From positions 434,001-498,000 of the forward strand of contig NZ_CP095491.1 of assembly GCF_023028105.1 (NCBI RefSeq): DNA of 64,000 nt, given 5' to 3'. The notes beneath the pieces were generated by a model. It searched no databases, was not told where the DNA came from, and saw only the letters and a list, made by a program, of their open reading frames with translations. Below, piece by piece: positions 1-64,000 of the stretch; positions within the stretch are counted from its first letter, which is position 1; the number at the start of each line of letters is the position of its first letter. The translations under genes and the position numbers were made by a program. Origin of the DNA: Halosolutus gelatinilyticus (GTDB taxonomy: Archaea; Halobacteriota; Halobacteria; Halobacteriales; Natrialbaceae).

Positions 1-2715
1 CGCCTCGGGAGAGGTGAAGCCGACGATCGCGACGCCGAAGTCGCCGTCCGGAAGCGTCACGGTCGCGCCGTCTTCCGTCTCGGTGACGCTAAACTCGTCG
101 CCGGGTTCGTAGGCGATCGTCCCGTCGAACGGCGCCGCGACGTCCTCGCCGACGGTGATCTCGTACTCCTCCTCGACGGGGCCGTCGGCGCCAGACTCGT
201 AGAACGCGGTCGTGACGCCGATCACGTCACCCTCCTCGAACGTCCCGGACACCGCCGCGTTCGAACAGTCGAGGGACTCGACCTGAAACGGGTCGGCGGT
301 TTCGTTGTCGTCAGTCTCGTTTCCGATCGGTTCGTCGCCGTCGGTTACGTCTTCGGTCGTTTCGTTTCCGGCCGTTTCGTTTCTGATCGCGTACTCGATG
401 GTTTCGTTCTCGAGTTCGACGCCGTCGGAATCGACGAGCGAGACGTCGACCGTCGCGTTCTCTTCGATCGGCGGCTCGAGATCGATCGTCTCGTTCTCGA
501 CCGCCTCGTTCTCCTCGAAGAACTCGCTCTCGGTCCGCTCGCCGTCGTATTCGGCGGCGATCGCGTACTCGACGGACGCGTTCGCGTCGTCGATCGTCAG
601 GTTCTCGCCGGTCCCCTCCTGATCCGCGACCGAGAGCGTCGCCTCGACGGTGTCGGTCTCGGCGGTCTCGTTCTCGTCCGTCTCGTTCTCGTCCGTCTCG
701 TTCTCGTCCGTCTCGTTTCCGATCGGTTCGTCGTCGATCGTCTCGTTCGCGTCGTCGGCGCCGTCGACTTCGAGGAGGGCCGTGTCGAGCACCGGCGCGC
801 CACCCGGAGCCACGTACGGCGGATCGTCCTCGCCGTCGCTGTCGGCGTAGTCGAACTCCCGGTCGCCGTTCGTGTCGGTGTGGGCGGCCGCGACGATCGG
901 CTGATCCGATTCGATCGGTTCGTCGAGTTCGATCTCGACGCCCTCGTGCTCGCCGGGGTCGAGGTAATCCGAGACGCCGAGGACGGACTCAGGGTCGAGA
1001 TCGGTGCCGTCGTAGACGGCGACGAAGCCGCCCTCCGAGAGGTTGACGGCGTCGACGACGACGCGATCGCCGTCGCTCTCCTGGTCCACGACGCTCGTCG
1101 ACGCGGTTCCTTCGATTTCGTCGATCTCTTCGACTCCCTCTTCGGCGTCTCGTGCGGCGAATTGCTGGATCTGACTCGGATCGTCCGTCCCCTCCTCGGC
1201 GGCGAAGGCCGCCGTATCGGAGGCCGTTTCCTGGCTCAGCTGCTGGAGTTGCGTGACGCTGATGCGCTGGTACTGGACCGACCGCGCAGTCTCCTGACAC
1301 GCCCCGATCGCGGCGATCTGGAGCTGTTCGATCGTCACCTCCTGGTGCTGGACGAGCACGCCGGCGGCGGCCCCCTGGGCGAGGTTCTGCACCTGCGTGA
1401 CGTCGAGGACCTGCGTCTGGATCACTGTCCCCTGGCCCGCGCCGAAGGCCGCGGCCTGGATCTGTTCGACCTCGACGATCTGCTGCTGGATCGCCGCCAC
1501 GGTCGCGCCTTCCGCGGCGCCGACCGCGGCGGACTGGACCTGTGCGATCGACACCAGCTGTTGTTGGACGACCCCCTGGGACGCGCCGTCGGCCGCGGCC
1601 TGGATCTGCTCGACGGAGGCCTCCTGACTCTGGGAGATCGACCCCTTCGCCGCGCCGAAGCAGGCTTCCTGGATCTGCGTGATCGAGATCCGCTGGATCT
1701 GCTCGACGCGAACCCGCTGGATCTGCTTCAGCGGCCCGGCTCCGGCACCGCGCGCGGCGGCCTGCGTCTGCTCGACCGAGACCTCCTGCTCCTGGACGAT
1801 CGCGCCGGCGGCCGCGCCCATGGCCGCCTTCTGTATCTGCTTGATCGTCACCCGCTGGTACTGCTCGACCTCGACGCGCTGCTCCTGCTCGAGGGCGGCC
1901 CTGGTACTCCCCTCGAGCGCGCCGGCGGACGCGCCGGCGGCCGCGTGTTGCACGTGCTCCAGGGAGACCCGCTGGCGCTGCTCGACCGTGATCTTCTGGT
2001 ACTGCTCGATCACGCCGTAGGCCGCTCCCTGCGCCGCCTCCTGGATCTTCGGCTGTTGCCGGACGTCCCTGGCGCCGGCCTCGCTCGCGGCTCCCGCCGC
2101 CGCTCCGCGGGTCGCGACCTGTATCTGTTCGACCTCGACGCGCTGGGTCTGTTCGATCTGCGCGATCGCGCCGTGGGTCGCGCCCCACGTCGCGCTCTGC
2201 ATCTGTTCGGCCTCGACCGTCTGATGCTGGGAGAGCGCACCGTCGGTCGCCCCGCCGACCGCGTACTGCACCTGTTCGGCTTCCACGCGCTGTTCCTGGA
2301 TCAACGCGCCGTGAACCGCCCCTGCGGTCGCCTGCTGAACCTGTTCGACGGAGGCCTCCTGGTGCTGGGCGACCGACTCGAGCGCCCCCTCGATCGCCGC
2401 CGCGCGCTGCTCCTGGGTCACCTCGACGCCCTGCGACTGGACGAGTTCGACGCCCTCCTCGACGCCCTCTTCGATCGCCGCCTCCTGGTCCTGCTGGAGC
2501 GCAGCGGTTCCCGTCGCCGCGCTCGTCGCGTCCATGTCGACCAGATCGAACTCGGCTCCGGGCGTGGGCGCGACAGTCTGTTGTGCCTCCCCGTCGTCGG
2601 CCGCCGTCACCCCGTCGGTCCCCCCGAACCCGCCGCCGAGAAGCGGCAGGGCGACGACGCTCGTCACCAGTGCGGCGACGATGACGACCGTCGCCGCGGC
2701 GCTCGTCGATCTCAT
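1..2715 (-). CDS. Large secreted repeat protein with DUF7282-like domain, 3' end cut off by the window
   Basis: Open without a stop from an ATG at 2715 to the window edge (905 codons seen). Residues 1-40 look like a Sec signal peptide: a short basic start, then a hydrophobic stretch ending in Gly-rich sequence. Residues about 68-495 are repeats with the pattern QxQxVxVEQIQxAAxGAAxG plus three residues (23 residues per unit). Some units are lengthened by eight residues of the type VEQIQRIS. Residues about 542-650 (DGDRVVVDAVNL..GGFVAVYDG) resemble the haloarchaeal DUF7282 fold. Residues 655-690 and 770-810 are rich in NET glycosylation sequons. Probably exported and cell-surface linked; a C-terminal anchor would lie outside the window. 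Function unknown. Open frames on the other strand and in other phases here are shadows of this gene. Confidence 0.85.
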   Translation of the reverse strand, partial: MRSTSAAATVVIVAALVTSVVALPLLGGGFGGTDGVTAADDGEAQQTVAPTPGAEFDLVDMDATSAATGTAALQQDQEAAIEEGVEEGVELVQSQGVEVTQEQRAAAIEGALESVAQHQEASVEQVQQATAGAVHGALIQEQRVEAEQVQYAVGGATDGALSQHQTVEAEQMQSATWGATHGAIAQIEQTQRVEVEQIQVATRGAAAGAASEAGARDVRQQPKIQEAAQGAAYGVIEQYQKITVEQRQRVSLEHVQHAAAGASAGALEGSTRAALEQEQRVEVEQYQRVTIKQIQKAAMGAAAGAIVQEQEVSVEQTQAAARGAGAGPLKQIQRVRVEQIQRISITQIQEACFGAAKGSISQSQEASVEQIQAAADGASQGVVQQQLVSIAQVQSAAVGAAEGATVAAIQQQIVEVEQIQAAAFGAGQGTVIQTQVLDVTQVQNLAQGAAAGVLVQHQEVTIEQLQIAAIGACQETARSVQYQRISVTQLQQLSQETASDTAAFAAEEGTDDPSQIQQFAARDAEEGVEEIDEIEGTASTSVVDQESDGDRVVVDAVNLSEGGFVAVYDGTDLDPESVLGVSDYLDPGEHEGVEIELDEPIESDQPIVAAAHTDTNGDREFDYADSDGEDDPPYVAPGGAPVLDTALLEVDGADDANETIDDEPIGNETDENETDENETDENETAETDTVEATLSVADQEGTGENLTIDDANASVEYAIAAEYDGERTESEFFEENEAVENETIDLEPPIEENATVDVSLVDSDGVELENETIEYAIRNETAGNETTEDVTDGDEPIGNETDDNETADPFQVESLDCSNAAVSGTFEEGDVIGVTTAFYESGADGPVEEEYEITVGEDVAAPFDGTIAYEPGDEFSVTETEDGATVTLPDGDFGVAIVGFTSPEA

Positions 2716-3172
2716 TCGACGGGCTCCCCGGCGGCGATGACGCGATTCGATCGAGAACTCGACGTCTTGGCCCGCCGGCATCGTCCCGCGCGACGCCGCG
2801 ATCGCCCTCTGGATATCGTCGGTCGGTTCCCCCCGGATTCGCCGCTCGTGCTAATCGATCCCATTCCTCCCGCAGTGCGCCGCGGAACGCGAGCATAAGC
2901 CGCCCGTCCGTTTCGGTTGGTCGGCGGACACAAATCGACCATTATGGCCGAGAACGCCCCGTCGCGAAGGACGAAAACCTCGGTATAGGGGTCGATTTCG
3001 GCGAGGACCGGCTCCCGCCGCCGTCCCGTCGACACCGTCATCCCCGGCGACAGGTAGCCGTCTGTTTCGGTCGCGCCGAGCGCGATCGCCGGACAGAACC
3101 GGATCGGTGCGGAGACCGGCGTTCGGCCCGGAAACCGAAGTGTTGAACTGCCCGAACGGGAGAAGCGAGAGC
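2716..3172. other. Divergent intergenic region between the repeat protein and bioY
   Basis: The region separates two divergently transcribed genes and should contain both promoters. A TATA-like stretch for the leftward gene may lie near 2890. A 109-codon minus-strand frame ends with a TGA overlapping the ATG at 2715, but its composition becomes Arg/Ser-rich and I do not accept it as a gene. Nothing else was seen. Confidence 0.4.
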
Positions 3173-3760
3173 ATGGAAACCGAACGATCCGAGGTCGACT
3201 TGGTGGGCGGCGAGACCGTCAAATCGATCGCGCGGGCCGCGCTTCTCGCGGCGCTGATGGGCGCCGCCGTCGTCGTAACGATCCCGTACCCGCTCTCTCC
3301 GGCCGCCAGTATAACGTTACAGGTCCTCGTCGTCTTCCTCGCCGGGCTGTATCTCGGTCCCCTCTGGGGAGCGATCTCGATGGTGCTCTACCTCGCCGCC
3401 GGCGCGGTGGGCGCGCCGGTGTTTTCCGGCCTCACCGGCGGTCCCGGCGTGCTGCTCTCGGAGCCGACCGCGGGCTTCCTCTGGTCGTTCCCGATCGCCG
3501 CGCTGGTGATCGGCTTTTTGGTCCACCGGCGGCTCTCGCCCCGAGATCCGGCCGCCGTTCCGGTTCCGATCGTCGCGGGGAGTTTGTTCGCCGGGCTCGT
3601 CCTGATTTACGCGGGCGGAACGGCCTGGTACGCTTGGCTCGCGCACCTGAGCGTCGTCGAGGCGGCCCTGGCCGTCGCGATCCCCTTCGTCCCGGCCGAT
3701 CTCCTCAAACTGGTCGCCGCGATCGCCATCGTTCGAAGCGTGCGGATCACGCCGCCATGA
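3173..3760 (+). CDS. bioY: Biotin transporter substrate-binding component BioY
   Basis: This is the S component of an ECF-type biotin importer, a small integral membrane protein that binds biotin. It is about 195 residues with six hydrophobic segments. The conserved stretch ITLQVLVVFLAGLYLGPLWG is followed by a Gly/Pro-rich loop (GAVGAPVFSGLTGGPG) characteristic of BioY. I chose the ATG at 3173 (METERSEV) because the 22 upstream codons of the open frame look non-coding. It is followed by the ATPase and permease genes on the same strand, forming the complete bioY-bioM-bioN set. Confidence 0.93.
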   Translation: METERSEVDLVGGETVKSIARAALLAALMGAAVVVTIPYPLSPAASITLQVLVVFLAGLYLGPLWGAISMVLYLAAGAVGAPVFSGLTGGPGVLLSEPTAGFLWSFPIAALVIGFLVHRRLSPRDPAAVPVPIVAGSLFAGLVLIYAGGTAWYAWLAHLSVVEAALAVAIPFVPADLLKLVAAIAIVRSVRITPP

Positions 3761-3788
3761 ACGCGCGGCTCACGATCGTCACGTCGGA

Positions 3789-4508
3789 ATGATCGAGTTC
3801 GAGTCCGTCACCTTCGCGTTCGACGGCGTCACCGTCCTCGACGACGTCTCGCTCTCGATCGAGGACGGCGAGTTCGTCCTGCTCGCCGGCGCGAACGGCT
3901 CCGGCAAGACGACGCTGCTCCGCCACTGCAACGGCCTCCTCGAACCCGATTCGGGGACGGTCCGCGTCGACGGGACGCCCGTTCGAGACGACCTCGTCGG
4001 CGCCCGATCGAGCGTCGGAATGGTCTTCCAGCACCCCCGCGATCAGTTCGTCGCGGCGGCTGTCGGCGCCGACGTGGCCTTCGGCCCGGAGAACCTCGGC
4101 CTCCCGCGCGCGGAGATCGATCGCCGGGTCGCGTCGGCGCTCGACGCGGTCGAGATGACCGGCCGCGAGACGGATCGAATCGACGGGCTCTCGGGCGGCG
4201 AGCAGTCCCGCGTCGCGATCGCCGGCGCGCTCGCGATGGAGCCGGCCCACCTCGTCCTCGACGAACCGTTCACCGGCCTCGACGAACCGGCTCGACGGTC
4301 GGTGCTCGACCGACTCGAAGCGCTCTCGGCCGACGGTACCGGGATCCTGCTCGCGACCCACGATCTCCGCGACGTCCTCCCGCTCGCCGATCGGGTGATC
4401 GCCATGCGGGACGGCCGCGTCGCGGTCGACGACCCGCCGGCCGCGGCGCTCGATCGGCTCGGCGACCTTTCGGTTCGGATTCCCCGCGCCCGCCGTCCTC
4501 CCGAGTGA
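3789..4508 (+). CDS. bioM: ECF transporter ATPase (BioM/EcfA type)
   Basis: ATP-binding subunit that drives the biotin importer. All ABC motifs are present: Walker A GANGSGKT (residues 34-41), Q-loop Gln 81, signature LSGGEQ (134-139), Walker B LVLDEP (155-160) and the H-loop His 191. The length of 239 residues suits a single EcfA/CbiO-like ATPase. It begins 28 bases after bioY, and its stop overlaps the start of the permease gene, consistent with one operon. A cobalt or other ECF substrate is possible for the family, but the BioY neighbour points to biotin. Confidence 0.93.
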   Translation: MIEFESVTFAFDGVTVLDDVSLSIEDGEFVLLAGANGSGKTTLLRHCNGLLEPDSGTVRVDGTPVRDDLVGARSSVGMVFQHPRDQFVAAAVGADVAFGPENLGLPRAEIDRRVASALDAVEMTGRETDRIDGLSGGEQSRVAIAGALAMEPAHLVLDEPFTGLDEPARRSVLDRLEALSADGTGILLATHDLRDVLPLADRVIAMRDGRVAVDDPPAAALDRLGDLSVRIPRARRPPE

Positions 4509-5215
4509 CGATGATAGCGTACGAGCACGACGAGACGATCGCTCACCGCCTCGACCCCCGATCAAAGCTCGCGGTCCAGATCGGGTTCGCCGCGACCGCG
4601 CTGGCGCACACGTCTCCGCGGGCGCTGGTCGCCCTCTCCGCCGTGGCCGCGGTCTTCCTCGCGGCCGCGCGGCTGCCGGTGTGGCGGACGCTCGTCGCGT
4701 ACCGGTTCGCGCTCGTCGTCGTCGCGATCGCGCCGCTGCTCTCGGCTGCGACGCTCGGCTCGCCGTGGATCGACGTCGACGCCGGCCTCGCGTCCGCCCG
4801 CGCCGGGTATCGCGTTCTGCTGGTGTTACTCGTCAGCGCCGCCTACGTGCGATCGACGCCGGTTCGCGACTCCCGCGCCGCGATTCAGCGGACGATCCCC
4901 GGCAAGCCCGGCCAGGTCCTCGGCGTCGGCGTCGCGCTCGTCTTCCGATTCCTCCCCGTTCTCCGGGCCGACTTCCGGACGATCCGAGATGCGATGGCCG
5001 CGCGGCTCGGAACCGAGCGAAGCGCCGTCGATCGGGCCGGAACGATCGGCGCGATCGGGCTCTCGCGAGCGTTCGATCGCGCCGATCGGCTCGCGCTCGC
5101 GCTGCAGGCGCGGTGTTTCGCGTGGAACCCGACCCTCCCGGCACTGTGGTTCGGTCCGCTCGATTACCTCGCGGTCGCGCTCGGGATCGCACTCGCGCTG
5201 TCCGCGCTGCTGTGA
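4505..5215 (+). CDS. bioN: ECF transporter transmembrane component (BioN/EcfT type)
   Basis: Membrane-spanning coupling subunit of the biotin ECF importer, 236 residues. It has several hydrophobic segments, and the cytoplasmic region around residues 120-190 contains the coupling-helix pattern of EcfT proteins (AIQRTIPGKPGQVLGVG; RDAMAARLGTER). It starts with GTG at 4505, overlapping the ATPase stop by four bases; an ATG at 4511 is an alternative. It is the last gene of the operon and converges on the transducer gene after a 186-base gap with no features seen. Confidence 0.9.
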   Translation: MTMIAYEHDETIAHRLDPRSKLAVQIGFAATALAHTSPRALVALSAVAAVFLAAARLPVWRTLVAYRFALVVVAIAPLLSAATLGSPWIDVDAGLASARAGYRVLLVLLVSAAYVRSTPVRDSRAAIQRTIPGKPGQVLGVGVALVFRFLPVLRADFRTIRDAMAARLGTERSAVDRAGTIGAIGLSRAFDRADRLALALQARCFAWNPTLPALWFGPLDYLAVALGIALALSALL

Positions 5216-5401
5216 ATCATCGGAAACAGTCACCCGCGGGCCACGCGGCCTCCCTCGCTACGCCCGAGCGCTCTCGACGTCGCCGATCGCTCGATCCGGA
5301 TTCGCCGATCCCCGATTTTCGCTCGCCGATCGCTCGACCGGGCTCGCCGACCGGACACGTTCGAATCGAACCGAGGGCACCGAAAATCGTTTCGGTGCGC
5401 G

Positions 5402-7903
5402 TTAGCGCTCGGTTTTCTGATCCGAGTCGTCGACCGGGATGTCGTCCGCCTCGGTCGAGTCGACGAAGGTGAACACGTCGTCGCGGTCGGCGCCGGATTC
5501 GGACTGCGCGGGTCGGTCGTCGGTATCCGCGTTCGACTCGTCGCCCTCGGTCGCGTTGCGATCCTGCAACAGGTCGTCGAACGCCGATCCCTCGTCGCGG
5601 ACGTCGATCGTGTCCGCGGAGAACGATCGGTCCAGGTCGATGTCCGCGTCCGTCTCGAACTCGTCGAGCTTCGACGACAGCTCCGACGCCTGCTGTGAGA
5701 GGGTGTTGGCCGAGTGGGTGATCTCGGTGAGGGCGGTCGTCTGCTCCTCCCCGGCGGCGGCGACGGTCTCGGCCTCGTTCGTGGTCTCCCTGGAGATGGT
5801 CGAAACCTCGTCGATCATGGAGACGACTTCCTGCGTCGACGCCGCCTGCTGTTCGGTCGCGGCCGAGATCTCCTGTACGCCGTCGTTCGTTTCGGCCGCG
5901 TACCTCGCGATTTCCTCAAGCGCCTCGACCGCCTCCGCGACCGCCTCGCGGTGGTCGGCGATCTGCTGGCTGGTTCGCTGTACCCCTTCTGCCGTGCGTC
6001 CGGTCTGGGTCTTGATCGCCTCGATGCGGTTCTCGATGTCCTCGGCGGTCACTTTGGTCTCTTCGGCGAGTTCTTTGACCTCGCTTGCGACGGCGGAGAA
6101 CCCTTCGCCCGAGTTGGCCGAGCGGCTGGCCTCGATGTTGGCGTTCAGCGCCAGCATGTTCGTCTGCTCGGCCACCTCGCCGATACTCTCGACGAGCTCG
6201 TCGATCTGTTCGATCTCGGTTTCGAGCCGCTCGATCTCCGCGACGGCCCGCTCCGATTCGTCCGAAATATCTCCCATCCCCTCGATGGCGTTCTGTGCGG
6301 TCTCTCGACCCGTTCGGCCCGTCTCGGCGGTTCGCCTGGCGAGGGTCGCGACCTCGTTCGAGGAGGAAGCGATCTCTTCGGTCGTCGTCGACAACCCGTC
6401 CATCTCGGCGTCGATCGTCTGCAGGTTCTCGTTCTGGCGCTCGGCGCCGTCGGCGATCTCCTGGATGGATCCCGCGACCTGCTCGCTCGCGCTGTGGACT
6501 TCCTCCGTACCGGCGGTCACTTCCTCGCTCGCCGCCGCGACGGCGGTCGCGAACTGCGAGAGCTGCTCGGTGGTTTCCTCGAGTTCGGCGATCATCTCGT
6601 TGAACTCGACGGCGATGTCCGACATCGCCTCGCTCTCGCTTTCGGGGTCCAGCCGACGGGTGAGATCGCCCTCGGCGCACTCGCGCATCACGGTTCTGTA
6701 CTCGTCGGCCTTCTGCTCTAAGTGACGGTTCAGACGGGTCGTCTCGTCCCGAGCCTGCTCGGCCCGCTGGCGCGCCCGTTCGACCTCCTCGATCTGCTCG
6801 CGCAGCGAGACGCGCATGCTGTCGAACGCGTCGTAGAGCCGGCCGATCTCGTCCGATCGACTGGTCTCGAGTTCGGCGTCGAGATCGCCGTCTTCGAGCT
6901 TTTCGGTCTGTTCGACCAGCCGGCCGATCGATCGGGACGTGTTGCGTCCGACGATCGCACCGATGAGCCCGAGCCCGAGCAGCGAGAACGCCACCAGCGC
7001 GAGCACCGACTGCGTGATATCGTCCTGGAGCGCGTACGCCGCTTCGGCGGGGATGTGCGTCATGACGACCCAGTTGGTCTCCGGGATCGGAGCGTATCCC
7101 ATGGCCATCATGCCGTGGGCGTCCATCTCCATCTCGAGGTAGCCCGTCTCACCGCGGATGCCGCGTTTGACCGCCATCGACTCGACCGAGAGCTCGGCGT
7201 CGCCCCCCATATTCTGGGTGTTGATGTCCCCCTTGTCGTGGCTCATGACGACAGTTCCCCGGGAGTCGACAACGTGGGTGAACGCTCCCTCCGAGACGGA
7301 CGGTCGCTCCAGTTGGTTCGTCTGCGTTTCGAGGTCGACGACGACCACGATCACTCGATCGGGGTCGTCCGGAACCGAACTGACGAACGCGACCGCCGGC
7401 ACGTCGGCCACCGGATCGTGGTAGGGATGGGTCACGGTCACGTGTCCCGCCTCGTCGGTCGCGATCCCCTCGGTCACCCACTCGACGGACGCATCCGCGT
7501 ACGCGCTCGTCGAGACGCCGTCCTCGCTGCTCCCGATCACGGTTCGATCGTTCGCGTCGAAGTAGTGGATCGCGGCGATGGAACCGGCGCTCTCAGCACG
7601 TTCCTCCCGGAGGAACGATTCGATCTCGGATTCGTCGCCGCGCAGAACGGGATCGGCCGCAGAAAGGTGTCGGGTCTTCTCTTCCGTCCGCTCGACCCAT
7701 TCGCTGATCGTGTTCGCTTGCAACACCGTCGACCGTTCCATGTTGTCTTTCGTGCTCTTCTCGAGAGCGGCGCCAGTTTGCATGTAGATGAGCCCGCCAA
7801 ACGTGGCGATGATCACGAGAACGATGCAGAACAGGACTGCCAGTTTGAGCGAAAAGCTCCCCCTGAGACGCCCTATCGGAGAGAATGTATTGCGTTTCCC
7901 CAT
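5402..7903 (-). CDS. Methyl-accepting transducer protein (Htr type) with Cache sensor domain
   Basis: Membrane chemoreceptor that would signal to CheA/CheW. An N-terminal transmembrane helix (about 20-45) is followed by an extracytoplasmic Cache-like sensor (about 50-275), a second helix (SVLALVAFSLLGLGLIGAIV), a HAMP domain, a linker, and a long cytoplasmic coiled coil. The hairpin tip contains EVAEQTNMLALNANIEASR, a typical MCP signalling core. The frame extends to an ATG at 7915, but I prefer the ATG at 7903 because a TATA-like box at 7929-7936 predicts transcription starting near 7906. The ligand is unknown. No che genes are nearby. Confidence 0.93.
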   Translation of the reverse strand: MGKRNTFSPIGRLRGSFSLKLAVLFCIVLVIIATFGGLIYMQTGAALEKSTKDNMERSTVLQANTISEWVERTEEKTRHLSAADPVLRGDESEIESFLREERAESAGSIAAIHYFDANDRTVIGSSEDGVSTSAYADASVEWVTEGIATDEAGHVTVTHPYHDPVADVPAVAFVSSVPDDPDRVIVVVVDLETQTNQLERPSVSEGAFTHVVDSRGTVVMSHDKGDINTQNMGGDAELSVESMAVKRGIRGETGYLEMEMDAHGMMAMGYAPIPETNWVVMTHIPAEAAYALQDDITQSVLALVAFSLLGLGLIGAIVGRNTSRSIGRLVEQTEKLEDGDLDAELETSRSDEIGRLYDAFDSMRVSLREQIEEVERARQRAEQARDETTRLNRHLEQKADEYRTVMRECAEGDLTRRLDPESESEAMSDIAVEFNEMIAELEETTEQLSQFATAVAAASEEVTAGTEEVHSASEQVAGSIQEIADGAERQNENLQTIDAEMDGLSTTTEEIASSSNEVATLARRTAETGRTGRETAQNAIEGMGDISDESERAVAEIERLETEIEQIDELVESIGEVAEQTNMLALNANIEASRSANSGEGFSAVASEVKELAEETKVTAEDIENRIEAIKTQTGRTAEGVQRTSQQIADHREAVAEAVEALEEIARYAAETNDGVQEISAATEQQAASTQEVVSMIDEVSTISRETTNEAETVAAAGEEQTTALTEITHSANTLSQQASELSSKLDEFETDADIDLDRSFSADTIDVRDEGSAFDDLLQDRNATEGDESNADTDDRPAQSESGADRDDVFTFVDSTEADDIPVDDSDQKTER

Positions 7904-7928
7904 GTTCGGATACATCGTGACACTCGCA

Positions 7929-7936
7929 TACTAAAA
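7929..7936 (-). promoter_or_regulatory. TATA-like promoter element of the transducer gene
   Basis: The minus strand reads TTTTAGTA here, centred about 26 bases before 7906. Transcription would start just upstream of the ATG at 7903, giving a leaderless or near-leaderless transcript, as is common in haloarchaea. Confidence 0.4.
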
Positions 7937-8112
7937 GTGTATTTGTAGATGACGGCATTAAACAAAAGTAGGTTTCATTATATGTACCCGAAGAGATACT
8001 CGGAGGGCTGGGGCCGCTCGCATCGGGTCGTCCGTACTATCCAACAACTGTACGTCTCGTGATCCGCAACTGTGTCCCGCGTTTCTCGCGTCGATTCGTA
8101 CATTAACCCCGT

Positions 8113-8470
8113 TCACCCTACACGCGGGAGTCGACGATCGGCGCGGTCGATCGCCGCGGATAACGCGCGGACATCGGAGACGAGCGCGCCGTTCGGATCG
8201 TCTTGCGGCCGATCGCGTTCCTGTGTGAGCTCGGCGGCCGCCCGCAACGACCGAATGCCCCCCGTTCGACGCCGGCGACCTCGTCCGCGATCGCCTCGAG
8301 TTGCAGGCGCGTTACGACAGTTTTCTCCCGCTCGGGCCGGAGATAAGTACATCCGACTCAGTGGGATACGGTGTCGTGAACCGTCGAAGAAGCTGTTCGA
8401 CTTCGTTCTCTCGATGAAGCAGATCAGACGGGACGGATTTGTCATCAAAGACACGCGGATCTGCGATCAT
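8113..8470 (-). pseudogene. Remnant of an Orc1/Cdc6 replication initiator with a large internal deletion
   Basis: From an ATG at 8470 the minus strand reads MIADPRVFDDKSVPSDLLHR and continues ENEVEQLLRRF...LISGPSG, the N-terminus and start of the Walker A loop of archaeal Orc1/Cdc6 proteins. It then stops. Just downstream, in shifted frames, come LQLEAIADEVAGVERG and GIRSLRAAAEL, which resemble the sensor-2/lid region of the same family. The ATPase core between them is missing. This is a decayed gene, one of four on this strand within 10 kb. Confidence 0.7.
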
Positions 8471-8570
8471 ATCACCGATCACAATCACGTTCCATGAAAA
8501 GACTCCTTGTGTTTCCGAATAATCAAACAGGATGATATTTTGGTAGTATCGGTAGGGATTAGCACGGATT

Positions 8571-8691
8571 CTTTACCTAGAGAGGCCGTGAAACGCGTGT
8601 TCAGTATAAGTGGTAAAGTCATCGGGCTGGTAATCGACCTTTCCAGATGCTGTCAAAGGCAGCGTGCTGAATCCAGAGGATGTATTCAGCA
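8571..8691 (+). repeat. Dispersed repeat (about 125 bp) ending in a 27-base palindrome, copy 1
   Basis: Blocks TTCTTTACCTAGA, CGTGAAACGCGTGTT, TTTCCAG and TGTCAA are followed at 8665-8691 by the palindrome. The palindrome has an 11-base arm TGCTGAATCCA, centre GAGGA and arm TGTATTCAGCA. The same blocks recur in order at 19140-19268. The copy lies just upstream (in the reading sense) of the Orc1 remnant and downstream of the lipoprotein gene. Confidence 0.7.
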
Positions 8692-8767
8692 AGCGGTCAC
8701 GACGTACAATAGTCTAGTCAGTCACCGCTCTCAAGACGACTTTACGTCGATTACCTTTCCCATGCGT

Positions 8768-9214
8768 TCAGTCCTTTTCGAAACAGCCGCCCCATCCGTA
8801 TTCTCCTCTGTCGCTGTGGGCGTCCCAAAGCCACGAGTCAGTACAGTAGGACGTGAGAACGACTACGTACACAACGTCTCCATATCGGATATAGAGACCC
8901 GAGATGTAGTCAGAGTCGTGTTCGAGTCGTGAGTACCACGGAAGGGCCGACAGAGCGTGAGCTACCGTATCGTACTCACGTTCAGTCACTTCGATATCCG
9001 CTTGACCGTTTTGACGCGCCTGTTGAAGTCCTCTTCGTATCGGCTCAACATCCGTAATACGTCCATCAGAGGCTTCAGTAACCGTCGTCTGAGGCGGCGT
9101 ATCGGTGGACAACACTTGAAGCAATCCACCATTCATCCCCGGATCGCTAATACAACCGGAGAGAGCGGCGAGGGATACACCCGCGGTACGAGCGAGGAAC
9201 CTTCGTCGATTCAC
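8768..9214 (-). CDS. Small Tat-type lipoprotein of unknown function
   Basis: A 148-residue protein beginning MNRRRFLARTAGVSLAALSG followed by Cys. This has the twin-arginine-like RRRFL motif, a hydrophobic stretch and a lipobox with Cys 21, so it is probably exported and lipid-anchored. The start is GTG at 9214. The mature part is small and acidic, with two C-terminal cysteines that could pair. I recognise no family. It is flanked on both sides by copies of the 27-base palindromic site (8665-8691 and 9273-9299), which may mark it as a cassette. Confidence 0.75.
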   Translation of the reverse strand: MNRRRFLARTAGVSLAALSGCISDPGMNGGLLQVLSTDTPPQTTVTEASDGRITDVEPIRRGLQQARQNGQADIEVTEREYDTVAHALSALPWYSRLEHDSDYISGLYIRYGDVVYVVVLTSYCTDSWLWDAHSDRGEYGWGGCFEKD

Positions 9215-9272
9215 GTGTTTCGTTCTCTACAGGTGGTTAATAGCTTATCTACACCGATGGAACCCTAGTCTG

Positions 9273-9299
9273 TGACTGATACGCTCCCTGTATTCAGCA
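9273..9299. repeat. 27-base cassette-end site, opposite orientation
   Basis: The right arm TGTATTCAGCA is perfect; the centre CTCCC and left arm TGACTGATACG are degenerate. Read on the minus strand it begins TGCTGAATACAGGGAG and is preceded by CTGTCAA, as in the other orientation class. It lies about 60 bases upstream of the lipoprotein start. Confidence 0.55.
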
Positions 9300-9358
9300 C
9301 GATGTTTTTGACAGCTATCGGTGAGATCGACTTCCGAACCGTCACCGACTTTGTCTGT

Positions 9359-9417
9359 GCTGAGCAGTCACTACCTCCGCAAATCAAGCCAGATCCGTGC
9401 AACATTCGCACTATGTG
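9359..9417 (+). repeat. Short dispersed repeat, copy 1 of a pair
   Basis: A stretch containing CAAATCAAGCC, then GATC, GTGC and ACATTCGCA, matches 20941-21000 with only scattered differences. Both copies lie at the right edge of a cassette (lipoprotein here, histidine kinase there). The function is unknown. Confidence 0.55.
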
Positions 9418-9420
9418 TTT

Positions 9421-10305
9421 TCACTGGTCCCAGTCATGTTCTCGAAGGTACGTCTCAAGCCGGGTAAGATCGATATTACGGTCACGTTCCAGTGCCTCAA
9501 CATCGACACCGTATCCGTACTCGTTGATCCATTCGAACATCATTGCTAACACCTCCCCCATCTCCTCACGGGCGACCTCGATCGGGACGTGCTGGGCGTC
9601 AACCTTAGTCTCTGTCACGTCAGTGAAAACTTCAGCCGCACTTTCGAGCGTGTGCTCATCGCCGGCCACTTCAACGGTCTCACCAACGTATTCCTCGGGG
9701 GTCGCCAACGCAGTGACGGCGAGCGCGCCGATGTCGGAGGCATCGACCATCTGCATCGAGACGCCCTCAGCCAGGGGGGACACAAGGGTTCCGTTCAGGA
9801 TCACTTCGCGCTGGCGCTCGTAGTTCTGCATGATCGTGACGGGGCGAAGGATCGTTGCAGGAAGCCCAAGGCCGTGAATTCGCTGTTCGATGTCGTACTT
9901 CGACTCGAAGTTAGGAATCCCGGTGTCGCGCTCGGCTCCGGCGACGGAGCTAAACACGAACTGCTCGATGCCGATTTCGGCCGCGACCTCTGCCATGTTC
10001 GTTCCTTGCTCGATCTCAGCCTCAATCCCTGCCTCAGTAGGTGTCGTACCGCTCTCAGCCTCAATCGTGACGCAGTATACCGCGTCAACGGTCTCAACCG
10101 CTGGCGTGAGACTGGCTTTATCCAGGAGGTTTCCCTCAACGAGCGTCGCGCCCCGATCGGCAAGCGCCTGCGCGCGATCGCTCTCGGGACTGCGCGTCAA
10201 CGCGTGGACATCGAAGTCGCCGTACTCGCCGGATAATAGGTGGTTAGCAACCGCCCCACCCTGGCGGCCAGTCGCTCCGACGACTAAGACGCTGAACTGA
10301 CTCAT
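9421..10305 (-). CDS. NmrA/HSCARG-like NAD(P)-binding protein
   Basis: An atypical short-chain dehydrogenase-type Rossmann protein of 294 residues. The N-terminal dinucleotide motif VVGATGRQGGAV is followed by VHALTRSPES, typical of NmrA-like proteins. The central region FVFSSVAGAE..GIPNFESKYDIEQ retains the K-containing but Tyr-poor active site of this group. It probably senses or uses NAD(P)H in redox or quinone metabolism; the substrate is unknown. I chose the ATG at 10305 because GGAGG lies just upstream on the minus strand and the 59 upstream codons look non-coding. It is divergent from the bat-type regulator. Confidence 0.9.
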   Translation of the reverse strand: MSQFSVLVVGATGRQGGAVANHLLSGEYGDFDVHALTRSPESDRAQALADRGATLVEGNLLDKASLTPAVETVDAVYCVTIEAESGTTPTEAGIEAEIEQGTNMAEVAAEIGIEQFVFSSVAGAERDTGIPNFESKYDIEQRIHGLGLPATILRPVTIMQNYERQREVILNGTLVSPLAEGVSMQMVDASDIGALAVTALATPEEYVGETVEVAGDEHTLESAAEVFTDVTETKVDAQHVPIEVAREEMGEVLAMMFEWINEYGYGVDVEALERDRNIDLTRLETYLREHDWDQ

Positions 10306-10469
10306 AGCGAATCCTCCGGGCCCCTGTTTAATTGTCGGATTCTGGCGGCACGTTCGTCGTGCTGCATTTGTCTCACCATGATATGTACTACGGGGGGATG
10401 CAGCTTGGTGATTACCGTAAACATGTTCAACACCATGCGGATAAGGCTGGGAGTCGAAAACAGTGGTAT
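10306..10469. promoter_or_regulatory. Divergent promoter region between NmrA-like gene and bat-type regulator
   Basis: 164 bases separate the two starts. A Shine-Dalgarno GGAGG precedes the leftward gene. An in-frame extension of the rightward gene back to a TTG at 10332 exists but does not resemble bat-family N-termini, so I treat the space as regulatory. The regulator probably acts here. Confidence 0.4.
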
Positions 10470-11099
10470 ATGCCAAGTGCACAGGTTAAATTCAAATTCT
10501 CTGACGGGCCAGGCGCACTCTCAACCGAGCGCCCGGACGATGAGTTCCGGATTCTAGCGACCCTCCCGACAAGAGATGGCATTCAAGTAGTCCTCGAAGT
10601 TCAGACGTTTGACACCGCAGCCATCATTCGACACTTCGACGAAGCATCGTGGTTGCCGTCCTACGACGTGCTGCACGCCGATGAGCAGACGTTGCTCATT
10701 CAGTACTCCCACCAGTTCCTCCCCCCGCTGCATCGTGCACTTCTTTCCTCGGGGCCCCTCCTGCAGTATCCCCTGACCCTTCGAGATGGGTGGATGTTCA
10801 GTGACATAACTACTTCACACGAGCAGCTATCCCGACTCAAAGACGCATTCGAGGCCGAGGGGATCCCGTATGAAATCGGCTCGGTCACACAGTCAACCGA
10901 CCCAACAGACCTACTGACGGATCGCCAACGGCGGTTCATTACCGCGGCGGTTGAGCACGGGTACTACGATAGCCCGCGCGAGTGCACGCTCACCGAGCTT
11001 GCGGCTGCGCTGGATGTCAGCAAAGGTGGAGCAAGTCGCATTCTCCACCGCGCTGAAGGCCGCATCATCAAGAACTTCCTCGGCGAACCAGCCGTGTGA
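10470..11099 (+). CDS. Bat-type helix-turn-helix transcription regulator
   Basis: A 209-residue haloarchaeal regulator. An N-terminal sensor-like domain (FRILATLPTRDGIQVVLEV ...) carries the typical LLIQY and PLTLRDG motifs. It is followed by LLTDRQRRFITAAVEHGYYD and a C-terminal HTH_10 domain (TLTELAAALDVSKGGASRIL). The ATG at 10470 gives the usual family start (MPSAQVKFKF). It is divergent from the NmrA-like gene, a common haloarchaeal pairing that suggests control of that gene. Confidence 0.9.
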   Translation: MPSAQVKFKFSDGPGALSTERPDDEFRILATLPTRDGIQVVLEVQTFDTAAIIRHFDEASWLPSYDVLHADEQTLLIQYSHQFLPPLHRALLSSGPLLQYPLTLRDGWMFSDITTSHEQLSRLKDAFEAEGIPYEIGSVTQSTDPTDLLTDRQRRFITAAVEHGYYDSPRECTLTELAAALDVSKGGASRILHRAEGRIIKNFLGEPAV

Positions 11100-11180
11100 A
11101 CCGTTCACCAAGGTAACCTCTACTGATGAGGTAGGTCTCGATTGGTGTAAAAAAGGTTCAACTCCTGTCGCGACCTCTCT

Positions 11181-11570
11181 ATGTATGCTATGGAACGATA
11201 TGTCGATGGATTCGTCCTCCCGATCCCGAACGATAAGCTTGATGCGTACCGCGAAATAGCCGATGAGGCCGGACAGCTTTGGATCGAACACGGCGCCCTT
11301 GAGTATTTCGAAGGAGTGGGAGACGACATGGAGCCAGACATGGGCGACATGTCGATGCGGCTCTTCCCACAGCTCGCCGAAACCGGGGACGACGAAACGG
11401 TCGTGTTCTCATTTATTGTGTTCGAATCTCGAGAGCACCGAGACGAGGTGAACGCAAAGGTAATGGATGATCCCGCGATGGACCCGGAAAACTACGATGA
11501 GGAGATGCCCGTCGACCTCGAGCGCATGGCGTACGGCGGCTTCCGCTCCATCGTCAGCTACGAGGAGTGA
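11181..11570 (+). CDS. DUF1428 family protein
   Basis: A 129-residue protein with the features of the YbaA/DUF1428 family: MERYVDGFVLPIPNDKLDAY at the start, VVFSFIVFESREHRDEVNAK in the middle and MAYGGFRSIV near the end. The fold is a dimeric alpha-beta barrel; the biochemical role is not established. The ATG at 11190 is an alternative start that matches the family better by three residues. Confidence 0.9.
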   Translation: MYAMERYVDGFVLPIPNDKLDAYREIADEAGQLWIEHGALEYFEGVGDDMEPDMGDMSMRLFPQLAETGDDETVVFSFIVFESREHRDEVNAKVMDDPAMDPENYDEEMPVDLERMAYGGFRSIVSYEE

Positions 11571-11690
11571 TGAAGTGACCTCTGCTGAGGTACGATGGCC
11601 CGATTTCGGTCAGGGGGAATCGGTCAATACGAATTCGTACCATCTGGGTCTTCGAACGACGCATAGGTTCCCAATGCTGGGAGAACATCC

Positions 11691-11814
11691 CTAAAAGTTA
11701 CTTGGATATGGAATCGTGAACCGTCGAAGAAGCTGTTCAATTTCATTCTCCCGATGAAGCAGGTCGGGCGGAACAAATTTGTCATCGAAGACCCAGAGGA
11801 TCCGCAACAATATC
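11691..11814 (-). pseudogene. Short N-terminal remnant of an Orc1/Cdc6 gene
   Basis: The minus strand reads VFDDKFVPPDLLHRENEIEQ, then LLRRFTIPYPSN and a stop. This is nearly the same protein start as the remnant at 8113-8470. The position of the start codon carries ATT instead of ATG, and a frame break lies near residue 8. The surrounding DNA aligns with 8355-8540. Nothing of the ATPase domain remains. Confidence 0.65.
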
Positions 11815-11830
11815 ACCAATCGCAATCACA

Positions 11831-12179
11831 TCTCGTAAAGAGACTTCTTGCTATTCCGAATAATCCAGCGAGATGAAAGAGTAACTGTGACCAGTAGATT
11901 GTAACATGTGTTTCACATATAAAAACCGTGGAAATAATGTTCAGTACAGGTGAAGCACGTATCACACAAAGAGAGGAGGTGAGCTGTGCTATTCATATAC
12001 ATAGCTTTAACCGTCTGGGGCATCTCTATTGTATACGGAATAACAATTCATATGGTGTGTCCCGGTGATAACGGGATTGCTTGAACCGGATCCTCGTTCT
12101 GTCGCGGAACGCACCTTGTTCTCTCTACGTCGCTGCCACGTGTGACACATTGTCTGGAGAATGATTCCTTAACCTACAT
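11831..12179. other. Gene-free stretch with a fragment of the dispersed repeat
   Basis: AT-rich for this genome. Around 11921-11950 it contains CCGTGGAAAT followed by GTTCAGTAC, related to the second block of the dispersed repeat at 8571-8691 and placed in the same way upstream of an Orc1 remnant. The right part presumably holds the promoter of the zinc-finger gene at 12180. Confidence 0.4.
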
Positions 12180-12371
12180 ATGACCGAAGACAGGAACACC
12201 CCGACAAATGGAGCTGGGCAAACCTCACGGAAAATCCGTATCGTGTGTACTGAATGCGCCTTCTCGAAGCTGATAACGAAAGAAGGAAAAAAGTCCTCAG
12301 AAGTAATTATTGAACACGGACAGGAAACTGGCCACAAACTCACTACTGAGGAACTTGATGACGATAAGTAA
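12180..12371 (+). CDS. Small CCHH zinc-finger-like protein
   Basis: A 63-residue protein with IVCTECAFSK followed by IIEHGQETGHKLT, giving a Cys-x2-Cys...His-x5-His arrangement likely to bind zinc. Haloarchaea encode many such micro-proteins, often regulatory. It stands alone and is flanked by gene-poor DNA. Confidence 0.75.
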   Translation: MTEDRNTPTNGAGQTSRKIRIVCTECAFSKLITKEGKKSSEVIIEHGQETGHKLTTEELDDDK

Positions 12372-12444
12372 GCACACGTAGTTACCAACCGACCGATTCA
12401 GTTCAACTCTACTTTGAATATTGGAATCGTACTACCAACTACTG

Positions 12445-12666
12445 TTACTCCTCAACAAGGAACCGATCGCGCCAGTAGTCGGTCTTCACCCAGTGCTGCG
12501 GGCAGTCTTTGCAGTGGGGAGTTTCGTCGATATTCGGCGCTGAGCGCCTACAGCTGCAACACTCGATTTCGCCGGTCGGCTCGCCGATTTTGAGTCCGTC
12601 GTCCCAGACAGGCGTCTCGCTTCGGACGATCCGATACTCTGTACTGGGCGCAAGTGCGTCCTTCAT
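12445..12666 (-). CDS. Small Cys-rich protein, probably zinc binding
   Basis: A 73-residue protein with two Cys pairs: ECCSCRRSA and HCKDCPQHW. It is the last gene of a compact minus-strand set (12445-13446) typical of integrative elements. No family is recognised. Confidence 0.65.
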   Translation of the reverse strand: MKDALAPSTEYRIVRSETPVWDDGLKIGEPTGEIECCSCRRSAPNIDETPHCKDCPQHWVKTDYWRDRFLVEE

Positions 12667-12688
12667 CTCAGCGTCCCTCCAGATCTGC

Positions 12689-13015
12689 TCACCGCAGAGT
12701 ACCGCTGCAGTGTTCGCCCAGCTGCTCGTCGAGGTCGTCGCGATCGATGATCGCCGGAATCTCCCGTTGGCCGGTAGCGTATGCGCCCCGCTTCAGGTGT
12801 TTGCACTCTCGACTACGAAACCGATAATCCGGACACTCGCAGACACCGAGTCGCGCGTCGACGAGATACTCCGACCCGGGCTGAGAGATAACGAGGTACT
12901 GGCCATCGCAGCCACGGACGCGACTGACGTCTTCGAGAACGGTCATATACTGGGTGAGCGCACGCCGATCGAGCTCATCGGTGGCCTCCTGGACGGACTC
13001 GGTGACCGCCATCAC
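12689..13015 (-). CDS. SWIM zinc-finger protein
   Basis: A 108-residue protein. The central YLVDARLGVCECPDYRFRS followed by RECKHLKRG fits the SWIM pattern CxCx(n)CxH, which binds zinc and contacts DNA or protein. The start at 13015 shares a base with the end of the upstream ORF, suggesting translational coupling. SWIM proteins of this size are frequent in haloarchaeal mobile elements. Confidence 0.8.
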   Translation of the reverse strand: MMAVTESVQEATDELDRRALTQYMTVLEDVSRVRGCDGQYLVISQPGSEYLVDARLGVCECPDYRFRSRECKHLKRGAYATGQREIPAIIDRDDLDEQLGEHCSGTLR

Positions 13016-13446
13016 TACTCACCTCTGACATCGTGAACGGCAGTGACACGCTTGAGCCGTCCACGAGGGAACGCGTAGCGCTTCAGCGAGTCGATCGTCT
13101 TCGTAGTACGGTCCGGGTAGACAACCTCGACGACGTCGTCAGTCTCGTCAAATTCCGGGTTGACGTCCGCGACCGTCCTGTTCGCCCCCTCCAGCCGGTA
13201 CTCGTTCGATTGGTGAGCAGTGACTTCGACGACGACCATCGTCTTCTCGTCATCGTCGTCGGTGACGTCCTGGACGTGGTCTCCGACGTACAGCGGATCG
13301 CGATCGGTCTCACTGTCCTGTCCACCACCGGGTAAAATATCTTCGGGTCCTGCAACCACTTCAGCCTCGTCAACCGTCGGTTCTGGACCTCTGTGCTGCC
13401 GGTAACTCTCCTCCCAATTCGGCTTTGGACGCGTGTTGACCTGCAT
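13015..13446 (-). CDS. Hypothetical acidic protein of an integrated element
   Basis: 143 residues, acidic N-terminal half; the C-terminal half contains TVADVNPEFDETDDVVEVVY and RYAFPRGRLKRV. Its start directly follows a TGA of the upstream frame and its end abuts the SWIM gene, so the three genes read as an operon. No function can be assigned. Confidence 0.65.
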   Translation of the reverse strand: MQVNTRPKPNWEESYRQHRGPEPTVDEAEVVAGPEDILPGGGQDSETDRDPLYVGDHVQDVTDDDDEKTMVVVEVTAHQSNEYRLEGANRTVADVNPEFDETDDVVEVVYPDRTTKTIDSLKRYAFPRGRLKRVTAVHDVRGE

Positions 13447-13628
13447 TCAGACCCCCCCGTTTCGATGACGCGCTCGATCGTGTCGGACACTGCATGGCAC
13501 GCCGTGTTGTAGGCGTCCCAGACCGGGAGCGCATCGATCGTCGACGTCATCTCGGCGCCGATCGAACTTAGGTCGATCTGGGTCGTTTCCGTTTCTTCCG
13601 ATTCTTCCGAAATTGGTTCGTAGCTCAC
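13447..13628 (-). pseudogene. Small acidic ORF broken at a 7-G run
   Basis: From GTG at 13628 the frame reads MSYEPISEESEETETTQIDL and continues to SDTIERVIETGG, a plausible acidic coding sequence. It reaches a run of seven G (about 13450-13457). In the shifted frame a TGA comes immediately before the ATG of the next gene. One lost or gained G would restore an ordinary operon junction, so this is either a recent frameshift or a sequencing error. Confidence 0.4.
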
Positions 13629-13868
13629 GACGACCACCCCAGTCGTCGAACGATGTCTGGCCGTTGACGTCCGAGCGCTCGGTGATCGCTTGGTAGGTGG
13701 CGTCTGGTAAATTGTCAGTAACCACATGACAGCTATGAGCGATAAAATTGCTTTTCCAAAGGGCGATTCTCGGAGGATATTCCGTGATAACAGCGCGAGG
13801 AAACCCGCTCCAGTCCCGGTAATAATCGCAAATAAGATACTCAACACATGGAACGCGGTATCGGGCAT
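13629..13868 (-). pseudogene. N-terminal fragment of a small membrane protein
   Basis: The ATG at 13868 starts MPDTAFHVLSILFAIITGTG and continues with two hydrophobic helices to about LSLIAVMWLLTIY, resembling the beginning of small haloarchaeal membrane proteins. Beyond residue 54 the sequence turns into Ser/Thr/Arg-rich non-coding-looking text that fuses to the next frame. Probably truncated by rearrangement. Confidence 0.4.
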
Positions 13869-13994
13869 ATTCGATGTTCGTTCACCGATTCAATAAAACC
13901 GCTTTACCCCTTCTGAGAGAACGTCCTCACTAATTAGCCGCTAACGTATTGCCACTCACTAACAAAGAGGGTCCCCGTAGGACAAGCATACGCG

Positions 13995-14348
13995 ATGGCG
14001 CTAACTGAAATTACGCACGTCGGCGAGAACGATCGAATGGCAGAGTGTATCGATAACTGTCTTGAGGCGGCTCAAGCTTGCGAGTGGTGTGCTGACGAGT
14101 GCATTGGCATGGGAGAGGAGATGGCCCGCTGTGTTCGGCTCTGTCGGGACGTTGCTGATCTGACGACGTTGCATGCTCAGTTTATGGCTCGAAATTCAGG
14201 ATACAGTAGCGATCTCGCGGAAACGTGTGCGGAGGCCTGCGAGGAGTGCGCCGACGAGTGCGAACAGCACGACGAGGAACATTGTCAGATTTGCGCCGAT
14301 GTTCTCCGAGAGTGTGCTGACTCCTGTCGCGATATGGCCTCGGCGTAA
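13995..14348 (+). CDS. Cys-rich four-helix-bundle copper-binding protein (Csp/DUF326-like)
   Basis: 117 residues with about fifteen Cys spaced along amphipathic helices (CIDNCLEAAQACEWCADEC, CAEACEECADEC, CQICADVLRECADSC). This is the pattern of the DUF326/Csp family, cytosolic proteins that store Cu(I) in a four-helix bundle. It probably sequesters copper. It is followed 42 bases later by the channel gene. Confidence 0.88.
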   Translation: MALTEITHVGENDRMAECIDNCLEAAQACEWCADECIGMGEEMARCVRLCRDVADLTTLHAQFMARNSGYSSDLAETCAEACEECADECEQHDEEHCQICADVLRECADSCRDMASA

Positions 14349-14390
14349 TCCCGTTTAATCCTTTCCCGGTATGATTCCTAAGAGAGCCAT

Positions 14391-15392
14391 ATGATCCTTG
14401 GTTATCTCATTTTGGGCGCTGTTTTGCTCACTATTGTCGTTATCGACGTTCTCTGGACGACACTCTGGATTGCAGGAGGGGCCGGTCCGATTACCTCCCG
14501 ATTGATGGCATGGACATGGCGAGTACTGCGAAAAATCGGACGCAAGAACTCACTCTTCTTGAGTCTCTCAGGGCCGTTGATTCTCTCCTTCAGTCTTCTC
14601 GTTTGGATAGTCTTTCTCTGGGGTGGATGGACACTCATTTTTGCGAGTGCTGAAACCGCTCTTTCGGATACGCTCAATAGGGGGCCGATTTCCTGGAGTG
14701 ATCGCGTTTACTTCACGGGCTATACAATATTCACCCTGGGTATCGGTGATCTTGTCCCGCGAGAAGGAGTTTGGCAACTACTCACCATACTCGCAACAGG
14801 GAGCGGCCTCCTCTTGCTCACGCTCAGTATCACCTATATGCTCTCACTGCTCGACGCGGTTACACAGAAACGGTCGCTCGCCAGCAATATCTATGGACTT
14901 GGGACGACAAGTACGGAGATTATCCGCCGTAGTTGGAACGAAGAAGAATTTCGTGAACTTGAACTCCCACTACATACCTTTACGACACAACTCAATACAC
15001 TAACGACAAATCACAAGGCATACCCCATTCTTCACTATTTCCATAGTCAACAAGAAAGCACGACTCCTACAATTAGTATAATTGTGTTAGATGAGGCGTT
15101 AACGCTTCTTCGATTCGGAATTCCAGAGGCACATCAGCCGAACGAAATCATCTTACACAGTGCGCGGACAAGCGTCCAGAATTATCTCGGAACGCTCCAT
15201 CACACGTTTGTTGATTCTGCGGATCGAACTCCCCCTGCCCCCGATCTCGCTTCCCTTCGTGAGGTTAATATTCCGACTGTTTCCGACGAAGAGTTCGCTT
15301 CGTCTCTGGACGAATTGAACGAACGACGGCGAACATTGCTTGGCATAGTTGAATCCGACGCGCGAGAATGGCCATCCCCAGAAGAGGACTAA
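14391..15392 (+). CDS. Potassium channel-like two-transmembrane pore protein
   Basis: 333 residues. There are hydrophobic helices at about 1-28 and 55-85, then a pore loop with the filter-like TIFTLGIGDLVP and a further helix (LTILATGSGLLLLTLSITYM). The TLGIGD filter is close to the T-x-G-Y/F-G-D of K+ channels, with Ile at the aromatic position. The C-terminal 190 residues are cytosolic and show no RCK motif that I recognise. Ion selectivity is inferred. Confidence 0.8.
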   Translation: MILGYLILGAVLLTIVVIDVLWTTLWIAGGAGPITSRLMAWTWRVLRKIGRKNSLFLSLSGPLILSFSLLVWIVFLWGGWTLIFASAETALSDTLNRGPISWSDRVYFTGYTIFTLGIGDLVPREGVWQLLTILATGSGLLLLTLSITYMLSLLDAVTQKRSLASNIYGLGTTSTEIIRRSWNEEEFRELELPLHTFTTQLNTLTTNHKAYPILHYFHSQQESTTPTISIIVLDEALTLLRFGIPEAHQPNEIILHSARTSVQNYLGTLHHTFVDSADRTPPAPDLASLREVNIPTVSDEEFASSLDELNERRRTLLGIVESDAREWPSPEED

Positions 15393-15526
15393 CCAGTCTT
15401 GTTATAGAATGTACAAAATTCGCAAATACAATTTTCGTCGCGCAAAGTATGCATGCCTATGTAACGAATCAGGCGACTCAGATCCATCCCTGTTGCCGGG
15501 TACGGGGAATGTAATGTCAGTCACTG

Positions 15527-16568
15527 TTATACTGTTTCAAAAACGTTGAACTCGACAGGCGCTTCTAGCTCTGGATCAACGACTTCGTACACTTTCAAAT
15601 TCGTAGTCCCCGGGTTTCTAATCAGGTCGTAGTCGGCCATCTTACTCAGATAGTCCCACGCCCTCCGCCAAGTAACAGGATCGCGTCGCTCGCCCTCGAA
15701 GATCGCCTCTTTGTGCTCGCGGTAGGCCGTTTTCATCTCGGTCCCGTTGACCGGCCCAACCGCGCGCACCAGCTCGTACAGCCGAAGATGCTTCACGGCA
15801 GCGATCGCAGATTGGCCTTCCGAATCATGCGCTTGGCGCGATCGAACGAGTCTCGAACATCGTTTTCGCGGATCGTCCCATGGTCGCGATCCATCGCAAT
15901 CTCGGCGGCGGCAAGCACGGATTTGATCGCGTACCGTGCAACCCACCAGTTTCGTCAGCGATCCACTCTAGCTGGTCGATTGAAACCGGGTTGCCGATCA
16001 GTCCGTGCTCGACCCGCGGTTCGAGGATATCGACGAGCTCCGGGACGCGGTACTTTCGATACTCGATCTGGCGGTCACCATGGAACTGTGACCGGAGATT
16101 CCGATCGACCCGATTGAGCCATTCAGTATCCGAATGCGTGATCGCGATCACCGAGACCTCGTCGATCGAGAAGAGATCGCCGAGGACGTCTAGGTCGGGA
16201 ATGACGTCGGCCTCGTCGAGTGCGATGATGAATGGCTCGTCGGCGATTTTCTGGAACATCTTCAGGAGTTCCTCGTGGGGCTGGTTCCGATGGACGACTG
16301 TCCCCTTCGGATACTTCTCGATCGTCTCGTGGAGGATTCCGTTTCGAGTTCCACCAGAGCACTCGATCAGTGCGGAGTTAACCCCCTCACGCTGGCGGAG
16401 ATCGCGGAGCATCCAGCGCGCCGAGGCCGTCTTCCCGACGCCGCTGGGGCCGTGGATAAGCGCGTTTTCGGCGGATCGACTGTACTGTGCGGGCTCGAGA
16501 AGCCGCGACAGCGCGTCCAACTCGGCGTTCCGATGGAGGATCTGCGTCGGATAGATGTCTTCGAACAC
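15527..16568 (-). pseudogene. Orc1/Cdc6 family replication initiator, near full length with two frameshifts
   Basis: From GTG at 16568 comes FEDIYPTQILHRNAELDALS, Walker A GPSGVGKTA, Walker B FIIALDEAD, sensor-1 VIAITHSD and the lid. After ADETGG the frame shifts (near 15943) into VARYAIKSVLAAAEIAMDRD and ..DSFDRAKRMIRKANLRSLP. It shifts again (near 15797) into VKHLRLYELVRAVGPVNG and the winged-helix end. Both breaks look like single-base losses. Apart from them, all AAA+ and winged-helix parts are present. Either a recent pseudogene or sequencing errors. Such initiators bind origin boxes; no clear origin was seen nearby. Confidence 0.75.
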
Positions 16569-16775
16569 GACGCGATTCTTAATCAGTACCGACGATTTCG
16601 ATGACAGATATAAAAGGTGTAATGGACGTCGTTTCGGAACCGAAGACCAGACTCAATCTGTACCGGCCAGTTCGTTGTGTACAGACGCGAATTGACCGTA
16701 ACATACGCACCAAGATGATAAATAAAATTCCATAACCGCCGGAATAGTCATAGTGGAGAAGAATCAGTGAATGGT

Positions 16776-16979
16776 ATGGAGTACCGATTTTGGGACTGGC
16801 TCTCATGTCCTGCCTGTGAAGAGAGAGATGGTGTAAAGATGCTAGCGCACCGAACTGATATCGTCATTGAATGTTATGAGTGTGGTCAAACATCCGAGTA
16901 TACAATCGGAAAAGATGTCCCCATTCGAAATCTCAACATAGATATGATTAAGGAAGTTTCCAGGAATGACCACTTGTAG
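16776..16979 (+). CDS. Small zinc-ribbon-like protein
   Basis: 67 residues with LSCPACEERDG and IECYECGQTS, two CxxC pairs that make a small zinc ribbon. The ATG at 16776 is preferred to the GTG at 16767. It lies near the Orc1 pseudogene's upstream side on the opposite strand. The role is unknown. Confidence 0.65.
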   Translation: MEYRFWDWLSCPACEERDGVKMLAHRTDIVIECYECGQTSEYTIGKDVPIRNLNIDMIKEVSRNDHL

Positions 16980-17203
16980 GGCCAATCTATCCCTAAAAAT
17001 TACTGTGATTTGGTGCGGACTGGTTCGATGAATCTTGTGTTCTATAGACGCGTTCACCCCATCAATGGGATCAATCTGTTACGCTGGGTTGCCCATGTAA
17101 TAGAAGTTGGAAAAGAATTAGCTGGAGAATTTTAGATGATTGCATTCCATTTTCATTTTCTACTGTCCAAAGAATCATAGTTGCCTGCACCGCTACGTGG
17201 GGT

Positions 17204-17683
17204 ATGGCCGCGGATGGACTTGACGAACTTGACTACGGTATCCTTCACCTGCTTCAGCAAAACGCACGTGATCAGACTCCGGTTGACATGGCTGACAACC
17301 TCCCCGTCTCTGATACAACTATCCGTAACCGGATAAAAAATCTAGAAGAACAAGGGGTTATCGAAGGCTACGTTCCTGTCATTAACTATGAAAAAGCTGG
17401 ATTCCCGATTCGACTTCAATTTTCTTGCACCGCTCCAACGCAGGATCGGTCGGAGATCGCTGAAGAGGTCCTTCAACTTCCGCATATAGTCGCCGTTGAC
17501 GAGATGTTAAGTGCGAAGGAGAATATCCGCCTCTTGGCAATAACGAATACTGCCGAAGAGATCAACGAAATCGCATCTGTACTAGACGATCTCCCCCTAA
17601 CTATCGAGAGAGAAACCCTGCTTCGCAAATCTCATTTGCGCCCGTTCAACCATTTCGGTGAAGAAGTGGTGTCCAGCGAATAG
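17204..17683 (+). CDS. Lrp/AsnC family transcription regulator
   Basis: 159 residues. The N-terminal HTH (LDELDYGILHLLQQNARDQT .. NLPVSDTTIRNRIKNLEEQG) is followed by VIEGYVPVINYEKAGFPIRL and an RAM-like ligand-binding half that is shorter and more divergent than usual. It is probably a local regulator. The 220 bases before it hold no other gene. Confidence 0.88.
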   Translation: MAADGLDELDYGILHLLQQNARDQTPVDMADNLPVSDTTIRNRIKNLEEQGVIEGYVPVINYEKAGFPIRLQFSCTAPTQDRSEIAEEVLQLPHIVAVDEMLSAKENIRLLAITNTAEEINEIASVLDDLPLTIERETLLRKSHLRPFNHFGEEVVSSE

Positions 17684-17809
17684 CACTGCCGCTGCAGAAC
17701 ATATTTTCACTAAGTTAGATTCGAATTTTCAAATGCCTATATATGTATGTGTAGATTTAAACCACATTTGGGGCAAGTATTTTAGACCGGACGAAGTATT
17801 GGGTGAGTG

Positions 17810-18076
17810 ATGGGGTTAATATCTGAATCGGAAGACGGGGCAGATAATACAATTGAGTCCGCAACAGGTCTTATTTACTGCGTAGCGGAGGAAAAAGATA
17901 AAAACCCAGCAGAGATGGAAAATCCCCTGCACGATGCGATTGACGCTGATGTCATCGACCGGTTTCTACAATCAGCCGATCACCAAGCATACATCAAATT
18001 CGAGTATGAGGGGTTGAGAATAAAGCTCACAGGCGGTGGAGACCTTATGATTACCAGGTTGGCAGACGAGGATTAG
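17810..18076 (+). CDS. HalOD1 output-domain protein
   Basis: 88 residues matching the HalOD1 pattern: VAEEKDKNPAEMENPLHDAI followed by DADVIDRFL.. and YIKFEYEGLRIKLTGGG. HalOD1 is a haloarchaeal signalling output domain, often on its own. The ATG at 17810 directly follows an alternative GTG. One base separates its stop from the next ORF, indicating an operon pair. Confidence 0.85.
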   Translation: MGLISESEDGADNTIESATGLIYCVAEEKDKNPAEMENPLHDAIDADVIDRFLQSADHQAYIKFEYEGLRIKLTGGGDLMITRLADED

Positions 18077-18077
18077 T

Positions 18078-18278
18078 ATGTATCGCTGTGTCTGCTATAC
18101 CTGTGATGAGGAAAAAACGCTTGAAGATTTCGTAAAAGCGCAGAAGCTATTCAGTGATCACGTTGAAAGCTATCATGAAGTGGAACTCTTCAAAATAGAT
18201 GAAGTTAACGTGCTCACAGAGGGCAATTTAGAGCAAACAACATCCCAGGTCGAAGAGTCGGGTGCGGCTGATGAATAG
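18078..18278 (+). CDS. Small CCHH zinc-finger-like protein downstream of HalOD1 gene
   Basis: 66 residues: CVCYTCDEEKTLEDF and HVESYHEVEL give CxxC and HxxxxH pairs. It is translationally coupled to the HalOD1 gene and may be its partner. It ends in an acidic, unstructured tail. Confidence 0.7.
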   Translation: MYRCVCYTCDEEKTLEDFVKAQKLFSDHVESYHEVELFKIDEVNVLTEGNLEQTTSQVEESGAADE

Positions 18279-18289
18279 GATTCCTTATT

Positions 18290-18380
18290 GTAAATAGTGG
18301 ATGGATAGCTCTTGACAGTGCTATGTTCTTAACCTATACTGAACACGAGTTTCACGGCCAATTTTGAATAAAGAAACCAT
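18290..18380 (-). repeat. Dispersed repeat, inverted partial copy
   Basis: Read on the minus strand it gives GGTTTCTTTATTCAAAA, then GGCCGTGAAACTCGTGTTC, then CACTGTCAAGAG. These are the same ordered blocks as in 8571-8691 and 19140-19268. The terminal palindrome is not recognisable in this copy. Confidence 0.55.
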
Positions 18381-18426
18381 ACTACTGCCAACTATCAACG
18401 ATCGGCTCGACGTCGGCGTCGATCAC

Positions 18427-18714
18427 CTAATAAAGACGGTCTCTTGTCGGCCCGTCGTAGTTTACGAGATCGTATTCTTTGAGTTTCGGGAATTTGTCGC
18501 GACGAGCTCGCTTCCCGAGTGGATAGACTGGTGTCCCTGCGTAGGCCTCATCGGCCACTTCTTCGTACCGCTGGTGGAGTTCCGGGCCGGTGATCTCTCC
18601 GGCCTCATGGACGATCGCGTATAGCACCTGGTGATGGCAGGGCAGCGACTCCAGGTTCAGCTTCCGAATCTCGTGTTTCGCTCGCTCGAAAGAATCGTCG
18701 ACATCGCGATCGCG
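18427..18714 (-). pseudogene. C-terminal remnant of an Orc1/Cdc6 gene
   Basis: The frame reads VDDSFERAKHEIRKLNLESL, HHQVLYAIVHEAGEITGPEL, RYEEVADEAYAGTPVYPLGK and ends KLKEYDLVNYDGPTRDRLY. This is the end of the AAA+ lid and the winged-helix domain of haloarchaeal Orc1/Cdc6 proteins. Nothing of the ATPase core is present upstream; that DNA instead encodes a fragment of another gene on the opposite strand. Confidence 0.75.
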
Positions 18715-18753
18715 ATCGCCGAATGGACTGGAGATCAGACGGAGGCGGGCCGG

Positions 18754-18990
18754 AGTACGGACAGAAAAGCCGTCGAGACCACCCTTCGTCACACGCACCT
18801 CCCAAAACTTGTCGATGGGGGTATCGTTTCGTTTGGCGCGAACACGGGCTTCATTGAACTGAGAGACACGGACAGGTTTGACCGGTTCCTCGCCGATATG
18901 GCACGTATCGACGGTTACATGCAAACCGCTGCTGGCGATTGTGCGCAAGAACACGCACATTCGCCCCACGACCTCACCGTCTCGTATTGA
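18754..18990 (+). pseudogene. C-terminal fragment of a DUF7344-like protein
   Basis: The plus-strand frame reads STDRKAVETTLRHTHLPKLV and DGGIVSFGANTGFIELRD. It resembles the end of the haloarchaeal DUF7344 winged-helix domain (the HTHLPKL..GIV pattern). The beginning of that domain is absent; upstream lies the Orc1 remnant facing it. A truncated copy made by rearrangement is the simplest reading. Confidence 0.5.
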
Positions 18991-19139
18991 CGACTCTTGG
19001 TGTCACTACAACTCTATTAATTGATTAACTGTATTTATTTACAGGTGGTTTCGAACTGGATGCCGCCTCACGAAGAGGAAAACTCGACTAATGCGGTCGT
19101 CGTGACCGCAGACTCATCTTGCTATCAGTAGATAGTATC

Positions 19140-19268
19140 GCGGTTTCTTTATCTAGAAATACTCACGAAATGCTTGTTACGGATAGGGCAACGGTGTAAC
19201 AGGCCGACCAGAGATATTTCCAGTGCCTGTCAACACTGGCATGCTGAATACAGAGGATGTGTTCAGCA
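19140..19268 (+). repeat. Dispersed repeat ending in a 27-base palindrome, copy 2
   Basis: Ordered blocks TTTCTTTATCTAGAA, CACGAAATGCTTGTT, TTTCCAG and TGTCAA are followed by the palindrome at 19242-19268 (arm TGCTGAATACA, centre GAGGA, arm TGTGTTCAGCA). It ends 94 bases before the histidine kinase start. Confidence 0.7.
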
Positions 19269-19362
19269 CGACGGCTTTCTTTGTTTCATCTCGAAGCCAA
19301 TGAACCAGCCGTTCAGTAGATATGCGTAATGCCCATGACTCTTAAAGCACTGAGTGCATCTA

Positions 19363-20934
19363 ATGACGGACCCAGAGACGTCGAGTGAATACCCCGATCA
19401 AAGTTCTCCAGAAGAGGTCTTAGAGCGCGTAACCGACGCTGTCTTCGCGCTTGACGAAGACTGGCGGTTCACGTATTGCAACGACCAAGCTGAAACCCTG
19501 TTCCAGCGAGACCAAGCGGATCTCCGTGGGGAAGTTATCTGGAAGGAGTTTCCCATGTTGACCGACTCGCCGTTCCAGTGGGAGCATGAACGTGCGATGA
19601 AGACCCAAGAAGCTGTCACATTTGAGACGCACTATCCGCCACAGGACGGTTGGTTCGAAACCCATGCCTATCCCTCTGAAACCGGACTTTCAGTGTACGT
19701 ACGCGACATCACTGACCCGGATGACCGTCAGCAAGAAGTCGAGAAACGGGAGCAAGCTCTCCGACGTGCCAATGAGGTGATGGCGGCCGCAGACCAGCCG
19801 TTCTCCCAGCAGATAAATTCGCTCCTTGAAGTAGTCCGGACGACAGTTGGAACCAAGTTTGCGACGCTCTCACGTGTCAATGAAGATGCTGGTGAATACA
19901 TCTTTGAACACGTGGCCGCGCCGGAAACTGTGGACCTCGAATCGGGTGACACGACGCCGCTGGAGACTCTGCCCAACTGCTCACGCGTCGTCGAGACTGC
20001 GGAGACGCTTGTCCTGCAGGACGTAAAGTCCGAGGCTCCGGAACTGGTCGACCCCGAGTGGGGAATCGCCTGTTATCTCGGGACACCGGTCATCGTCCAT
20101 GGAGAAGTGTACGGGACGTTCTGCTTCTACGGGATGGAGGCGCGGACCGAAGCCTTCTCCGATTGGGAAGTCTCGTTCATTGGTCTGCTCAGCAACTGGG
20201 TGAGCAATGAACTCGAGCACAAGGTGTATAAGCAGGAACTCAAGGAGTCCAACGAACGCTTGGAGCAGTTCGCCTACGCCGCCTCGCATGACCTCCAAGA
20301 GCCCCTGCGGATGGTGACGAGTTACCTCCAGTTGCTGGAGTCGCAGTATACCGACGACCTCGACGAGGACGGCCGGGAGTTCATCGAGTTTGCGGTCGAT
20401 GGTGCTGACCGGATGCGCGACATGATAGATGGATTACTCGAGTATTCGCGGGTCGAAACGCGTGGAGACCCCTTAGAGCCGGTCGAGTTGGACGCTGTTC
20501 TCGAAGACGTTCACAAGGACCTCCAGTTGAAAATCAAGGAAACGGATGCGGAGATCGTCGTGGAGACGCTCCCCCGCGTCAAAGGCGACGCCGACCAACT
20601 CCGAGAGGTGTTCCAAAACCTGCTCGACAACGCCATCGAGTACAGCGGTGAAGAGCCACCACGAGTGCACGTCTCAGCCGAGCAAGCGGACGATAAGTGG
20701 ACGATCTCGGTTCGCGATGAGGGCATCGGTATCGATCCTGCGGACGCCAACCGTATCTTCAAGGTGTTCCAGAGCCTCCACACGCAAGAGGAAGGCGCGG
20801 GGACGGGAATTGGGCTGGCGCTGTGTGAGCGCATCATCGAGCGCCACGGCGGCGACATCTGGGTCGAGCCCGACCCTCACGATGGAACAACGTTTGCTTT
20901 TACGCTTCCGGTAGCAGACGAGTCCGATAACTGA
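19363..20934 (+). CDS. PAS-GAF sensor histidine kinase
   Basis: 523 residues, no membrane segment, so cytoplasmic. It has PAS (about 20-115, DAVFALDEDWRFTYCNDQAE), GAF (about 150-290), a HisKA helix with the phospho-acceptor in ASHDLQEPLRM, and HATPase boxes N (NLLDNAIEYS), G1 (DEGIGI) and G2 (GTGIGLAL). No receiver domain or paired regulator is adjacent. The kinase half is very similar to that of the kinase at 25883. The ATG at 19363 is preferred to an upstream GTG. Confidence 0.92.
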   Translation: MTDPETSSEYPDQSSPEEVLERVTDAVFALDEDWRFTYCNDQAETLFQRDQADLRGEVIWKEFPMLTDSPFQWEHERAMKTQEAVTFETHYPPQDGWFETHAYPSETGLSVYVRDITDPDDRQQEVEKREQALRRANEVMAAADQPFSQQINSLLEVVRTTVGTKFATLSRVNEDAGEYIFEHVAAPETVDLESGDTTPLETLPNCSRVVETAETLVLQDVKSEAPELVDPEWGIACYLGTPVIVHGEVYGTFCFYGMEARTEAFSDWEVSFIGLLSNWVSNELEHKVYKQELKESNERLEQFAYAASHDLQEPLRMVTSYLQLLESQYTDDLDEDGREFIEFAVDGADRMRDMIDGLLEYSRVETRGDPLEPVELDAVLEDVHKDLQLKIKETDAEIVVETLPRVKGDADQLREVFQNLLDNAIEYSGEEPPRVHVSAEQADDKWTISVRDEGIGIDPADANRIFKVFQSLHTQEEGAGTGIGLALCERIIERHGGDIWVEPDPHDGTTFAFTLPVADESDN

Positions 20935-20940
20935 GCGCAC

Positions 20941-21000
20941 TGTACTGAGTGATCACCACTTTCCAAATCAAGCCGGATCTCGTGCTACATTCGCATCTTT
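20941..21000 (+). repeat. Short dispersed repeat, copy 2 of a pair
   Basis: Contains CAAATCAAGCC, GATCTCGTGC and ACATTCGCA in the same order as 9359-9417. It lies immediately after the kinase stop, as the other copy lies beyond the lipoprotein cassette. Confidence 0.55.
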
Positions 21001-21015
21001 GATCCACACTGTGTC

Positions 21016-21099
21016 GCGGGCGCGGTGCTCGCCGGCGCCGACGAGGTCACGATCGAGCGTAAAAGGGGCGATCCTGATGAGCAGCCAGCAGTACGCTGA
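21016..21099 (+). pseudogene. C-terminal tail of a truncated upstream gene
   Basis: In this frame the DNA reads AGAVLAGADEVTIERKRGDP then a short end and TGA at 21097-21099, overlapping the next start. GC rises sharply here. This looks like the last codons of a gene whose body was left behind, preserved because it was operon-linked to the next ORF. Confidence 0.35.
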
Positions 21100-21472
21100 C
21101 GGTGGATCACTACTGAACTGGCCGGAGGGGTTCGATCGGACGTCACCCGAGAAACGCGAATCCTATCCGCACGGGTTCCGCGTCTCTCAAACCGCCGCGT
21201 TCGACAACATCCTAGATGGGCTACAGAAGATGGACGCCCGGAACGTTCAGGTGCGGACCGCGGCGCCGCACACCGCGAAGGAACCACACCGGCCCTACGC
21301 CAATCGGAATCCCGACGACCCAGGGGTGGTCGTCTACTTCGAGAAGGACGGCCAGCAGTTCGCCGTCCCCTGCGATCGATGGGACAACCTGCGGGACAAC
21401 GCGCAGGCGATCGCGTCAGCCCGATCGGCGTTGACCGCGAGATCACTGCGGACGAACTCGCCGTCCCAGTAA
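21077..21472 (+). pseudogene. 3'-truncated plasmid-type protein
   Basis: From ATG 21077: NWPEGFDRTSPEKRESYPHG, FDNILDGLQKMDARNVQV, NPDDPGVVVYFEKDGQQFAV and CDRWDNLRDNAQAIA. I recall this sequence type from haloarchaeal plasmids and proviruses, where a J-domain often follows. Here it changes near 21415 into the antisense of another fragment and stops early. The N-terminal part is intact. Confidence 0.6.
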
Positions 21473-21591
21473 TCGTTCTCGAGCTGGCCGAGACCGAGTT
21501 CCTCCGTGACACCGTCGTTCGACGAGAGAACCGGTTGACCGTCTGGGACGTCCTCATCGTACCAGTCGAGTTGATCGTTGAATGGGTTCAT
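21334..21591 (-). pseudogene. N-terminal fragment of an acidic hypothetical protein
   Basis: From ATG 21591: MNPFNDQLDWYDEDVPDGQP and GLGQLENDYWDGEFVRSDLA look like genuine haloarchaeal coding sequence. After about residue 58 the frame runs into the antisense of the ORF at 21077. The two fragments meet head to head near 21415, so each lacks its 3' part. Confidence 0.5.
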
Positions 21592-21817
21592 TGGCCTTCT
21601 GCATCAGTAGAAATTTTGGCGACTCACGATCTTTCATCGAATTCAATTCTGTAGAAATCATCAGTAAGTGATAGGAGTTGCTTGCTGAATATAGAGGATG
21701 AGCCTCTCATGACGGTCTGGTTAGATTCAGTTCAGTTGGGCTGAATCAGTGGTCACTACAGTTCGTATCTAACACCAACGGACGATAGCATTCCAAGAAC
21801 CTGTATTGTCTGATCGC
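21592..21817. repeat. Intergenic region with a half cassette-end site
   Basis: At 21683-21700 the left arm and centre of the palindromic site are present (TGCTGAATATA then GAGGATG) but the right arm is lost. A TGGTCACTAC stretch near 21752 recalls the repeat at 9359. No gene was seen. Confidence 0.45.
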
Positions 21818-23917
21818 TCACGAGTTGGTTTCGTTGCTGGCGGAAATCGTAAAGAAGAACGTTGAGCCCTCTCCGGGTTCTGACTCGACCCAGATGTCGC
21901 CGTCGTGGTATTCGACGATTTTCTGACAGATGGACAGTCCGATTCCGGTTCCCGTGTCTTCCCCTATCTCACCGACTTGATTGAAAATCTCGAAAATCTC
22001 CTCGGCGTCGTCCGGATCGATTCCGATTCCCTGATCACGGACCGAAAACAGCCACTCGTTCTCTCGCTCCTCGGTAGAGACGTGGACACGAGGCGGTTCG
22101 TCGCCAGCGTACTCGATCGCGTTGCTAATCAGGTTCTGAAAGAGCTGGAGCAGTTGCGTTTTATCGCCGTTGATAGTCGGCAGCGAACCGACAGTGATCT
22201 CGGCGTCGCTCTCCTCGATCTCGATCTGGAGGTTCGTCAGCGATTGCTCGAAAACCGTGTTGCAGTCTATCGGTTGGATCTCCTTATTACGTGAGTTGAC
22301 GCGTGAATATTCCAGCAGGTCTTCGATCATTTCGCGCATCCGGTCGGCACCGTCGACGGCGAAGTCGATGAATTCCTGAGCGTCGGCATCGAGATCGTCC
22401 GCATAGCGGTCTTCGAGGAGCTGCACATAGCTCGAGACCATCCGCAACGGTTCCTGTAAATCGTGGGAGGCGGCATATGCGAACTGCTCTAGGTCGGCGT
22501 TCGATCGCTCTAATTTCTCGATCGTGTCTTCGAGTTCGGCTTCGACACGCTTGCGCTTTGTAATGTCATAGTAGAGCTCGATGCGGCCACCGGCATAGCG
22601 TCCCGATTTGATCGGCTGGCTGCGGTGGTGAAGATAGCGTTCGTCACGATCGTCGGCAGGAGGGACGTGGCACTCGAACGTTTCGATGTCGGTCGTCTCG
22701 TCGTAGGGAGCCGTGACCATCTCGGCGAACGGCTCCGGATCCGCAACGATCTGCTTGAGATCACTCCGGACGAACGGTGCGTTATCCCGACCGATGGTGT
22801 CTGTCCGGTCGACCCCGAAGTACTGTTCGAACGCCTCGTTCAGCCACGCAATGGTACCCGACGAATCGAGAATACGGACGCCTACTTCCGAGGGACCGAA
22901 AATATCCTCAACGAACGAGCGGTACCGCTCTTTCGCGATGACCGTCTGCATCGCATACGGGATCGTACTGCCGAGTTCCTCGAGGAGGTCCTGTTCGTCC
23001 GAATCGAATGCATCCGCATGGTCAGCGTAGACGTTCAGGATACCGTACAATGTCTCGTCGTACACGAGTGGAATACTCACGACGGATCGGAGTCCAGCTT
23101 CTGTAAGGTGTTCTTTCCATGATTCGGAGTCCGGTTGTTCGGAGAGGTTCTGACTGACCTGCATCTCGCGTGTGTGTACCGCCGTTTCGCACGGCCCCTG
23201 TCCGGTTTCGCTCGTATCGAACGAGACGGTAACATCCTCCAGATCTCCGGTATCAGTTCCGGCCCACGCCAGTGGTTCGATCTCTTTGGTGTCCGAATTG
23301 GGCTCACCGATCCAGGCGAACCGGTACGGTTCGGCCTCGACGAGGCGATCACAGACGGTTTGCTCGATCTCCTCGCGCGTCGATGCTTGGACGAGTGCTC
23401 GCGTAATGTTTCGGATGACTGTGTTGATGTGATGTAACGTCTCCAGTTCCTCCGTTTGCTCATTCAGTTGCAGGGATTGCTGGCGCGCCCGTAACAGACT
23501 CTCGATCCGTCCTTGTAGCTCGGCCTTCTGTATCGGCGTCGTGATGAGTTCGTCAATACAGTCACCGACCACGGCGTCGATCCGTTTCCAGATATCCGAA
23601 CCGAGCCGTTTCGAATCCCGCTGAGACACGACGAGGAGATAAGGAAGAAAGACTGGCCGCACGGCGTCTTTGCTTTCCAGTAATACATCGTCGTAGCGCT
23701 GCAGCGACGATTGATCGATGAGACACAGATCAATCGTTTCGTCGAGCACCTCTGAAGGATTCGCCTGCACAACTTGGTACTCAGACGACAGCCATTCCGC
23801 GAGCAGTCGGCGATTTTCCTCGTGATCGAGGAGAAGGAGGATGCGGCTCATCCCGCCGCTATCGCGTGTTGCTGGCGGTTCGGCGGCCGTTTGTCCGTTA
23901 GGTCCATGGGGCGTCAT
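21818..23917 (-). CDS. Receiver-like, GAF and PAS sensor histidine kinase
   Basis: 699 residues. A receiver-like domain (about 24-140: ILLLLDHEENRRLL .. LCLIDQSS ..) whose usual acidic pocket is altered is followed by GAF (about 165-320), PAS (about 330-455), HisKA (ASHDLQEPLRM) and HATPase with N, G1 (DQGIGI) and G2 (GTGIGLSI) boxes. Possibly a bat-type light or oxygen sensor. An ATG at 23851 (MSRILLLL) is an alternative start. It lies downstream of the KaiC-like gene on the same strand, with a gap of about 110 bases. Confidence 0.9.
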   Translation of the reverse strand: MTPHGPNGQTAAEPPATRDSGGMSRILLLLDHEENRRLLAEWLSSEYQVVQANPSEVLDETIDLCLIDQSSLQRYDDVLLESKDAVRPVFLPYLLVVSQRDSKRLGSDIWKRIDAVVGDCIDELITTPIQKAELQGRIESLLRARQQSLQLNEQTEELETLHHINTVIRNITRALVQASTREEIEQTVCDRLVEAEPYRFAWIGEPNSDTKEIEPLAWAGTDTGDLEDVTVSFDTSETGQGPCETAVHTREMQVSQNLSEQPDSESWKEHLTEAGLRSVVSIPLVYDETLYGILNVYADHADAFDSDEQDLLEELGSTIPYAMQTVIAKERYRSFVEDIFGPSEVGVRILDSSGTIAWLNEAFEQYFGVDRTDTIGRDNAPFVRSDLKQIVADPEPFAEMVTAPYDETTDIETFECHVPPADDRDERYLHHRSQPIKSGRYAGGRIELYYDITKRKRVEAELEDTIEKLERSNADLEQFAYAASHDLQEPLRMVSSYVQLLEDRYADDLDADAQEFIDFAVDGADRMREMIEDLLEYSRVNSRNKEIQPIDCNTVFEQSLTNLQIEIEESDAEITVGSLPTINGDKTQLLQLFQNLISNAIEYAGDEPPRVHVSTEERENEWLFSVRDQGIGIDPDDAEEIFEIFNQVGEIGEDTGTGIGLSICQKIVEYHDGDIWVESEPGEGSTFFFTISASNETNS

Positions 23918-24028
23918 TTCTGTTTTGCTCGTTGGGTCGCTCTCCTCGGCGGTCGCACGCTTAAGCCGCTGTCGACGGTTGCCGGTTGGGTGATGGTCGC
24001 CTGTGGGAAGATATAGCGATGCAGGGCA

Positions 24029-25534
24029 TCAGTTGTCACCGATGTTACCCTGTTCGGAGTCGTCCCATTCCGGGGTCCCGCTTAGGATGCCACGTAACTC
24101 CGTCAGCTGATCGCCGATCTGGACCCCGTACTCGGTGATCTGGAACTCGCGCATCGTCCGCTCGAAGTCGCTCGTTCGTTTTTTCAGCACCCCGATCGCT
24201 TTGTGCATCTGACCGTCAACCTCTATATGTTGCAGGAATAGGATCGTATCCCCGAGGTAGCTGAGGCCCTCTGCGGTGACCTGGAACGGCCCGGTGATAT
24301 CTCTCGTCTCACTCACGAGAATAACGGTCACGCCCATGTTTTTCAGATATCGACACAGCGAATGGAGTTCGGTAGTGAGATTCTGGTCATCACCCTGCAA
24401 GGCGAGTTGGTAGCCCGTGACCCCGTCTATCATCACGATTTTCGCCTGTTCCTGTTCGACCTGCCTGCGCACTCGATAGGCAAATTCGTCGGAGGAAAGT
24501 TGCAATCCCTCTATCTCTTCGATCTGGAGTGCTTCCCGATCGAGCATTTCGCGAATCGGGATATTGATCGACTCACACCGATGCAAGATCGTTCCCTTTC
24601 CCTCCTCGAAGGAATAGATGACGGATCGTTCACCCCTCCCTGCAGCTTCCTTCATGAACTGTATCCCAGTCGTGGTCTTTCCGACGCCGGTCGGTCCCGT
24701 CAAGATAGAGACCGTTCCGCGCTCGATACCGCCGTCTAGTAGCTGGTCTAACTCCGGGACGCCAGAGGAGAGGGTTTCAGCGTCGAATTTCTGTTCGTGC
24801 TGACGGGGGACGAGGTTGGGATACACTGTCAGTCCGCCGTACTCGATTGTGAGTGAGTGCTCGCCGCTCTCGAAATCCGTGCCACGGAACTTGGGAACCT
24901 CAATTGTTCGGCCCTTCGACGACCGACCGAGATGGATGATACCGTCACTCATGAACTGCAGATCGTCATCGGGTTCCGACTCCGTGTCCTGAGAGGTAAA
25001 CAGCACGGTCGTCTCCTGTTCTTTGAGAAACTGCATGAACGAGAGAACCTGTTTGCGGAACTGATAATCGTCGGACGACAGATAGCGTAGTTGCGTGAGC
25101 GGGTCAATGAAGATGATGTTGGGATCAACTTCCGTAACCCGCTCCGTAATTTTCTCGGTGATCGATTCTTCGGCTACCTCGTCCGAGGTGAAGATATCGT
25201 AGGAGAGATCGTTAACGAAGAACTCAGAATCGGGGCTCAGATCGAGGAACTCGATACCATCGAGATCAAATCCGAACGAGTTGGCGTTTTCACGAATATC
25301 GGCCTCCGATTCCTCCAGATTGATATACAGTGCCTCGTTGTCACCGGCGGTGGTGGCATCTGTGAGAAAATGCAACCCGAGAACGCTTTTGCCGGTCCCA
25401 GGCTGGCCACGGACCATATAAGTCCGTCCTGGAATAAGTCCTCCGTGTAGAATTCTGTCAAGCCCCCTGACCCCCGTCGAGAGACGATCCTCTCCCTTCA
25501 CAGCCTCCGAAAGGCGACTTTCCGTATCTTCCAT
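24029..25534 (-). CDS. KaiC-like double-domain RecA ATPase
   Basis: 501 residues with two KaiC/RadA-type domains. The first (GLDRILHGGLIPGRTYMVRG) has Walker A GQPGTGKS and the second (GVPELDQLLDGGIERGTVS) has Walker A GPTGVGKT. Walker B equivalents are IIFIDPLTQL and IVMIDGVTGY. Such proteins are common in archaea next to sensory genes and are thought to act as signalling ATPases rather than clocks. A region after the second domain (residues 440-501) is acidic. Neighbours are two histidine kinases, one with a MEDS domain, itself a relative of KaiC. Confidence 0.92.
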   Translation of the reverse strand: MEDTESRLSEAVKGEDRLSTGVRGLDRILHGGLIPGRTYMVRGQPGTGKSVLGLHFLTDATTAGDNEALYINLEESEADIRENANSFGFDLDGIEFLDLSPDSEFFVNDLSYDIFTSDEVAEESITEKITERVTEVDPNIIFIDPLTQLRYLSSDDYQFRKQVLSFMQFLKEQETTVLFTSQDTESEPDDDLQFMSDGIIHLGRSSKGRTIEVPKFRGTDFESGEHSLTIEYGGLTVYPNLVPRQHEQKFDAETLSSGVPELDQLLDGGIERGTVSILTGPTGVGKTTTGIQFMKEAAGRGERSVIYSFEEGKGTILHRCESINIPIREMLDREALQIEEIEGLQLSSDEFAYRVRRQVEQEQAKIVMIDGVTGYQLALQGDDQNLTTELHSLCRYLKNMGVTVILVSETRDITGPFQVTAEGLSYLGDTILFLQHIEVDGQMHKAIGVLKKRTSDFERTMREFQITEYGVQIGDQLTELRGILSGTPEWDDSEQGNIGDN

Positions 25535-25882
25535 ACCTCAAGGAGGTCCGGCTCATTGTTGTGCTTTTTCATCCGGGAACAGCGGTGGTGCAGAACTGTT
25601 CCCATACGAGGATGGCGCGAATGCTAGCTGTTTAGCGTTGAGCTTAGGCCAGTTTAAAGCAATCACACTGATAGACACGCGCCCTGTATACAGCACGCAT
25701 CATAGGATCTGATCGAAAAATGTCAGAAGCTGGCTGCTGGATACAGAGTATGAATTCAGCATAGCGTTTTTCCCATGAGAACCTTTTTCCTTGAGCCAAT
25801 CGTCCCAAGGTGATAATGGCTTATTGGGGAGACTCCCCGGGTGACTCAATGTCCCCTCAATCCCAGCACTCCAATTCCGAGT
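25535..25882. repeat. Divergent intergenic region with two cassette-end sites
   Basis: Between the KaiC-like gene and the MEDS kinase lie two sites. One is at 25669-25695 (degenerate left arm, centre CGCCC, right arm TGTATACAGCA). The other is at 25735-25761 (TGCTGGATACA, GAGTA, TGAATTCAGCA). The first closes one cassette and the second opens the next. Both promoters must also lie here. Confidence 0.6.
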
Positions 25883-27814
25883 ATGAGCAAACAGCACTCT
25901 AACAAACGTACGACGTTCGGCCTTGATGGCGCCCTCTCTGGCATCGAAGCACGGCAGAAGGCGAGTGCGATACACGATCACCAGTGCGGGGACGGATCAA
26001 ATGATCATCTCGCTTCCATATACGATAATCAGGACGATCAGTTCGCCGCGGTCGTGCCGTTCATCAAACAGGGATTGGAACAGGGTGAGCAGTGCCTCTA
26101 CGTCGCGGACGAGAATACGACGGAGGAAGTCCGCGACGCGCTCCGCGAAGGCGGTATCGACGTCGAAGCTGCCCAGGACTCCGGTGCGTTATCGATCCAC
26201 ACAAAAGCGGACACGTACCTCCGGACGGGTGAGTTCAAGCCGGAGACGATGGTCGAGTTTTGGGAGGAAACCCTCGCCGAGGCACGCGATCGCGAGGGAT
26301 ACGAAGGTGTTCGAGCCACCGCCGAGATGACGTGGGCACTCGAGGAGGACACCGGACTCGATCAATTAGTCCGGTATGAAGCACTGCTCAATACGATTTA
26401 CGAGGGTGATGATTATGTCGTCCTCTGCCAGTATAATCGTGATCGATTTTCTACGGATGTGCTTTCGGACGTGATTCGGAGCCATCCGCTCGTCGTATAC
26501 GACGGAACGGTCTGCCAGAACTTCTACTACCAGCCGCCGGACGAGTTCTTTGACACAGATCACCCACCACTCGACGTCGATCGGACGGTCGAGGGGTTAC
26601 TTAGGCACGCGGAAACTCAACGTGAACTCACCGAACGCGATCGATTCCAGAGTGAACTCTACGAAATCACATCGGAACCTGAGCGATCGTTCGATGAAAA
26701 ACTCCAAGCCCTGTTCGATCTCGGTTGTGAACGGTTCGATCTCGATCTCGGCGGGATGGCTCGGATCGATCCACAGTTGGATCTTTTCGAAGTCGAATAC
26801 GTCAGTGATTCGCACGACCACTTACAACCCGGCGCCAAAGTGAGCCTCTCTGAGACGTACTGTCGCGTCCTGACCGACGGTGGTAACCCGATCGGCCTCA
26901 CCGCTCCCGCGGAAGAAGGATTTGAGGGAACGCTAGCCTACGAGGAGTTCGGCGTGAGATCGTATTTGGGAACGCGGCTCCGAGTGGAACACGGACTCGA
27001 TCGATCGTTCTTTTTCGTGTCCCACGACTCCCGGAGCGCGTCGTTTTCGGAAGCCGAGCGTATGTTCCTGAAATCGATGGGGCAGTGGGTCCAGCAAGAA
27101 CTCGAACGCCGTGAATACGAGCAGCGCCTCGAGGAATCCAATGAGCGCCTCGAACAGTTCGCGTACGCCACCTCCCACGATCTACAAGAGCCCCTGCGGA
27201 TGGTTTCGAGTTACTTGCAGTTGCTCGAAAGCCAGTATACCGACGATCTGGACGCAGATGCGGAAGAGTTCATCGAGTTCGCTGTCGATGGGGCTGACCG
27301 AATGCGGGAGATGATCGGTGGACTCCTCGAATACTCGCGGATCGAAACCGAAGGGGAGTCGTTCGAATCCGTCGATCTCGATGCCCTCATTGACGAGGTA
27401 CTGGCTGACTTGCAGCTTCGCATCAAGGAGACTGATGCCGACGTAACGGTCGAGGACCTTCCCCACGTTAAGGGGGATGCGAATCAACTACGGCAACTGT
27501 TGCAGAACTTGATCGACAATGCAATCGAGTACAGTGACGATGAGCCGCCACGAGTGATGATATCCGCAGGCCGTGCCGGCAAGATGTGGCGCATCTCCGT
27601 GCGCGACGAAGGAATTGGCATCTCTCCCGACGATCAGGAACGAATTTTCGAGGTCTTCGAGCGCCTCCACGCACGCAACGATCACGAAGGGACGGGCATT
27701 GGACTGGCACTTTGCGAGCGAATCGTTGAGCGCCACGGTGGCAAGATCTGGGTTGACTCTGAGCCCGGAGTCGGATCGACGTTTTCGTTGACGCTCTCGA
27801 CCGCCGACACATAA
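25883..27814 (+). CDS. MEDS-GAF sensor histidine kinase
   Basis: 643 residues. An N-terminal MEDS domain (about 35-215: HLASIYDNQDDQFAAVVPFI .. CLYVADENT .. CQYNRDRF) is followed by GAF (about 250-410), HisKA (ATSHDLQEPLRM) and HATPase boxes (NLIDNAIEYS, DEGIGI, GTGIGLAL). MEDS is a DcmR-type sensory domain related to KaiC. The ATG at 25883 is preferred to the GTG at 25841. The kinase half closely matches the kinase at 19363, suggesting recent duplication or gene conversion. Confidence 0.92.
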   Translation: MSKQHSNKRTTFGLDGALSGIEARQKASAIHDHQCGDGSNDHLASIYDNQDDQFAAVVPFIKQGLEQGEQCLYVADENTTEEVRDALREGGIDVEAAQDSGALSIHTKADTYLRTGEFKPETMVEFWEETLAEARDREGYEGVRATAEMTWALEEDTGLDQLVRYEALLNTIYEGDDYVVLCQYNRDRFSTDVLSDVIRSHPLVVYDGTVCQNFYYQPPDEFFDTDHPPLDVDRTVEGLLRHAETQRELTERDRFQSELYEITSEPERSFDEKLQALFDLGCERFDLDLGGMARIDPQLDLFEVEYVSDSHDHLQPGAKVSLSETYCRVLTDGGNPIGLTAPAEEGFEGTLAYEEFGVRSYLGTRLRVEHGLDRSFFFVSHDSRSASFSEAERMFLKSMGQWVQQELERREYEQRLEESNERLEQFAYATSHDLQEPLRMVSSYLQLLESQYTDDLDADAEEFIEFAVDGADRMREMIGGLLEYSRIETEGESFESVDLDALIDEVLADLQLRIKETDADVTVEDLPHVKGDANQLRQLLQNLIDNAIEYSDDEPPRVMISAGRAGKMWRISVRDEGIGISPDDQERIFEVFERLHARNDHEGTGIGLALCERIVERHGGKIWVDSEPGVGSTFSLTLSTADT

Positions 27815-27860
27815 TTTTCTGTATTGCAACTCGCTATCATTCTTCCTGTGCAACGCTACG

Positions 27861-27887
27861 TTCTGCATACGCGCTATGTATTCAGCA
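27861..27887. repeat. 27-base cassette-end site after the MEDS kinase
   Basis: The right arm TGTATTCAGCA is perfect, the centre is CGCTA and the left arm TTCTGCATACG is degenerate: the same right-end form as at 9273 and 25669. It overlaps the stop codon of the following minus-strand HTH gene. Confidence 0.5.
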
Positions 27888-28136
27888 TGACCTCCTGAAA
27901 TTATCATCAGTTAGGGGTTTCAACAGAGCTACTCGAACAAAACGGAGGTCTCCCTCGCTATCGCGATCGCGACGAATGACGTCCGCGTTCTCGAGTCGGG
28001 TGAGTGCTCGGTCGAGTGTTCGCGAGGGCATCTCGGTTCGGTCTTGGAGTTCGTCGCGTCGTATCGATCCGCCGGCGTCCTCGAGCACCCAGAGTAGGTG
28101 TTTCGCGCTCCAGGGGAGGTCGTCGGAGACGTTCAT
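27882..28136 (-). CDS. Small winged-helix DNA-binding protein
   Basis: 84 residues: LPWSAKHLLWVLEDAGGSIR, RDELQDRTEMPSRTLDRALT, RLENADVIRRDRD is a MarR-like winged helix with a charged wing. It may regulate the element to which the next gene belongs; both are on the minus strand 75 bases apart. The last codons overlap a cassette-end site. Confidence 0.8.
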   Translation of the reverse strand: MNVSDDLPWSAKHLLWVLEDAGGSIRRDELQDRTEMPSRTLDRALTRLENADVIRRDRDSEGDLRFVRVALLKPLTDDNFRRSC

Positions 28137-28211
28137 GGGCTTTGTTTTTCAGAGAGTGCCGCGGCTGGTCGAGAGCGGGCGAGCAAGGCCGCGAGACGCC
28201 TGTCGACGAGG

Positions 28212-29666
28212 TCAGTCACAGGTATCAGGCGGTGACCGCCAGTCCCAGACCTCCGTAGATGTGTCACTGGACCGGCTACTCATCCCCTGATCGACGTTTC
28301 CGCGCTCGTCTGGGTCGCAAATCGCCAACGCCCACCTACTAGAGTCCCCGTAGGGGTTAGTTGGCGATTCCTGAAGGTCAACATATCCAACGGAAGGGAG
28401 GCCAGAGTCGCTATAGAGCGTCGCTCCGTGGGTTCCCGCGCCCTCCGAAACGTGGACCGACGGTTCTCCGAACTCAGTATCGACGAGACGATCGAGTGTT
28501 TGACGAACGTGCTCTTTCGAGCATCCAACCGCCTCGGAGATCTCCCGGACCGTCTTCGAGCGCTTACTCGATCGGAGTTCCTCGACGATCTCCTCCTGGA
28601 GGTCAGTGAAGACACACTCCACACCCGGCACCTGGACGTCGGCGAATCCTGGCGGCATCGCGTCGGTCCGGACAAACACTGTGGCGGTGACGTCGGGATC
28701 GGTCGGGTCACGAGCGTAGCGACCGGCGGCCTGAGCGATGTGGTTCTCGCGGACGCTCGCGAGGATCTCCTGGGCAGTCTCAGCATCTTCGCCTTCGAAC
28801 CCACGTCCGCGGGCCCGGTACTCCTCGCCTGCGTCGTCGACAGCCGTTTCCACCTCCGCCTCAAGGTCGAGTTCGGCGAGCAGATCGAGGACGTAGTCGT
28901 CGCCAGGATCCATGTAGCCGTTGACGAGCCCGACACGTTCGTGTTCGAAGTCGTTGCGCGACTTCTCCTCGCCGAAGTGCATCAACTCCGGCCGGTGGAC
29001 GCCAGCTTCCTCCATGAGCTCCTCGAGACGATCCTCGACCTGACTCGTCGTGATCGCAGTTCGGAACTGGGTCCCGTACTCGTCGACGAGGTGCTCAAGC
29101 AGCGCCTCGAGCTTGTCTTCGTTCAGCCACTCGAGGGCCTTGTCGCCGGAAAGCGGACGCGTCGCATCGCCGACCTGGACAACGCGAAGGCCACGCTCGT
29201 AACGGCGCCACAGCTGACGCTCTTCAGGCTCGAGGACATCGGTAGTTTTGATCCAGGGGACGGTATTTGCCTGCCACAGCGGCACCGCGGGGTGGGCGTC
29301 GAGCCCGACAAGCGATCGAGCAGAGCCGAAGTCGGGGACCACACGAACGGATCGGACGTCGTTGCTCTCGTCGAGAACGATCGAGACCCACTCGCGGTTC
29401 CAGTCGTCGTCATCGCGAACGCCGGCCTCAAGACGCGGTGGTTCATGCATGGTTTTCCCGAATCGCCGACCGTTCGCACGGTCTTCAGCTCGGAAGATCG
29501 CCCTCGCGAGCGCCGGCGCGAGGGTGTGCGAATCCGGGTTCTCGAAGTACCACTCCCGATCGGGCTCGGTCCAGAGAACATCCTCGAGGGCATCGCGTTC
29601 CTTCGCCGCGTCGCCCTGGTAATCGTCGTGCAGGGAGAGCTGAACGAACGCCTCCCATGTCTTCAC
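28212..29666 (-). CDS. Plasmid-type protein, possibly the C-terminal part of a replication helicase
   Basis: 484 residues from a GTG at 29666. The middle region (LVNGYMDPGDDYVLDLLAEL, ILASVRENHIAQAAGRYARD, ATVFVRTDA) recalls the last motifs of a helicase. It is followed by a winged helix (SKTVREISEAVGCSKEHVRQ). I see no Walker A, so the ATPase part would be missing or elsewhere. The start overlaps the stop of the upstream ORF as GTGA, suggesting coupling. Identification is tentative. Confidence 0.55.
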   Translation of the reverse strand: MKTWEAFVQLSLHDDYQGDAAKERDALEDVLWTEPDREWYFENPDSHTLAPALARAIFRAEDRANGRRFGKTMHEPPRLEAGVRDDDDWNREWVSIVLDESNDVRSVRVVPDFGSARSLVGLDAHPAVPLWQANTVPWIKTTDVLEPEERQLWRRYERGLRVVQVGDATRPLSGDKALEWLNEDKLEALLEHLVDEYGTQFRTAITTSQVEDRLEELMEEAGVHRPELMHFGEEKSRNDFEHERVGLVNGYMDPGDDYVLDLLAELDLEAEVETAVDDAGEEYRARGRGFEGEDAETAQEILASVRENHIAQAAGRYARDPTDPDVTATVFVRTDAMPPGFADVQVPGVECVFTDLQEEIVEELRSSKRSKTVREISEAVGCSKEHVRQTLDRLVDTEFGEPSVHVSEGAGTHGATLYSDSGLPSVGYVDLQESPTNPYGDSSRWALAICDPDERGNVDQGMSSRSSDTSTEVWDWRSPPDTCD

Positions 29667-29944
29667 CGGCGCATCGATCTCACGGAGGTACGCGCCGATC
29701 CCCCTCCTACAAAGTGAATTTCACGGCGTTGAAGACTGATCTCCCCGCCAGCGCTGACGGTGAGACAGTCGAAGCACTTCGCCGAGTGTGGATGATCGTG
29801 ATTGTCCGTGCCGTCGTAACGTTCGCGCTCAACCTCTTCGGGGGCGAATGTCCGGCCGCAGAGCGTCGTAAATTTGAGACCGGATTCGAGGTGACAGCCT
29901 AGCCGTCGCCAGCGATCAGAACGTGGGCCGTCACGCCGCGACAC
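29663..29944 (-). CDS. Small Cys/His-containing protein
   Basis: About 93 residues from a GTG at 29944. The core GLKFTTLCGRTFAPEEVE .. NHDHPHSAKCFDCLTVS has single and paired Cys plus His, likely a zinc site. It ends in GTGA overlapping the next gene. The last 20 residues are Arg/Ser-rich and may not be native, hinting at a junction near 29700. Confidence 0.5.
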   Translation of the reverse strand: MSRRDGPRSDRWRRLGCHLESGLKFTTLCGRTFAPEEVERERYDGTDNHDHPHSAKCFDCLTVSAGGEISLQRREIHFVGGGSARTSVRSMRR

Positions 29945-29969
29945 CTCCCGTTGACCCAGCCAATGTAAC

Positions 29970-30050
29970 GGCTTTGAACCCAGGGTTCTGCTCATTCGGG
30001 ACTGGGTTGTTTCCGAAAACTCTGATACCTGGAGGTAGAGGCTTTGAACC
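29970..30050 (-). repeat. Two degenerate tRNA T-arm-like copies beside the tRNA-Thr gene
   Basis: On the minus strand GGTTCAAAGCC occurs at 30040-30050 and again at 29970-29980, 70 bases apart. Both resemble the T-arm and acceptor end of the adjacent tRNA-Thr (GGTTCAAATCC). They may be worn attachment-site copies from successive element insertions. Confidence 0.4.
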
Positions 30051-30060
30051 TAAGGATTCA

Positions 30061-30133
30061 AGCCGGTGGAGGGATTTGAACCCTCGACCTAATCCTTACG
30101 AAGGATTCGCTCTGCCAGCTGAGCTACACCGGC
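30061..30133 (-). tRNA. tRNA-Thr (anticodon CGU)
   Basis: The minus strand folds as a standard cloverleaf. The acceptor stem is GCCGGTG with CACCGGC, the D arm contains GTAGCTCAGCTGGCAGAGC, the anticodon stem AATCC/GGATT carries loop TTCGTAA (anticodon CGT), and the T arm is GAGGGTTCAAATCCCTC. The discriminator base is U. No intron. The gene's 3' end faces the accessory region, the usual side for integrase attachment. Confidence 0.95.
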
Positions 30134-30265
30134 ACACTCACTCCGTTCGTGTCCCGTGCATCGGTGACGTCGTCACCTCAACACCGGCACTGGGTGCGAT
30201 CTGTGCACTTCAACGTACGATCGATACCAGCCATAAGGGTTGCGAATCGGACCGATCGTGCGACG

Positions 30266-31261
30266 CTATCGCGTAACCCGCTCCAGCCGGACGTCCAGAC
30301 AGACGTTCACCTCGTGGGGCGCGTACGAGCGGACGATCCGCCGGGTTTCGACGGTGACGTCGTACTCGGCGCCCGCGGCCGCGCGGATCGCCCGCTCCCC
30401 CGGATCGAACGGCGCGTCCTCGTGTTGGATGTCGTAGTAGTGGAGGACGCAATCGTCGCCCGCCAGTTCGATCGCGGTGTCCAGGAACTCGTCGGCGCTG
30501 TGGGGAAGGTTCATCACCAGCCTGGTCGCCCAGTCTTCGTACTCGCCCGCAACCTCGCGGACGTCGCCGTGGACGGCGGTGATCCGATCGGCGACCCCGT
30601 TTCGTCGCGCGTTCTCGCGCAGGTACTCGATCGCCGTTCCGTTGATGTCCACGCCGACGCACTCCGCGCTGCGTTTCGCGAACGGGACGACGAATGGGCC
30701 GACGCCGGCGAACATGTCGAACGCCCGATCGTCGGCGGCGACCTGTTCGGCGACGCGGTAGCGCTCGGTCGCCAGCCGGGGCGAGAAGTACACCGCGTCG
30801 AGGTCAAGCAAGAACTCGCAACCGTACTCCCGGTGGACCGTCTCGGTGCTCTCGCCCGCGAGGAGTTCCCAGTCGCGTACCCGCGTTTCGCCTTTCACCT
30901 TCGACTGCTTGTTCAGGACCGTCTCGACGGGCAGGTCCGAGTCGACGATCGCCTGGGCGAGCTGTAGCGCTCGCTCCTCGGAGTCCTCGTCGAGCAGGAC
31001 CACGTCGCCGAGCCGCTCGTAGGACGGTTCGAACCCCAGCAGGTCCGCCGGCCGCGTCTGCGTCTCGCGTTCGGGAACGTCGCGGGAGACCACGTCGAGG
31101 TCGTCCGGCGCGGCGTCGGGGTCGGTAACGGGGATGTAGAGGACGCCCTCCTCGTCCGCGACGGTGATGTCGTAGTCGTCGTCGATCAGGTCCGCGTCGG
31201 CGAGTCGCGATCGGGTCGCTTCGCCCTGCTCGCGCGGGACGCGGACGCACGGCACCTCCAT
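30266..31261 (-). CDS. trm5: tRNA (guanine37-N1)-methyltransferase Trm5
   Basis: 331 residues from ATG 31261 (MEVPCVRVPREQGEATRSRL). It makes m1G37 next to the anticodon to prevent frameshifting. The small N-terminal domains are followed by a class I SAM domain with FDMFAGVGPFVVPFAKRSA (motif I), VGVDINGTAIEYLRENARRN and the NLPHSADEFL catalytic loop. The open frame continues 200 codons upstream without family resemblance, so the start is at 31261. Confidence 0.93.
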   Translation of the reverse strand: MEVPCVRVPREQGEATRSRLADADLIDDDYDITVADEEGVLYIPVTDPDAAPDDLDVVSRDVPERETQTRPADLLGFEPSYERLGDVVLLDEDSEERALQLAQAIVDSDLPVETVLNKQSKVKGETRVRDWELLAGESTETVHREYGCEFLLDLDAVYFSPRLATERYRVAEQVAADDRAFDMFAGVGPFVVPFAKRSAECVGVDINGTAIEYLRENARRNGVADRITAVHGDVREVAGEYEDWATRLVMNLPHSADEFLDTAIELAGDDCVLHYYDIQHEDAPFDPGERAIRAAAGAEYDVTVETRRIVRSYAPHEVNVCLDVRLERVTR

Positions 31262-31405
31262 ACTCGGGAGTCCGCACCCGGAGGCCGTAGTAGTGACGCT
31301 TCGCGGCCCGCGAAAACTCGTCGCAACGCACCGATCGCGGCGGTGGCAGAGTCCCGCAAGTATAACCGCAAACGGTTTTCGGATCGGCGACCGAACTCCC
31401 CGGAG

Positions 31406-31831
31406 ATGACCAATCGAACGGAGTTGACGACCGTGGAGACCGTCCGCGACAATCGATCGTGGCTGTTCACGATCCGCAACCGTCACGGCGACCGGGACGA
31501 GGTCATCCTCGTTCCCTGCGACGACGGGGTCGAGGCGTGGATCAACCGCTGCACGCACGAAGCCCAGCGGCTCGACACCGGCCGCGGCGTGGCGATGCGC
31601 GACGGCGAGATCATCTGCCCGAAACACGGCTCGATGTTCGACTCCTGCAGCGGCTACTGCGACAACGGCGAGGCCGCCGACACGACGCTCCCGTCGATCG
31701 GGATCGAAATCGAAGACGGCACGGTCTACCTCGCCGACGACGAGGCGACCTTCCTCCACGAGGGCGGCGTCGACGCTGGCGAGGACGACGGGGACGACGG
31801 GCCGGCGTCGACGTCTCATCTCTCGTTCTGA
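31406..31831 (+). CDS. Rieske [2Fe-2S] protein
   Basis: 141 residues with the two cluster-binding motifs NRCTHEAQRL (C-x-H) and ICPKHGSMFD (C-x2-H), giving two Cys and two His ligands. It is a soluble ferredoxin-like Rieske protein rather than the membrane bc1 type, as no membrane segment is present. The acidic C-terminal tail is typical of haloarchaea. A TATA-like TATAACC lies at 31361. The redox partner is unknown. Confidence 0.9.
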   Translation: MTNRTELTTVETVRDNRSWLFTIRNRHGDRDEVILVPCDDGVEAWINRCTHEAQRLDTGRGVAMRDGEIICPKHGSMFDSCSGYCDNGEAADTTLPSIGIEIEDGTVYLADDEATFLHEGGVDAGEDDGDDGPASTSHLSF

Positions 31832-31911
31832 CGCCGCGAAGCGGACCGGTGACGATTCCGTCACCCGTCCTATTAGATATTTGTAATTACGGAGAAGGGT
31901 TTCGACCGATC

Positions 31912-32247
31912 GTGATCGTCGTTCACACCAGCATTCCGTTCGATCCCGACCGGTACGACGAGGCGATCGAATTCGTGAGAGATCTGGCGGACCAGTCGCG
32001 GCGAGAAGACGGAACCGTTCGGTACCGGGCGACGGTCGACTTCGAAGACGAGCACACGGTACGATTCTTCGAGCAGTACGAAGACGAAGCGGCGATGGTC
32101 GCGCACACGAAAACGGACTACTATCAACGGTTTAACGATCCACTTTCCGACCTGGTCGACGGACCGATGGAGACGATCGCCCTGATGGAAGACGACCTAG
32201 ACGTATACACCTTCACTGCGGACGATCTCGACCGGGACTCGTCCTGA
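31912..32247 (+). CDS. ABM-fold (YgiN-like) putative quinol monooxygenase
   Basis: 111 residues from GTG 31912. The pattern FDPDRYDEAIEFVRDLADQS, TVRYRATVDFEDEHTVRFFE, QYEDEAAMVAHTKTDYYQ is that of antibiotic-biosynthesis-monooxygenase ferredoxin-like dimers. The substrate is unknown. The start is in frame after the gap following the Rieske gene. Confidence 0.85.
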   Translation: MIVVHTSIPFDPDRYDEAIEFVRDLADQSRREDGTVRYRATVDFEDEHTVRFFEQYEDEAAMVAHTKTDYYQRFNDPLSDLVDGPMETIALMEDDLDVYTFTADDLDRDSS

Positions 32248-32328
32248 GACGCGACACCGCCGCGACGGCTGACGGATCGGTCGGGGGTTTTCAGGTAGCG
32301 TTTTCACCGTCCGGTATGAGGGTCTCGC

Positions 32329-32721
32329 ATGGACCGAACGATCGTCTCCACCGGCACCGAGTGGGAAGCAACGGTCGGATACTCGCGAGCCGTCCGGACC
32401 GGGTCGCGGGTCGAGGTCTCCGGGACGACGGCGACCGACGAGAACGGCGACGTCGTGGGGGCGGACGACCCGTACGCACAGACCGTTCGCGCGCTCGAAA
32501 TCGTCGACGACGCCCTCGACGAGGTCGGCGCGTCGATCGCGGACGTCGTCCGAACCCGAATCTACGTGACCGACATCGACGACTGGGAGGCGATCGGCGA
32601 GGCCCACGGCGAGGTCTTTGCAGACGTTCGGCCGGCGACGAGCATGGTCGAGGTGTCGCGGTTAATCGACCCCGAACACCTGGTCGAGATCGAGGCGGTC
32701 GCGATCGTCGACGACGAGTGA
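32329..32721 (+). CDS. RidA family protein
   Basis: 130 residues. It has the family features GSRVEVSGTTATDENGDVVG, TRIYVTDIDDWEAIGEAHGE and the catalytic-site-like RPATSMVEV (Arg near the end). It probably hydrolyses reactive enamine/imine intermediates such as those released by threonine dehydratase, a likely copy of which lies 700 bases downstream. Confidence 0.92.
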   Translation: MDRTIVSTGTEWEATVGYSRAVRTGSRVEVSGTTATDENGDVVGADDPYAQTVRALEIVDDALDEVGASIADVVRTRIYVTDIDDWEAIGEAHGEVFADVRPATSMVEVSRLIDPEHLVEIEAVAIVDDE

Positions 32722-32830
32722 TCCCGAGAGAGTTCGTACCCCCGCGGCGAGCGTCAGGGTTTCGGACCCGTCAGCCGCCCGCAGACAACCGTTATCCCCG
32801 CCGTCGACCACTTGTCTAGCGGCACACATC

Positions 32831-33256
32831 ATGAGCATCGAGGACAACAAGGCGCTCGCGCGCCGCGTGCAGGAGGAGGTCTGGAACGAGGGCGACGTGG
32901 ACGCGATCGACGACCTCTTCGCCGAGGGCTTCGTCCAGCACTCCCCGTGGAAGCCCTCGGAACTGCACGGGCGAGACGAGTTCAAGCAGCAGATCAGGGA
33001 CTTTCACGCCGCCTTTCCTGATCTGCACGGGACGATCGACGACGTGATCGCCGAGGGGGACACGGTCGCGAACCGGTTCACCATGCGCGCGACTCATCAG
33101 GGCGAATTCATGGGCGTCGAACCGACCGGCGACGAGGTCGAACTGGTCGGGACGATCTTCGCCCGGGTCGAGGACGGCCGGATCGCGGAACGGTGGGTCG
33201 TCGACGACGTGCTCGGCTTCCTCGAGCAACTCGGAGCGGTCTCGGAGCGATACTGA
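32831..33256 (+). CDS. SnoaL-like ester cyclase-fold protein
   Basis: 141 residues of the NTF2-like fold: EVWNEGDVDAIDDLFAEGFV, GRDEFKQQIRDFHAAFPDLH, VIAEGDTVANRFTMRATHQG, ERWVVDDVLGFLEQLGAV. The family includes polyketide cyclases, but most stand-alone members have unknown substrates. Confidence 0.9.
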   Translation: MSIEDNKALARRVQEEVWNEGDVDAIDDLFAEGFVQHSPWKPSELHGRDEFKQQIRDFHAAFPDLHGTIDDVIAEGDTVANRFTMRATHQGEFMGVEPTGDEVELVGTIFARVEDGRIAERWVVDDVLGFLEQLGAVSERY

Positions 33257-33421
33257 TCGATCGCGGTCTCGGGTACCGTTACCGCCCCGAACGATCCGTA
33301 TATCCGGAAGAGACGACCGCTCGAGACCGTCGACGAAGACGCGCGAGGTGGACCCGGTCCGAGCAAACGTCAGCGCAGTCCGGTACGGTTCGTTCGAGAC
33401 GGGTACCCCGTGTACGCGAAT

Positions 33422-33430
33422 ACTATATCG
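33422..33430 (+). promoter_or_regulatory. TATA box of the threonine dehydratase-like gene
   Basis: ACTATATCG is centred 26 bases before the ATG at 33452, implying a leaderless transcript and supporting this start over the upstream ATG at 33410. Confidence 0.5.
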
Positions 33431-33451
33431 AACGACCACCGTGATGGACGT

Positions 33452-34471
33452 ATGGTCGATCGATACGAACCCGTCGAGTCGCCCGACGAGACGACGGTCT
33501 TTCCGTACCACGATTTGACACCGACGACGACGGCCGACGTCTATCGCGCTCGGTCGCTCGTCGCGGCGCACCTGCCGAAGACGCCGCTGGTTCGCTGCGA
33601 GTGGTTGTCGGCGGAACTCGACGCCGACGTCTACCTCAAACGCGAGGATACGCTGCCGACCGGCGCGTTCAAGGTCCGCGGCGGGATCCACCTCGTCGCG
33701 ACGCTCGAGCAGGAGTTTCGGGACCGGGGGCTCGTCGCCGCCAGCACGGGCAACCACGGTCAGTCGATCGCCTACGCCGGCCGGGAGTTCGACGTTCCGG
33801 TCGTGATCTGCGTCCCCGAGGACGCGAATCCGGGAAAAGTGCGCGCGATAGAACGGCTGGGTGCCCGCGTCGAACATCACGGTTCCGATTTCGACGAGGC
33901 GCGCGAGTACGCCGAACGGCTCGCTATCGAAGACGGGTACCGGTACGTTCACTCGGCCAACGAGCCGGCGCTGATCGCGGGCGTCGCCACCGCCGGACTG
34001 GAAGTCGTCGAGGAGCGTCCCGACGTGGACGTGTTCTTCTCGCCGATCGGCGGCGGCAGTAGCGCGGCGGGATACTGCCTGACGATCGGCGAACTCACCG
34101 ACGCGGACGTGATCGGCGTGCAATCGGCGGCCGCACCCGCGATGCATCGCGCGTGGAAGGAGGGGACGCTCGAACCCCACGAGACGATGGAGACGATCGC
34201 GGAGGGGGTCGCAACCCGCGTGCCGTTCGCGCTGACCCTCGAGATACTGCGCGAACGGCTGGACGAGTTCGTCCTCGTCGAGGACGATGCGCTTCGAAAC
34301 GCGGTCGGACGAATGCTCGAGGAAGAACACATCCTGACGGAAGCAGCGAGTGCAACCGGCGTCGCGGCCGCACTGGAACGCAGGGAGGAGCTCGCCGGAA
34401 AGACCGTCGCGTTCCCGGTTTCCGGCCGCAACCTCGCGATGGAGAAGCTTCGATCGATACTCGAGGAGTGA
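33452..34471 (+). CDS. Threonine/serine dehydratase (PLP-dependent, IlvA-like)
   Basis: 339 residues, PLP fold type II. The PLP lysine lies in LPTGAFKVRGG, the phosphate loop is SPIGGGSSAAGY, and the Asn loop is ASTGNHGQSIAYAG. It has the length of short catabolic-type enzymes without ACT domains. It would deaminate threonine to 2-oxobutyrate, the isoleucine precursor used by the ilv genes at 50-53.6 kb, or act on serine. Confidence 0.9.
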   Translation: MVDRYEPVESPDETTVFPYHDLTPTTTADVYRARSLVAAHLPKTPLVRCEWLSAELDADVYLKREDTLPTGAFKVRGGIHLVATLEQEFRDRGLVAASTGNHGQSIAYAGREFDVPVVICVPEDANPGKVRAIERLGARVEHHGSDFDEAREYAERLAIEDGYRYVHSANEPALIAGVATAGLEVVEERPDVDVFFSPIGGGSSAAGYCLTIGELTDADVIGVQSAAAPAMHRAWKEGTLEPHETMETIAEGVATRVPFALTLEILRERLDEFVLVEDDALRNAVGRMLEEEHILTEAASATGVAAALERREELAGKTVAFPVSGRNLAMEKLRSILEE

Positions 34472-34532
34472 GAGAAGCCGCGCGCTACCGCCCGGTCCCG
34501 GGCGCCCCGTCGCGACGGACGGACTCGAAACC

Positions 34533-34538
34533 TTATAA
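34533..34538 (+). promoter_or_regulatory. TATA box of dphB
   Basis: TTATAA is centred 27 bases before the ATG at 34563, again indicating leaderless transcription. Confidence 0.5.
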
Positions 34539-34562
34539 CGGCGTCTGCGACTACGACCGGCT

Positions 34563-35345
34563 ATGCTCACGTTCATCGGGCTCGGCCTCTACGACGAGCG
34601 ATCGATCACCGTCGAGGGCCGAGACGCGCTCCGCGGGGCCGATCGCGCCTACGCCGAGTGCTACACCAGCAGGCTGATCGGCGCGTCGATCGACGACTTG
34701 GAGGAGTACCACGACGTCTCGATCGAGGTTCGGGATCGAGCGGGCGTCGAACAGCACCCCGACGACGTTCTCACCGCGGCCGAGGACGAGGACGTCGCGT
34801 TCCTGACGGCGGGCGATACGATGATCTCGACGACCCACGTCGATCTCCGCTTGCGGGCGAACGATCGCGGGATCGAGACGCGGGTGATCCACGGCGTGAC
34901 GGCGCAAACGGCCACCAGCGCGCTGACCGGCCTGCAGAACTACCGGTTCGGGAAGGCGACAACCCTCCCGTTTCCCTACGCCCACGGGGCCGACGGGCTG
35001 CCGGCCAGCGTGACGAACACGATCGATGACAACCGCGCCGACGGGCTTCACACGGTCGTCTACCTCGATATTAAAGCCGATCGAAAGGATCGCGAGGAGT
35101 ACATGACCGCCGACGTCGGCGCCGACCTCCTGGCCGAGGAGTACCCGGACCTCGTCGGCGTCGTCGTCGCCCGCGCGGGCAGCCCCGACCCCCTCGTCGA
35201 AGCGGGGACGATGACCGACCTCGCCGATCGGGAGTTCGGCGATCCGCTGCACCTGCTCGTGATTCCGGGCGAGTGTCACCTGCTCGAAGCGGACGCGCTG
35301 GTCGAACTCGCTGGCGCCGATCGGGACGCGCTCGACGTGGCCTGA
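34563..35345 (+). CDS. dphB: Diphthine synthase
   Basis: 260 residues. A SAM-dependent methyltransferase of the tetrapyrrole-methylase fold that methylates the diphthamide precursor on elongation factor 2. The N-terminus MLTFIGLGLYDERSITVEG, FLTAGDTMISTTHVDL and GVTAQTATSALTGLQNYRFG are characteristic of archaeal/eukaryotic DphB/Dph5. Confidence 0.95.
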   Translation: MLTFIGLGLYDERSITVEGRDALRGADRAYAECYTSRLIGASIDDLEEYHDVSIEVRDRAGVEQHPDDVLTAAEDEDVAFLTAGDTMISTTHVDLRLRANDRGIETRVIHGVTAQTATSALTGLQNYRFGKATTLPFPYAHGADGLPASVTNTIDDNRADGLHTVVYLDIKADRKDREEYMTADVGADLLAEEYPDLVGVVVARAGSPDPLVEAGTMTDLADREFGDPLHLLVIPGECHLLEADALVELAGADRDALDVA

Positions 35346-35375
35346 GGCGGGATCGTCCGCCCGAGTGCCGTCGCG

Positions 35376-36443
35376 TCACTCCAGTACGCTTTCGAGCCTG
35401 TCCATGAAGTCGCCGGGGACCTCGACGTGGGGCGTGTGTCCGACGTTTCCGAAGACGACCTCCTCGTACGCTCCGCCCCGATCGGCGTAGTCGTCGAAGA
35501 CCGCGCGGGTCTGGTCAACCATCGGCTGGGGCGGGAAGACGTCCTCGCCGGGCCAATCGGGAACCGCACCCATCTTCCCGAGCGCCCCGAGGTCGAACAT
35601 CGACTCGTTGGAGACGATCTGGTCCGAATCGCCGCGGAGCCACAGGATCGGCGGCTTCTCGTCGGAGTCGATATCCGCGATCGCCGAGAGGTCGCAGTAC
35701 TTCGGCGAGATGGCGTTGTTCACGCCGGTTTTTCCCGGGGCGACGCCCGGCCAGTTCTCGCTCGACGTCGCCGATCCGGGGTAGTTCTCGTCGCCCGTCG
35801 CGGTGTCGAGCATCCCCGTCAGGTACGACTCCTCGCGCTCCGGATCGAACGCGTGCGAAGGGGCGACGTAGAACGTCCGGAGGATTCGTCGCGGCGATCC
35901 CTGTCCGTCACCCTCCCGATCGCGCGCCGCGAGCGCCGTCACGAACTCATCGCTGCTGGTGCCGCCGCCGGAGCCCGCGTAGTCGTCGAAACACGGCGTC
36001 CCCTCGACGTCTTTCGTCCCGCCGAAGCCGTACGGCGAGACCGGATTGACGAGCACGAGCGAGTCGACCGCCTCCGGGTGGTCGATCGCGTACCGCATCG
36101 CCGCGCCGCCGCCGTTCGACCACCCGACGAGGGTCACGGGATCGTCGACCTCGATCGCCGCGAGGAACGTACGGAGATCGGCGGCGAAGTCGCCGAGTCC
36201 GTTCGTCGCGTCGACGGGTTTCGTCTCGGAGTCGCCGTACCCACGCATATCCGGTGCGATGCCCCGGTGCGTTTCGGGGAGATCGACGAGCGTGTCCTCG
36301 AAGAACCGTGAGGAGGAGACGTTGCCGTGCAGGAAGACGACCGGCGGCCCGTCGTCGGTCCCGGCTTCCAGGTAGTGCGTTTCGAGCCGATCGGTCTCGA
36401 CGAGCCGCGAGTCGACGCCGGCGCGGGTATCGTCCCGAGTCAT
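35376..36443 (-). CDS. Alpha/beta hydrolase
   Basis: 355 residues. The oxyanion region is VVFLHGNVSSSRFFED, the nucleophile elbow TLVGWSNGGGAAMR carries Ser, and the catalytic His is in GNVGHTPHVEVPG. An acid residue in LRGDSDQIV is consistent with the triad. It resembles epoxide-hydrolase or haloperoxidase-like enzymes; the substrate is unknown. It converges with dphB. Confidence 0.88.
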   Translation of the reverse strand: MTRDDTRAGVDSRLVETDRLETHYLEAGTDDGPPVVFLHGNVSSSRFFEDTLVDLPETHRGIAPDMRGYGDSETKPVDATNGLGDFAADLRTFLAAIEVDDPVTLVGWSNGGGAAMRYAIDHPEAVDSLVLVNPVSPYGFGGTKDVEGTPCFDDYAGSGGGTSSDEFVTALAARDREGDGQGSPRRILRTFYVAPSHAFDPEREESYLTGMLDTATGDENYPGSATSSENWPGVAPGKTGVNNAISPKYCDLSAIADIDSDEKPPILWLRGDSDQIVSNESMFDLGALGKMGAVPDWPGEDVFPPQPMVDQTRAVFDDYADRGGAYEEVVFGNVGHTPHVEVPGDFMDRLESVLE

Positions 36444-36612
36444 GTGCGGGGCGTATCACGGCGACCGGGATAGCTGTCGTGGTGATTCTCGAAATCTCGA
36501 TGATCGCTCGCGCGTGCGGTGCAACACGTCCCGAACGAGCGCACACTGGCGATCTGTTCGGCGGCCGGTGACGGTCGGTGCACACGACCCCACTAATTTC
36601 GAATGTTTCGAT

Positions 36613-36633
36613 CACAAACAATCATATTCGAAA
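36613..36633 (+). promoter_or_regulatory. Putative fructose-regulon operator upstream of the aldolase gene
   Basis: CACAAACAATC is followed three bases later by TTCGAAA. Related sequences occur at the ptfC (CACAAACGATC) and glpR (CAGAAACGATC) promoters. A strong Shine-Dalgarno, AAGGAGG, lies just before the ATG at 36668, so this gene has a leader. Confidence 0.4.
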
Positions 36634-36667
36634 GTAATTCTTCACAGCGGTCGAAAGGAGGACGCGT

Positions 36668-37453
36668 ATGCAACCGTTCGACGACTCCCCGATCGACAGG
36701 GACGGGAAATCGCTCATCCTCGCCCACGATCACGGGCTCGAACACGGCCCGTCGGCGTTCGACGGCGTCGAGGATCGGCTCGACCCCGAGACCGTCTTCG
36801 AGATGGCGACTCACGACGCCGTGACCGCGCTCGCGGTCCAGAAGGGCCTCGCGGAGACGTACTACCCCTCCTACGAGGACGACGTGTCGCTGCTCGCAAA
36901 GTGCAACGGAACGTCGAGCCTTTGGATGGGCGAACCGTACTCGCCCCAGACCTGGTCGGTCGAGAACGCGGTCACGGTCGGCGCGGACGCGATCGGCTAC
37001 ACCGTCTACCCCGGCACGAACCGCGAACCGGAGATGACCGAGGAGTTCCGAGCCGTCCAGGAGGACGCCCGAGAGCACGACCTGCCGGTCGCGATGTGGT
37101 CCTACCCGCGCGGGCAGGCGATCAAGGAACACCGCAGTCCCGAAGTCATCGCCTACGCCGCCCGGATCGGCCTCGAACTCGGCGCCGACCTCGTGAAGGT
37201 CAAGTACCCGCGCAGTCCGGCGGCGCTGGCCCGCGCCGTCGACGCCGCCGACGCGACCCGGGTGGTTCTGAGCGGCGGTTCGAAGACCAGCGACTACGAG
37301 TTCCTCTCGATGGTCGAGGCCGCGATGAACGCCGGCGCGGGCGGACTCGCCGTCGGCCGCAACGTCTGGCAGCGCGAGGATCCGACCCGAATCCTCGACG
37401 CGCTCGAAGCGGTCGTCTTCGAGGGCGAAACGGCCGATAGCGCGCTTCGATGA
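36668..37453 (+). CDS. fba: Class I fructose-1,6-bisphosphate aldolase (archaeal DeoC/LacD type)
   Basis: 261 residues. It cleaves fructose-1,6-bisphosphate through a Schiff base. The family motifs are LILAHDHGLEHGP near the start, the Schiff-base Lys in DLVKVKYPRS, VVLSGGSKTSDYEFL for phosphate binding and AVGRNVWQR at the end. It is coupled to the FBPase gene by an ATGA overlap and faces the fructose PTS operon, whose product pathway it completes. Confidence 0.93.
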   Translation: MQPFDDSPIDRDGKSLILAHDHGLEHGPSAFDGVEDRLDPETVFEMATHDAVTALAVQKGLAETYYPSYEDDVSLLAKCNGTSSLWMGEPYSPQTWSVENAVTVGADAIGYTVYPGTNREPEMTEEFRAVQEDAREHDLPVAMWSYPRGQAIKEHRSPEVIAYAARIGLELGADLVKVKYPRSPAALARAVDAADATRVVLSGGSKTSDYEFLSMVEAAMNAGAGGLAVGRNVWQREDPTRILDALEAVVFEGETADSALR

Positions 37454-38325
37454 CCGACCTAGATCCGATCGTCGACGCCGTCGCGACGGTCGCCGCCGAC
37501 GTGCCCGAACGACTTCCGGAGCTGCGCGCCGAGCGATCGAATGCCGATCGGAACCCGTCCGGCGACGCGCAGTCGGCGGCCGATCGGTGGTTCGAAGACC
37601 GGTTCCGCGAGGCGCTCGCGCCGCTCGACGTCGTCGGCGAGTACGCGAGCGAGGAGCGCGCGGCCGTCCTCGACTGCGGCGAAGGGTACGGCGTCGCGAT
37701 CGATCCGCTCGACGGCTCGTCGAATCTGGCGTCGAACGCGCCGATCGGGACCGTCCTCGGAATCTACGACGCGCCGCTGCCGGCCCGCGGGACCGACCTG
37801 GTCGGGAGCGCGATAATCGTCTTCGGGCCGTGGACGACGATGTTCGTCGCCGAGGGCGGCGCAGTGACGCGGTATCGACTCGACGACGGTGCCGCCGTCG
37901 ATCCGCGTCCCGTCTCGATTCCGAACCTCGGCGCGAACGGATCCGAAGCCGGTATCTGCGGCTACTCCGGTCGGCGATCCGATCTCCCCGTCGACGTTCG
38001 CGGCTGTCTCGATCGGTTCCTCGACGAGCGAACGCTCCGATACACCGGCGCGGCCGTCGCCGACGTCCAGAACCTGCTGGTCGACGGCGGCGTCCTCTGT
38101 TACCCGCGAACGGACGCCTGCCCCGACGGCGTCCTACGGCTGCAGTACGAGGCGAATCCGATCGCACACCTCGTCGAAGCCGCGGGCGGGCGGGCGAGCG
38201 ACGGGCGCGGCCGCCTGCTCGATCGATCGCCCGACGGCGTGCACGAACGCGTCCCCGTCTTCGTCGGCTCGAACCCGGACATCGAGCGCGTCGAGTCGGC
38301 GATCGGTTCGACCCGCGACGCGTAG
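37450..38325 (+). CDS. fbp: Fructose-1,6-bisphosphatase (class I / inositol-phosphatase-like)
   Basis: 291 residues. It hydrolyses fructose-1,6-bisphosphate to fructose-6-phosphate. The metal site is AIDPLDGSSNLASNAPIGT, typical of FBPase I; the sugar region is CGYSGRRSD and YTGAAVADVQNLLVDGG. The start overlaps the aldolase stop, so the two opposite-direction steps are produced together. The end converges with ptfB. Confidence 0.92.
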   Translation: MTDLDPIVDAVATVAADVPERLPELRAERSNADRNPSGDAQSAADRWFEDRFREALAPLDVVGEYASEERAAVLDCGEGYGVAIDPLDGSSNLASNAPIGTVLGIYDAPLPARGTDLVGSAIIVFGPWTTMFVAEGGAVTRYRLDDGAAVDPRPVSIPNLGANGSEAGICGYSGRRSDLPVDVRGCLDRFLDERTLRYTGAAVADVQNLLVDGGVLCYPRTDACPDGVLRLQYEANPIAHLVEAAGGRASDGRGRLLDRSPDGVHERVPVFVGSNPDIERVESAIGSTRDA

Positions 38326-38447
38326 TGCGACCGCCCGTTCGGCGGATCGGCTCGCGAATCGAGTCGAGTTTTCTGACGCGATCGTGGTACGGAGCGGACG
38401 CGCCGAAACGGATCGGCTGCGGAGAACCGAATTCCGTTGGAACCGGA

Positions 38448-38900
38448 TCAGGAGAACAGTCGCTTGAGCCTGGCGAACAGGCCCTTCGATCGATCGCCGC
38501 CCCGACTCGAGGAGGCGGTCGTGCCGGTCGATTCGGCGGCAGCGGTGTCTGCGCCCGCGTCGGAATCGGCGTCCGCGCTCGCGACGTCGGCGTCGCCGCC
38601 GGCGTCCTCGATCGCCCGTTCGAGGAGCCCCTCGGCGTCGTTGACGGCGTCTTTCACGGTCCCCTCGACGATCGTCTTCCCGTCGAATCGGTCCGTGCTG
38701 ATCGAGGTGTCGGTCGCGAGAATCACGGCGTCGGCCGCCGCGATCGCCTCGCTCGAGAGTTCGTTCTCCTGGCCCATCGCCCCCTGGACCTCGACGTCGA
38801 TCTCGTGGCCGTTCGCCTCCGCGACTTGCTGGAGGTTCTCGGCGGCCATCTGGCTGTGTGCGATACCCGTCGGACAGGACGTGACTGCGACGAATTTCAT
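38448..38900 (-). CDS. ptfB: PTS fructose EIIB component
   Basis: 150 residues from ATG 38900. The phosphocysteine is Cys 9 in AVTSCPTGIAHSQMA. The first 105 residues are the EIIB domain. A 45-residue Ala/Asp/Ser-rich linker (ADADSDAGADTAAAE) with a basic end (KGLFARLKRLF) follows, unusual for bacterial EIIB and perhaps membrane-associating. The start overlaps the EI stop by four bases. It is the last gene of the PTS operon. Confidence 0.9.
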   Translation of the reverse strand: MKFVAVTSCPTGIAHSQMAAENLQQVAEANGHEIDVEVQGAMGQENELSSEAIAAADAVILATDTSISTDRFDGKTIVEGTVKDAVNDAEGLLERAIEDAGGDADVASADADSDAGADTAAAESTGTTASSSRGGDRSKGLFARLKRLFS

Positions 38901-40615
38901 GGTTCTCGGTTGTCGATGTGGTCGCGAACCGCGGACTTCGCGGTCGCGTCGGTTGCTCGGTCGGCGAGCGATTCCGCGTCGGCCGTCTCGATCCCAGTGA
39001 CGGTCTCCTTCACCGCCGGGATCGTGACGGCGCTCATGCTGAGTTCGTCGAGCCCGAGCCCGACGAGCAGTTCGGTCAGTTCGGGATCGCCGGCCATCTC
39101 GCCGCACATCCCGACCCACGCGTCGCTGGCGTGGCCCGCGCTGACGGTGCGATCGATCGCCCGGAGGACGGCCGGTTCGGTCGGATCGTGCAAGTGCGCG
39201 ACGCGATCGTTCTCGCGGGCGGCGGCCATCACGTACTGGGTGAGGTCGTTCGTCCCGATGCTGAGGAAGTCGACGCGCTCGGCGAGCGCCTCCGCGAGCA
39301 AGGCCGCGCTCGGCGTCTCGATCATGACGCCCAGTTCGGGCATCGCGCGGTCGATTCCCGCGTCGTCGAGTGCGTCGGCCACCGAGTCGACCGTCTCCAG
39401 CGCCGCCTCGAGTTCGGTCACCGTCGCGACCATCGGGAACATCACCGACAGCGTGCCGTCGCCGGCGGCAGCCGCCCTGAGTAGGGCCCTGAGCTGGGTT
39501 TCGAACAGGCCGGAATCGGGGCCGAGCGATCGGCGGATCCCCCGCTCGCCGAGGAACGGGTTCTCCTCCTCGGGCAGGTCGAGGTACGGGACCGGCTTGT
39601 CGCCGCCGACGTCGAGCGTCCGGACGACCACCCGGCCGTCCGGGAAGGCGTCCAGCGCCTCGACGTACGTCTCGACCTGTTCGTCCTCGTCCGGCGGCGC
39701 CTCCCGATCGAGGAAGAGGAACTCGGTCCGGAAGAGGCCGATCCCGTCTGCGCCCTGGCGAACCGCGCCCTCGAGTTCCGCGAGGGTGCCGACGTTGGCC
39801 GCGACCTCGATCGATCGGCCGTCGGCCGTGGCCACCGGCTCCGTGCGGATCTCGACGTCGCGACCCGCGCTGGCGCGCTCGCGCTGTTCAGAGGTCGGAT
39901 CGACGATCACCGACCCCTCGATGCCGTCGACCAGCACGTCCGCGTCGGCGTCGATCGTCAGCAGGTCCTCGCCGACGCCGACCACCGCGGGAATGCCGAG
40001 CGATCGAGCGAAGATCGCCGCGTGGGAGGTTCGGCCGCCCTCGGCGGTGGCGAAGCCGGCCACCCGATCGGGGTCGAGCTGTGCGGTGTCGCTCGGCGTG
40101 AGCCGTTCCGCGAGCACCACCGACCCTTCGGGGAGCGCGCCGAGGTCGACGCGATCGACGTCGGTCAGCAGCCGCAACAGCCGATCGCGGACGTCCCGGA
40201 GGTCGTCGGCGCGCTCGGCCATCATACCGTCCATGGCGGCGAACTGCTCGATCGGTCCCTCGAACGCCCGGTGGACCGCGTGTTCGGCGGGCAGTCCGTC
40301 GTCGAGCGCGTCCGCGACGCCATCGGTGATCTGCGGATCGTCGAGGAACTGCCGGTGGGCGTCGAACACCGCGGCCTCCTCTTCGCCGACCCGTTCCGCC
40401 GTCTGCTCGCGCTCGCGATCGAGTTCGTCGCGTGCACGTTCGCGGGCGTCGTCGAACCGATCGCGCTCCGCCTCGGGATCGACGGCGTCCGATTCCGGCG
40501 GCTCGTCGAGATCGACGTCGACGCTGAGGTCGTACCACACCGCGGTCCCGACCCCCGCGAGGGGAGTGACGCCCGTGCCGTCGATCGTCCGGCTCGGTTG
40601 CTCGTCTGTGGACAT
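38897..40615 (-). CDS. ptsI: PTS enzyme I (phosphoenolpyruvate-protein phosphotransferase)
   Basis: 572 residues. It transfers phosphate from PEP to HPr. The phosphohistidine lies in EGGRTSHAAIFARSLGIP; PEP-binding motifs include GIGLFRTEFLFLDR and ELGVMIETPSAALLAE, and the catalytic Cys is in WVGMCGEMAGDPEL. Acidic as expected for a halophile. A plus-strand open frame covering this gene and its neighbours is antisense shadow. Confidence 0.95.
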   Translation of the reverse strand: MSTDEQPSRTIDGTGVTPLAGVGTAVWYDLSVDVDLDEPPESDAVDPEAERDRFDDARERARDELDREREQTAERVGEEEAAVFDAHRQFLDDPQITDGVADALDDGLPAEHAVHRAFEGPIEQFAAMDGMMAERADDLRDVRDRLLRLLTDVDRVDLGALPEGSVVLAERLTPSDTAQLDPDRVAGFATAEGGRTSHAAIFARSLGIPAVVGVGEDLLTIDADADVLVDGIEGSVIVDPTSEQRERASAGRDVEIRTEPVATADGRSIEVAANVGTLAELEGAVRQGADGIGLFRTEFLFLDREAPPDEDEQVETYVEALDAFPDGRVVVRTLDVGGDKPVPYLDLPEEENPFLGERGIRRSLGPDSGLFETQLRALLRAAAAGDGTLSVMFPMVATVTELEAALETVDSVADALDDAGIDRAMPELGVMIETPSAALLAEALAERVDFLSIGTNDLTQYVMAAARENDRVAHLHDPTEPAVLRAIDRTVSAGHASDAWVGMCGEMAGDPELTELLVGLGLDELSMSAVTIPAVKETVTGIETADAESLADRATDATAKSAVRDHIDNREP

Positions 40616-40617
40616 GA

Positions 40618-40890
40618 TCAGGTCTCGGATTCCGCTTCGGGCGTCGAAAGGACTCCTTCGAGCGCGTCGAGCGCCGCCTCGGCGTCGTCGCCCTCGGCGA
40701 CGATGCGAACGTCGTCGCCGCTGGCGACGCCGAGGCTCGTGACCGCGAGCATGCTCGCGGCGTCGACCAGGTCGCCGTCGGCGGGGCCGACCTGCACGTC
40801 CGCGTCGTACCCGTTTGCGGTCTCGACGAACTTCGCGGCGGGTCGCGCGTGGAGCCCGTCCTCGGGGACCACGGTGACGACGCGCTCCAT
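40618..40890 (-). CDS. ptsH: PTS phosphocarrier protein HPr
   Basis: 90 residues. The active His 14 lies in EDGLHARPAAKFVE. The usual regulatory-Ser region reads AASMLAVTSLGVASG. Overlaps EIIA by one base and precedes ptsI by two. Confidence 0.93.
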   Translation of the reverse strand: MERVVTVVPEDGLHARPAAKFVETANGYDADVQVGPADGDLVDAASMLAVTSLGVASGDDVRIVAEGDDAEAALDALEGVLSTPEAESET

Positions 40891-41360
40891 CAGCGGATCG
40901 CCTCCGCGAGGGTCTCCTCGATCGCCGCCTTCGACTTCGCCTCGTGGAGCCGCTCGCGGACGTCGTCGTGCATCAGGGATCGCGAGAGCGAGCTCAGGAT
41001 CTGCAGGTGCTCCTCGCCGCCCTCGGCGGGGACGAGCAGCATGAACAGCAGCGTCGCCGGCTCGCCGTCCATAGCGTCGAAGTCGACGCCCTCCGACGAG
41101 CGGGCAAAGACGACCGTCGGCTTCGAGACGGCGTCGGTCTTCGCGTGCGGGATGCCGATCCCCTTGCCGACGCCCGTCGTCGTCTCTTCCTCGCGCGCGA
41201 GGAGGGCGTCGAGCGCGGCGTCGCGATCGGTGACCCGCCCGGCCTCGACGGCCCGATCGAGCAGGAACTCGATGCAGGCCTCTTTCTCCGCCGGCGGTTC
41301 CTCGAGAGAGATCAGTTCCGGCGTCAGTACCGTGTCAACAGTGGGTTCGTCCATCGACAT
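40890..41360 (-). CDS. ptfA: PTS fructose EIIA component
   Basis: 156 residues. The phosphohistidine lies in GKGIGIPHAKTDAVSKP; LFMLLVPAEGGEEHLQILS is also typical of fructose/mannitol EIIA proteins. It accepts phosphate from HPr and passes it to EIIB. Confidence 0.93.
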   Translation of the reverse strand: MSMDEPTVDTVLTPELISLEEPPAEKEACIEFLLDRAVEAGRVTDRDAALDALLAREEETTTGVGKGIGIPHAKTDAVSKPTVVFARSSEGVDFDAMDGEPATLLFMLLVPAEGGEEHLQILSSLSRSLMHDDVRERLHEAKSKAAIEETLAEAIR

Positions 41361-41398
41361 TGATTGCTATATGTGTTCAGTAGTGGTGAGCTATTAGG

Positions 41399-42574
41399 CT
41401 AATCGCTGACCTGGGCCGTCTCGGCGTCGGCCGTCGCGACCCGTTCGTCGTAGTCGGGCTTGAGCAGCGTCACGACCGCTGCGGTGACGAGCGTCCCCAG
41501 CGCGAGACAAGCCACGAACAGCAGGAAGCTGTTCGAGAGGAGCGCGACGAAGATGCCGCCGTGCGGCGCCGGCATCGTGACGCCGAGCCAGAGCGACGTC
41601 GCCGCCGCTATCGCGCTCCCGATCATGATCGAGGGGATGACCCGCAGCGGATCGGCCGCGGCATAGGGGATCGCACCCTCCGTGATGAACGAGAGGCCGA
41701 GTGGCACGGCCGCCTTCGCGTTCTCGTACATCTCCTCGGAGTACTTGTGCGGCGCGATGAAGTTCGACAGCGCGAGGCCGAGCGGCGGGACCATCCCCGC
41801 GATCATGACCGCCGCCATCGGCTCCGTGATTCCCTCGCCGATCAACGCGAAGCCGAAAATATACGCCACCTTGTTGACGGGACCGCCCATGTCGAAGGCC
41901 ATCATCGCCCCCAGAATGAACCCAAGCAGAACGGCGTTCGCCCCCTGCATCCCCTCGAGCGCCGAGGTGAGCGCGGAATCGACGATCGCGATCGGAACGC
42001 CGAGACCGACGATGACCAGGGGCGCGAGCAGCGCCGTCGTGAAGACCGGGATGACGAGTACCGGCATCATCGGCCTGATGAACGACGGCACGGACCAGCG
42101 TTTCATCCAGCGGGCGACGTACCCCGCGAGCAGGCCGGCGACGATCGCACCGAGGAAGCCGGCGACGGCACCGTTGGACTCGAAGCCCACGAGGAGGCCG
42201 GCCGCTTCGATGATCTGCTCTTGTTGAATCGCGTACGAGAGGATGAATCCCGGCGCGAGTCCGGGCTTGTCCGCGATCGCGTACGCGATGTACGCCCCCA
42301 GAATGGGAATCATGATCGTCAACCCGAGATCGCCGATCTGGGCGACGAACCAGGCGAGCGTCCCGGTGTCTTCGAACACGGTCTCGGTCGTCGTAGCCGC
42401 ACCGGGCGTCCGAATGCCCAGGATCGTATCGGGAAGTTCCGCGATCAGGAACGCGAACGCGAGGAAGATCCCGCCGATCGTCACAAACGGAATCATGAAC
42501 GACACGCCCGTCATCAGGTCCTCCTTCACCGACACGACGTGCGACCGAAGGTGGTGTTCTACATTTTCTTTCAT
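41399..42574 (-). CDS. ptfC: PTS fructose EIIC permease
   Basis: 391 residues, about nine to ten transmembrane helices. GVSFMIPFVTIGGIFLAFAF, KPGLAPGFILSYAIQQEQI, and EGAIPYAAADPLRVIPSIM are family hallmarks. It moves fructose inward while EIIB phosphorylates it to fructose-1-phosphate. First gene of the PTS block; a TATA and operator-like motif lie upstream. Confidence 0.94.
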   Translation of the reverse strand: MKENVEHHLRSHVVSVKEDLMTGVSFMIPFVTIGGIFLAFAFLIAELPDTILGIRTPGAATTTETVFEDTGTLAWFVAQIGDLGLTIMIPILGAYIAYAIADKPGLAPGFILSYAIQQEQIIEAAGLLVGFESNGAVAGFLGAIVAGLLAGYVARWMKRWSVPSFIRPMMPVLVIPVFTTALLAPLVIVGLGVPIAIVDSALTSALEGMQGANAVLLGFILGAMMAFDMGGPVNKVAYIFGFALIGEGITEPMAAVMIAGMVPPLGLALSNFIAPHKYSEEMYENAKAAVPLGLSFITEGAIPYAAADPLRVIPSIMIGSAIAAATSLWLGVTMPAPHGGIFVALLSNSFLLFVACLALGTLVTAAVVTLLKPDYDERVATADAETAQVSD

Positions 42575-42620
42575 CTGTGTCTACCTCTGCCAGCATCTAT
42601 CACAGTAGAGCGCCAAAGTG

Positions 42621-42666
42621 TTTTCGAACATGTTTGTTTCAGATCGTTTGTGAATACTATATATCT
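42621..42666 (-). promoter_or_regulatory. ptfC promoter with TATA box and fructose-regulon motif
   Basis: Reading the minus strand: a TATATAG box (about 42657-42664), then CACAAACGATC (42652-42642), then TTCGAAA after a 13-base gap. The motif lies between TATA box and expected start site, a position suited to repression. Confidence 0.5.
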
Positions 42667-42683
42667 GCGGGCCGAAATCCGGA

Positions 42684-43592
42684 TCAGCGGCCCGAAACGG
42701 AGATCCGCTCCCGATCGTCGAGCACGTTCGTCAGCGAGGGCGCGCGCGTCCCCGAGACGGAGACGACGCGGGACGCGACCGCGATGCCGGAACGCAGCGC
42801 CGCCGCGTCGGACTCGCCCGCGGCGCGGGACGCGAGGACGCCTGCCAGGAGGGCGTCGCCCGCGCCGACGGTGTCGACCACCTCGACGTCGCGCGCAGGG
42901 GCGTGCAGCTCCTGCTCCGGCGTCGCCATCACCGCGCCGTCGCCCCCGAGCGACGCGACGACGCGATCGAATCCCGCCCGGCGAAGTTCCCGCGCGGCGA
43001 CCGTCGCAGATCGCGGATCGTCGACCTCCCGGTCGGTCGCCGCCGCGAGTTCGTCGGCATTCGGCTTGCAGAGCGCGTAGTCGCCGTCGAGCGCCGACAA
43101 AGTTTCACCGTCGACGTCGACGACCGTCTCCCAGGAGCCAGCGTCGGCGAGCAAATCGATCATCTCGGTGCCGAGTCCGGTCGGCAGGCTCCCCGCGACG
43201 ACGACCGTCTCCGGATCGTGCTCGCGGAGGACGTCCACGACCTCGTCGATCGCGAACGCCGGAACCCGCCGCCCGTTCTGGTTGATCTTGTACTCGCCTT
43301 CGCCGTCGAGGATCGTCGTGTTGAGCCGCGTTCCGCCGTCGATCTCGACGAAATCGGCGGCGATCCCCTGCCCGGAGAGCTGATCGAGGAGGTACCGGCC
43401 GAGGAAGCCGCCGGCGATGCCGGTCGCGACGGTCTCGACGCCGAGTTCGACCAGGTACTTCGAGACGTTGATCCCCTTCCCGCCCGCGTCGTACCGGTGC
43501 TCGGCCGTCCTGGCAACCTGGCCCGCCGCGAGCGGTTCCGAGAGTTCGACCGTGTAATCGACCGCCGGGTTGAGGGTCACGCTAGCGATCAT
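42684..43592 (-). CDS. pfkB: 1-phosphofructokinase (PfkB family)
   Basis: 302 residues from ATG 43592 (MIASVTLNPAVDYTVELSE). It phosphorylates fructose-1-phosphate, the PTS product, to fructose-1,6-bisphosphate. PfkB signatures are GGKGINVSKYLVELG and VDTVGAGDALLAGVLASR, the latter with the catalytic Asp. The start overlaps the glpR stop by eleven bases; in related haloarchaea glpR and pfkB form one transcript. Confidence 0.93.
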   Translation of the reverse strand: MIASVTLNPAVDYTVELSEPLAAGQVARTAEHRYDAGGKGINVSKYLVELGVETVATGIAGGFLGRYLLDQLSGQGIAADFVEIDGGTRLNTTILDGEGEYKINQNGRRVPAFAIDEVVDVLREHDPETVVVAGSLPTGLGTEMIDLLADAGSWETVVDVDGETLSALDGDYALCKPNADELAAATDREVDDPRSATVAARELRRAGFDRVVASLGGDGAVMATPEQELHAPARDVEVVDTVGAGDALLAGVLASRAAGESDAAALRSGIAVASRVVSVSGTRAPSLTNVLDDRERISVSGR

Positions 43593-44355
43593 CCGGCACC
43601 TCCACACCGACGGTCACGTCCGCCGCCGTGCACGCTTCGGCGAGATCGCCGGTCGGCTCCTCGTCGGTCGCGAGGACGTCGACGTCGTCCAGCGACGCGA
43701 ACTCGACGAAGCTTCGCTCGCCGAACTTGGTGCGATCGGCCACGAGCACGACGCGCTCCGCGCGATCGACCATGAGCGACTTCACGCTCGCCTCGTCCTC
43801 GTTCGGCGTCGTCAGCGCGCCCGAGCCGTCGATCGCGTTCGTCCCCAGAAAGAGGAGATCGAAGTTCGTCCGCTCCATGAACGCCTCCGCGCTCGGTCCG
43901 ACGAGCGCCCGCGTCCGGTGGCGGAGCGTCCCGCCGGTGAGTTTCACGTCCGTCGCCTCCTTGCCGAGTTCCAGCGCGATCAGCGGCGAGTTCGTCACCG
44001 GGATGAACGACGCGTCGGTCGGCGCCTGTCTCGCGACCTGCATCGTCGTCGTCCCGGAGTCGAAAAAGATCACCTGCCCGTCGTGGATCTCCGTCGCCGC
44101 CCGGGAGCCGATCGCGACTTTCGCGTCGAGGTTTTGGACTTCCTTCTGGACGTACGTCTGCTCGCGGCCGACGGCGGTCACCGGCACCGCGCCGCCGTGG
44201 GATCGTTCGATGAGTCGGTCCGCCTCCAAGTCGTCGAGATCTCGTCGGATCGTCGCCTTCGAGACGTCGAGTCCGTCGGCGAGTTCCTCGACCGAGCAGC
44301 CGTCCCGATCCGAGACGAGTTCGACGATCGTGCGTTTCCGCTGTTCGGGTAACAT
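43582..44355 (-). CDS. glpR: DeoR-family sugar regulator GlpR
   Basis: 257 residues. The N-terminal DeoR HTH (VEELADGLDVSKATIRRDLD) is followed by a sugar-phosphate-sensing domain (IFFDSGTTTMQVARQ, FLGTNAIDGSGALTTPNEDE). In Haloferax the homologue represses pfkB and sugar kinase genes. I chose ATG 44355 (MLPEQRKRTIVELV); 66 upstream codons look non-coding and contain the promoter. Confidence 0.93.
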   Translation of the reverse strand: MLPEQRKRTIVELVSDRDGCSVEELADGLDVSKATIRRDLDDLEADRLIERSHGGAVPVTAVGREQTYVQKEVQNLDAKVAIGSRAATEIHDGQVIFFDSGTTTMQVARQAPTDASFIPVTNSPLIALELGKEATDVKLTGGTLRHRTRALVGPSAEAFMERTNFDLLFLGTNAIDGSGALTTPNEDEASVKSLMVDRAERVVLVADRTKFGERSFVEFASLDDVDVLATDEEPTGDLAEACTAADVTVGVEVPDDR

Positions 44356-44420
44356 TGGCTTGGGAGTCTTCGTTACAGCGTGCGTTCTGCTCGCTTTTAT
44401 TTGTTTACCCTGTTTGAACC

Positions 44421-44455
44421 GATCGTTTCTGATCGATAAAACAGAATAATTCTTA
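44421..44455 (-). promoter_or_regulatory. glpR-pfkB promoter with fructose-regulon-like motif
   Basis: Minus strand CAGAAACGATC lies at 44431-44421, downstream of an AT-rich ATAAGAATTATT stretch (about 44455-44444) that may hold the TATA box. The motif matches the ptfC and fba sites at nine or more of eleven positions. Confidence 0.4.
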
Positions 44456-44612
44456 TGGGCGTTCAGCGACGGAATCGACCCCATCGATCGACGCCGTGAG
44501 ACGCCCTGCAGTCGGTTTTCCGGTCCGCTCAACGGCTGAAAACTCGTCGGCACCGTCGTCGGTTCCGTGATCGATCGGCGAACGCGACGTGCACGAACGC
44601 GCGCAAGTTGCG

Positions 44613-45593
44613 TTACACCCGATCGACGATCGCGTTCGTGACGTCCTCGGTCGAGGCGTCGCCGCCGAGGTCCGGCGTCCGCGGTCCCTCGACGAGCGTC
44701 GTCTCGACGGCCTCGGTGACCGCGGCGGCCTCGTCGTGGTGGCCGAGGTACTCGAGCAGCATCGCCGCGGAGATGATCGTCGCGGCCGGGTTCGCCACGC
44801 CCTCGCCGGCGATATCCGGCGCCGTGCCGTGGACCGGTTCGAACAGCGCCCGATCGGGGCCGACGTTCGCGCTGGGGAGCAGCCCGAGCCCGCCGACGAG
44901 ACCGGCCGCGAGGTCCGAGAGAACGTCGCCGGCGAGGTTCGGACAGACGACGACGTCGAACTGGGTTGGGTCGAGACAGACCCGCGTCGCGAAGGCGTCC
45001 ATCAGCACCTCGTCCGCCTTGACGCCGCGATCGTCGGCGACCTCGGCGACGGTGTCCCGGAAGAGACCGTCCGTCTCGCGCATCACGTTGGCCTTGTGGG
45101 CGATCGTGAATCCGTCGCGATCGCTATCCTCGACGTAGTCGCAGGCGAACTCGGCGAGCCGTCGCGAGGCCGACCGGGTCGTGAGCCGCGTCAGCGTTGC
45201 GACGTCCTCGGTCAGCCGATCCTCGAGACCGGCGTAGACGCCCTCGGTGTTCTCGCGGAGAAAGACCAGATCCGTCTCGGGTCGAACGGCGTCGATCCCC
45301 GGGTACGCCGTCGCGGGGCGGATGTTGACGAACGAATCCACAGCACTCCGGAGGGGAAGAATCACGTCGGCGGCCGTTTCGCCGGCCGCGCCGAACAGCG
45401 TCGCGTCCGCCGACGCGGCCAGCTCGTACGTTTCCTGCGGGAGCGCCTCGCCCGTTTCTTCCTTCACCGCGTCGCCCGCGTCGGCCTCGACGAACTCGAA
45501 GTCGATATCGAGCGCCTCGAGGACCGCGACCGCTGCCGGCGTCACTTCCCGTCCGATTCCGTCGCCCGGAATGACGGCGATCTCGTGCGTCAT
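44613..45593 (-). CDS. leuB: 3-isopropylmalate dehydrogenase
   Basis: 326 residues. It oxidises and decarboxylates 3-isopropylmalate in leucine synthesis. [55 protein letters not shown] and GSAPDIAG-like [16 protein letters not shown] are conserved. Homoisocitrate or isocitrate dehydrogenase paralogues are less likely given the leuCD neighbours. Confidence 0.92.
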
Positions 45594-45738
45594 ACGTTAC
45601 CTCGATGCGGCGCCGAAAAGAGCGTATCGATACCGTCATCTATCGACTCCGGCGTGGCTGCCGTCATTCCGGCGTCACGGTCGCAATCCTCTCCAGCGAG
45701 TGCTCGGTCGCCGCCGCGGGGCGCGATCGGGGAACTGG

Positions 45739-47454
45739 TCAGGTCGCCGCGAGAATCTCGTCCAGCAACTCGAGTTCTCGACCCAGATCGGCGTCGTCGA
45801 TCGCGTCCATCTCCGCGTCGAGGTACTCCCGGTAGGCGCCAAGCCGAGATTCGTACCGATCGGAGACCGAAAGCGGATCGGACTCCAGTTCCCACTCGCC
45901 GAGTCGATCGGCGGCGGGCGGCCGATCGATTCCCTCGCGCTCGTCGACGAGCGTCTCGTCGCGCTCGTAGACGGTCCAATTCGTCAGCAGGTCGGCGTAC
46001 CGCGCGAGCAGAATCGCCTTTCGAACCGCACCGTTGCCGTACTCCTCGTTGCCGGACGGGATCGAGACGTCCTCGGTCGTCGACTCGCGATCGCCCGATC
46101 GGGTCTCCCAGCTCGCTTCGAGGGTCAGATTCCTTCCCTCGCTCGATTCCGCGTCGTCCGTTCGTTCGATCCGCACGAGGACAACGCCGCCTTTCGCCTC
46201 CCCGTCAGTCCGCTCCGACGGGAACAGCGTGTTCACGCGCATGAGTTCCCCGGTCGACGGCTCCGCGGCGTCCGATCCGTACACCCCCGCGATCTCGTAC
46301 CCCTCCGCGTCGAGTTCCAGCGAGAGGCCGTACACCAGCGGCGTCACCATGTACTCGAACCCGTCATCCACGCGGCGCTCGAACTCCTCGGCCGAGTAGA
46401 CGCTATAGTAGTTCGCGCCGCGGACGGCGGTGATCTGATCGATCAGATCGGCGTTGAAGTCGACGCCGACGCCGATCACCGTCGTGTGGTGGCCTCGGTC
46501 GGCGTTCGCCTCCAAACTTCCGCGCAGTTCGTCGGCGTCGGTCTCGCCCACGTTGATCTGGGCGTCGGTGATCAGGATCGATCGGTTCTCGTACTCGCCG
46601 CGATCGGCGCCGCCGTACTCGGCTATCACCTCCTCGCTGCGCTCCATCGCGGCCGAGACGTTGGTCCCGCCGGTGGCGCGAATATCGTCCTGAATGTGTC
46701 CCCGGATCGCGTCCATGTCGGTCTCTTCGACGGCGCGAAGGGGTTTCGCCAGGTGGGCCTCGTGGTTGAAGAGGACGACCCCGAGCCGATCGTCGGGCCG
46801 GAGGTGGCGGGTCAACGAGACGAGCGCGTCCTTCGCGACGTCGATCTTCGGTTGACTCGTGTCCCCCTCCGCTTCCCGTTCGTTCCCGTAGGCGTCGTAG
46901 TAGTAGTCGCTGAAACTCGCGCTCATCGATCCCGAAATATCGAGGACGATCACGAGGTTCAGCGGCGGACGCTCGAAGTCGGACTGCGAGAGACCGGAGT
47001 CCATCCCCACCGAGAGGTACCGCTCCGTCTCGCCCGAGAGTGGATCCGGCGAGACGGCGGGCGTGTAGGTCGGACAGAACAGCGACCCGCAGGAGCCATC
47101 GCCGGCGGTATCGAAGTAGTACTCGTGAAACAACCCCTCGGAGGCCATGCTCTCGGGGATCGGCAGGTACCCCTCGTAGACGTTGCGCCTGAACGTTCCC
47201 ACGTCCGCGGCGCCGCCCGCGGCCAGGCCGATCGGTTCGCCGCCGGCACTGGCGGCGTCCGCTTCGAATGCGGCGTCGGTTCCGCCGAAGTGCCAGCCGC
47301 CGTCGTCCTCGTCGGGGGGCGAATACTGCCAGTCGTCGACGCCGTCCGATTCGTCGCTCCACGGGCTCCGATCCGCCAGCGTCGAACACCCCGCGATCGT
47401 GCTCCCGGTGCAGGCCCCACACAGCGCCAGAAATCGTCGCCGTTCCGAAGGCAT
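45739..47454 (-). CDS. von Willebrand factor A domain lipoprotein
   Basis: 571 residues from ATG 47454. Arg-rich start PSERRRFLALCGACTG and lipobox ending at Cys 23 (TIAGC) suggest Tat export and lipid anchoring. The vWA domain contains MIDAS LVIVLDISGSMSASFSD, then VLFNHEAHLAKPL and ILITDAQINVGETDADEL. A C-terminal region of about 170 residues resembles those of YfbK-like proteins. A probable surface metal-dependent adhesion or assembly protein, inserted in the leu cluster. Confidence 0.9.
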   Translation of the reverse strand: MPSERRRFLALCGACTGSTIAGCSTLADRSPWSDESDGVDDWQYSPPDEDDGGWHFGGTDAAFEADAASAGGEPIGLAAGGAADVGTFRRNVYEGYLPIPESMASEGLFHEYYFDTAGDGSCGSLFCPTYTPAVSPDPLSGETERYLSVGMDSGLSQSDFERPPLNLVIVLDISGSMSASFSDYYYDAYGNEREAEGDTSQPKIDVAKDALVSLTRHLRPDDRLGVVLFNHEAHLAKPLRAVEETDMDAIRGHIQDDIRATGGTNVSAAMERSEEVIAEYGGADRGEYENRSILITDAQINVGETDADELRGSLEANADRGHHTTVIGVGVDFNADLIDQITAVRGANYYSVYSAEEFERRVDDGFEYMVTPLVYGLSLELDAEGYEIAGVYGSDAAEPSTGELMRVNTLFPSERTDGEAKGGVVLVRIERTDDAESSEGRNLTLEASWETRSGDRESTTEDVSIPSGNEEYGNGAVRKAILLARYADLLTNWTVYERDETLVDEREGIDRPPAADRLGEWELESDPLSVSDRYESRLGAYREYLDAEMDAIDDADLGRELELLDEILAAT

Positions 47455-47594
47455 ACCCGATACGTCTCGACCCGGGCGATAATCCGTTACGCAAGCTGAA
47501 ACGACGATTGTAGCTACGACGGGACCGACGAGCGCGGTACGATCGTCGAGAAGAAGGGAGTCCGAACGCGAAACCGTAACCGAGCGCGCGGCAG

Positions 47595-48236
47595 CTACTC
47601 GGCTTCGGGAATCGCCGCGTCCTCGACGTACGGCAGTTCCTCGGCCTTCCGCCGCACTTCGCCGGCGTTGGACTTCATCAGCGCCGTCGTGTCCCAGACG
47701 CCCTCGACGAGCGCCTTCCGCTGGGCGTCGTCGACGGTGACGTCGATCGTCTCGCCCCCGTAGGTGACGGTCTCGGCCTCGACGTCGACCTCTATCTCGC
47801 CGTCGGGATTCGCGTCGACCCACTCCTGCAGTTCCTGGACGGTCTCGCTGTCGGCGGTGACTGTCGGAATGCCGAGCGCGAGGCAGTTGCCGGCGAAGAT
47901 CTCGGCGAAGCCTTCGCCGACGATCGCGTCGATTCCCCAGCGCATCAGCGCCTGCGGGGCGTGCTCGCGCGAAGAGCCGCAGCCGAAGTTGTTGTTGACG
48001 ACCATGATCGAGGAGTTCCGGAACCGCTCCTCGTTCATCGGGTGCGCTTTGGGGTCGTCGTTCTCGTCGAAGCGCACGTCGAAGAACGCGAACTCGCCGA
48101 GGCCGTCGAAGGTGACGACCTTCATGAACCGCGCCGGGATGATCTGATCGGTGTCGATGTCGTTGCCCCGGATCGGGATGCCCGTGCCGGAAACGTAGTC
48201 GACTTCGGGGATCTCGACCCCATCAGCGTCCGTCAT
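47595..48236 (-). CDS. leuD: 3-isopropylmalate dehydratase small subunit
   Basis: 213 residues. The swivel domain partner of Leu[21 protein letters not shown] and [20 protein letters not shown] are the family signatures. It begins four bases before the leuC stop (ATGA), giving coupled expression. Confidence 0.95.
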
Positions 48237-49654
48237 ACGGCGGTCACCTCCTTCAGTTCGCGCACGTCAGTGACGTTCCCTTCGATCGCCGCCGCGGCGA
48301 CCATCTGCGGGTTCATCAGGACGGTGCGGCCGTCCTTCGACCCCTGACGGCCGACGAAGTTCCGGTTCGACGACGACGCGGAGGCTTCGTCGCCTTCCAG
48401 TTGGTCCTCGTTCATGCCGAGACACATCGAACAGCCGGCGTTGCGCCAGTCGAAGCCGGCGGCCTCGAAGACGTCCTTCAGCCCCTCCTCCTCGGCGGTC
48501 CGCTGGACGCGCTGGCTGCCGGGGACGACCATCGCGCGGACGTCGTCGTGAACCTGCCGCCCCTCGACGATCGCCGCCGCGCGGCGCAGGTCGGGCAGGC
48601 GGGCGTTCGTACAGGACCCGAGGAAGGCCACGTCGATCTCGTAGCCCTCCATCGTGTCGCCCGGTTCGACGCGCATGTGTTCCTGGGCGCGTCGCGCGGT
48701 GTCCCGCTTGTCCTCGGGGAGCTCTTCCGGCGTCGGGATCGGATCGGAGATACCGACGCCCTGTCCCGGAGTCGTCCCCCAGGTGACGACCGGGTCGAGT
48801 GCGTTCGCGTCGATCGTCACGACGTCGTCGTACTCCGCGTCGTCCTCGCTGGCAATCGACTCCCAGTAGGGCTCGAGTTCGTCGAACTTGGAGGGGTTGT
48901 CCTGGAAGTAATCCGTCTCTTTCAGCCACTCGAAGGTGGTCTCGTCGGGGTTGACGTACCCCGCGCGGGCGCCGCCCTCGATCGACATGTTGCAGATCGA
49001 CATCCGCCCCTCCATCCCGAGGTTCTCGATCGCCTCGCCGGCGTACTCGTAGACGTAGCCGACGCCGCCCTCGGTGCCGAGTCGGCGGATGATCTCCAGA
49101 ATGACGTCCTTCGCCTCGACGCCCTCGCCGAGTTCGCCGTCGATCTGGATCTTGCGTACCTTCTGTTTCTCCATGGCGACGGTGCCCGTCGCGAGCACGT
49201 CCCGGATCTGGCTGGTGCCGATCCCGAACGCCAGCGCGCCGAACGCGCCGTGGGTCGAAGTGTGGCTGTCGCCGCAGACGATCGTCTTCCCCGGCTGCGT
49301 GAGGCCCTGCTCCGGGCCGACGACGTGGACGATCCCCTGGTCGCCGCTGGTGGGGTCCGAGAAGTCGATGCCCGCCTCGCGGACGTTCTCCTCGAGTTCG
49401 GCCATCATCTCCTCGGCCGCGTCGTCGCCGTAGGGTCGGGTCTGGTCCGCCGTCGGGACGATGTGGTCGACCGTCGCGTGGGTCAGGTCGGGATAGGCGA
49501 CTTCGAGGTCGCGCTCGCGGAGCATCCCGAACGCCTGCGGGCTGGTCACCTCGTGGATGAGGTGGAGTCCGACGAACAGCTGATCCTGTCCCGTCGGCAG
49601 CGTCGTCACCTTGTGGCGATCCCACACCTTGTCGTACAGCGTTCCCTCGCTCAT
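48233..49654 (-). CDS. leuC: 3-isopropylmalate dehydratase large subunit
   Basis: 473 residues, aconitase family. It isomerises 2- to 3-isopropylmalate with a [4Fe-4S] cluster. [34 protein letters not shown] and [14 protein letters not shown] supply the three cluster cysteines. It overlaps the upstream 111-residue ORF by four bases. Confidence 0.95.
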
Positions 49655-49986
49655 TCTGCGTCCTCTACGGGGCGTTTGCGGCCGCGCTCGAAGACGCGGT
49701 TGGCGTCGTCCGCGCCCTTCGGCGGCGTGTGGTCGACGTCTCGCATGGAGTCGTTCGATTCCGGGTCTGTGCGTCCGTCGGGGTCCGTCGCAGCCGGCTG
49801 GCCCACCGGCTCACCAGCGTCGGAGCCACGCTCCGACGAGGATCGCGAAGCGTTGCTTCGCTCACCGCCGTCGGTGACGACGGTCGGGCCGCGGCTGAAC
49901 AGGCGGCCGGCCGTTTCCCCGGTGTAGGGGTTCGTGTGGCTGACGCCGGCCATCGTGTCCGTGGTGTCGGTCTCGTTCTCGCTCAT
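49651..49986 (-). CDS. Conserved small ORF between ilvC and leuC
   Basis: 111 residues, rich in Ser, Asp, Thr and Gly, probably disordered. The end reads [20 protein letters not shown]. It is coupled to leuC by overlap and lies 21 bases after ilvC. Possibly a protein partner or merely a spacer ORF; no family recognised. Confidence 0.7.
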
Positions 49987-50007
49987 TGGTGAATCTGCAG
50001 TCGTCGA

Positions 50008-51060
50008 TCAGTCGTCCGCCGGCACTTCGGCGGCGTCCGTTTCGTCCTCCTCGCCGTCGTCGGCCCAGGCGAACAGCTCGCGCAGTCGGCCGCCGACATC
50101 CTCGATCTCGTGTTCCTGCTCGGCCTGTCGGAGCTGGGTGTAGCTCGGGCGGCCGGCCTGGTTCTCGAGGATCCACTCGCGGGCGAACTCGCCGTTCTGG
50201 ACCTCCTCGAGGACCTCCTCCATGTTCTCGCGAACCGTCTCGTCGACGATCCGATCGCCGCGGGTGAGACCGCCGTACTCGGCGGTGTCGGAGACGGAGT
50301 TCCACATCTCCATGTTCCCGCCTTCGTACATCAGATCGACGATGAGTTTGAGCTCGTTCAGGCACTCGAAGTAGGCGATCTCGGGCGAGTAGCCGGCGTC
50401 GACGAGCGTCTCGTAGCCGTGCTTGACGAGCGCGGTGACGCCGCCACAGAGGACGGCCTGCTCGCCGAAGAGGTCGGACTCGACTTCCTCCTGGAACGTC
50501 GTCTCGATGACGCCCGCTCGGGTACAGCCGATCCCCTTCGCGTACGAGAGCGCGCGTTCCTGAGCGTCGCCGGTCGTGTCCTGGTAGATCGCTAACAGAC
50601 CGGGCGTCCCCTCGTCGTTCTCGAAGTTGCGACGGACGAGGTGGCCCGGGCTCTTCGGCGCGACCATCGTCACGTCGACGCCCTCCGGCGGCTGGATCTG
50701 GTTGTAGTGGATATTCAGCCCGTGGGCGAACTGGAGCGTGTCGCCGGGTTCGAGGTTGGGCCGGATCGCGTTCTCGTAGACGTCCGCCTGGACCGTGTCG
50801 GGGACCAGCACGGAGACGTAGGTCGCCTTCGAGACGGCCTCGGCCGGCGTCGTGACGGTGAGTCCGTCGGCTTCCGCGGCCGATCGCGACGAGGAGTTCT
50901 CGCGCAGGCCGACGACCACGTCAACCCCGCTCTCGTGAAGGTTGAGCGCGTGGGCGTGGCCCTGGCTGCCGTAGCCGAGGACGGCTACGGTGTCGTCGTC
51001 GAGCGTCGATACGTCCGCGTCGTCGTCGTAGTAGATGTCGGTGGTGAATTCGTCAGTCAT
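50008..51060 (-). CDS. ilvC: Ketol-acid reductoisomerase
   Basis: 350 residues, class I. The NADP-binding motif [20 protein letters not shown] is followed by [20 protein letters not shown] and the metal-binding helices ([37 protein letters not shown]). An acidic C-terminal tail of 25 residues extends the usual length. The start overlaps ilvN by eight bases. Confidence 0.95.
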
Positions 51061-51715
51061 CGTCTGCTGTGTATTGGTCTTGTTGGGTGGGTTGGTCGGT
51101 TGCCGATTCCGTCGCGCTCACCGGCGCCGCAGTCTCCGCGGTGCCGCGGGCGAGTGCCGTCGTTCCGGTCCGAGAGATCTCGCGGATTCCGAACTGGCCG
51201 AACGTCTCGATCGCGGCCTCGATCTTCTGGCGGGCGCCCGTGATCTCGAAGGTCGCCGTCTCCGGGCTGGAGTCGACAGTCGTGGCGTCGTACATGTCCG
51301 CGACCGCGGCTACCTGGTCCGGTCGCTCGGCGTCGACCTTCACGAGCGCCAGCTCTCGGCGCATCGCGTCGGGCGCGAGCTCGCGCACCGAGATGACCGG
51401 CACCAGCTTGCGCAGTTGCTTCTTGACCTGGTCGATGCCGGGGTCGGGTTCCTCGACCACCAGCGTGATCCGAGCGCGGTCCTCGTCGTCGGTCGGGCCG
51501 ACGGTGAGGCTCTCGATGTTGAACTGCCGCCTCGAGAACAGGCCCGAGACTTCGGCGAGTACGCCGGGTTCGTGTTGGACCAGCGTCGAGATGACGGTGC
51601 GCCGCGGCAGGTGCGTCGCCTCGACTTCGGGGTCGATGCGAATGCCCTGGTCGTTGCGCCGCCCCTCGGGGGTCGGCCGCTCCTCCGGAGCCGGTCCGTC
51701 GAGTCCCCGCCTCAT
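51053..51715 (-). CDS. ilvN: Acetolactate synthase small (regulatory) subunit
   Basis: About 220 residues. The ACT domain [37 protein letters not shown] binds valine for feedback control of IlvB. The C-terminal domain ([20 protein letters not shown]) is also present. Start [10 protein letters not shown] at 51715, nine bases inside the longest frame. Confidence 0.93.
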
Positions 51716-51770
51716 GTGGAACACCTCCCGTTGGTGTTTCGCGTGCAGTTGGCCGGTGTTCGTCCGACGG

Positions 51771-53585
51771 TCATAGCTGCTCCTCCGTCAGTGCGAACTG
51801 GCCGTTGTCGCCGCCGCTCGGAACCATCGGGTAGACGTTCGCCTCGGGATCGATATGGACGTCGATCACCGAGGGGCCGTCGTAGGCCAGCGCGGCCTCG
51901 ATCGTCTCGGCGACCTCGTCGTAGTCGTCGATCCGGAACCCTCTCGCGCCGAAGGCTTCGGCGAGTTTGTCGAACTCGGGACACCAGTGGTACTCCGAGG
52001 CAGAGTGGCGGCCCTCGAAGAAGGCGTCCTGCCACTGTCGAACCATCCCGATGTACTCGTTGTTGAGCACGGCGACCGTGATGTCCAGGTTCTCGCGGAC
52101 GGCCACGGACAGCTCCTGTAAGGTCATCAGGAACGAGCCGTCGCCGTCGATGCAGACGACCTCCTGGTCGTCGTCGGCCGCGAGACGGGCGCCGATCGCC
52201 GCCGGGAGGCCGTAGCCCATCGTGCCGAGCCCGTGGCTGGAGACCCACGTCCGGGGTTCGGTGTAGGTCCAGTACTGGCAGGCCCACATCTGGTGCTGGC
52301 CGACGCCCGTGGTGACGATCGCGCGATCGCTCGTCGCCTCGTCCAAGGCCTCGACGACGAACTCCGGTTGCACGGGTTCGTCCTCGGGGGCCTCGTAGGC
52401 CATCGAGTAGTCGGACTTCCACTGCTGGCACTGGGCGCGCCACTTCGCCACCTTGGGCGAGGCGTCGATCGCCTCGCACAGCTGTTCGACGACGGTCGCG
52501 GCGTCGCCGACCAGCGGGTAGTCCGCCCTGATGTTCTTCGAGATCTCGGCGGGATCGATGTCGACGTGGATGAGCTCCGCGTCGGGTGCGAAGGTCTCGA
52601 TGCCGCCGGTCAGGCGATCGTCGAACCGAGTGCCGATACCGATCAGCGCGTCGCAGTGGGTGATCGCCATGTTGGCGTACCCGGTGCCGTGCATGCCGGC
52701 CATCTCGAGCGAGAGTTCGTGATCCTCGGGGAACGCCCCGATGCCGGGCATCGTGGTGATGACCGGGATCTCGTGTTCGATCGCGAACTCCCGGCAGACG
52801 TCGCTGGCCTCGCCCTTGATGACGCCGCCGCCGAGCAGCATCACGGGCTTCGCCGCGTTCTCGATGCGCTCTGCGGCCGCCGCGACGATCTCCTCGTCGG
52901 CCCGCTCTTGGACCTCGTACGTGTCGGGCACGCGGGGGTCGTCGGGCTCGCGATCGGTCTCGGACTTGGTGACGTCCTTCGGGAGGTCGACCAGCGTCGG
53001 GCCGGGCCGGCCGTCGCGGGCGAGGGCGAACGCCTCGCTGACGTCGGTGCCGACGCGATCCGGGTCGCTCGAGAAGGTGTTCTCCTTCGTGATCGGCGTC
53101 GTGACGCCGGTCGTGTCGGTCTCCTGAAAGGCGTCGTTGCCGACGAACGCCGTCGGGACCTGGCCGGTCAGCGCGACCATCGGATCCGAGTCCATGTCGG
53201 CGTCGGCGATGCCGGTGACGAGGTTCGTCGCGCCCGGTCCCGACGTGGCCAGACAGATGCCCGGCTCGCCCGAGACGATGCCGTAGGCGTCGGCCGCGTG
53301 GGCCGCGCCCTGTTCGTGGGCCATCGTTACGTGGTAGATGTCCGAGTCGTACAGCGCGTCGTAGACGGGCATGATCGCGCCGCCCTGGACGCCGAACGCG
53401 TACTCGACGCCCGCGTTCTCGAGCGCGCGGACGACGGCCTCGGCGCCCGTCGTGACCGGCTCGGGCGTCGTCTCGGACTCCTCCGTGGCGTCGGGCGCCG
53501 CGCCGTCGGCGATCTGGGCGTCCGCGTCCGGCTGTTCGTCGTCCTGTTCCTCCGCTGGCGTAACGGATGCTGCGCGTTCGCTCAT
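51771..53585 (-). CDS. ilvB: Acetolactate synthase large (catalytic) subunit
   Basis: 604 residues. TPP-dependent enzyme making acetolactate or acetohydroxybutyrate. It has the catalytic-glutamate region VEYAFGVQGGAIMPVYDALY, FAD-type middle domain GIGTRFDDRLTGGIETFAPD and TPP motif CIDGDGSFLMTLQELSVAVR..NNEYIGMVRQWQ. A 50-residue acidic extension precedes the N-terminal domain. First gene of the ilvBNC-leuCD set. Confidence 0.95.
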   Translation of the reverse strand: MSERAASVTPAEEQDDEQPDADAQIADGAAPDATEESETTPEPVTTGAEAVVRALENAGVEYAFGVQGGAIMPVYDALYDSDIYHVTMAHEQGAAHAADAYGIVSGEPGICLATSGPGATNLVTGIADADMDSDPMVALTGQVPTAFVGNDAFQETDTTGVTTPITKENTFSSDPDRVGTDVSEAFALARDGRPGPTLVDLPKDVTKSETDREPDDPRVPDTYEVQERADEEIVAAAAERIENAAKPVMLLGGGVIKGEASDVCREFAIEHEIPVITTMPGIGAFPEDHELSLEMAGMHGTGYANMAITHCDALIGIGTRFDDRLTGGIETFAPDAELIHVDIDPAEISKNIRADYPLVGDAATVVEQLCEAIDASPKVAKWRAQCQQWKSDYSMAYEAPEDEPVQPEFVVEALDEATSDRAIVTTGVGQHQMWACQYWTYTEPRTWVSSHGLGTMGYGLPAAIGARLAADDDQEVVCIDGDGSFLMTLQELSVAVRENLDITVAVLNNEYIGMVRQWQDAFFEGRHSASEYHWCPEFDKLAEAFGARGFRIDDYDEVAETIEAALAYDGPSVIDVHIDPEANVYPMVPSGGDNGQFALTEEQL

Positions 53586-53704
53586 CGAGTACCTCCCGCC
53601 GTCGATCGGCGAGTCGTGGGTCTGGGTGTACGGTACGGTGTCATCTGGTGGATTGCTGATCGCTGTGGAAACGGTGCGGGCTCGGATCGAGGGCGAGTGT
53701 AGTG

Positions 53705-53735
53705 AGGGGCGGTTACGCCCCTACAATACGAATAA
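53705..53735 (-). promoter_or_regulatory. ilvB promoter: TATA box and overlapping inverted repeat
   Basis: Between ilvB and leuA (53586-53908, no gene). The minus strand shows TCTTATTCG as a TATA candidate at about 53727-53735, then the perfect inverted repeat AGGGGCG-TAAC-CGCCCCT at 53705-53722, which would span the expected start site. A dimeric repressor site is likely; alternatively a hairpin in the 5' leader. Confidence 0.5.
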
Positions 53736-53908
53736 GAGCGAGCGCGCTGCTGTCGACCGTGCGAGCCGACACTGACGCGCGGAACCTCATTATCGACCAC
53801 ATACGTGACTCGACGGTCATAACTGTTGCGAGTCGATCGCGTCCGCGTCGATCGAGCCGTTCGCGATAGCCGGTGCTCGCGGACGGTGGCAAACGAGGGG
53901 GACATCCC

Positions 53909-55142
53909 TCAGACGCGCACCTCCTCTTGCTCCTGTTGACGGTCGACGTCGGCTTCTTCGGCGAAGCGCTCCAGATCGTCGACCGTGACCCGACGTTTCT
54001 CCGCACCGTAGTCCTTGACGCGACGGGTGACTGCGCGCACCTGTTCGCCGCTGGGCTCGAAGCCCAGTTCGTGCAGGCGCTCGCGTACCGAGTGCGTCCC
54101 GGTGTGTTTCCCCATGACCAGGCGGCGCTTCGCGCCGACCATCTCGGGAGTCATCACGCCGGGCTCGAACGTGTCCGAGTTCTCGATGACGCCGGCGGCG
54201 TGGATGCCGCTCTCGTGGGAGAAGGCGTTGTCGCCGACGACCGGCTTGTTGCCGGGCGTCTCGATCGTGCTCTTCTCCTCGACGATCTCGGAGAGCTCCA
54301 TGATGCGCGTCGTGTCGATCCCCGTCTCGCACTGGTAGAGCGACTCGACGGACATCACGAACTCCTCGTAGGCGGCGTTGCCGGCGCGCTCGCCGATCGA
54401 GTTGACCGACACTTGAGCCTGGTCGGCGCCGGCCTCGATGCCGGCCAGCGCGTTCGCGGTCGCCAGCCCGAAGTCGTCGTGGGTGTGGACGTCGATCCGC
54501 GCGTCGGTGCGGGCCGAGATCTTCTCGATCATGGCCCGGAACCGGGTCGGCGTGGCGACGCCGCAGGTGTCCGGAATGTTGATCCAGTCGGTTCCCGCGT
54601 CGGTGACCGCCTCGATCACGTCCATCAGGAACGCCTCGTCGGTTCGCGTCGCGTCCATCGGCGAGAACATGCAGATCGCGCCCGCCGCTTTGATGCGTTC
54701 GACCGACTCGACCGCGCGCTGTACTACTTCGTCCCGGGTCGCGTGCATCGAATCCTCGATCTGGACGTCGCTGGTGCTGACGAACGTGTGCACCATCTCG
54801 ACGCCGGAAGAAAGCGCCGCTTCGATGTCCTTGTCGACGACGCGGGCTAGCCCGCAGGTGGTCGTCGACGTCGAAGACGCGATATCACGAACGGCCTCGA
54901 ACTCGGCGTCGGAGTTGACGGGGAATCCGGCCTCGATGACGTGGGTTCCCATCTCGTCTAAGATCGACGCGATCTGCCGTTTGTCGTCGTACGAGAACGA
55001 AGTTCCGGGCGACTGTTCACCATCCCGGAGGGTGGTATCGAAGACACGTGCTGACTCAATTTCGTCAGTGGAATCTAACGTGCCCTGGAAGAACTCGACC
55101 CCCCTGACTGGTATCAGAGGACGGGTTGCCTTGTGAAGACAT
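53909..55142 (-). CDS. leuA: 2-isopropylmalate synthase, frameshifted near the 5' end
   Basis: It condenses acetyl-CoA with 2-oxoisovalerate, the first leucine step. The body reads VEFFQGTLDSTDEIESARVF, DTTLRDGEQSPGTSF, VIEAGFPVNSD, GAICMFSPMD, HTHDDFGLATANALAGIEAG. The leaderless ATG at 55142 (MSSQGNPSSDTSQG) is one base out of phase with it because of a six-G run at 55099-55104. One G fewer restores a protein of about 410 residues. An in-frame ATG at 54952 would lack the catalytic N-terminus. The C-terminal regulatory domain of long LeuA proteins is absent. Confidence 0.85.
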
Positions 55143-55168
55143 TGTATCAGAACCCGACGGGCGACGTG

Positions 55169-55177
55169 CTATATAAA
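55169..55177 (-). promoter_or_regulatory. TATA box of leuA
   Basis: Minus strand TTTATATAG is centred about 31 bases before the ATG at 55142. It supports transcription starting at or just before that ATG and hence the need for a frame correction in leuA. Confidence 0.6.
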
Positions 55178-55560
55178 CCTACCGCTGTTTCGAGAATCGA
55201 ATGCCGCGTTACCGCGGTGCACGGTTTCGAGGACGGCGGAAAACCGCACGACATCGACGGCCTAATATCGAATCCAATGACCTATTACGATATTGATCTC
55301 GTCGTTCCGATCGCGCGATCGAGCCGATTGAAATCGGTTCGACGGGCGGAATTTCGCCGGCCGATCGCTCGCGCGCGCTCGCCACTGGACGTTCGGGCAC
55401 CGAATCGGGGAACCGACGGTCTGGCGTTCGGAATCGTCGACGTACTCGCAAAATTGTGACCGATCGTCCACTCGATGTCGGAGCGGGCGGCTTCACTGGC
55501 GGCAGCGGTCGGAATCGTCCGATAGCCGGCCGGTTCGGTCGTCGCCCCCTGTGGCGTCGG
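55178..55560. other. Gene-free stretch between leuA and the AsnC-TRASH gene
   Basis: About 380 bases. Open frames on both strands are short and Arg-rich. No promoter-like sequence besides that of leuA and no RNA gene was seen. Confidence 0.4.
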
Positions 55561-56154
55561 CTAGTCGATCGCTTCCCGGCGCGACTCGTACTCGGTGAGG
55601 TAGCGGTCCTCGCAGGACGGACAGCAGAAGGTCTTGATCTCGCCGTCTACGGTCGCCGTCACGCCGTCCCCGGTGACCGTCTGGCCGCAGACGACGCACT
55701 CGAGGGAGAAGTCCGTCGCCGAGATGCCGACCCGCCGATCGGTCCGCGTGAGCAGGGTGACGTCGTAGCCGCGCAGCGCGTCGAGGTCGACGCCCGACTC
55801 GAGCCACGATCGCGTGTTCGCGTCGGGTAGCGTCGCGTGGACGAGGACCCGCCCGTCCATCCCCTCGAAGACGTGTTCGACGCCGTCGAGTTCGAGCGCA
55901 GCGGTGTAGACGTCGTCGACGGCACCGGGTTTCGCCTCCAGTTCCGCGACGATCGCCACGTCGCGCTGGAGCTTCTCCCGGTCGATGTCGAGCGTAAAGC
56001 CGCGGATGATCCCCTGCTCTTCGAGGCGGGCGATCCGGTCGGAAACGGCCGGCGGCGTCAGGTCCACGTGGTCCGCGATCTCCCGGTACGGGCGGCGAGC
56101 GTCCTGGCTGAGCAACTGGAGGATCTCGAGATCGATATCGTCGAGGTCGCGCAT
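55561..56154 (-). CDS. Lrp/AsnC regulator with C-terminal TRASH metal-binding domain
   Basis: 197 residues. N-terminal HTH (DLEILQLLSQDARRPYREIA..VDLTPPAVSDRIARLEEQG), an AsnC-like middle, then CVVCGQTV ... FCCPSCEDRYLTEY, the TRASH Cys arrangement that binds metal ions such as copper. Archaeal AsnC-TRASH proteins control copper export genes; no copper ATPase is adjacent here, but a Cys-rich copper-binding-like protein is encoded at 13995. Confidence 0.92.
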   Translation of the reverse strand: MRDLDDIDLEILQLLSQDARRPYREIADHVDLTPPAVSDRIARLEEQGIIRGFTLDIDREKLQRDVAIVAELEAKPGAVDDVYTAALELDGVEHVFEGMDGRVLVHATLPDANTRSWLESGVDLDALRGYDVTLLTRTDRRVGISATDFSLECVVCGQTVTGDGVTATVDGEIKTFCCPSCEDRYLTEYESRREAID

Positions 56155-56321
56155 ATTCTCACATTCGCTCCCGATTGCAATTAATGTACGCCGTTCGGCG
56201 CTCGATTCCGCTCCGTCTCCGACGACCGCGTCGACGACGATCGGTGTCGTCGACCCGGTGGTACTGGGTTCGGTATGCGCGTGTCAGAACTTTACGCCCC
56301 CTCGTGGTAGGAACGCGAGGA

Positions 56322-56777
56322 ATGACGTCAGACGAAGTCACCGACCTGTTGACGAAAGCGTACATCGACGAGCTCGAGACCGTCATGAACTATCTCACGA
56401 ACGCGATCGTGCTGGACGGCGTCCACGCCGAGGAGGTCAAAGAGAGCCTCGACGCCGACGTTCAGGAGGAACTGGAGCACGCGCGGATGCTGGGCAACCG
56501 GCTGAAGCAACTCGATCAGTCGCCGCCCGGTTCGGAGTCGTTCGAGGCGCGCCAGTCGAGTCTCCAGCCCCCCGAAGACACGACGGACGTCCAGTCGGTC
56601 ATCGAGGGCGTGATCGAGGCCGAAAACGACGCGATCGAGACCTACCGCGCGCTCCACGAAGCCGCTTCGGAGGCGAACGATCCCGTCACCGAGGACGTGG
56701 CGGTCACGATCCTCGCCGACGAGGAAGCCCACCACACCGAGTTCCGCGGATTCCAGAAGGAGTTCCCGCAGGATTGA
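56322..56777 (+). CDS. Ferritin-like helical protein
   Basis: 151 residues from ATG 56322. Long helices with spaced Glu/His: YIDELETVMNYLTNAIVLDG, EELEHARMLGNRLKQL, EGVIEAENDAIETYRALHEA, ILADEEAHHTEFRGF. Two ExxH-type sites fit a di-iron four-helix bundle. It may store iron or scavenge peroxide. The 49 upstream codons of the frame are rejected. Confidence 0.85.
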   Translation: MTSDEVTDLLTKAYIDELETVMNYLTNAIVLDGVHAEEVKESLDADVQEELEHARMLGNRLKQLDQSPPGSESFEARQSSLQPPEDTTDVQSVIEGVIEAENDAIETYRALHEAASEANDPVTEDVAVTILADEEAHHTEFRGFQKEFPQD

Positions 56778-56882
56778 TGGCTCGCTGGCGACGCGTCGGA
56801 ATCGGGCGCGTTCCCGATTTCTCTCGAGTCCGCCACTCGATCCGGGTACCGCACGCCGCAGCCGCTCCGGAGATGGACGGAG

Positions 56883-57083
56883 TCACCGATCGCTCGTGCG
56901 CCGTCGGAGGCGACTCCTGCGATAGACGTACCACAGCGGAACGACGACGCCGACGCCGACGAGCGGAAAGAGCGCGGTCAGGAGGGGAAGACCCGTTCCT
57001 ACCGAACGGTCGGGATCCGACTGCGTGGCCGGACGCAGTTCCAGAATAGAGGCGAACGTTTTTCTCGCCCCGGTTCGACCCAC
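56883..57083 (-). CDS. Possible small membrane protein
   Basis: 66 residues from GTG 57083 with one strong hydrophobic stretch (LPLLTALFPLVGVGVVVPLW) followed by YVYRRSRLRRR, a positive-inside anchor. Divergent from the next gene with only five bases between starts. It could be a chance ORF. Confidence 0.35.
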   Translation of the reverse strand: MGRTGARKTFASILELRPATQSDPDRSVGTGLPLLTALFPLVGVGVVVPLWYVYRRSRLRRRTSDR

Positions 57084-57088
57084 CCCGT

Positions 57089-57379
57089 ATGAGCGATTTC
57101 GACCTCGACCTTCGGGCCGTCGAGGAGCACATCGACGACGAACTCGAACTAGAGGGCGAACTCGTCCTCGGCATTCTCGACGGGACGACGACGCCCGAGG
57201 AGTGGCTCGAAGCGATATCCAGCGGCAACGTCCTCGTCCTCCGCGTCGACGGCGACGTCAACGACCTGGCCTCCGGCTTCGCCCGCGACGTCAAGGAGTC
57301 GGGCGGCAATCTCGTCCACTTCCGGGGCTTCCTGATCGTGACGCCGCCCGGCGTGGGCGTCAACACCGATCGGCTCTGA
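57089..57379 (+). CDS. Haloarchaeal DUF5779-like protein
   Basis: 96 residues: DLDLRAVEEHIDDELELEGE, LVLGILDGTTTPEEWLEAIS, NVLVLRVDGDVNDLASGFAR, LVHFRGFLIVTPPGVGVNTD. The sequence recalls the small haloarchaeal family DUF5779, function unknown. Name given from memory. Confidence 0.85.
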   Translation: MSDFDLDLRAVEEHIDDELELEGELVLGILDGTTTPEEWLEAISSGNVLVLRVDGDVNDLASGFARDVKESGGNLVHFRGFLIVTPPGVGVNTDRL

Positions 57380-57428
57380 GCGCTGCGAACGGAGCGGCGA
57401 CCGCGGCGAACCTCGTCGCCCCGAGCGC

Positions 57429-57926
57429 TCACTCCGAAACCGTGAGTTCGCCGTAGTCGAACTCCTCGCCCATCTTCGAGAGGGTCTCGAGTTCGTCCTG
57501 TTCCTCCCGGAGCGTCTCCTCCAGCGTGTCGGCGGCGTCGTCCATCCCGATCTGGTCGGCCATCGGGATGAGGTTGCCGTAGGTCGCGATCTCGTAGTGT
57601 TCGGCCTTCTGGCCGGCCGCGATGTTGAACCGATCGATGGCCTCCGGGCTAGGGTCCATGCTCATGAACTCCTCGTGGGCCTCGATCATCCCCTCGATGA
57701 CGGGGTCTTCCTCCGCCTCGGCGCTCGCGTCGAGCTGTTCGAACACCTGCTCGATGCGATCGACGTGGTGTCGGGTTTCCTCGCGGTGTTCGGCGAAGCC
57801 GCCCTTGAGTTCCTCGTTCGACGAGGTTCGTTCGAGTTCGTCGAGGGCGTCGACGAGTCGCTGTTCGGTGTAGTACGCGTGCTTCAGACCGGACACGAAG
57901 AGGTCTTCGGTTGAATCAATGCTCAT
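57429..57926 (-). CDS. DUF892/YciE-like ferritin-fold protein
   Basis: 165 residues from ATG 57926. TEDLFVSGLKHAYYTEQRLV, FAEHREETRHHVDRIEQVFE, AAGQKAEHYEIATYGNLIPM, TLREEQDELETLSKMGEE are the family's helices, with Glu/His pairs suited to a di-iron site. Linked to stress tolerance in other organisms. It is the second ferritin-like protein within 1.5 kb. Confidence 0.92.
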   Translation of the reverse strand: MSIDSTEDLFVSGLKHAYYTEQRLVDALDELERTSSNEELKGGFAEHREETRHHVDRIEQVFEQLDASAEAEEDPVIEGMIEAHEEFMSMDPSPEAIDRFNIAAGQKAEHYEIATYGNLIPMADQIGMDDAADTLEETLREEQDELETLSKMGEEFDYGELTVSE

Positions 57927-58028
57927 GGGTGATCCAGGTGATGGAACGCCGCTGCGGTCGAAAAGCGGCGGGCCTGCACCTGAGAGCAGTTCGGGCGAGC
58001 GCCGCCGGATCAGCACGTGGCGCAGGGT

Positions 58029-58712
58029 CTACGCCGAAAACGTGAGGAAGTGACCGTCCGGGTCACGAACGACGACTTCGTCGTCGCGCTCCCGATCGAT
58101 CGACCGGACCCGATCGCGCACTGCATCGAGCGCCGCCGGCGGATCGGCGGTCGCGAACCCCAGGTCGACGTGGACCCCGCCGCGGGCGTCGGCGATTCCG
58201 AGGTGGGGCTCCCAGAGTTCGAGCGCCATCGGTCCCTGGAGTCGAACGCGCTTTCTGTCGTCGCCCACGTCGACGGTCTCGAATCCCAAATCCTCGTAGA
58301 ACGAGCTCGCGCGATCGAGATCTTCGACCTCGAGGACCACCTCGAAGATGCCGTCGATCCCGGGGCCGTCGACACCCTGCTGGCCGAGTTCGACGCAGTT
58401 GCCGTCGGGGTCGTACAGGTACAGCGATCGAGCGGAGCCGAACCGCGCCTCCTCGAGGTCGTAGTCTTCGCCCAGGCGGTCCCACCAGTCGTCGTACTCG
58501 GCGTCGGGGATCGAGAACGCGAAGTGCGTGTGGAGGCCGCCGCGGGGGACGGCGGTGGGACGGCGAAGGACGAACTCGCTCTCGCCGGCGGCGAAGACGA
58601 GTTCATCCGCGCGTTCCTCGCGGACGGGCAGTCCCAGCGTCTCCTCGTAGAACGATCGCGCCGGCTCGAGGTACTTGACCTCGAGGGCGAGCCGCGAGAG
58701 CCGGCGTAGCAT
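58029..58712 (-). CDS. VOC family protein with two glyoxalase-like domains
   Basis: 227 residues from ATG 58712. Two similar halves (LALEVKYLEPARSFYEETLG; EVVLEVEDLDRASSFYEDLG) form tandem beta-alpha-beta-beta-beta units. The second half ends EVVVRDPDGHFLTF with a metal-ligand-like pattern. It could be an extradiol dioxygenase or lyase; the substrate is unknown. Confidence 0.9.
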   Translation of the reverse strand: MLRRLSRLALEVKYLEPARSFYEETLGLPVREERADELVFAAGESEFVLRRPTAVPRGGLHTHFAFSIPDAEYDDWWDRLGEDYDLEEARFGSARSLYLYDPDGNCVELGQQGVDGPGIDGIFEVVLEVEDLDRASSFYEDLGFETVDVGDDRKRVRLQGPMALELWEPHLGIADARGGVHVDLGFATADPPAALDAVRDRVRSIDRERDDEVVVRDPDGHFLTFSA

Positions 58713-58861
58713 AGCCAACCCTACTCGACCGGCGAGCAAAGAACCGTCGGCGATCGGCGCGATTCGAGACCGGAGGGCTCGGATCGGCGATCGGCCGCCC
58801 AGCGCGGGCGAGGTCGATCGGTTCGCCGGTGTTTATGCGTCCGACGCGTCTATGATTCGTC

Positions 58862-59545
58862 ATGACCTTCCGTACGGACGAGCGCGCGACCGACCTCGCG
58901 GAGATCGATCGCTTCGAAGGCGGCGTCGGCTGGATCGCCCATCCCGACGAGACGATGCAGCGGGCGAGCCACGCCCTCGAAGTGGACGGCGAAGTCTGGC
59001 TCTTCGATCCCGTCGACACGGAGGGGTTGGACGACCTGCTCGCCGAGTTCGGCGAGGTGGCCGGCGTCGTCATCACCCTCGATCGCCACAAACGCGACGC
59101 GGCCGAGATCGCCGATCGGCACGGCGTCCACGTCTACCTCCCCGAGTTCTTCGAGGGCGTTTCCGAGGAGCTCGAGGCGCCGATCGTTCGGTTCGACGAC
59201 GAACTCGCGGACACCGGCCTCGAAGCCCGGACGGTCGTCGACAGCCGGTTCTGGCAGGAAGTCGCGCTGTACGATCCCGCCGAAGGAACGCTCATCGTTC
59301 CCGAGTCCGTCGGAACGGCCGAGTACTTCCTCGCCGGGAGCGAGCGTCTGGGCGTCCACCCGATGCGACGGCTCGTTCCCCCGCGGGACGCCCTCGGCGA
59401 CCTGGATCCCGAACGCGTACTCGTCGGACACGGCCCCGGGGTGATGGACGGCGCGTCGGCAGCGCTCGACAACGCGCTGGCGGGCGCTCGAAAACGATCG
59501 CCGATTCTCTACGCGAAGGCGGCGCGGAACCTGCTGCCGTTTTGA
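58862..59545 (+). CDS. Metallo-beta-lactamase-fold-like protein lacking the standard metal motif
   Basis: 227 residues. DGEVWLFDPVDTEGLDDLLA, GVVITLDRHKRDAAEIADRH, GTLIVPESVGTAEYF and VLVGHGPGVMDGASAAL follow the strand order of MBL-fold proteins. The HxHxDH box is reduced to DRHKRDA, so the usual two-metal site is doubtful. Possibly a one-metal or non-enzymatic member. Confidence 0.8.
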   Translation: MTFRTDERATDLAEIDRFEGGVGWIAHPDETMQRASHALEVDGEVWLFDPVDTEGLDDLLAEFGEVAGVVITLDRHKRDAAEIADRHGVHVYLPEFFEGVSEELEAPIVRFDDELADTGLEARTVVDSRFWQEVALYDPAEGTLIVPESVGTAEYFLAGSERLGVHPMRRLVPPRDALGDLDPERVLVGHGPGVMDGASAALDNALAGARKRSPILYAKAARNLLPF

Positions 59546-59653
59546 GCCGGAGGGCCGCGGCGCGGGTTCCGGCCCTCCGACCCGCGACGATCGCTGCCCC
59601 CGCTTAGCGCTCGCGGGGAACACATCTAACTACGCACCGCCCGTATCGGGTCC

Positions 59654-60082
59654 GTGGTCTACGTCACGCAAGCGCTCGTCGACGTCCTCCTCGATCTGGC
59701 CAGCGGCGCCGATCCCGATCGCGTGACGACCGGCGTCTCCGTCACCCCCGCGGGCGATCTCGACGGCACCGACGCCGACGCGCTCCCGCCGGAGACGCCG
59801 GTGTTCACCGACTTCTTCCTCCCGGATCCCGGAAATTCGGTTAACGCCGTCTTCGGCGTCGACCTCACGACGCCCGTCCGGCAGGCCCAGGGGCAATTCG
59901 TCTCCCATCCGCTGCGAGAACTCGAGGTAACGAAACGGGACGACCTCGCAGAGGTGATCTTCGTCGCCGTGCCGCCGTGGGAACTCGACGAGAACTCCTT
60001 CGGCGCGTTCGATCGAACGGGCGCGCGCCAGCCCCTCGATGTCGTCGACGCCCGCGCGCCGGACCAGTCGTTGACGGACTGA
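59654..60082 (+). CDS. Conserved haloarchaeal hypothetical protein
   Basis: 142 residues from GTG 59654. ALVDVLLDLASGADPDRVTT, GVSVTPAGDLDG, DFFLPDPGNSVNAVFGVDLT, ELEVTKRDDLAEVIFVAVPP. The regular composition and clean start support a real gene; no family function is known to me. Confidence 0.75.
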   Translation: MVYVTQALVDVLLDLASGADPDRVTTGVSVTPAGDLDGTDADALPPETPVFTDFFLPDPGNSVNAVFGVDLTTPVRQAQGQFVSHPLRELEVTKRDDLAEVIFVAVPPWELDENSFGAFDRTGARQPLDVVDARAPDQSLTD

Positions 60083-60130
60083 AAAAACGCGATCGCGATC
60101 GCGGACGTCGCGATCGAAAGCGGAGGGACG

Positions 60131-60256
60131 TTACCCGCCGGTCGGCGTCGGTCCGTCGCCGCCGCCGATGATTCGGTCGATGATGCTCCGGTTCGGATCT
60201 CGCTGCTCCTCGTCGGGATCGTCCGACGGTGTCGGGAAATCCGGGATGTGGGGCAT
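60131..60256 (-). CDS. 41-residue micro-protein
   Basis: From ATG 60256 the frame reads MPHIPDFPTPSDDPDEEQRD and ends IIDRIIGGGDGPTPTGG. Acidic with codon use like its neighbours, although no family is recognised. Too short for usual gene callers. Confidence 0.5.
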   Translation of the reverse strand: MPHIPDFPTPSDDPDEEQRDPNRSIIDRIIGGGDGPTPTGG

Positions 60257-60312
60257 GCGGTTCGACCTCCGCGACTAACTAGGACCGTCGGCCCTGAAAA
60301 GGTTCGGACTTA

Positions 60313-60522
60313 TCAATCGAGGTAGCCCAGGCCGCGAAGCTGTTCGGTGATCTCCTCGAACTCCGCTTCGGTAAGCTTCCCCTCCTTCTGGTGCTGGATG
60401 ACGATGCTACGCAACAGAAACCGGACGAGGTCGCTCGTGCTCTGGAAACTGGTGCCTTCGATCGTCTCTTCGACCCGATCGGCGAGATCCTTCGGGATGG
60501 AAACCGTCGTGTACTCGGTCAT
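60313..60522 (-). CDS. Ribbon-helix-helix (CopG-like) protein
   Basis: 69 residues. The N-terminal strand TEYTTVSIPKDLADRVEE and the two helices STSDLVRFLLRSIVIQHQ make an RHH DNA-binding dimer. No toxin partner gene is adjacent, so it is more likely a stand-alone regulator. Confidence 0.88.
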   Translation of the reverse strand: MTEYTTVSIPKDLADRVEETIEGTSFQSTSDLVRFLLRSIVIQHQKEGKLTEAEFEEITEQLRGLGYLD

Positions 60523-60710
60523 ATCCGTTACTCCGTCGCCGCCGTGAAATGAGTGTCGACCGGCGCGGGATCACCGACAGCGCGCCGTCGGCGCGGGCGA
60601 GCCTGTTTCCGGCCGGCGATACGATCGGCGGCTCCCCTTGGCGCCGACCGGCGACCGGCGTCGATCGTCTCCGTAGCGGTTTTTTGTATCTACCTGACTA
60701 GCGATCCAGT

Positions 60711-61040
60711 ATGGGAGTTCGACCACCATCGAGCGAGGACAACGACGATCCCGAGAGCGTCGAGTTCGGTATCGCCGCCGTCGACGCCGAACTCAGAGAC
60801 GCCGATCTCTCGTTTCCGGCGACCAGGACCGACGTCGAAGCCGAACTCGGACACGAGCGCATCCCCTACGACGTTCACGGGAACGACGTTTCGCTGGGGG
60901 AGATACTCGCCGAAGTCGACGCGGAGGAGTTCGGCTCGCGACAGGAGCTGTTGAACGCCCTGCACGACCCCTTCGAAGCGTACCGGAAGCGTCACTCGGG
61001 GAGCGTCGTCCAGCAGGTCCGATCGCTCCTCCCGTTTTGA
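60711..61040 (+). CDS. Haloarchaeal DUF5789-like protein
   Basis: 109 residues: FGIAAVDAELRDADLSFPAT, EAELGHERIPYDVHGNDVSL, LAEVDAEEFGSRQELLNALH. It resembles the small haloarchaeal family DUF5789 (name from memory). Function unknown. Confidence 0.85.
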   Translation: MGVRPPSSEDNDDPESVEFGIAAVDAELRDADLSFPATRTDVEAELGHERIPYDVHGNDVSLGEILAEVDAEEFGSRQELLNALHDPFEAYRKRHSGSVVQQVRSLLPF

Positions 61041-61072
61041 CCCGCTCACGAGGTTCGCGGAATCGGCTCTCG

Positions 61073-62086
61073 CTACTCCTCGTCCGTCTCTCGCGCGATC
61101 TGTTCGAGTCGCCGGCGCTGCTCGCGGTGCAGCGTCACGAGCATGTCCGAGAGGACGCCGAACATGAGCAACTGCACGCCGAGTAAGATCGCGGCCGCGG
61201 AGACGATCGCCATGATCTCGTGGCCCTGGCGGTACTGGATCCACTCCCAGATGACGTACGACGCGATGACGGCGCCGGAGCCGATCCCGGTGACGCCGAG
61301 GCTCCCGAAGTAAAAGAGCGGATTGTTCGTCTTCGCGAGCGTGTACAGCGCCAGGATGATCGTCCCGCCGTCTCTGACGGGATGGAGGTTCGTTTCCGAC
61401 TCCTCCGGGCGCGCGCGGTAGCTGACCGGGACGACCGTCGTGTCGATCCCGTGTTTGACGCACTCGACGGCGAGTTCGGTCTCGATCGTAAACCCGTCCG
61501 AGTCGAGCGAGAGCCGCTTCATCGAGTCGACGGTGAACGCCCGGTATCCCGAGAGGATATCGTCGTAGTCGGCTCCGTGGATGAACCGGAACGATCGGTT
61601 GATCAGCCGGTTTCCGAACCCGTTCAGCGCGCGCATCGCGTCGTCGTCCATGTCGGCGAACCGGTTGCCGATCACGTGTTCGTACCCGTGTGCGAGCGGT
61701 TCGAGCATCTTCTCCGCGTCCGCCGGATCGTAGGTCCCGTCGCCGTCGACCATCAGCACGTATGGAACGGAGATGTACCGGAGCGCTTCGCGGACGGCCT
61801 GGCCCTTCCCGTCCCCGGACTGGACGATGACGTGGGCGCCGTACTCGCGAGCGACCTCGCGCGTGTCGTCGTCCGAGTCGCCGTCCACGACGACGACGTT
61901 CGTGTAGCCCTGCTCGCGGAACCCGTCGATCACCTCGCCGATCGTCGCTTCTTCGTTGAGCGTCGGGACGAGGATGCAGACGTCCTCGGGCGAAACCTCG
62001 CGCGCCGTCTCGCTCATCCCGATGACCTCCCGGCCGGTGGTGGCGTTGGCGTCGACCGCGTCCACGAGAGTGCCGTCATCCTCCAT
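61073..62086 (-). CDS. aglJ: S-layer glycoprotein N-glycosyltransferase, AglJ-like
   Basis: 337 residues from ATG 62086 (alternative ATG 62017, MSETAREVS). GT2 family: DVCILVPTLNEEATIGEVID, VVVVDGDSDDDTREVAREYG, catalytic DGDGTYDPADAEKM, then two C-terminal membrane helices. In Haloferax AglJ adds the first sugar to dolichol phosphate. Other dolichyl-phosphate hexosyltransferases look similar, so the symbol is a homology call. Confidence 0.85.
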   Translation of the reverse strand: MEDDGTLVDAVDANATTGREVIGMSETAREVSPEDVCILVPTLNEEATIGEVIDGFREQGYTNVVVVDGDSDDDTREVAREYGAHVIVQSGDGKGQAVREALRYISVPYVLMVDGDGTYDPADAEKMLEPLAHGYEHVIGNRFADMDDDAMRALNGFGNRLINRSFRFIHGADYDDILSGYRAFTVDSMKRLSLDSDGFTIETELAVECVKHGIDTTVVPVSYRARPEESETNLHPVRDGGTIILALYTLAKTNNPLFYFGSLGVTGIGSGAVIASYVIWEWIQYRQGHEIMAIVSAAAILLGVQLLMFGVLSDMLVTLHREQRRRLEQIARETDEE

Positions 62087-62310
62087 CGGCAGGCAATCTC
62101 GTGTCGGAGTGCAAAAGGGTGCTGATAAACTGGCGGTTCGCTTATATACGCAGCCGTCGCGGGACGCCGCCCGCAGATCGCAGCGTCGATCGGCGCACCC
62201 GACACCCCAACCTGCGCCCCCGGCGTATCGGTCGACGGCGCTGCGATCGGTACGTCGCCCGCACCGCGCCGGCGTTTTGACCGTCTCCGTTTCGTGCGTC
62301 GGCCCATCGA
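62087..62310. other. Intergenic stretch between aglM- and aglJ-like genes
   Basis: 224 bases. Contains GCTTATATACGC near 62140, a possible TATA for the leftward gene (minus strand GCGTATATAAGC, centred about 60 bases before the ATG at 62086). Nothing else seen. Confidence 0.4.
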
Positions 62311-63606
62311 TCACCACGTCAGGCCTTCGTAGACCGCCAGTTCGTCCTCGTCGACGTCGATCCGGCGACCGTCGACGACGATCCGCCGGCGCATGTCCGC
62401 GAACGAGAGGTCGTCGAACTCGGGCCAGTCGGTCGCGATCACGGCGCCGTCCGCGTGCGCGAGCGCCCCCGCGACCGAGTCCGCGTACTCGACGTCGAGG
62501 TCGGGATACTCCTCGCGGACGTTCGCCGTCGCGACTGGATCGTACGCGACGACGTCCGCACCGCGATCGACCAGTTCGCCGATCACGTCGAGTGCGCGCG
62601 ACTTTCGGATGTCGTCGGTGCCCGGCTTGAACGAGAGCCCGAGGACGGCGATCCGCGCGCCGTCGAGCGCGACGTGGTCGGCGAGGAGCGCGACGAGCCG
62701 GCGGGGCTGTTCGTCGTTGACCGCGACGACCGCGTCGAGCAGCGCGGGCTCGTACCCCCGTTCGCGAGCGCCGGCGCGCAGGGCGTTGACGTCCTTCGGA
62801 AAACACGAGCCGCCCCAGCCGAGGCCCGACCGGAGGAACCGCTCGGAAACCCGATCGTCGAGGCCGACGGCGTCGAGCACCTCGTAGGCGTCCGCGCCGT
62901 ACTCCTTCGCGACGTTGCCGAGTTCGTTGACCAGCGAGACCTTCGCCGCGAGGAAGGCGTTGTTGGCGTATTTGATCAGTTCGGCCTCGCGGACGTCGGT
63001 TTCGACGAGCGCGGTCTCGGGTCGATCGAGGATCGGCGCGTACAGTTCCCGGAGGGCCGCGGCCCCGGGCTCGCTCGACGCGCCGACGACGACCTTGTCC
63101 GGTTCGAGGAAGTCCGAGACCGCGGTTCCCATCCGGAGGAACTCGGGGTTCATCACGAGGTGGAGGTCCTCGCCGACGCGCTTCCCCGATCGGTCTTCGA
63201 GGATCGACCCGACGACGTCCTCGGTCGTGCCCGGCAACACGGTGCTCTTGACGACGACGACGTGCTCGCCGTCTTTCGCGGCGAGCGCGTCGCCGAGCGA
63301 TTCCGCGCCCGCCTTCACGATCGCGAGATCCAGACTGCCGTCATCGGCCTGCGGCGTCGGGAGACAGAACACGGTGAGGTCCGTCTCCGCGGTGGCGCCG
63401 TAGTCGGTCGTCGCCCGCAGGCGGGTTCCGGCGTGCTCGGCGATCCGTTCCGCGAGGCCGTCCTCGTGGATGGGGGACTCGCCGGCGGTTATCGTCTCGA
63501 CGATCCCCTCGTCGATTTCGACGTTGACGACCTCGTGTCCGAGATCCGCGAGGCAGGCGGCGACGGTGGTTCCGACGTAGCCGCTGCCGACGATCGAGAC
63601 GTGCAT
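62311..63606 (-). CDS. aglM: UDP-glucose 6-dehydrogenase, AglM-like
   Basis: 431 residues. It oxidises UDP-glucose to UDP-glucuronate with NAD. The Rossmann start HVSIVGSGYVGTTVAACLAD, FCLPTPQ, AELIKYANNAFLAAKVSLVN and the catalytic Cys in GLGWGGSCFPKDVNAL are typical. A GDP-mannose dehydrogenase is possible from sequence, but the agl context supports AglM. Confidence 0.9.
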   Translation of the reverse strand: MHVSIVGSGYVGTTVAACLADLGHEVVNVEIDEGIVETITAGESPIHEDGLAERIAEHAGTRLRATTDYGATAETDLTVFCLPTPQADDGSLDLAIVKAGAESLGDALAAKDGEHVVVVKSTVLPGTTEDVVGSILEDRSGKRVGEDLHLVMNPEFLRMGTAVSDFLEPDKVVVGASSEPGAAALRELYAPILDRPETALVETDVREAELIKYANNAFLAAKVSLVNELGNVAKEYGADAYEVLDAVGLDDRVSERFLRSGLGWGGSCFPKDVNALRAGARERGYEPALLDAVVAVNDEQPRRLVALLADHVALDGARIAVLGLSFKPGTDDIRKSRALDVIGELVDRGADVVAYDPVATANVREEYPDLDVEYADSVAGALAHADGAVIATDWPEFDDLSFADMRRRIVVDGRRIDVDEDELAVYEGLTW

Positions 63607-63727
63607 ATCAGGAGCAATGCGGGGTGGTCGTTAGACGTTTTTGGGTTTCCGATCGGCAGGGCCGATCGCAACCGCTCGGCGCTCGTCGATTCCGCGAGAC
63701 GCGAGTCGCGGGCGAGACCGCACGAGA

Positions 63728-64000
63728 TCAGGAGTCGAGGATCCCCGCGATGTGCTGGCGCACCCGCACGTCGATCGCGATCTTCGCCTGGATCGGACAG
63801 CCCCGGATGAGATCCTGGATGCGGGTGACCTCCGCGTCGTCGTTGGCCACGCGGACGCGCTCCTCCCGAACCCGATCGGCGTACTTGAGGTCGTTTCTGA
63901 TCCCGACAGTGATGCTCGCCTCGACGTCGTTCTCCTCGCCCGCCCGGGAGAGTCACATGAGGAGCTTGCTGTCGTCGGCCTGCTCGGGCGGGACGGTAGA
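63728..64000 (-). pseudogene. 3' end of an unrecognised gene with an in-frame TGA
   Basis: The minus strand frame reads STVPPEQADDSKLLM, then TGA (63955-63953), then LSRAGEENDVEASITVGIRN, YADRVREERVRVANDDAEVT, IQDLIRGCPIQAKIAIDVRV and stop at 63728. Coding character is equally good on both sides of the TGA, so a CGA-to-TGA change or sequencing error is likely. The 5' end lies beyond the window. Function unknown. Confidence 0.6.

Follow-up and report, generated by a model that had tools for sequence, protein, structure and literature searches.

How a haloarchaeal chromosome came to hold several broken genes for the replication initiator Orc1/Cdc6, close together and on one strand, is the question raised by a 64,000-nucleotide stretch of DNA (here called the window; bases 434001-498000) of the 3.9-Mb chromosome of Halosolutus gelatinilyticus. 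A preliminary description had reported four such genes on the minus strand within 10.6 kb and had proposed that plasmid replication modules were captured repeatedly and then inactivated, as expected if extra origins are harmful in the chromosome.

Remnants were detected by six-frame translation and by tblastn with intact relatives, and both confirmed the four remnants, their places and their strand. Exactly four Orc1/Cdc6 remnants (R1 to R4), all on the minus strand, were found by tblastn between 7.9 and 19.1 kb, with no fifth piece in that range. R1 begins with residues 1-48 of a type A Orc, ending where Walker A begins (8327-8470; 83% to the Orc of genome G017, E ~4e-20; residues numbered on a 353-aa type A Orc), and ends in a lid segment of ~18 aa (VTRLQLEAIADEVAGVER, ~8262-8318; 78-83% over 18 aa). 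The core between them, approximately residues 49-199, is deleted; the GC content of the lid piece is 0.66, versus 0.54 in the N-terminal part, and positions 8113-8200 are without an Orc match. R2 (11700-11792) comprises residues 7-37 of a type A Orc (84%, E ~3e-12). R3 (15530-16586) is a nearly full-length type B Orc matched over its whole length (E ~3e-127); its frame shifts near 15940 and again near 15790, and a CTG stands at the position of its best relative's start codon; it is 64-65% identical to its relative in Natrinema ejinorense and 86% identical in amino acids to isl2B, a copy in a second island described below. R4 (18394-18714) is the C-terminal winged-helix part of a type A Orc (68-76% to type A), carries an in-frame TAG near 18427 and extends 33 bases beyond the boundary given previously.

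The homology assumed in the preliminary description is borne out: R3 and R4 match PHROG 7998 (2e-47 and 5e-24), R3 also matches TIGR02928 (1.4e-19), and R1 and R2 were assigned to the PHROG 7998 group through tblastn to intact members. Chance matches are excluded. None of the four remnants encodes AAA+ core, lid and winged helix together in an uninterrupted frame, so that they belong to the group by descent and not as working genes. R4 is fused to the inverted remnant of a DUF7344-like gene (18706-19064, plus strand; 93% to L033:13181-13539), the two being joined at a 9-base overlap (18706-18714, GCGATCGCG), and this join resembles recombination at a short repeat. Because R4 (residues 239-345) does not overlap R1 (residues 1-48 and the lid), the two may come from one gene; the number of remnants is thus four, while the minimum number of genes is three. 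The order in which R1 and R4 lie rules out a single orc gene split by a simple 10-kb insertion. At the window edge, a weak match in two pieces to an Orc of chromosomal type (63767-63976; 42% to the host's own L002) was also seen and is a possible further remnant.

The remnants fall into two families, type A (R1, R2 and R4) and type B (R3). The best intact relatives of type A are found in G017, G019, G021, G086 and G002; type B is matched in N. ejinorense and by a broken copy on the N. versiforme plasmid pNVE414. Among haloviruses, type A is 51% identical to Harhisp1 and 46% to ChaoS9, and type B is 45% identical to HJTV-4; small-plasmid matches of the two families include pNG300 and N. halophilum unnamed2. 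Judged by these similarities, both families lie within the halovirus and plasmid initiator group (PHROG 7998; BJ1, ChaoS9, HJTV-4 and small plasmids). The relatives are thus of virus-or-plasmid type and do not single out plasmids as the source, as had been proposed; virus and plasmid cannot be told apart from the sequences of these genes alone. In a tree, R3 grouped with the type B copies of the second island, including isl2B (support 98), and R1, R2 and isl2A, the type A N-terminus of that island, formed one branch with a support of only 69. The presence of two branches means that more than one initiator lineage arrived, while R1, R2 and isl2A may have arisen by duplication or through repeated arrival of a single element line.

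R2 retains the neighbors of a replication module on the minus strand: a 143-aa protein (13015-13446; 65% to G002, 47% to an N. halophilum plasmid), a SWIM zinc-finger protein (PHROG 17897, 12689-13015; 65-71% to relatives, 41% to BJ1 gp10) and a 70-aa protein (PHROG 17157, 12457-12666; 76% to G002, 33% to BJ1 gp14). The 143-aa, SWIM, 70-aa and Orc genes are colinear on one strand in the window and in G002, where the Orc at the end of the series is an intact type A gene. Subsets of the module are present in G017, G079, G095, N. halophilum and virus BJ1, the last having all members except the 143-aa protein. A J-domain-type gene (PHROG 9210; 35-39% to relatives and BJ1 gp05) is normally divergent to the module; in the window it is truncated and lies 7.4 kb away (20966-21415, plus strand). 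The window thus carries the membership of a BJ1-type replication module, that is, a divergent J-domain gene with SWIM, 70-aa and Orc genes on one strand, to which relatives add the 143-aa gene.

The remnants do lie within the 10.6 kb first described, but the unit to which they belong is the whole interval from cbiQ to tRNA-Thr (5216-30060), which measures 24.8 kb. The GC content is 45-58% across ~8-28 kb of the window, compared with 65-73% outside. In G001, a genome of the same genus, cbiQ, tRNA-Thr and trm5 all lie inside ~400 bp, so that the site is nearly empty, and it is similarly empty or near-empty in G099, of another genus; an empty site in relatives is a mark of tRNA-integrated elements. 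A high-GC chemotaxis-type transducer gene (5402-7915) lies inside the stretch missing from G001, and the acquired segment may therefore exceed its low-GC part. The cargo of the island is mostly of cellular types (kinases, KaiC and copper storage), which argues against a simple provirus; no capsid, portal, terminase or spike gene was found among ~20 ORFs scanned in the window.

In relatives, the tRNA-Thr gene (CGT; 30061-30133, minus strand) serves as an integration site. Its 3' end is partially copied near the tRNA in G001 (24 nt) and G002 (27 nt). In G086, cbiQ is followed by an element that bears an intact type A Orc and whose integrase gene starts with a 23-nt tRNA-Thr-like stretch (87%); neither tRNA-Thr nor trm5 was found there within 38 kb of cbiQ. 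A search of the window with the integrases of this element recovered no integrase remnant, and a copy of the tRNA-Thr 3' end marking the left border of the island was sought in the window and not found (nothing above 11-12 nt left of the tRNA). Since the window yielded neither feature, we infer entry at tRNA-Thr from the neighbors of this site.

A second remnant island was identified on the same chromosome at ~3713-3725 kb (~7.2-19.0 kb of locus L033, C1:3706001-3726000). It contains isl2A, a type B N-terminus, the near-complete type B copy isl2B with one TGA, and pieces of SWIM and DUF7344 genes; its Orc remnants represent both families on one strand, and the SWIM and DUF7344 pieces are held in common with the window. 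Across 354 codons, the differences between R3 and isl2B number 30, 20 and 129 at first, second and third codon positions, respectively (dN/dS 0.118), and their lesions are different, namely, two frameshifts in R3 and one TGA in isl2B. Differences concentrated at third positions, together with unlike lesions, indicate that the two diverged as working genes under purifying selection and were broken afterwards and separately. R1 and R2 probably likewise diverged under selection before breakage (2, 3 and 11 differences, dN/dS 0.096, over only 31 codons). For R1 and isl2A the dN/dS is 0.66, in a comparison that takes in upstream bases, which leaves room for duplication of that pair after inactivation. 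The proposed repeated capture followed by inactivation is therefore upheld in that the DNA was acquired, two branches are present, R2 keeps its module neighbors and R3 and isl2B were broken separately; it is less clear for R1, R2 and isl2A, which share one branch.

Origin boxes had been suggested as a further check beside each remnant, but, without a dedicated motif finder, no array of origin boxes flanking an AT-rich stretch was recognized next to them, only a single-copy motif and dispersed repeats. The single-copy motif, of 21 bases, occupies positions -47 to -27 relative to the start codon of R1 on the minus strand (8497-8517) and recurs before R2 (11838-11858). Of 14 intact type A genes, 11 keep it (the weakest with 5 or 6 mismatches), as do R1, R2 and isl2A. 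Being single-copy, it was rejected as a repeated origin box and is promoter-like. A conserved 65-base sequence (CCTATACTGAACACGAGTTTCACGG...AATAAAGAAACCGTGCTACTATCTACTG) lies upstream of R1 and R2 (8546-8612 and 11885-11951) and, in the opposite sense, left of R4 (18332-18392). In other genomes it precedes unrelated genes, and it was rejected as an orc-specific origin box because eight other loci carry it with no orc within ~8 kb, one of which (L087) holds only a weak 60-residue Orc match. A palindromic repeat (TGCTGAATACAGAGGATGTATTCAGCA) occurs between genes at 8655-8691, 9279-9302, 19239-19270, 25675-25698 and 27867-27890, and a query of the palindrome with its adjoining box matched 47 of 125 family genomes. 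The 65-base box and the palindrome near R1 belong to a dispersed repeat set that in relatives is found away from orc genes.

The orientation of the copies was surveyed at 49 distinct places in relatives, which either gave type A or B matches or were examined for such matches, as well as in the window and island 2. Nine loci, counted with the window and island 2 included and with Natrinema gari, fetched twice, taken once, carry at least two type A or B copies or pieces, and in all nine the copies share a strand (13 of 13 within-locus comparisons). L167 and L170 are sisters in the tree, and the comparisons are thus not fully independent, which places the chance value somewhere above 1 in 8000. 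In contrast, the histidine kinases of the window occur on both strands. In N. gari (L040, 4751-7026), a type B N-terminal remnant, a SWIM gene and an intact type A Orc stand in tandem on one strand. In seven relative loci that combine an intact copy with a remnant, at least two of which probably derive from one ancestral event, N-terminal remnants are always upstream and C-terminal remnants always downstream of the intact copy, on the same strand. We considered a common break at residue 316 in the C-terminal remnants; L167 and L170 look like one ancestral event beside the same TATACTGAAC sequence, and the remaining cases start at a conserved block, so a site-specific break is not claimed. It is conceivable, if doubtful, that resident initiator genes act as entry points for new modules, with a newcomer landing inside or recombining with the resident and displacing it; however, both the window and island 2 have N-terminal remnants downstream of a near-complete copy. 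The one-strand pattern would follow from integration in a fixed orientation, from recombination between copies or from tandem duplication, and the data do not choose among them. The one-strand pattern of stacked copies is what is new here, and it suggests oriented integration or recombination between copies.

Collectively, these findings are probably best explained by the interval from cbiQ to tRNA-Thr being a decaying mosaic island of several integrated elements, whose initiators were kept working and then broken one by one. Several elements would have integrated, with replication modules of the type common to haloviruses (BJ1, ChaoS9 and HJTV-4) and small haloarchaeal plasmids, bringing at least three initiator genes of two families. 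Each initiator would have been held functional by selection before or soon after arrival; after integration, initiation would no longer have been selected, and each gene would have been broken on its own, by core deletion (R1), truncation (R2), frameshifts (R3), or short-repeat recombination and a stop (R4). The shared strand may arise if new copies come in a fixed orientation, through site-specific integration or recombination between copies.

This order of events was weighed against four alternatives. The order type B, SWIM, type A on one strand, which recurs in N. gari, the window (R3, SWIM, R2) and island 2, would also be expected of one ancestral element with tandem initiators, type B then type A, duplicated to the island at 3.71 Mb with both copies decaying, and the groupings of R3 with isl2B (98) and of R1, R2 and isl2A (69) agree with it. 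Such an origin is unlikely, given that divergence between the islands is uneven (79% for R1, 82% for R3, 89% for SWIM and 93% for DUF7344), that purifying selection acted while R3 and isl2B diverged and their lesions are not the same, and that most intact loci have a single initiator. It is very unlikely that R1 and R4 are halves of one type A gene, with 8.1-18.7 kb a single element whose circle opened inside that gene. The absence of overlap between them, and the C-terminal part lying to the right on the minus strand, fit such an opening, but the inner edge of R4 is an ordinary recombination join with the DUF7344 gene, the core of R1 is deleted anyway, no direct repeat was found at the two edges, and R2 is an equally possible partner of R4.

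Two further readings concern the cause of breakage and the fate of the genes. The preliminary view, that selection against extra chromosomal origins drove inactivation, draws on the fact that every copy of both families in this genome is broken. We regard it as quite improbable, since approximately eleven genomes (G002, G023, G036, G045, G048, G051, G055, G059, G073, G078 and G079) have intact type A or B copies on contigs of more than 2 Mb, with two or three such copies on some of these chromosomes. In addition, no origin repeats were recognized beside the remnants, and published accounts present extra chromosomal origins as dormant or in use, not as eliminated (PMC4595724, PMC3936714). The host itself also has several intact chromosomal Orcs. 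Decay can thus be explained without a cost of extra origins; loss of selection after integration is enough. Retention of the island genes as non-initiator proteins or regulatory DNA is hardly credible: the upstream motif survives in R1 and R2, but these lack the ATPase core, R4 lacks the N-terminal half, and no frame is intact.

The codon evidence indicates that virus- or plasmid-type initiators repeatedly enter a haloarchaeal chromosome, function there for some time and are then inactivated independently. The finding is relevant to the origin of multi-origin chromosomes and to the turnover of extra Orc genes, and the one-strand pattern, if borne out in a full survey, would provide a testable rule for element stacking.

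The modules of BJ1, ChaoS9 and HJTV-4, of pNG300 and of Natrinema plasmids have an Orc of the same group as the island, and BJ1 shares in addition the J-domain gene, the SWIM gene and the 70-aa-type protein in the same order; unlike in those viruses and plasmids, only remnants are present here, and structural virus genes were not recognized among the ORFs examined. In variable chromosomal regions of Haloarcula, orc/cdc6 origins have been gained, lost and disrupted (PMC4441112, PMC3528665). There, as here, foreign initiators come into a fixed variable region and are disrupted in it, but the Haloarcula cases are named origins with origin boxes, whereas the present genes are of virus or plasmid type (PHROG 7998) and no boxes were found. 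In Haloquadratum walsbyi, cdc6 pseudogenes occur in a 6.7-kb region that has tRNA-Thr1 at one end and a partial copy of this gene at the other (PMC3119063). Both regions have decayed element(s) beside tRNA-Thr with several cdc6 pseudogenes and no integrase nearby; in Haloquadratum a tRNA-Thr copy marks the far end, whereas none was found here. Orc pseudogenes beside tRNA-Thr have thus already been published, and the island described here adds a further example, for which timing and orientation are better documented, as are two initiator families, a module of virus type, evidence from codon positions and the one-strand pattern.
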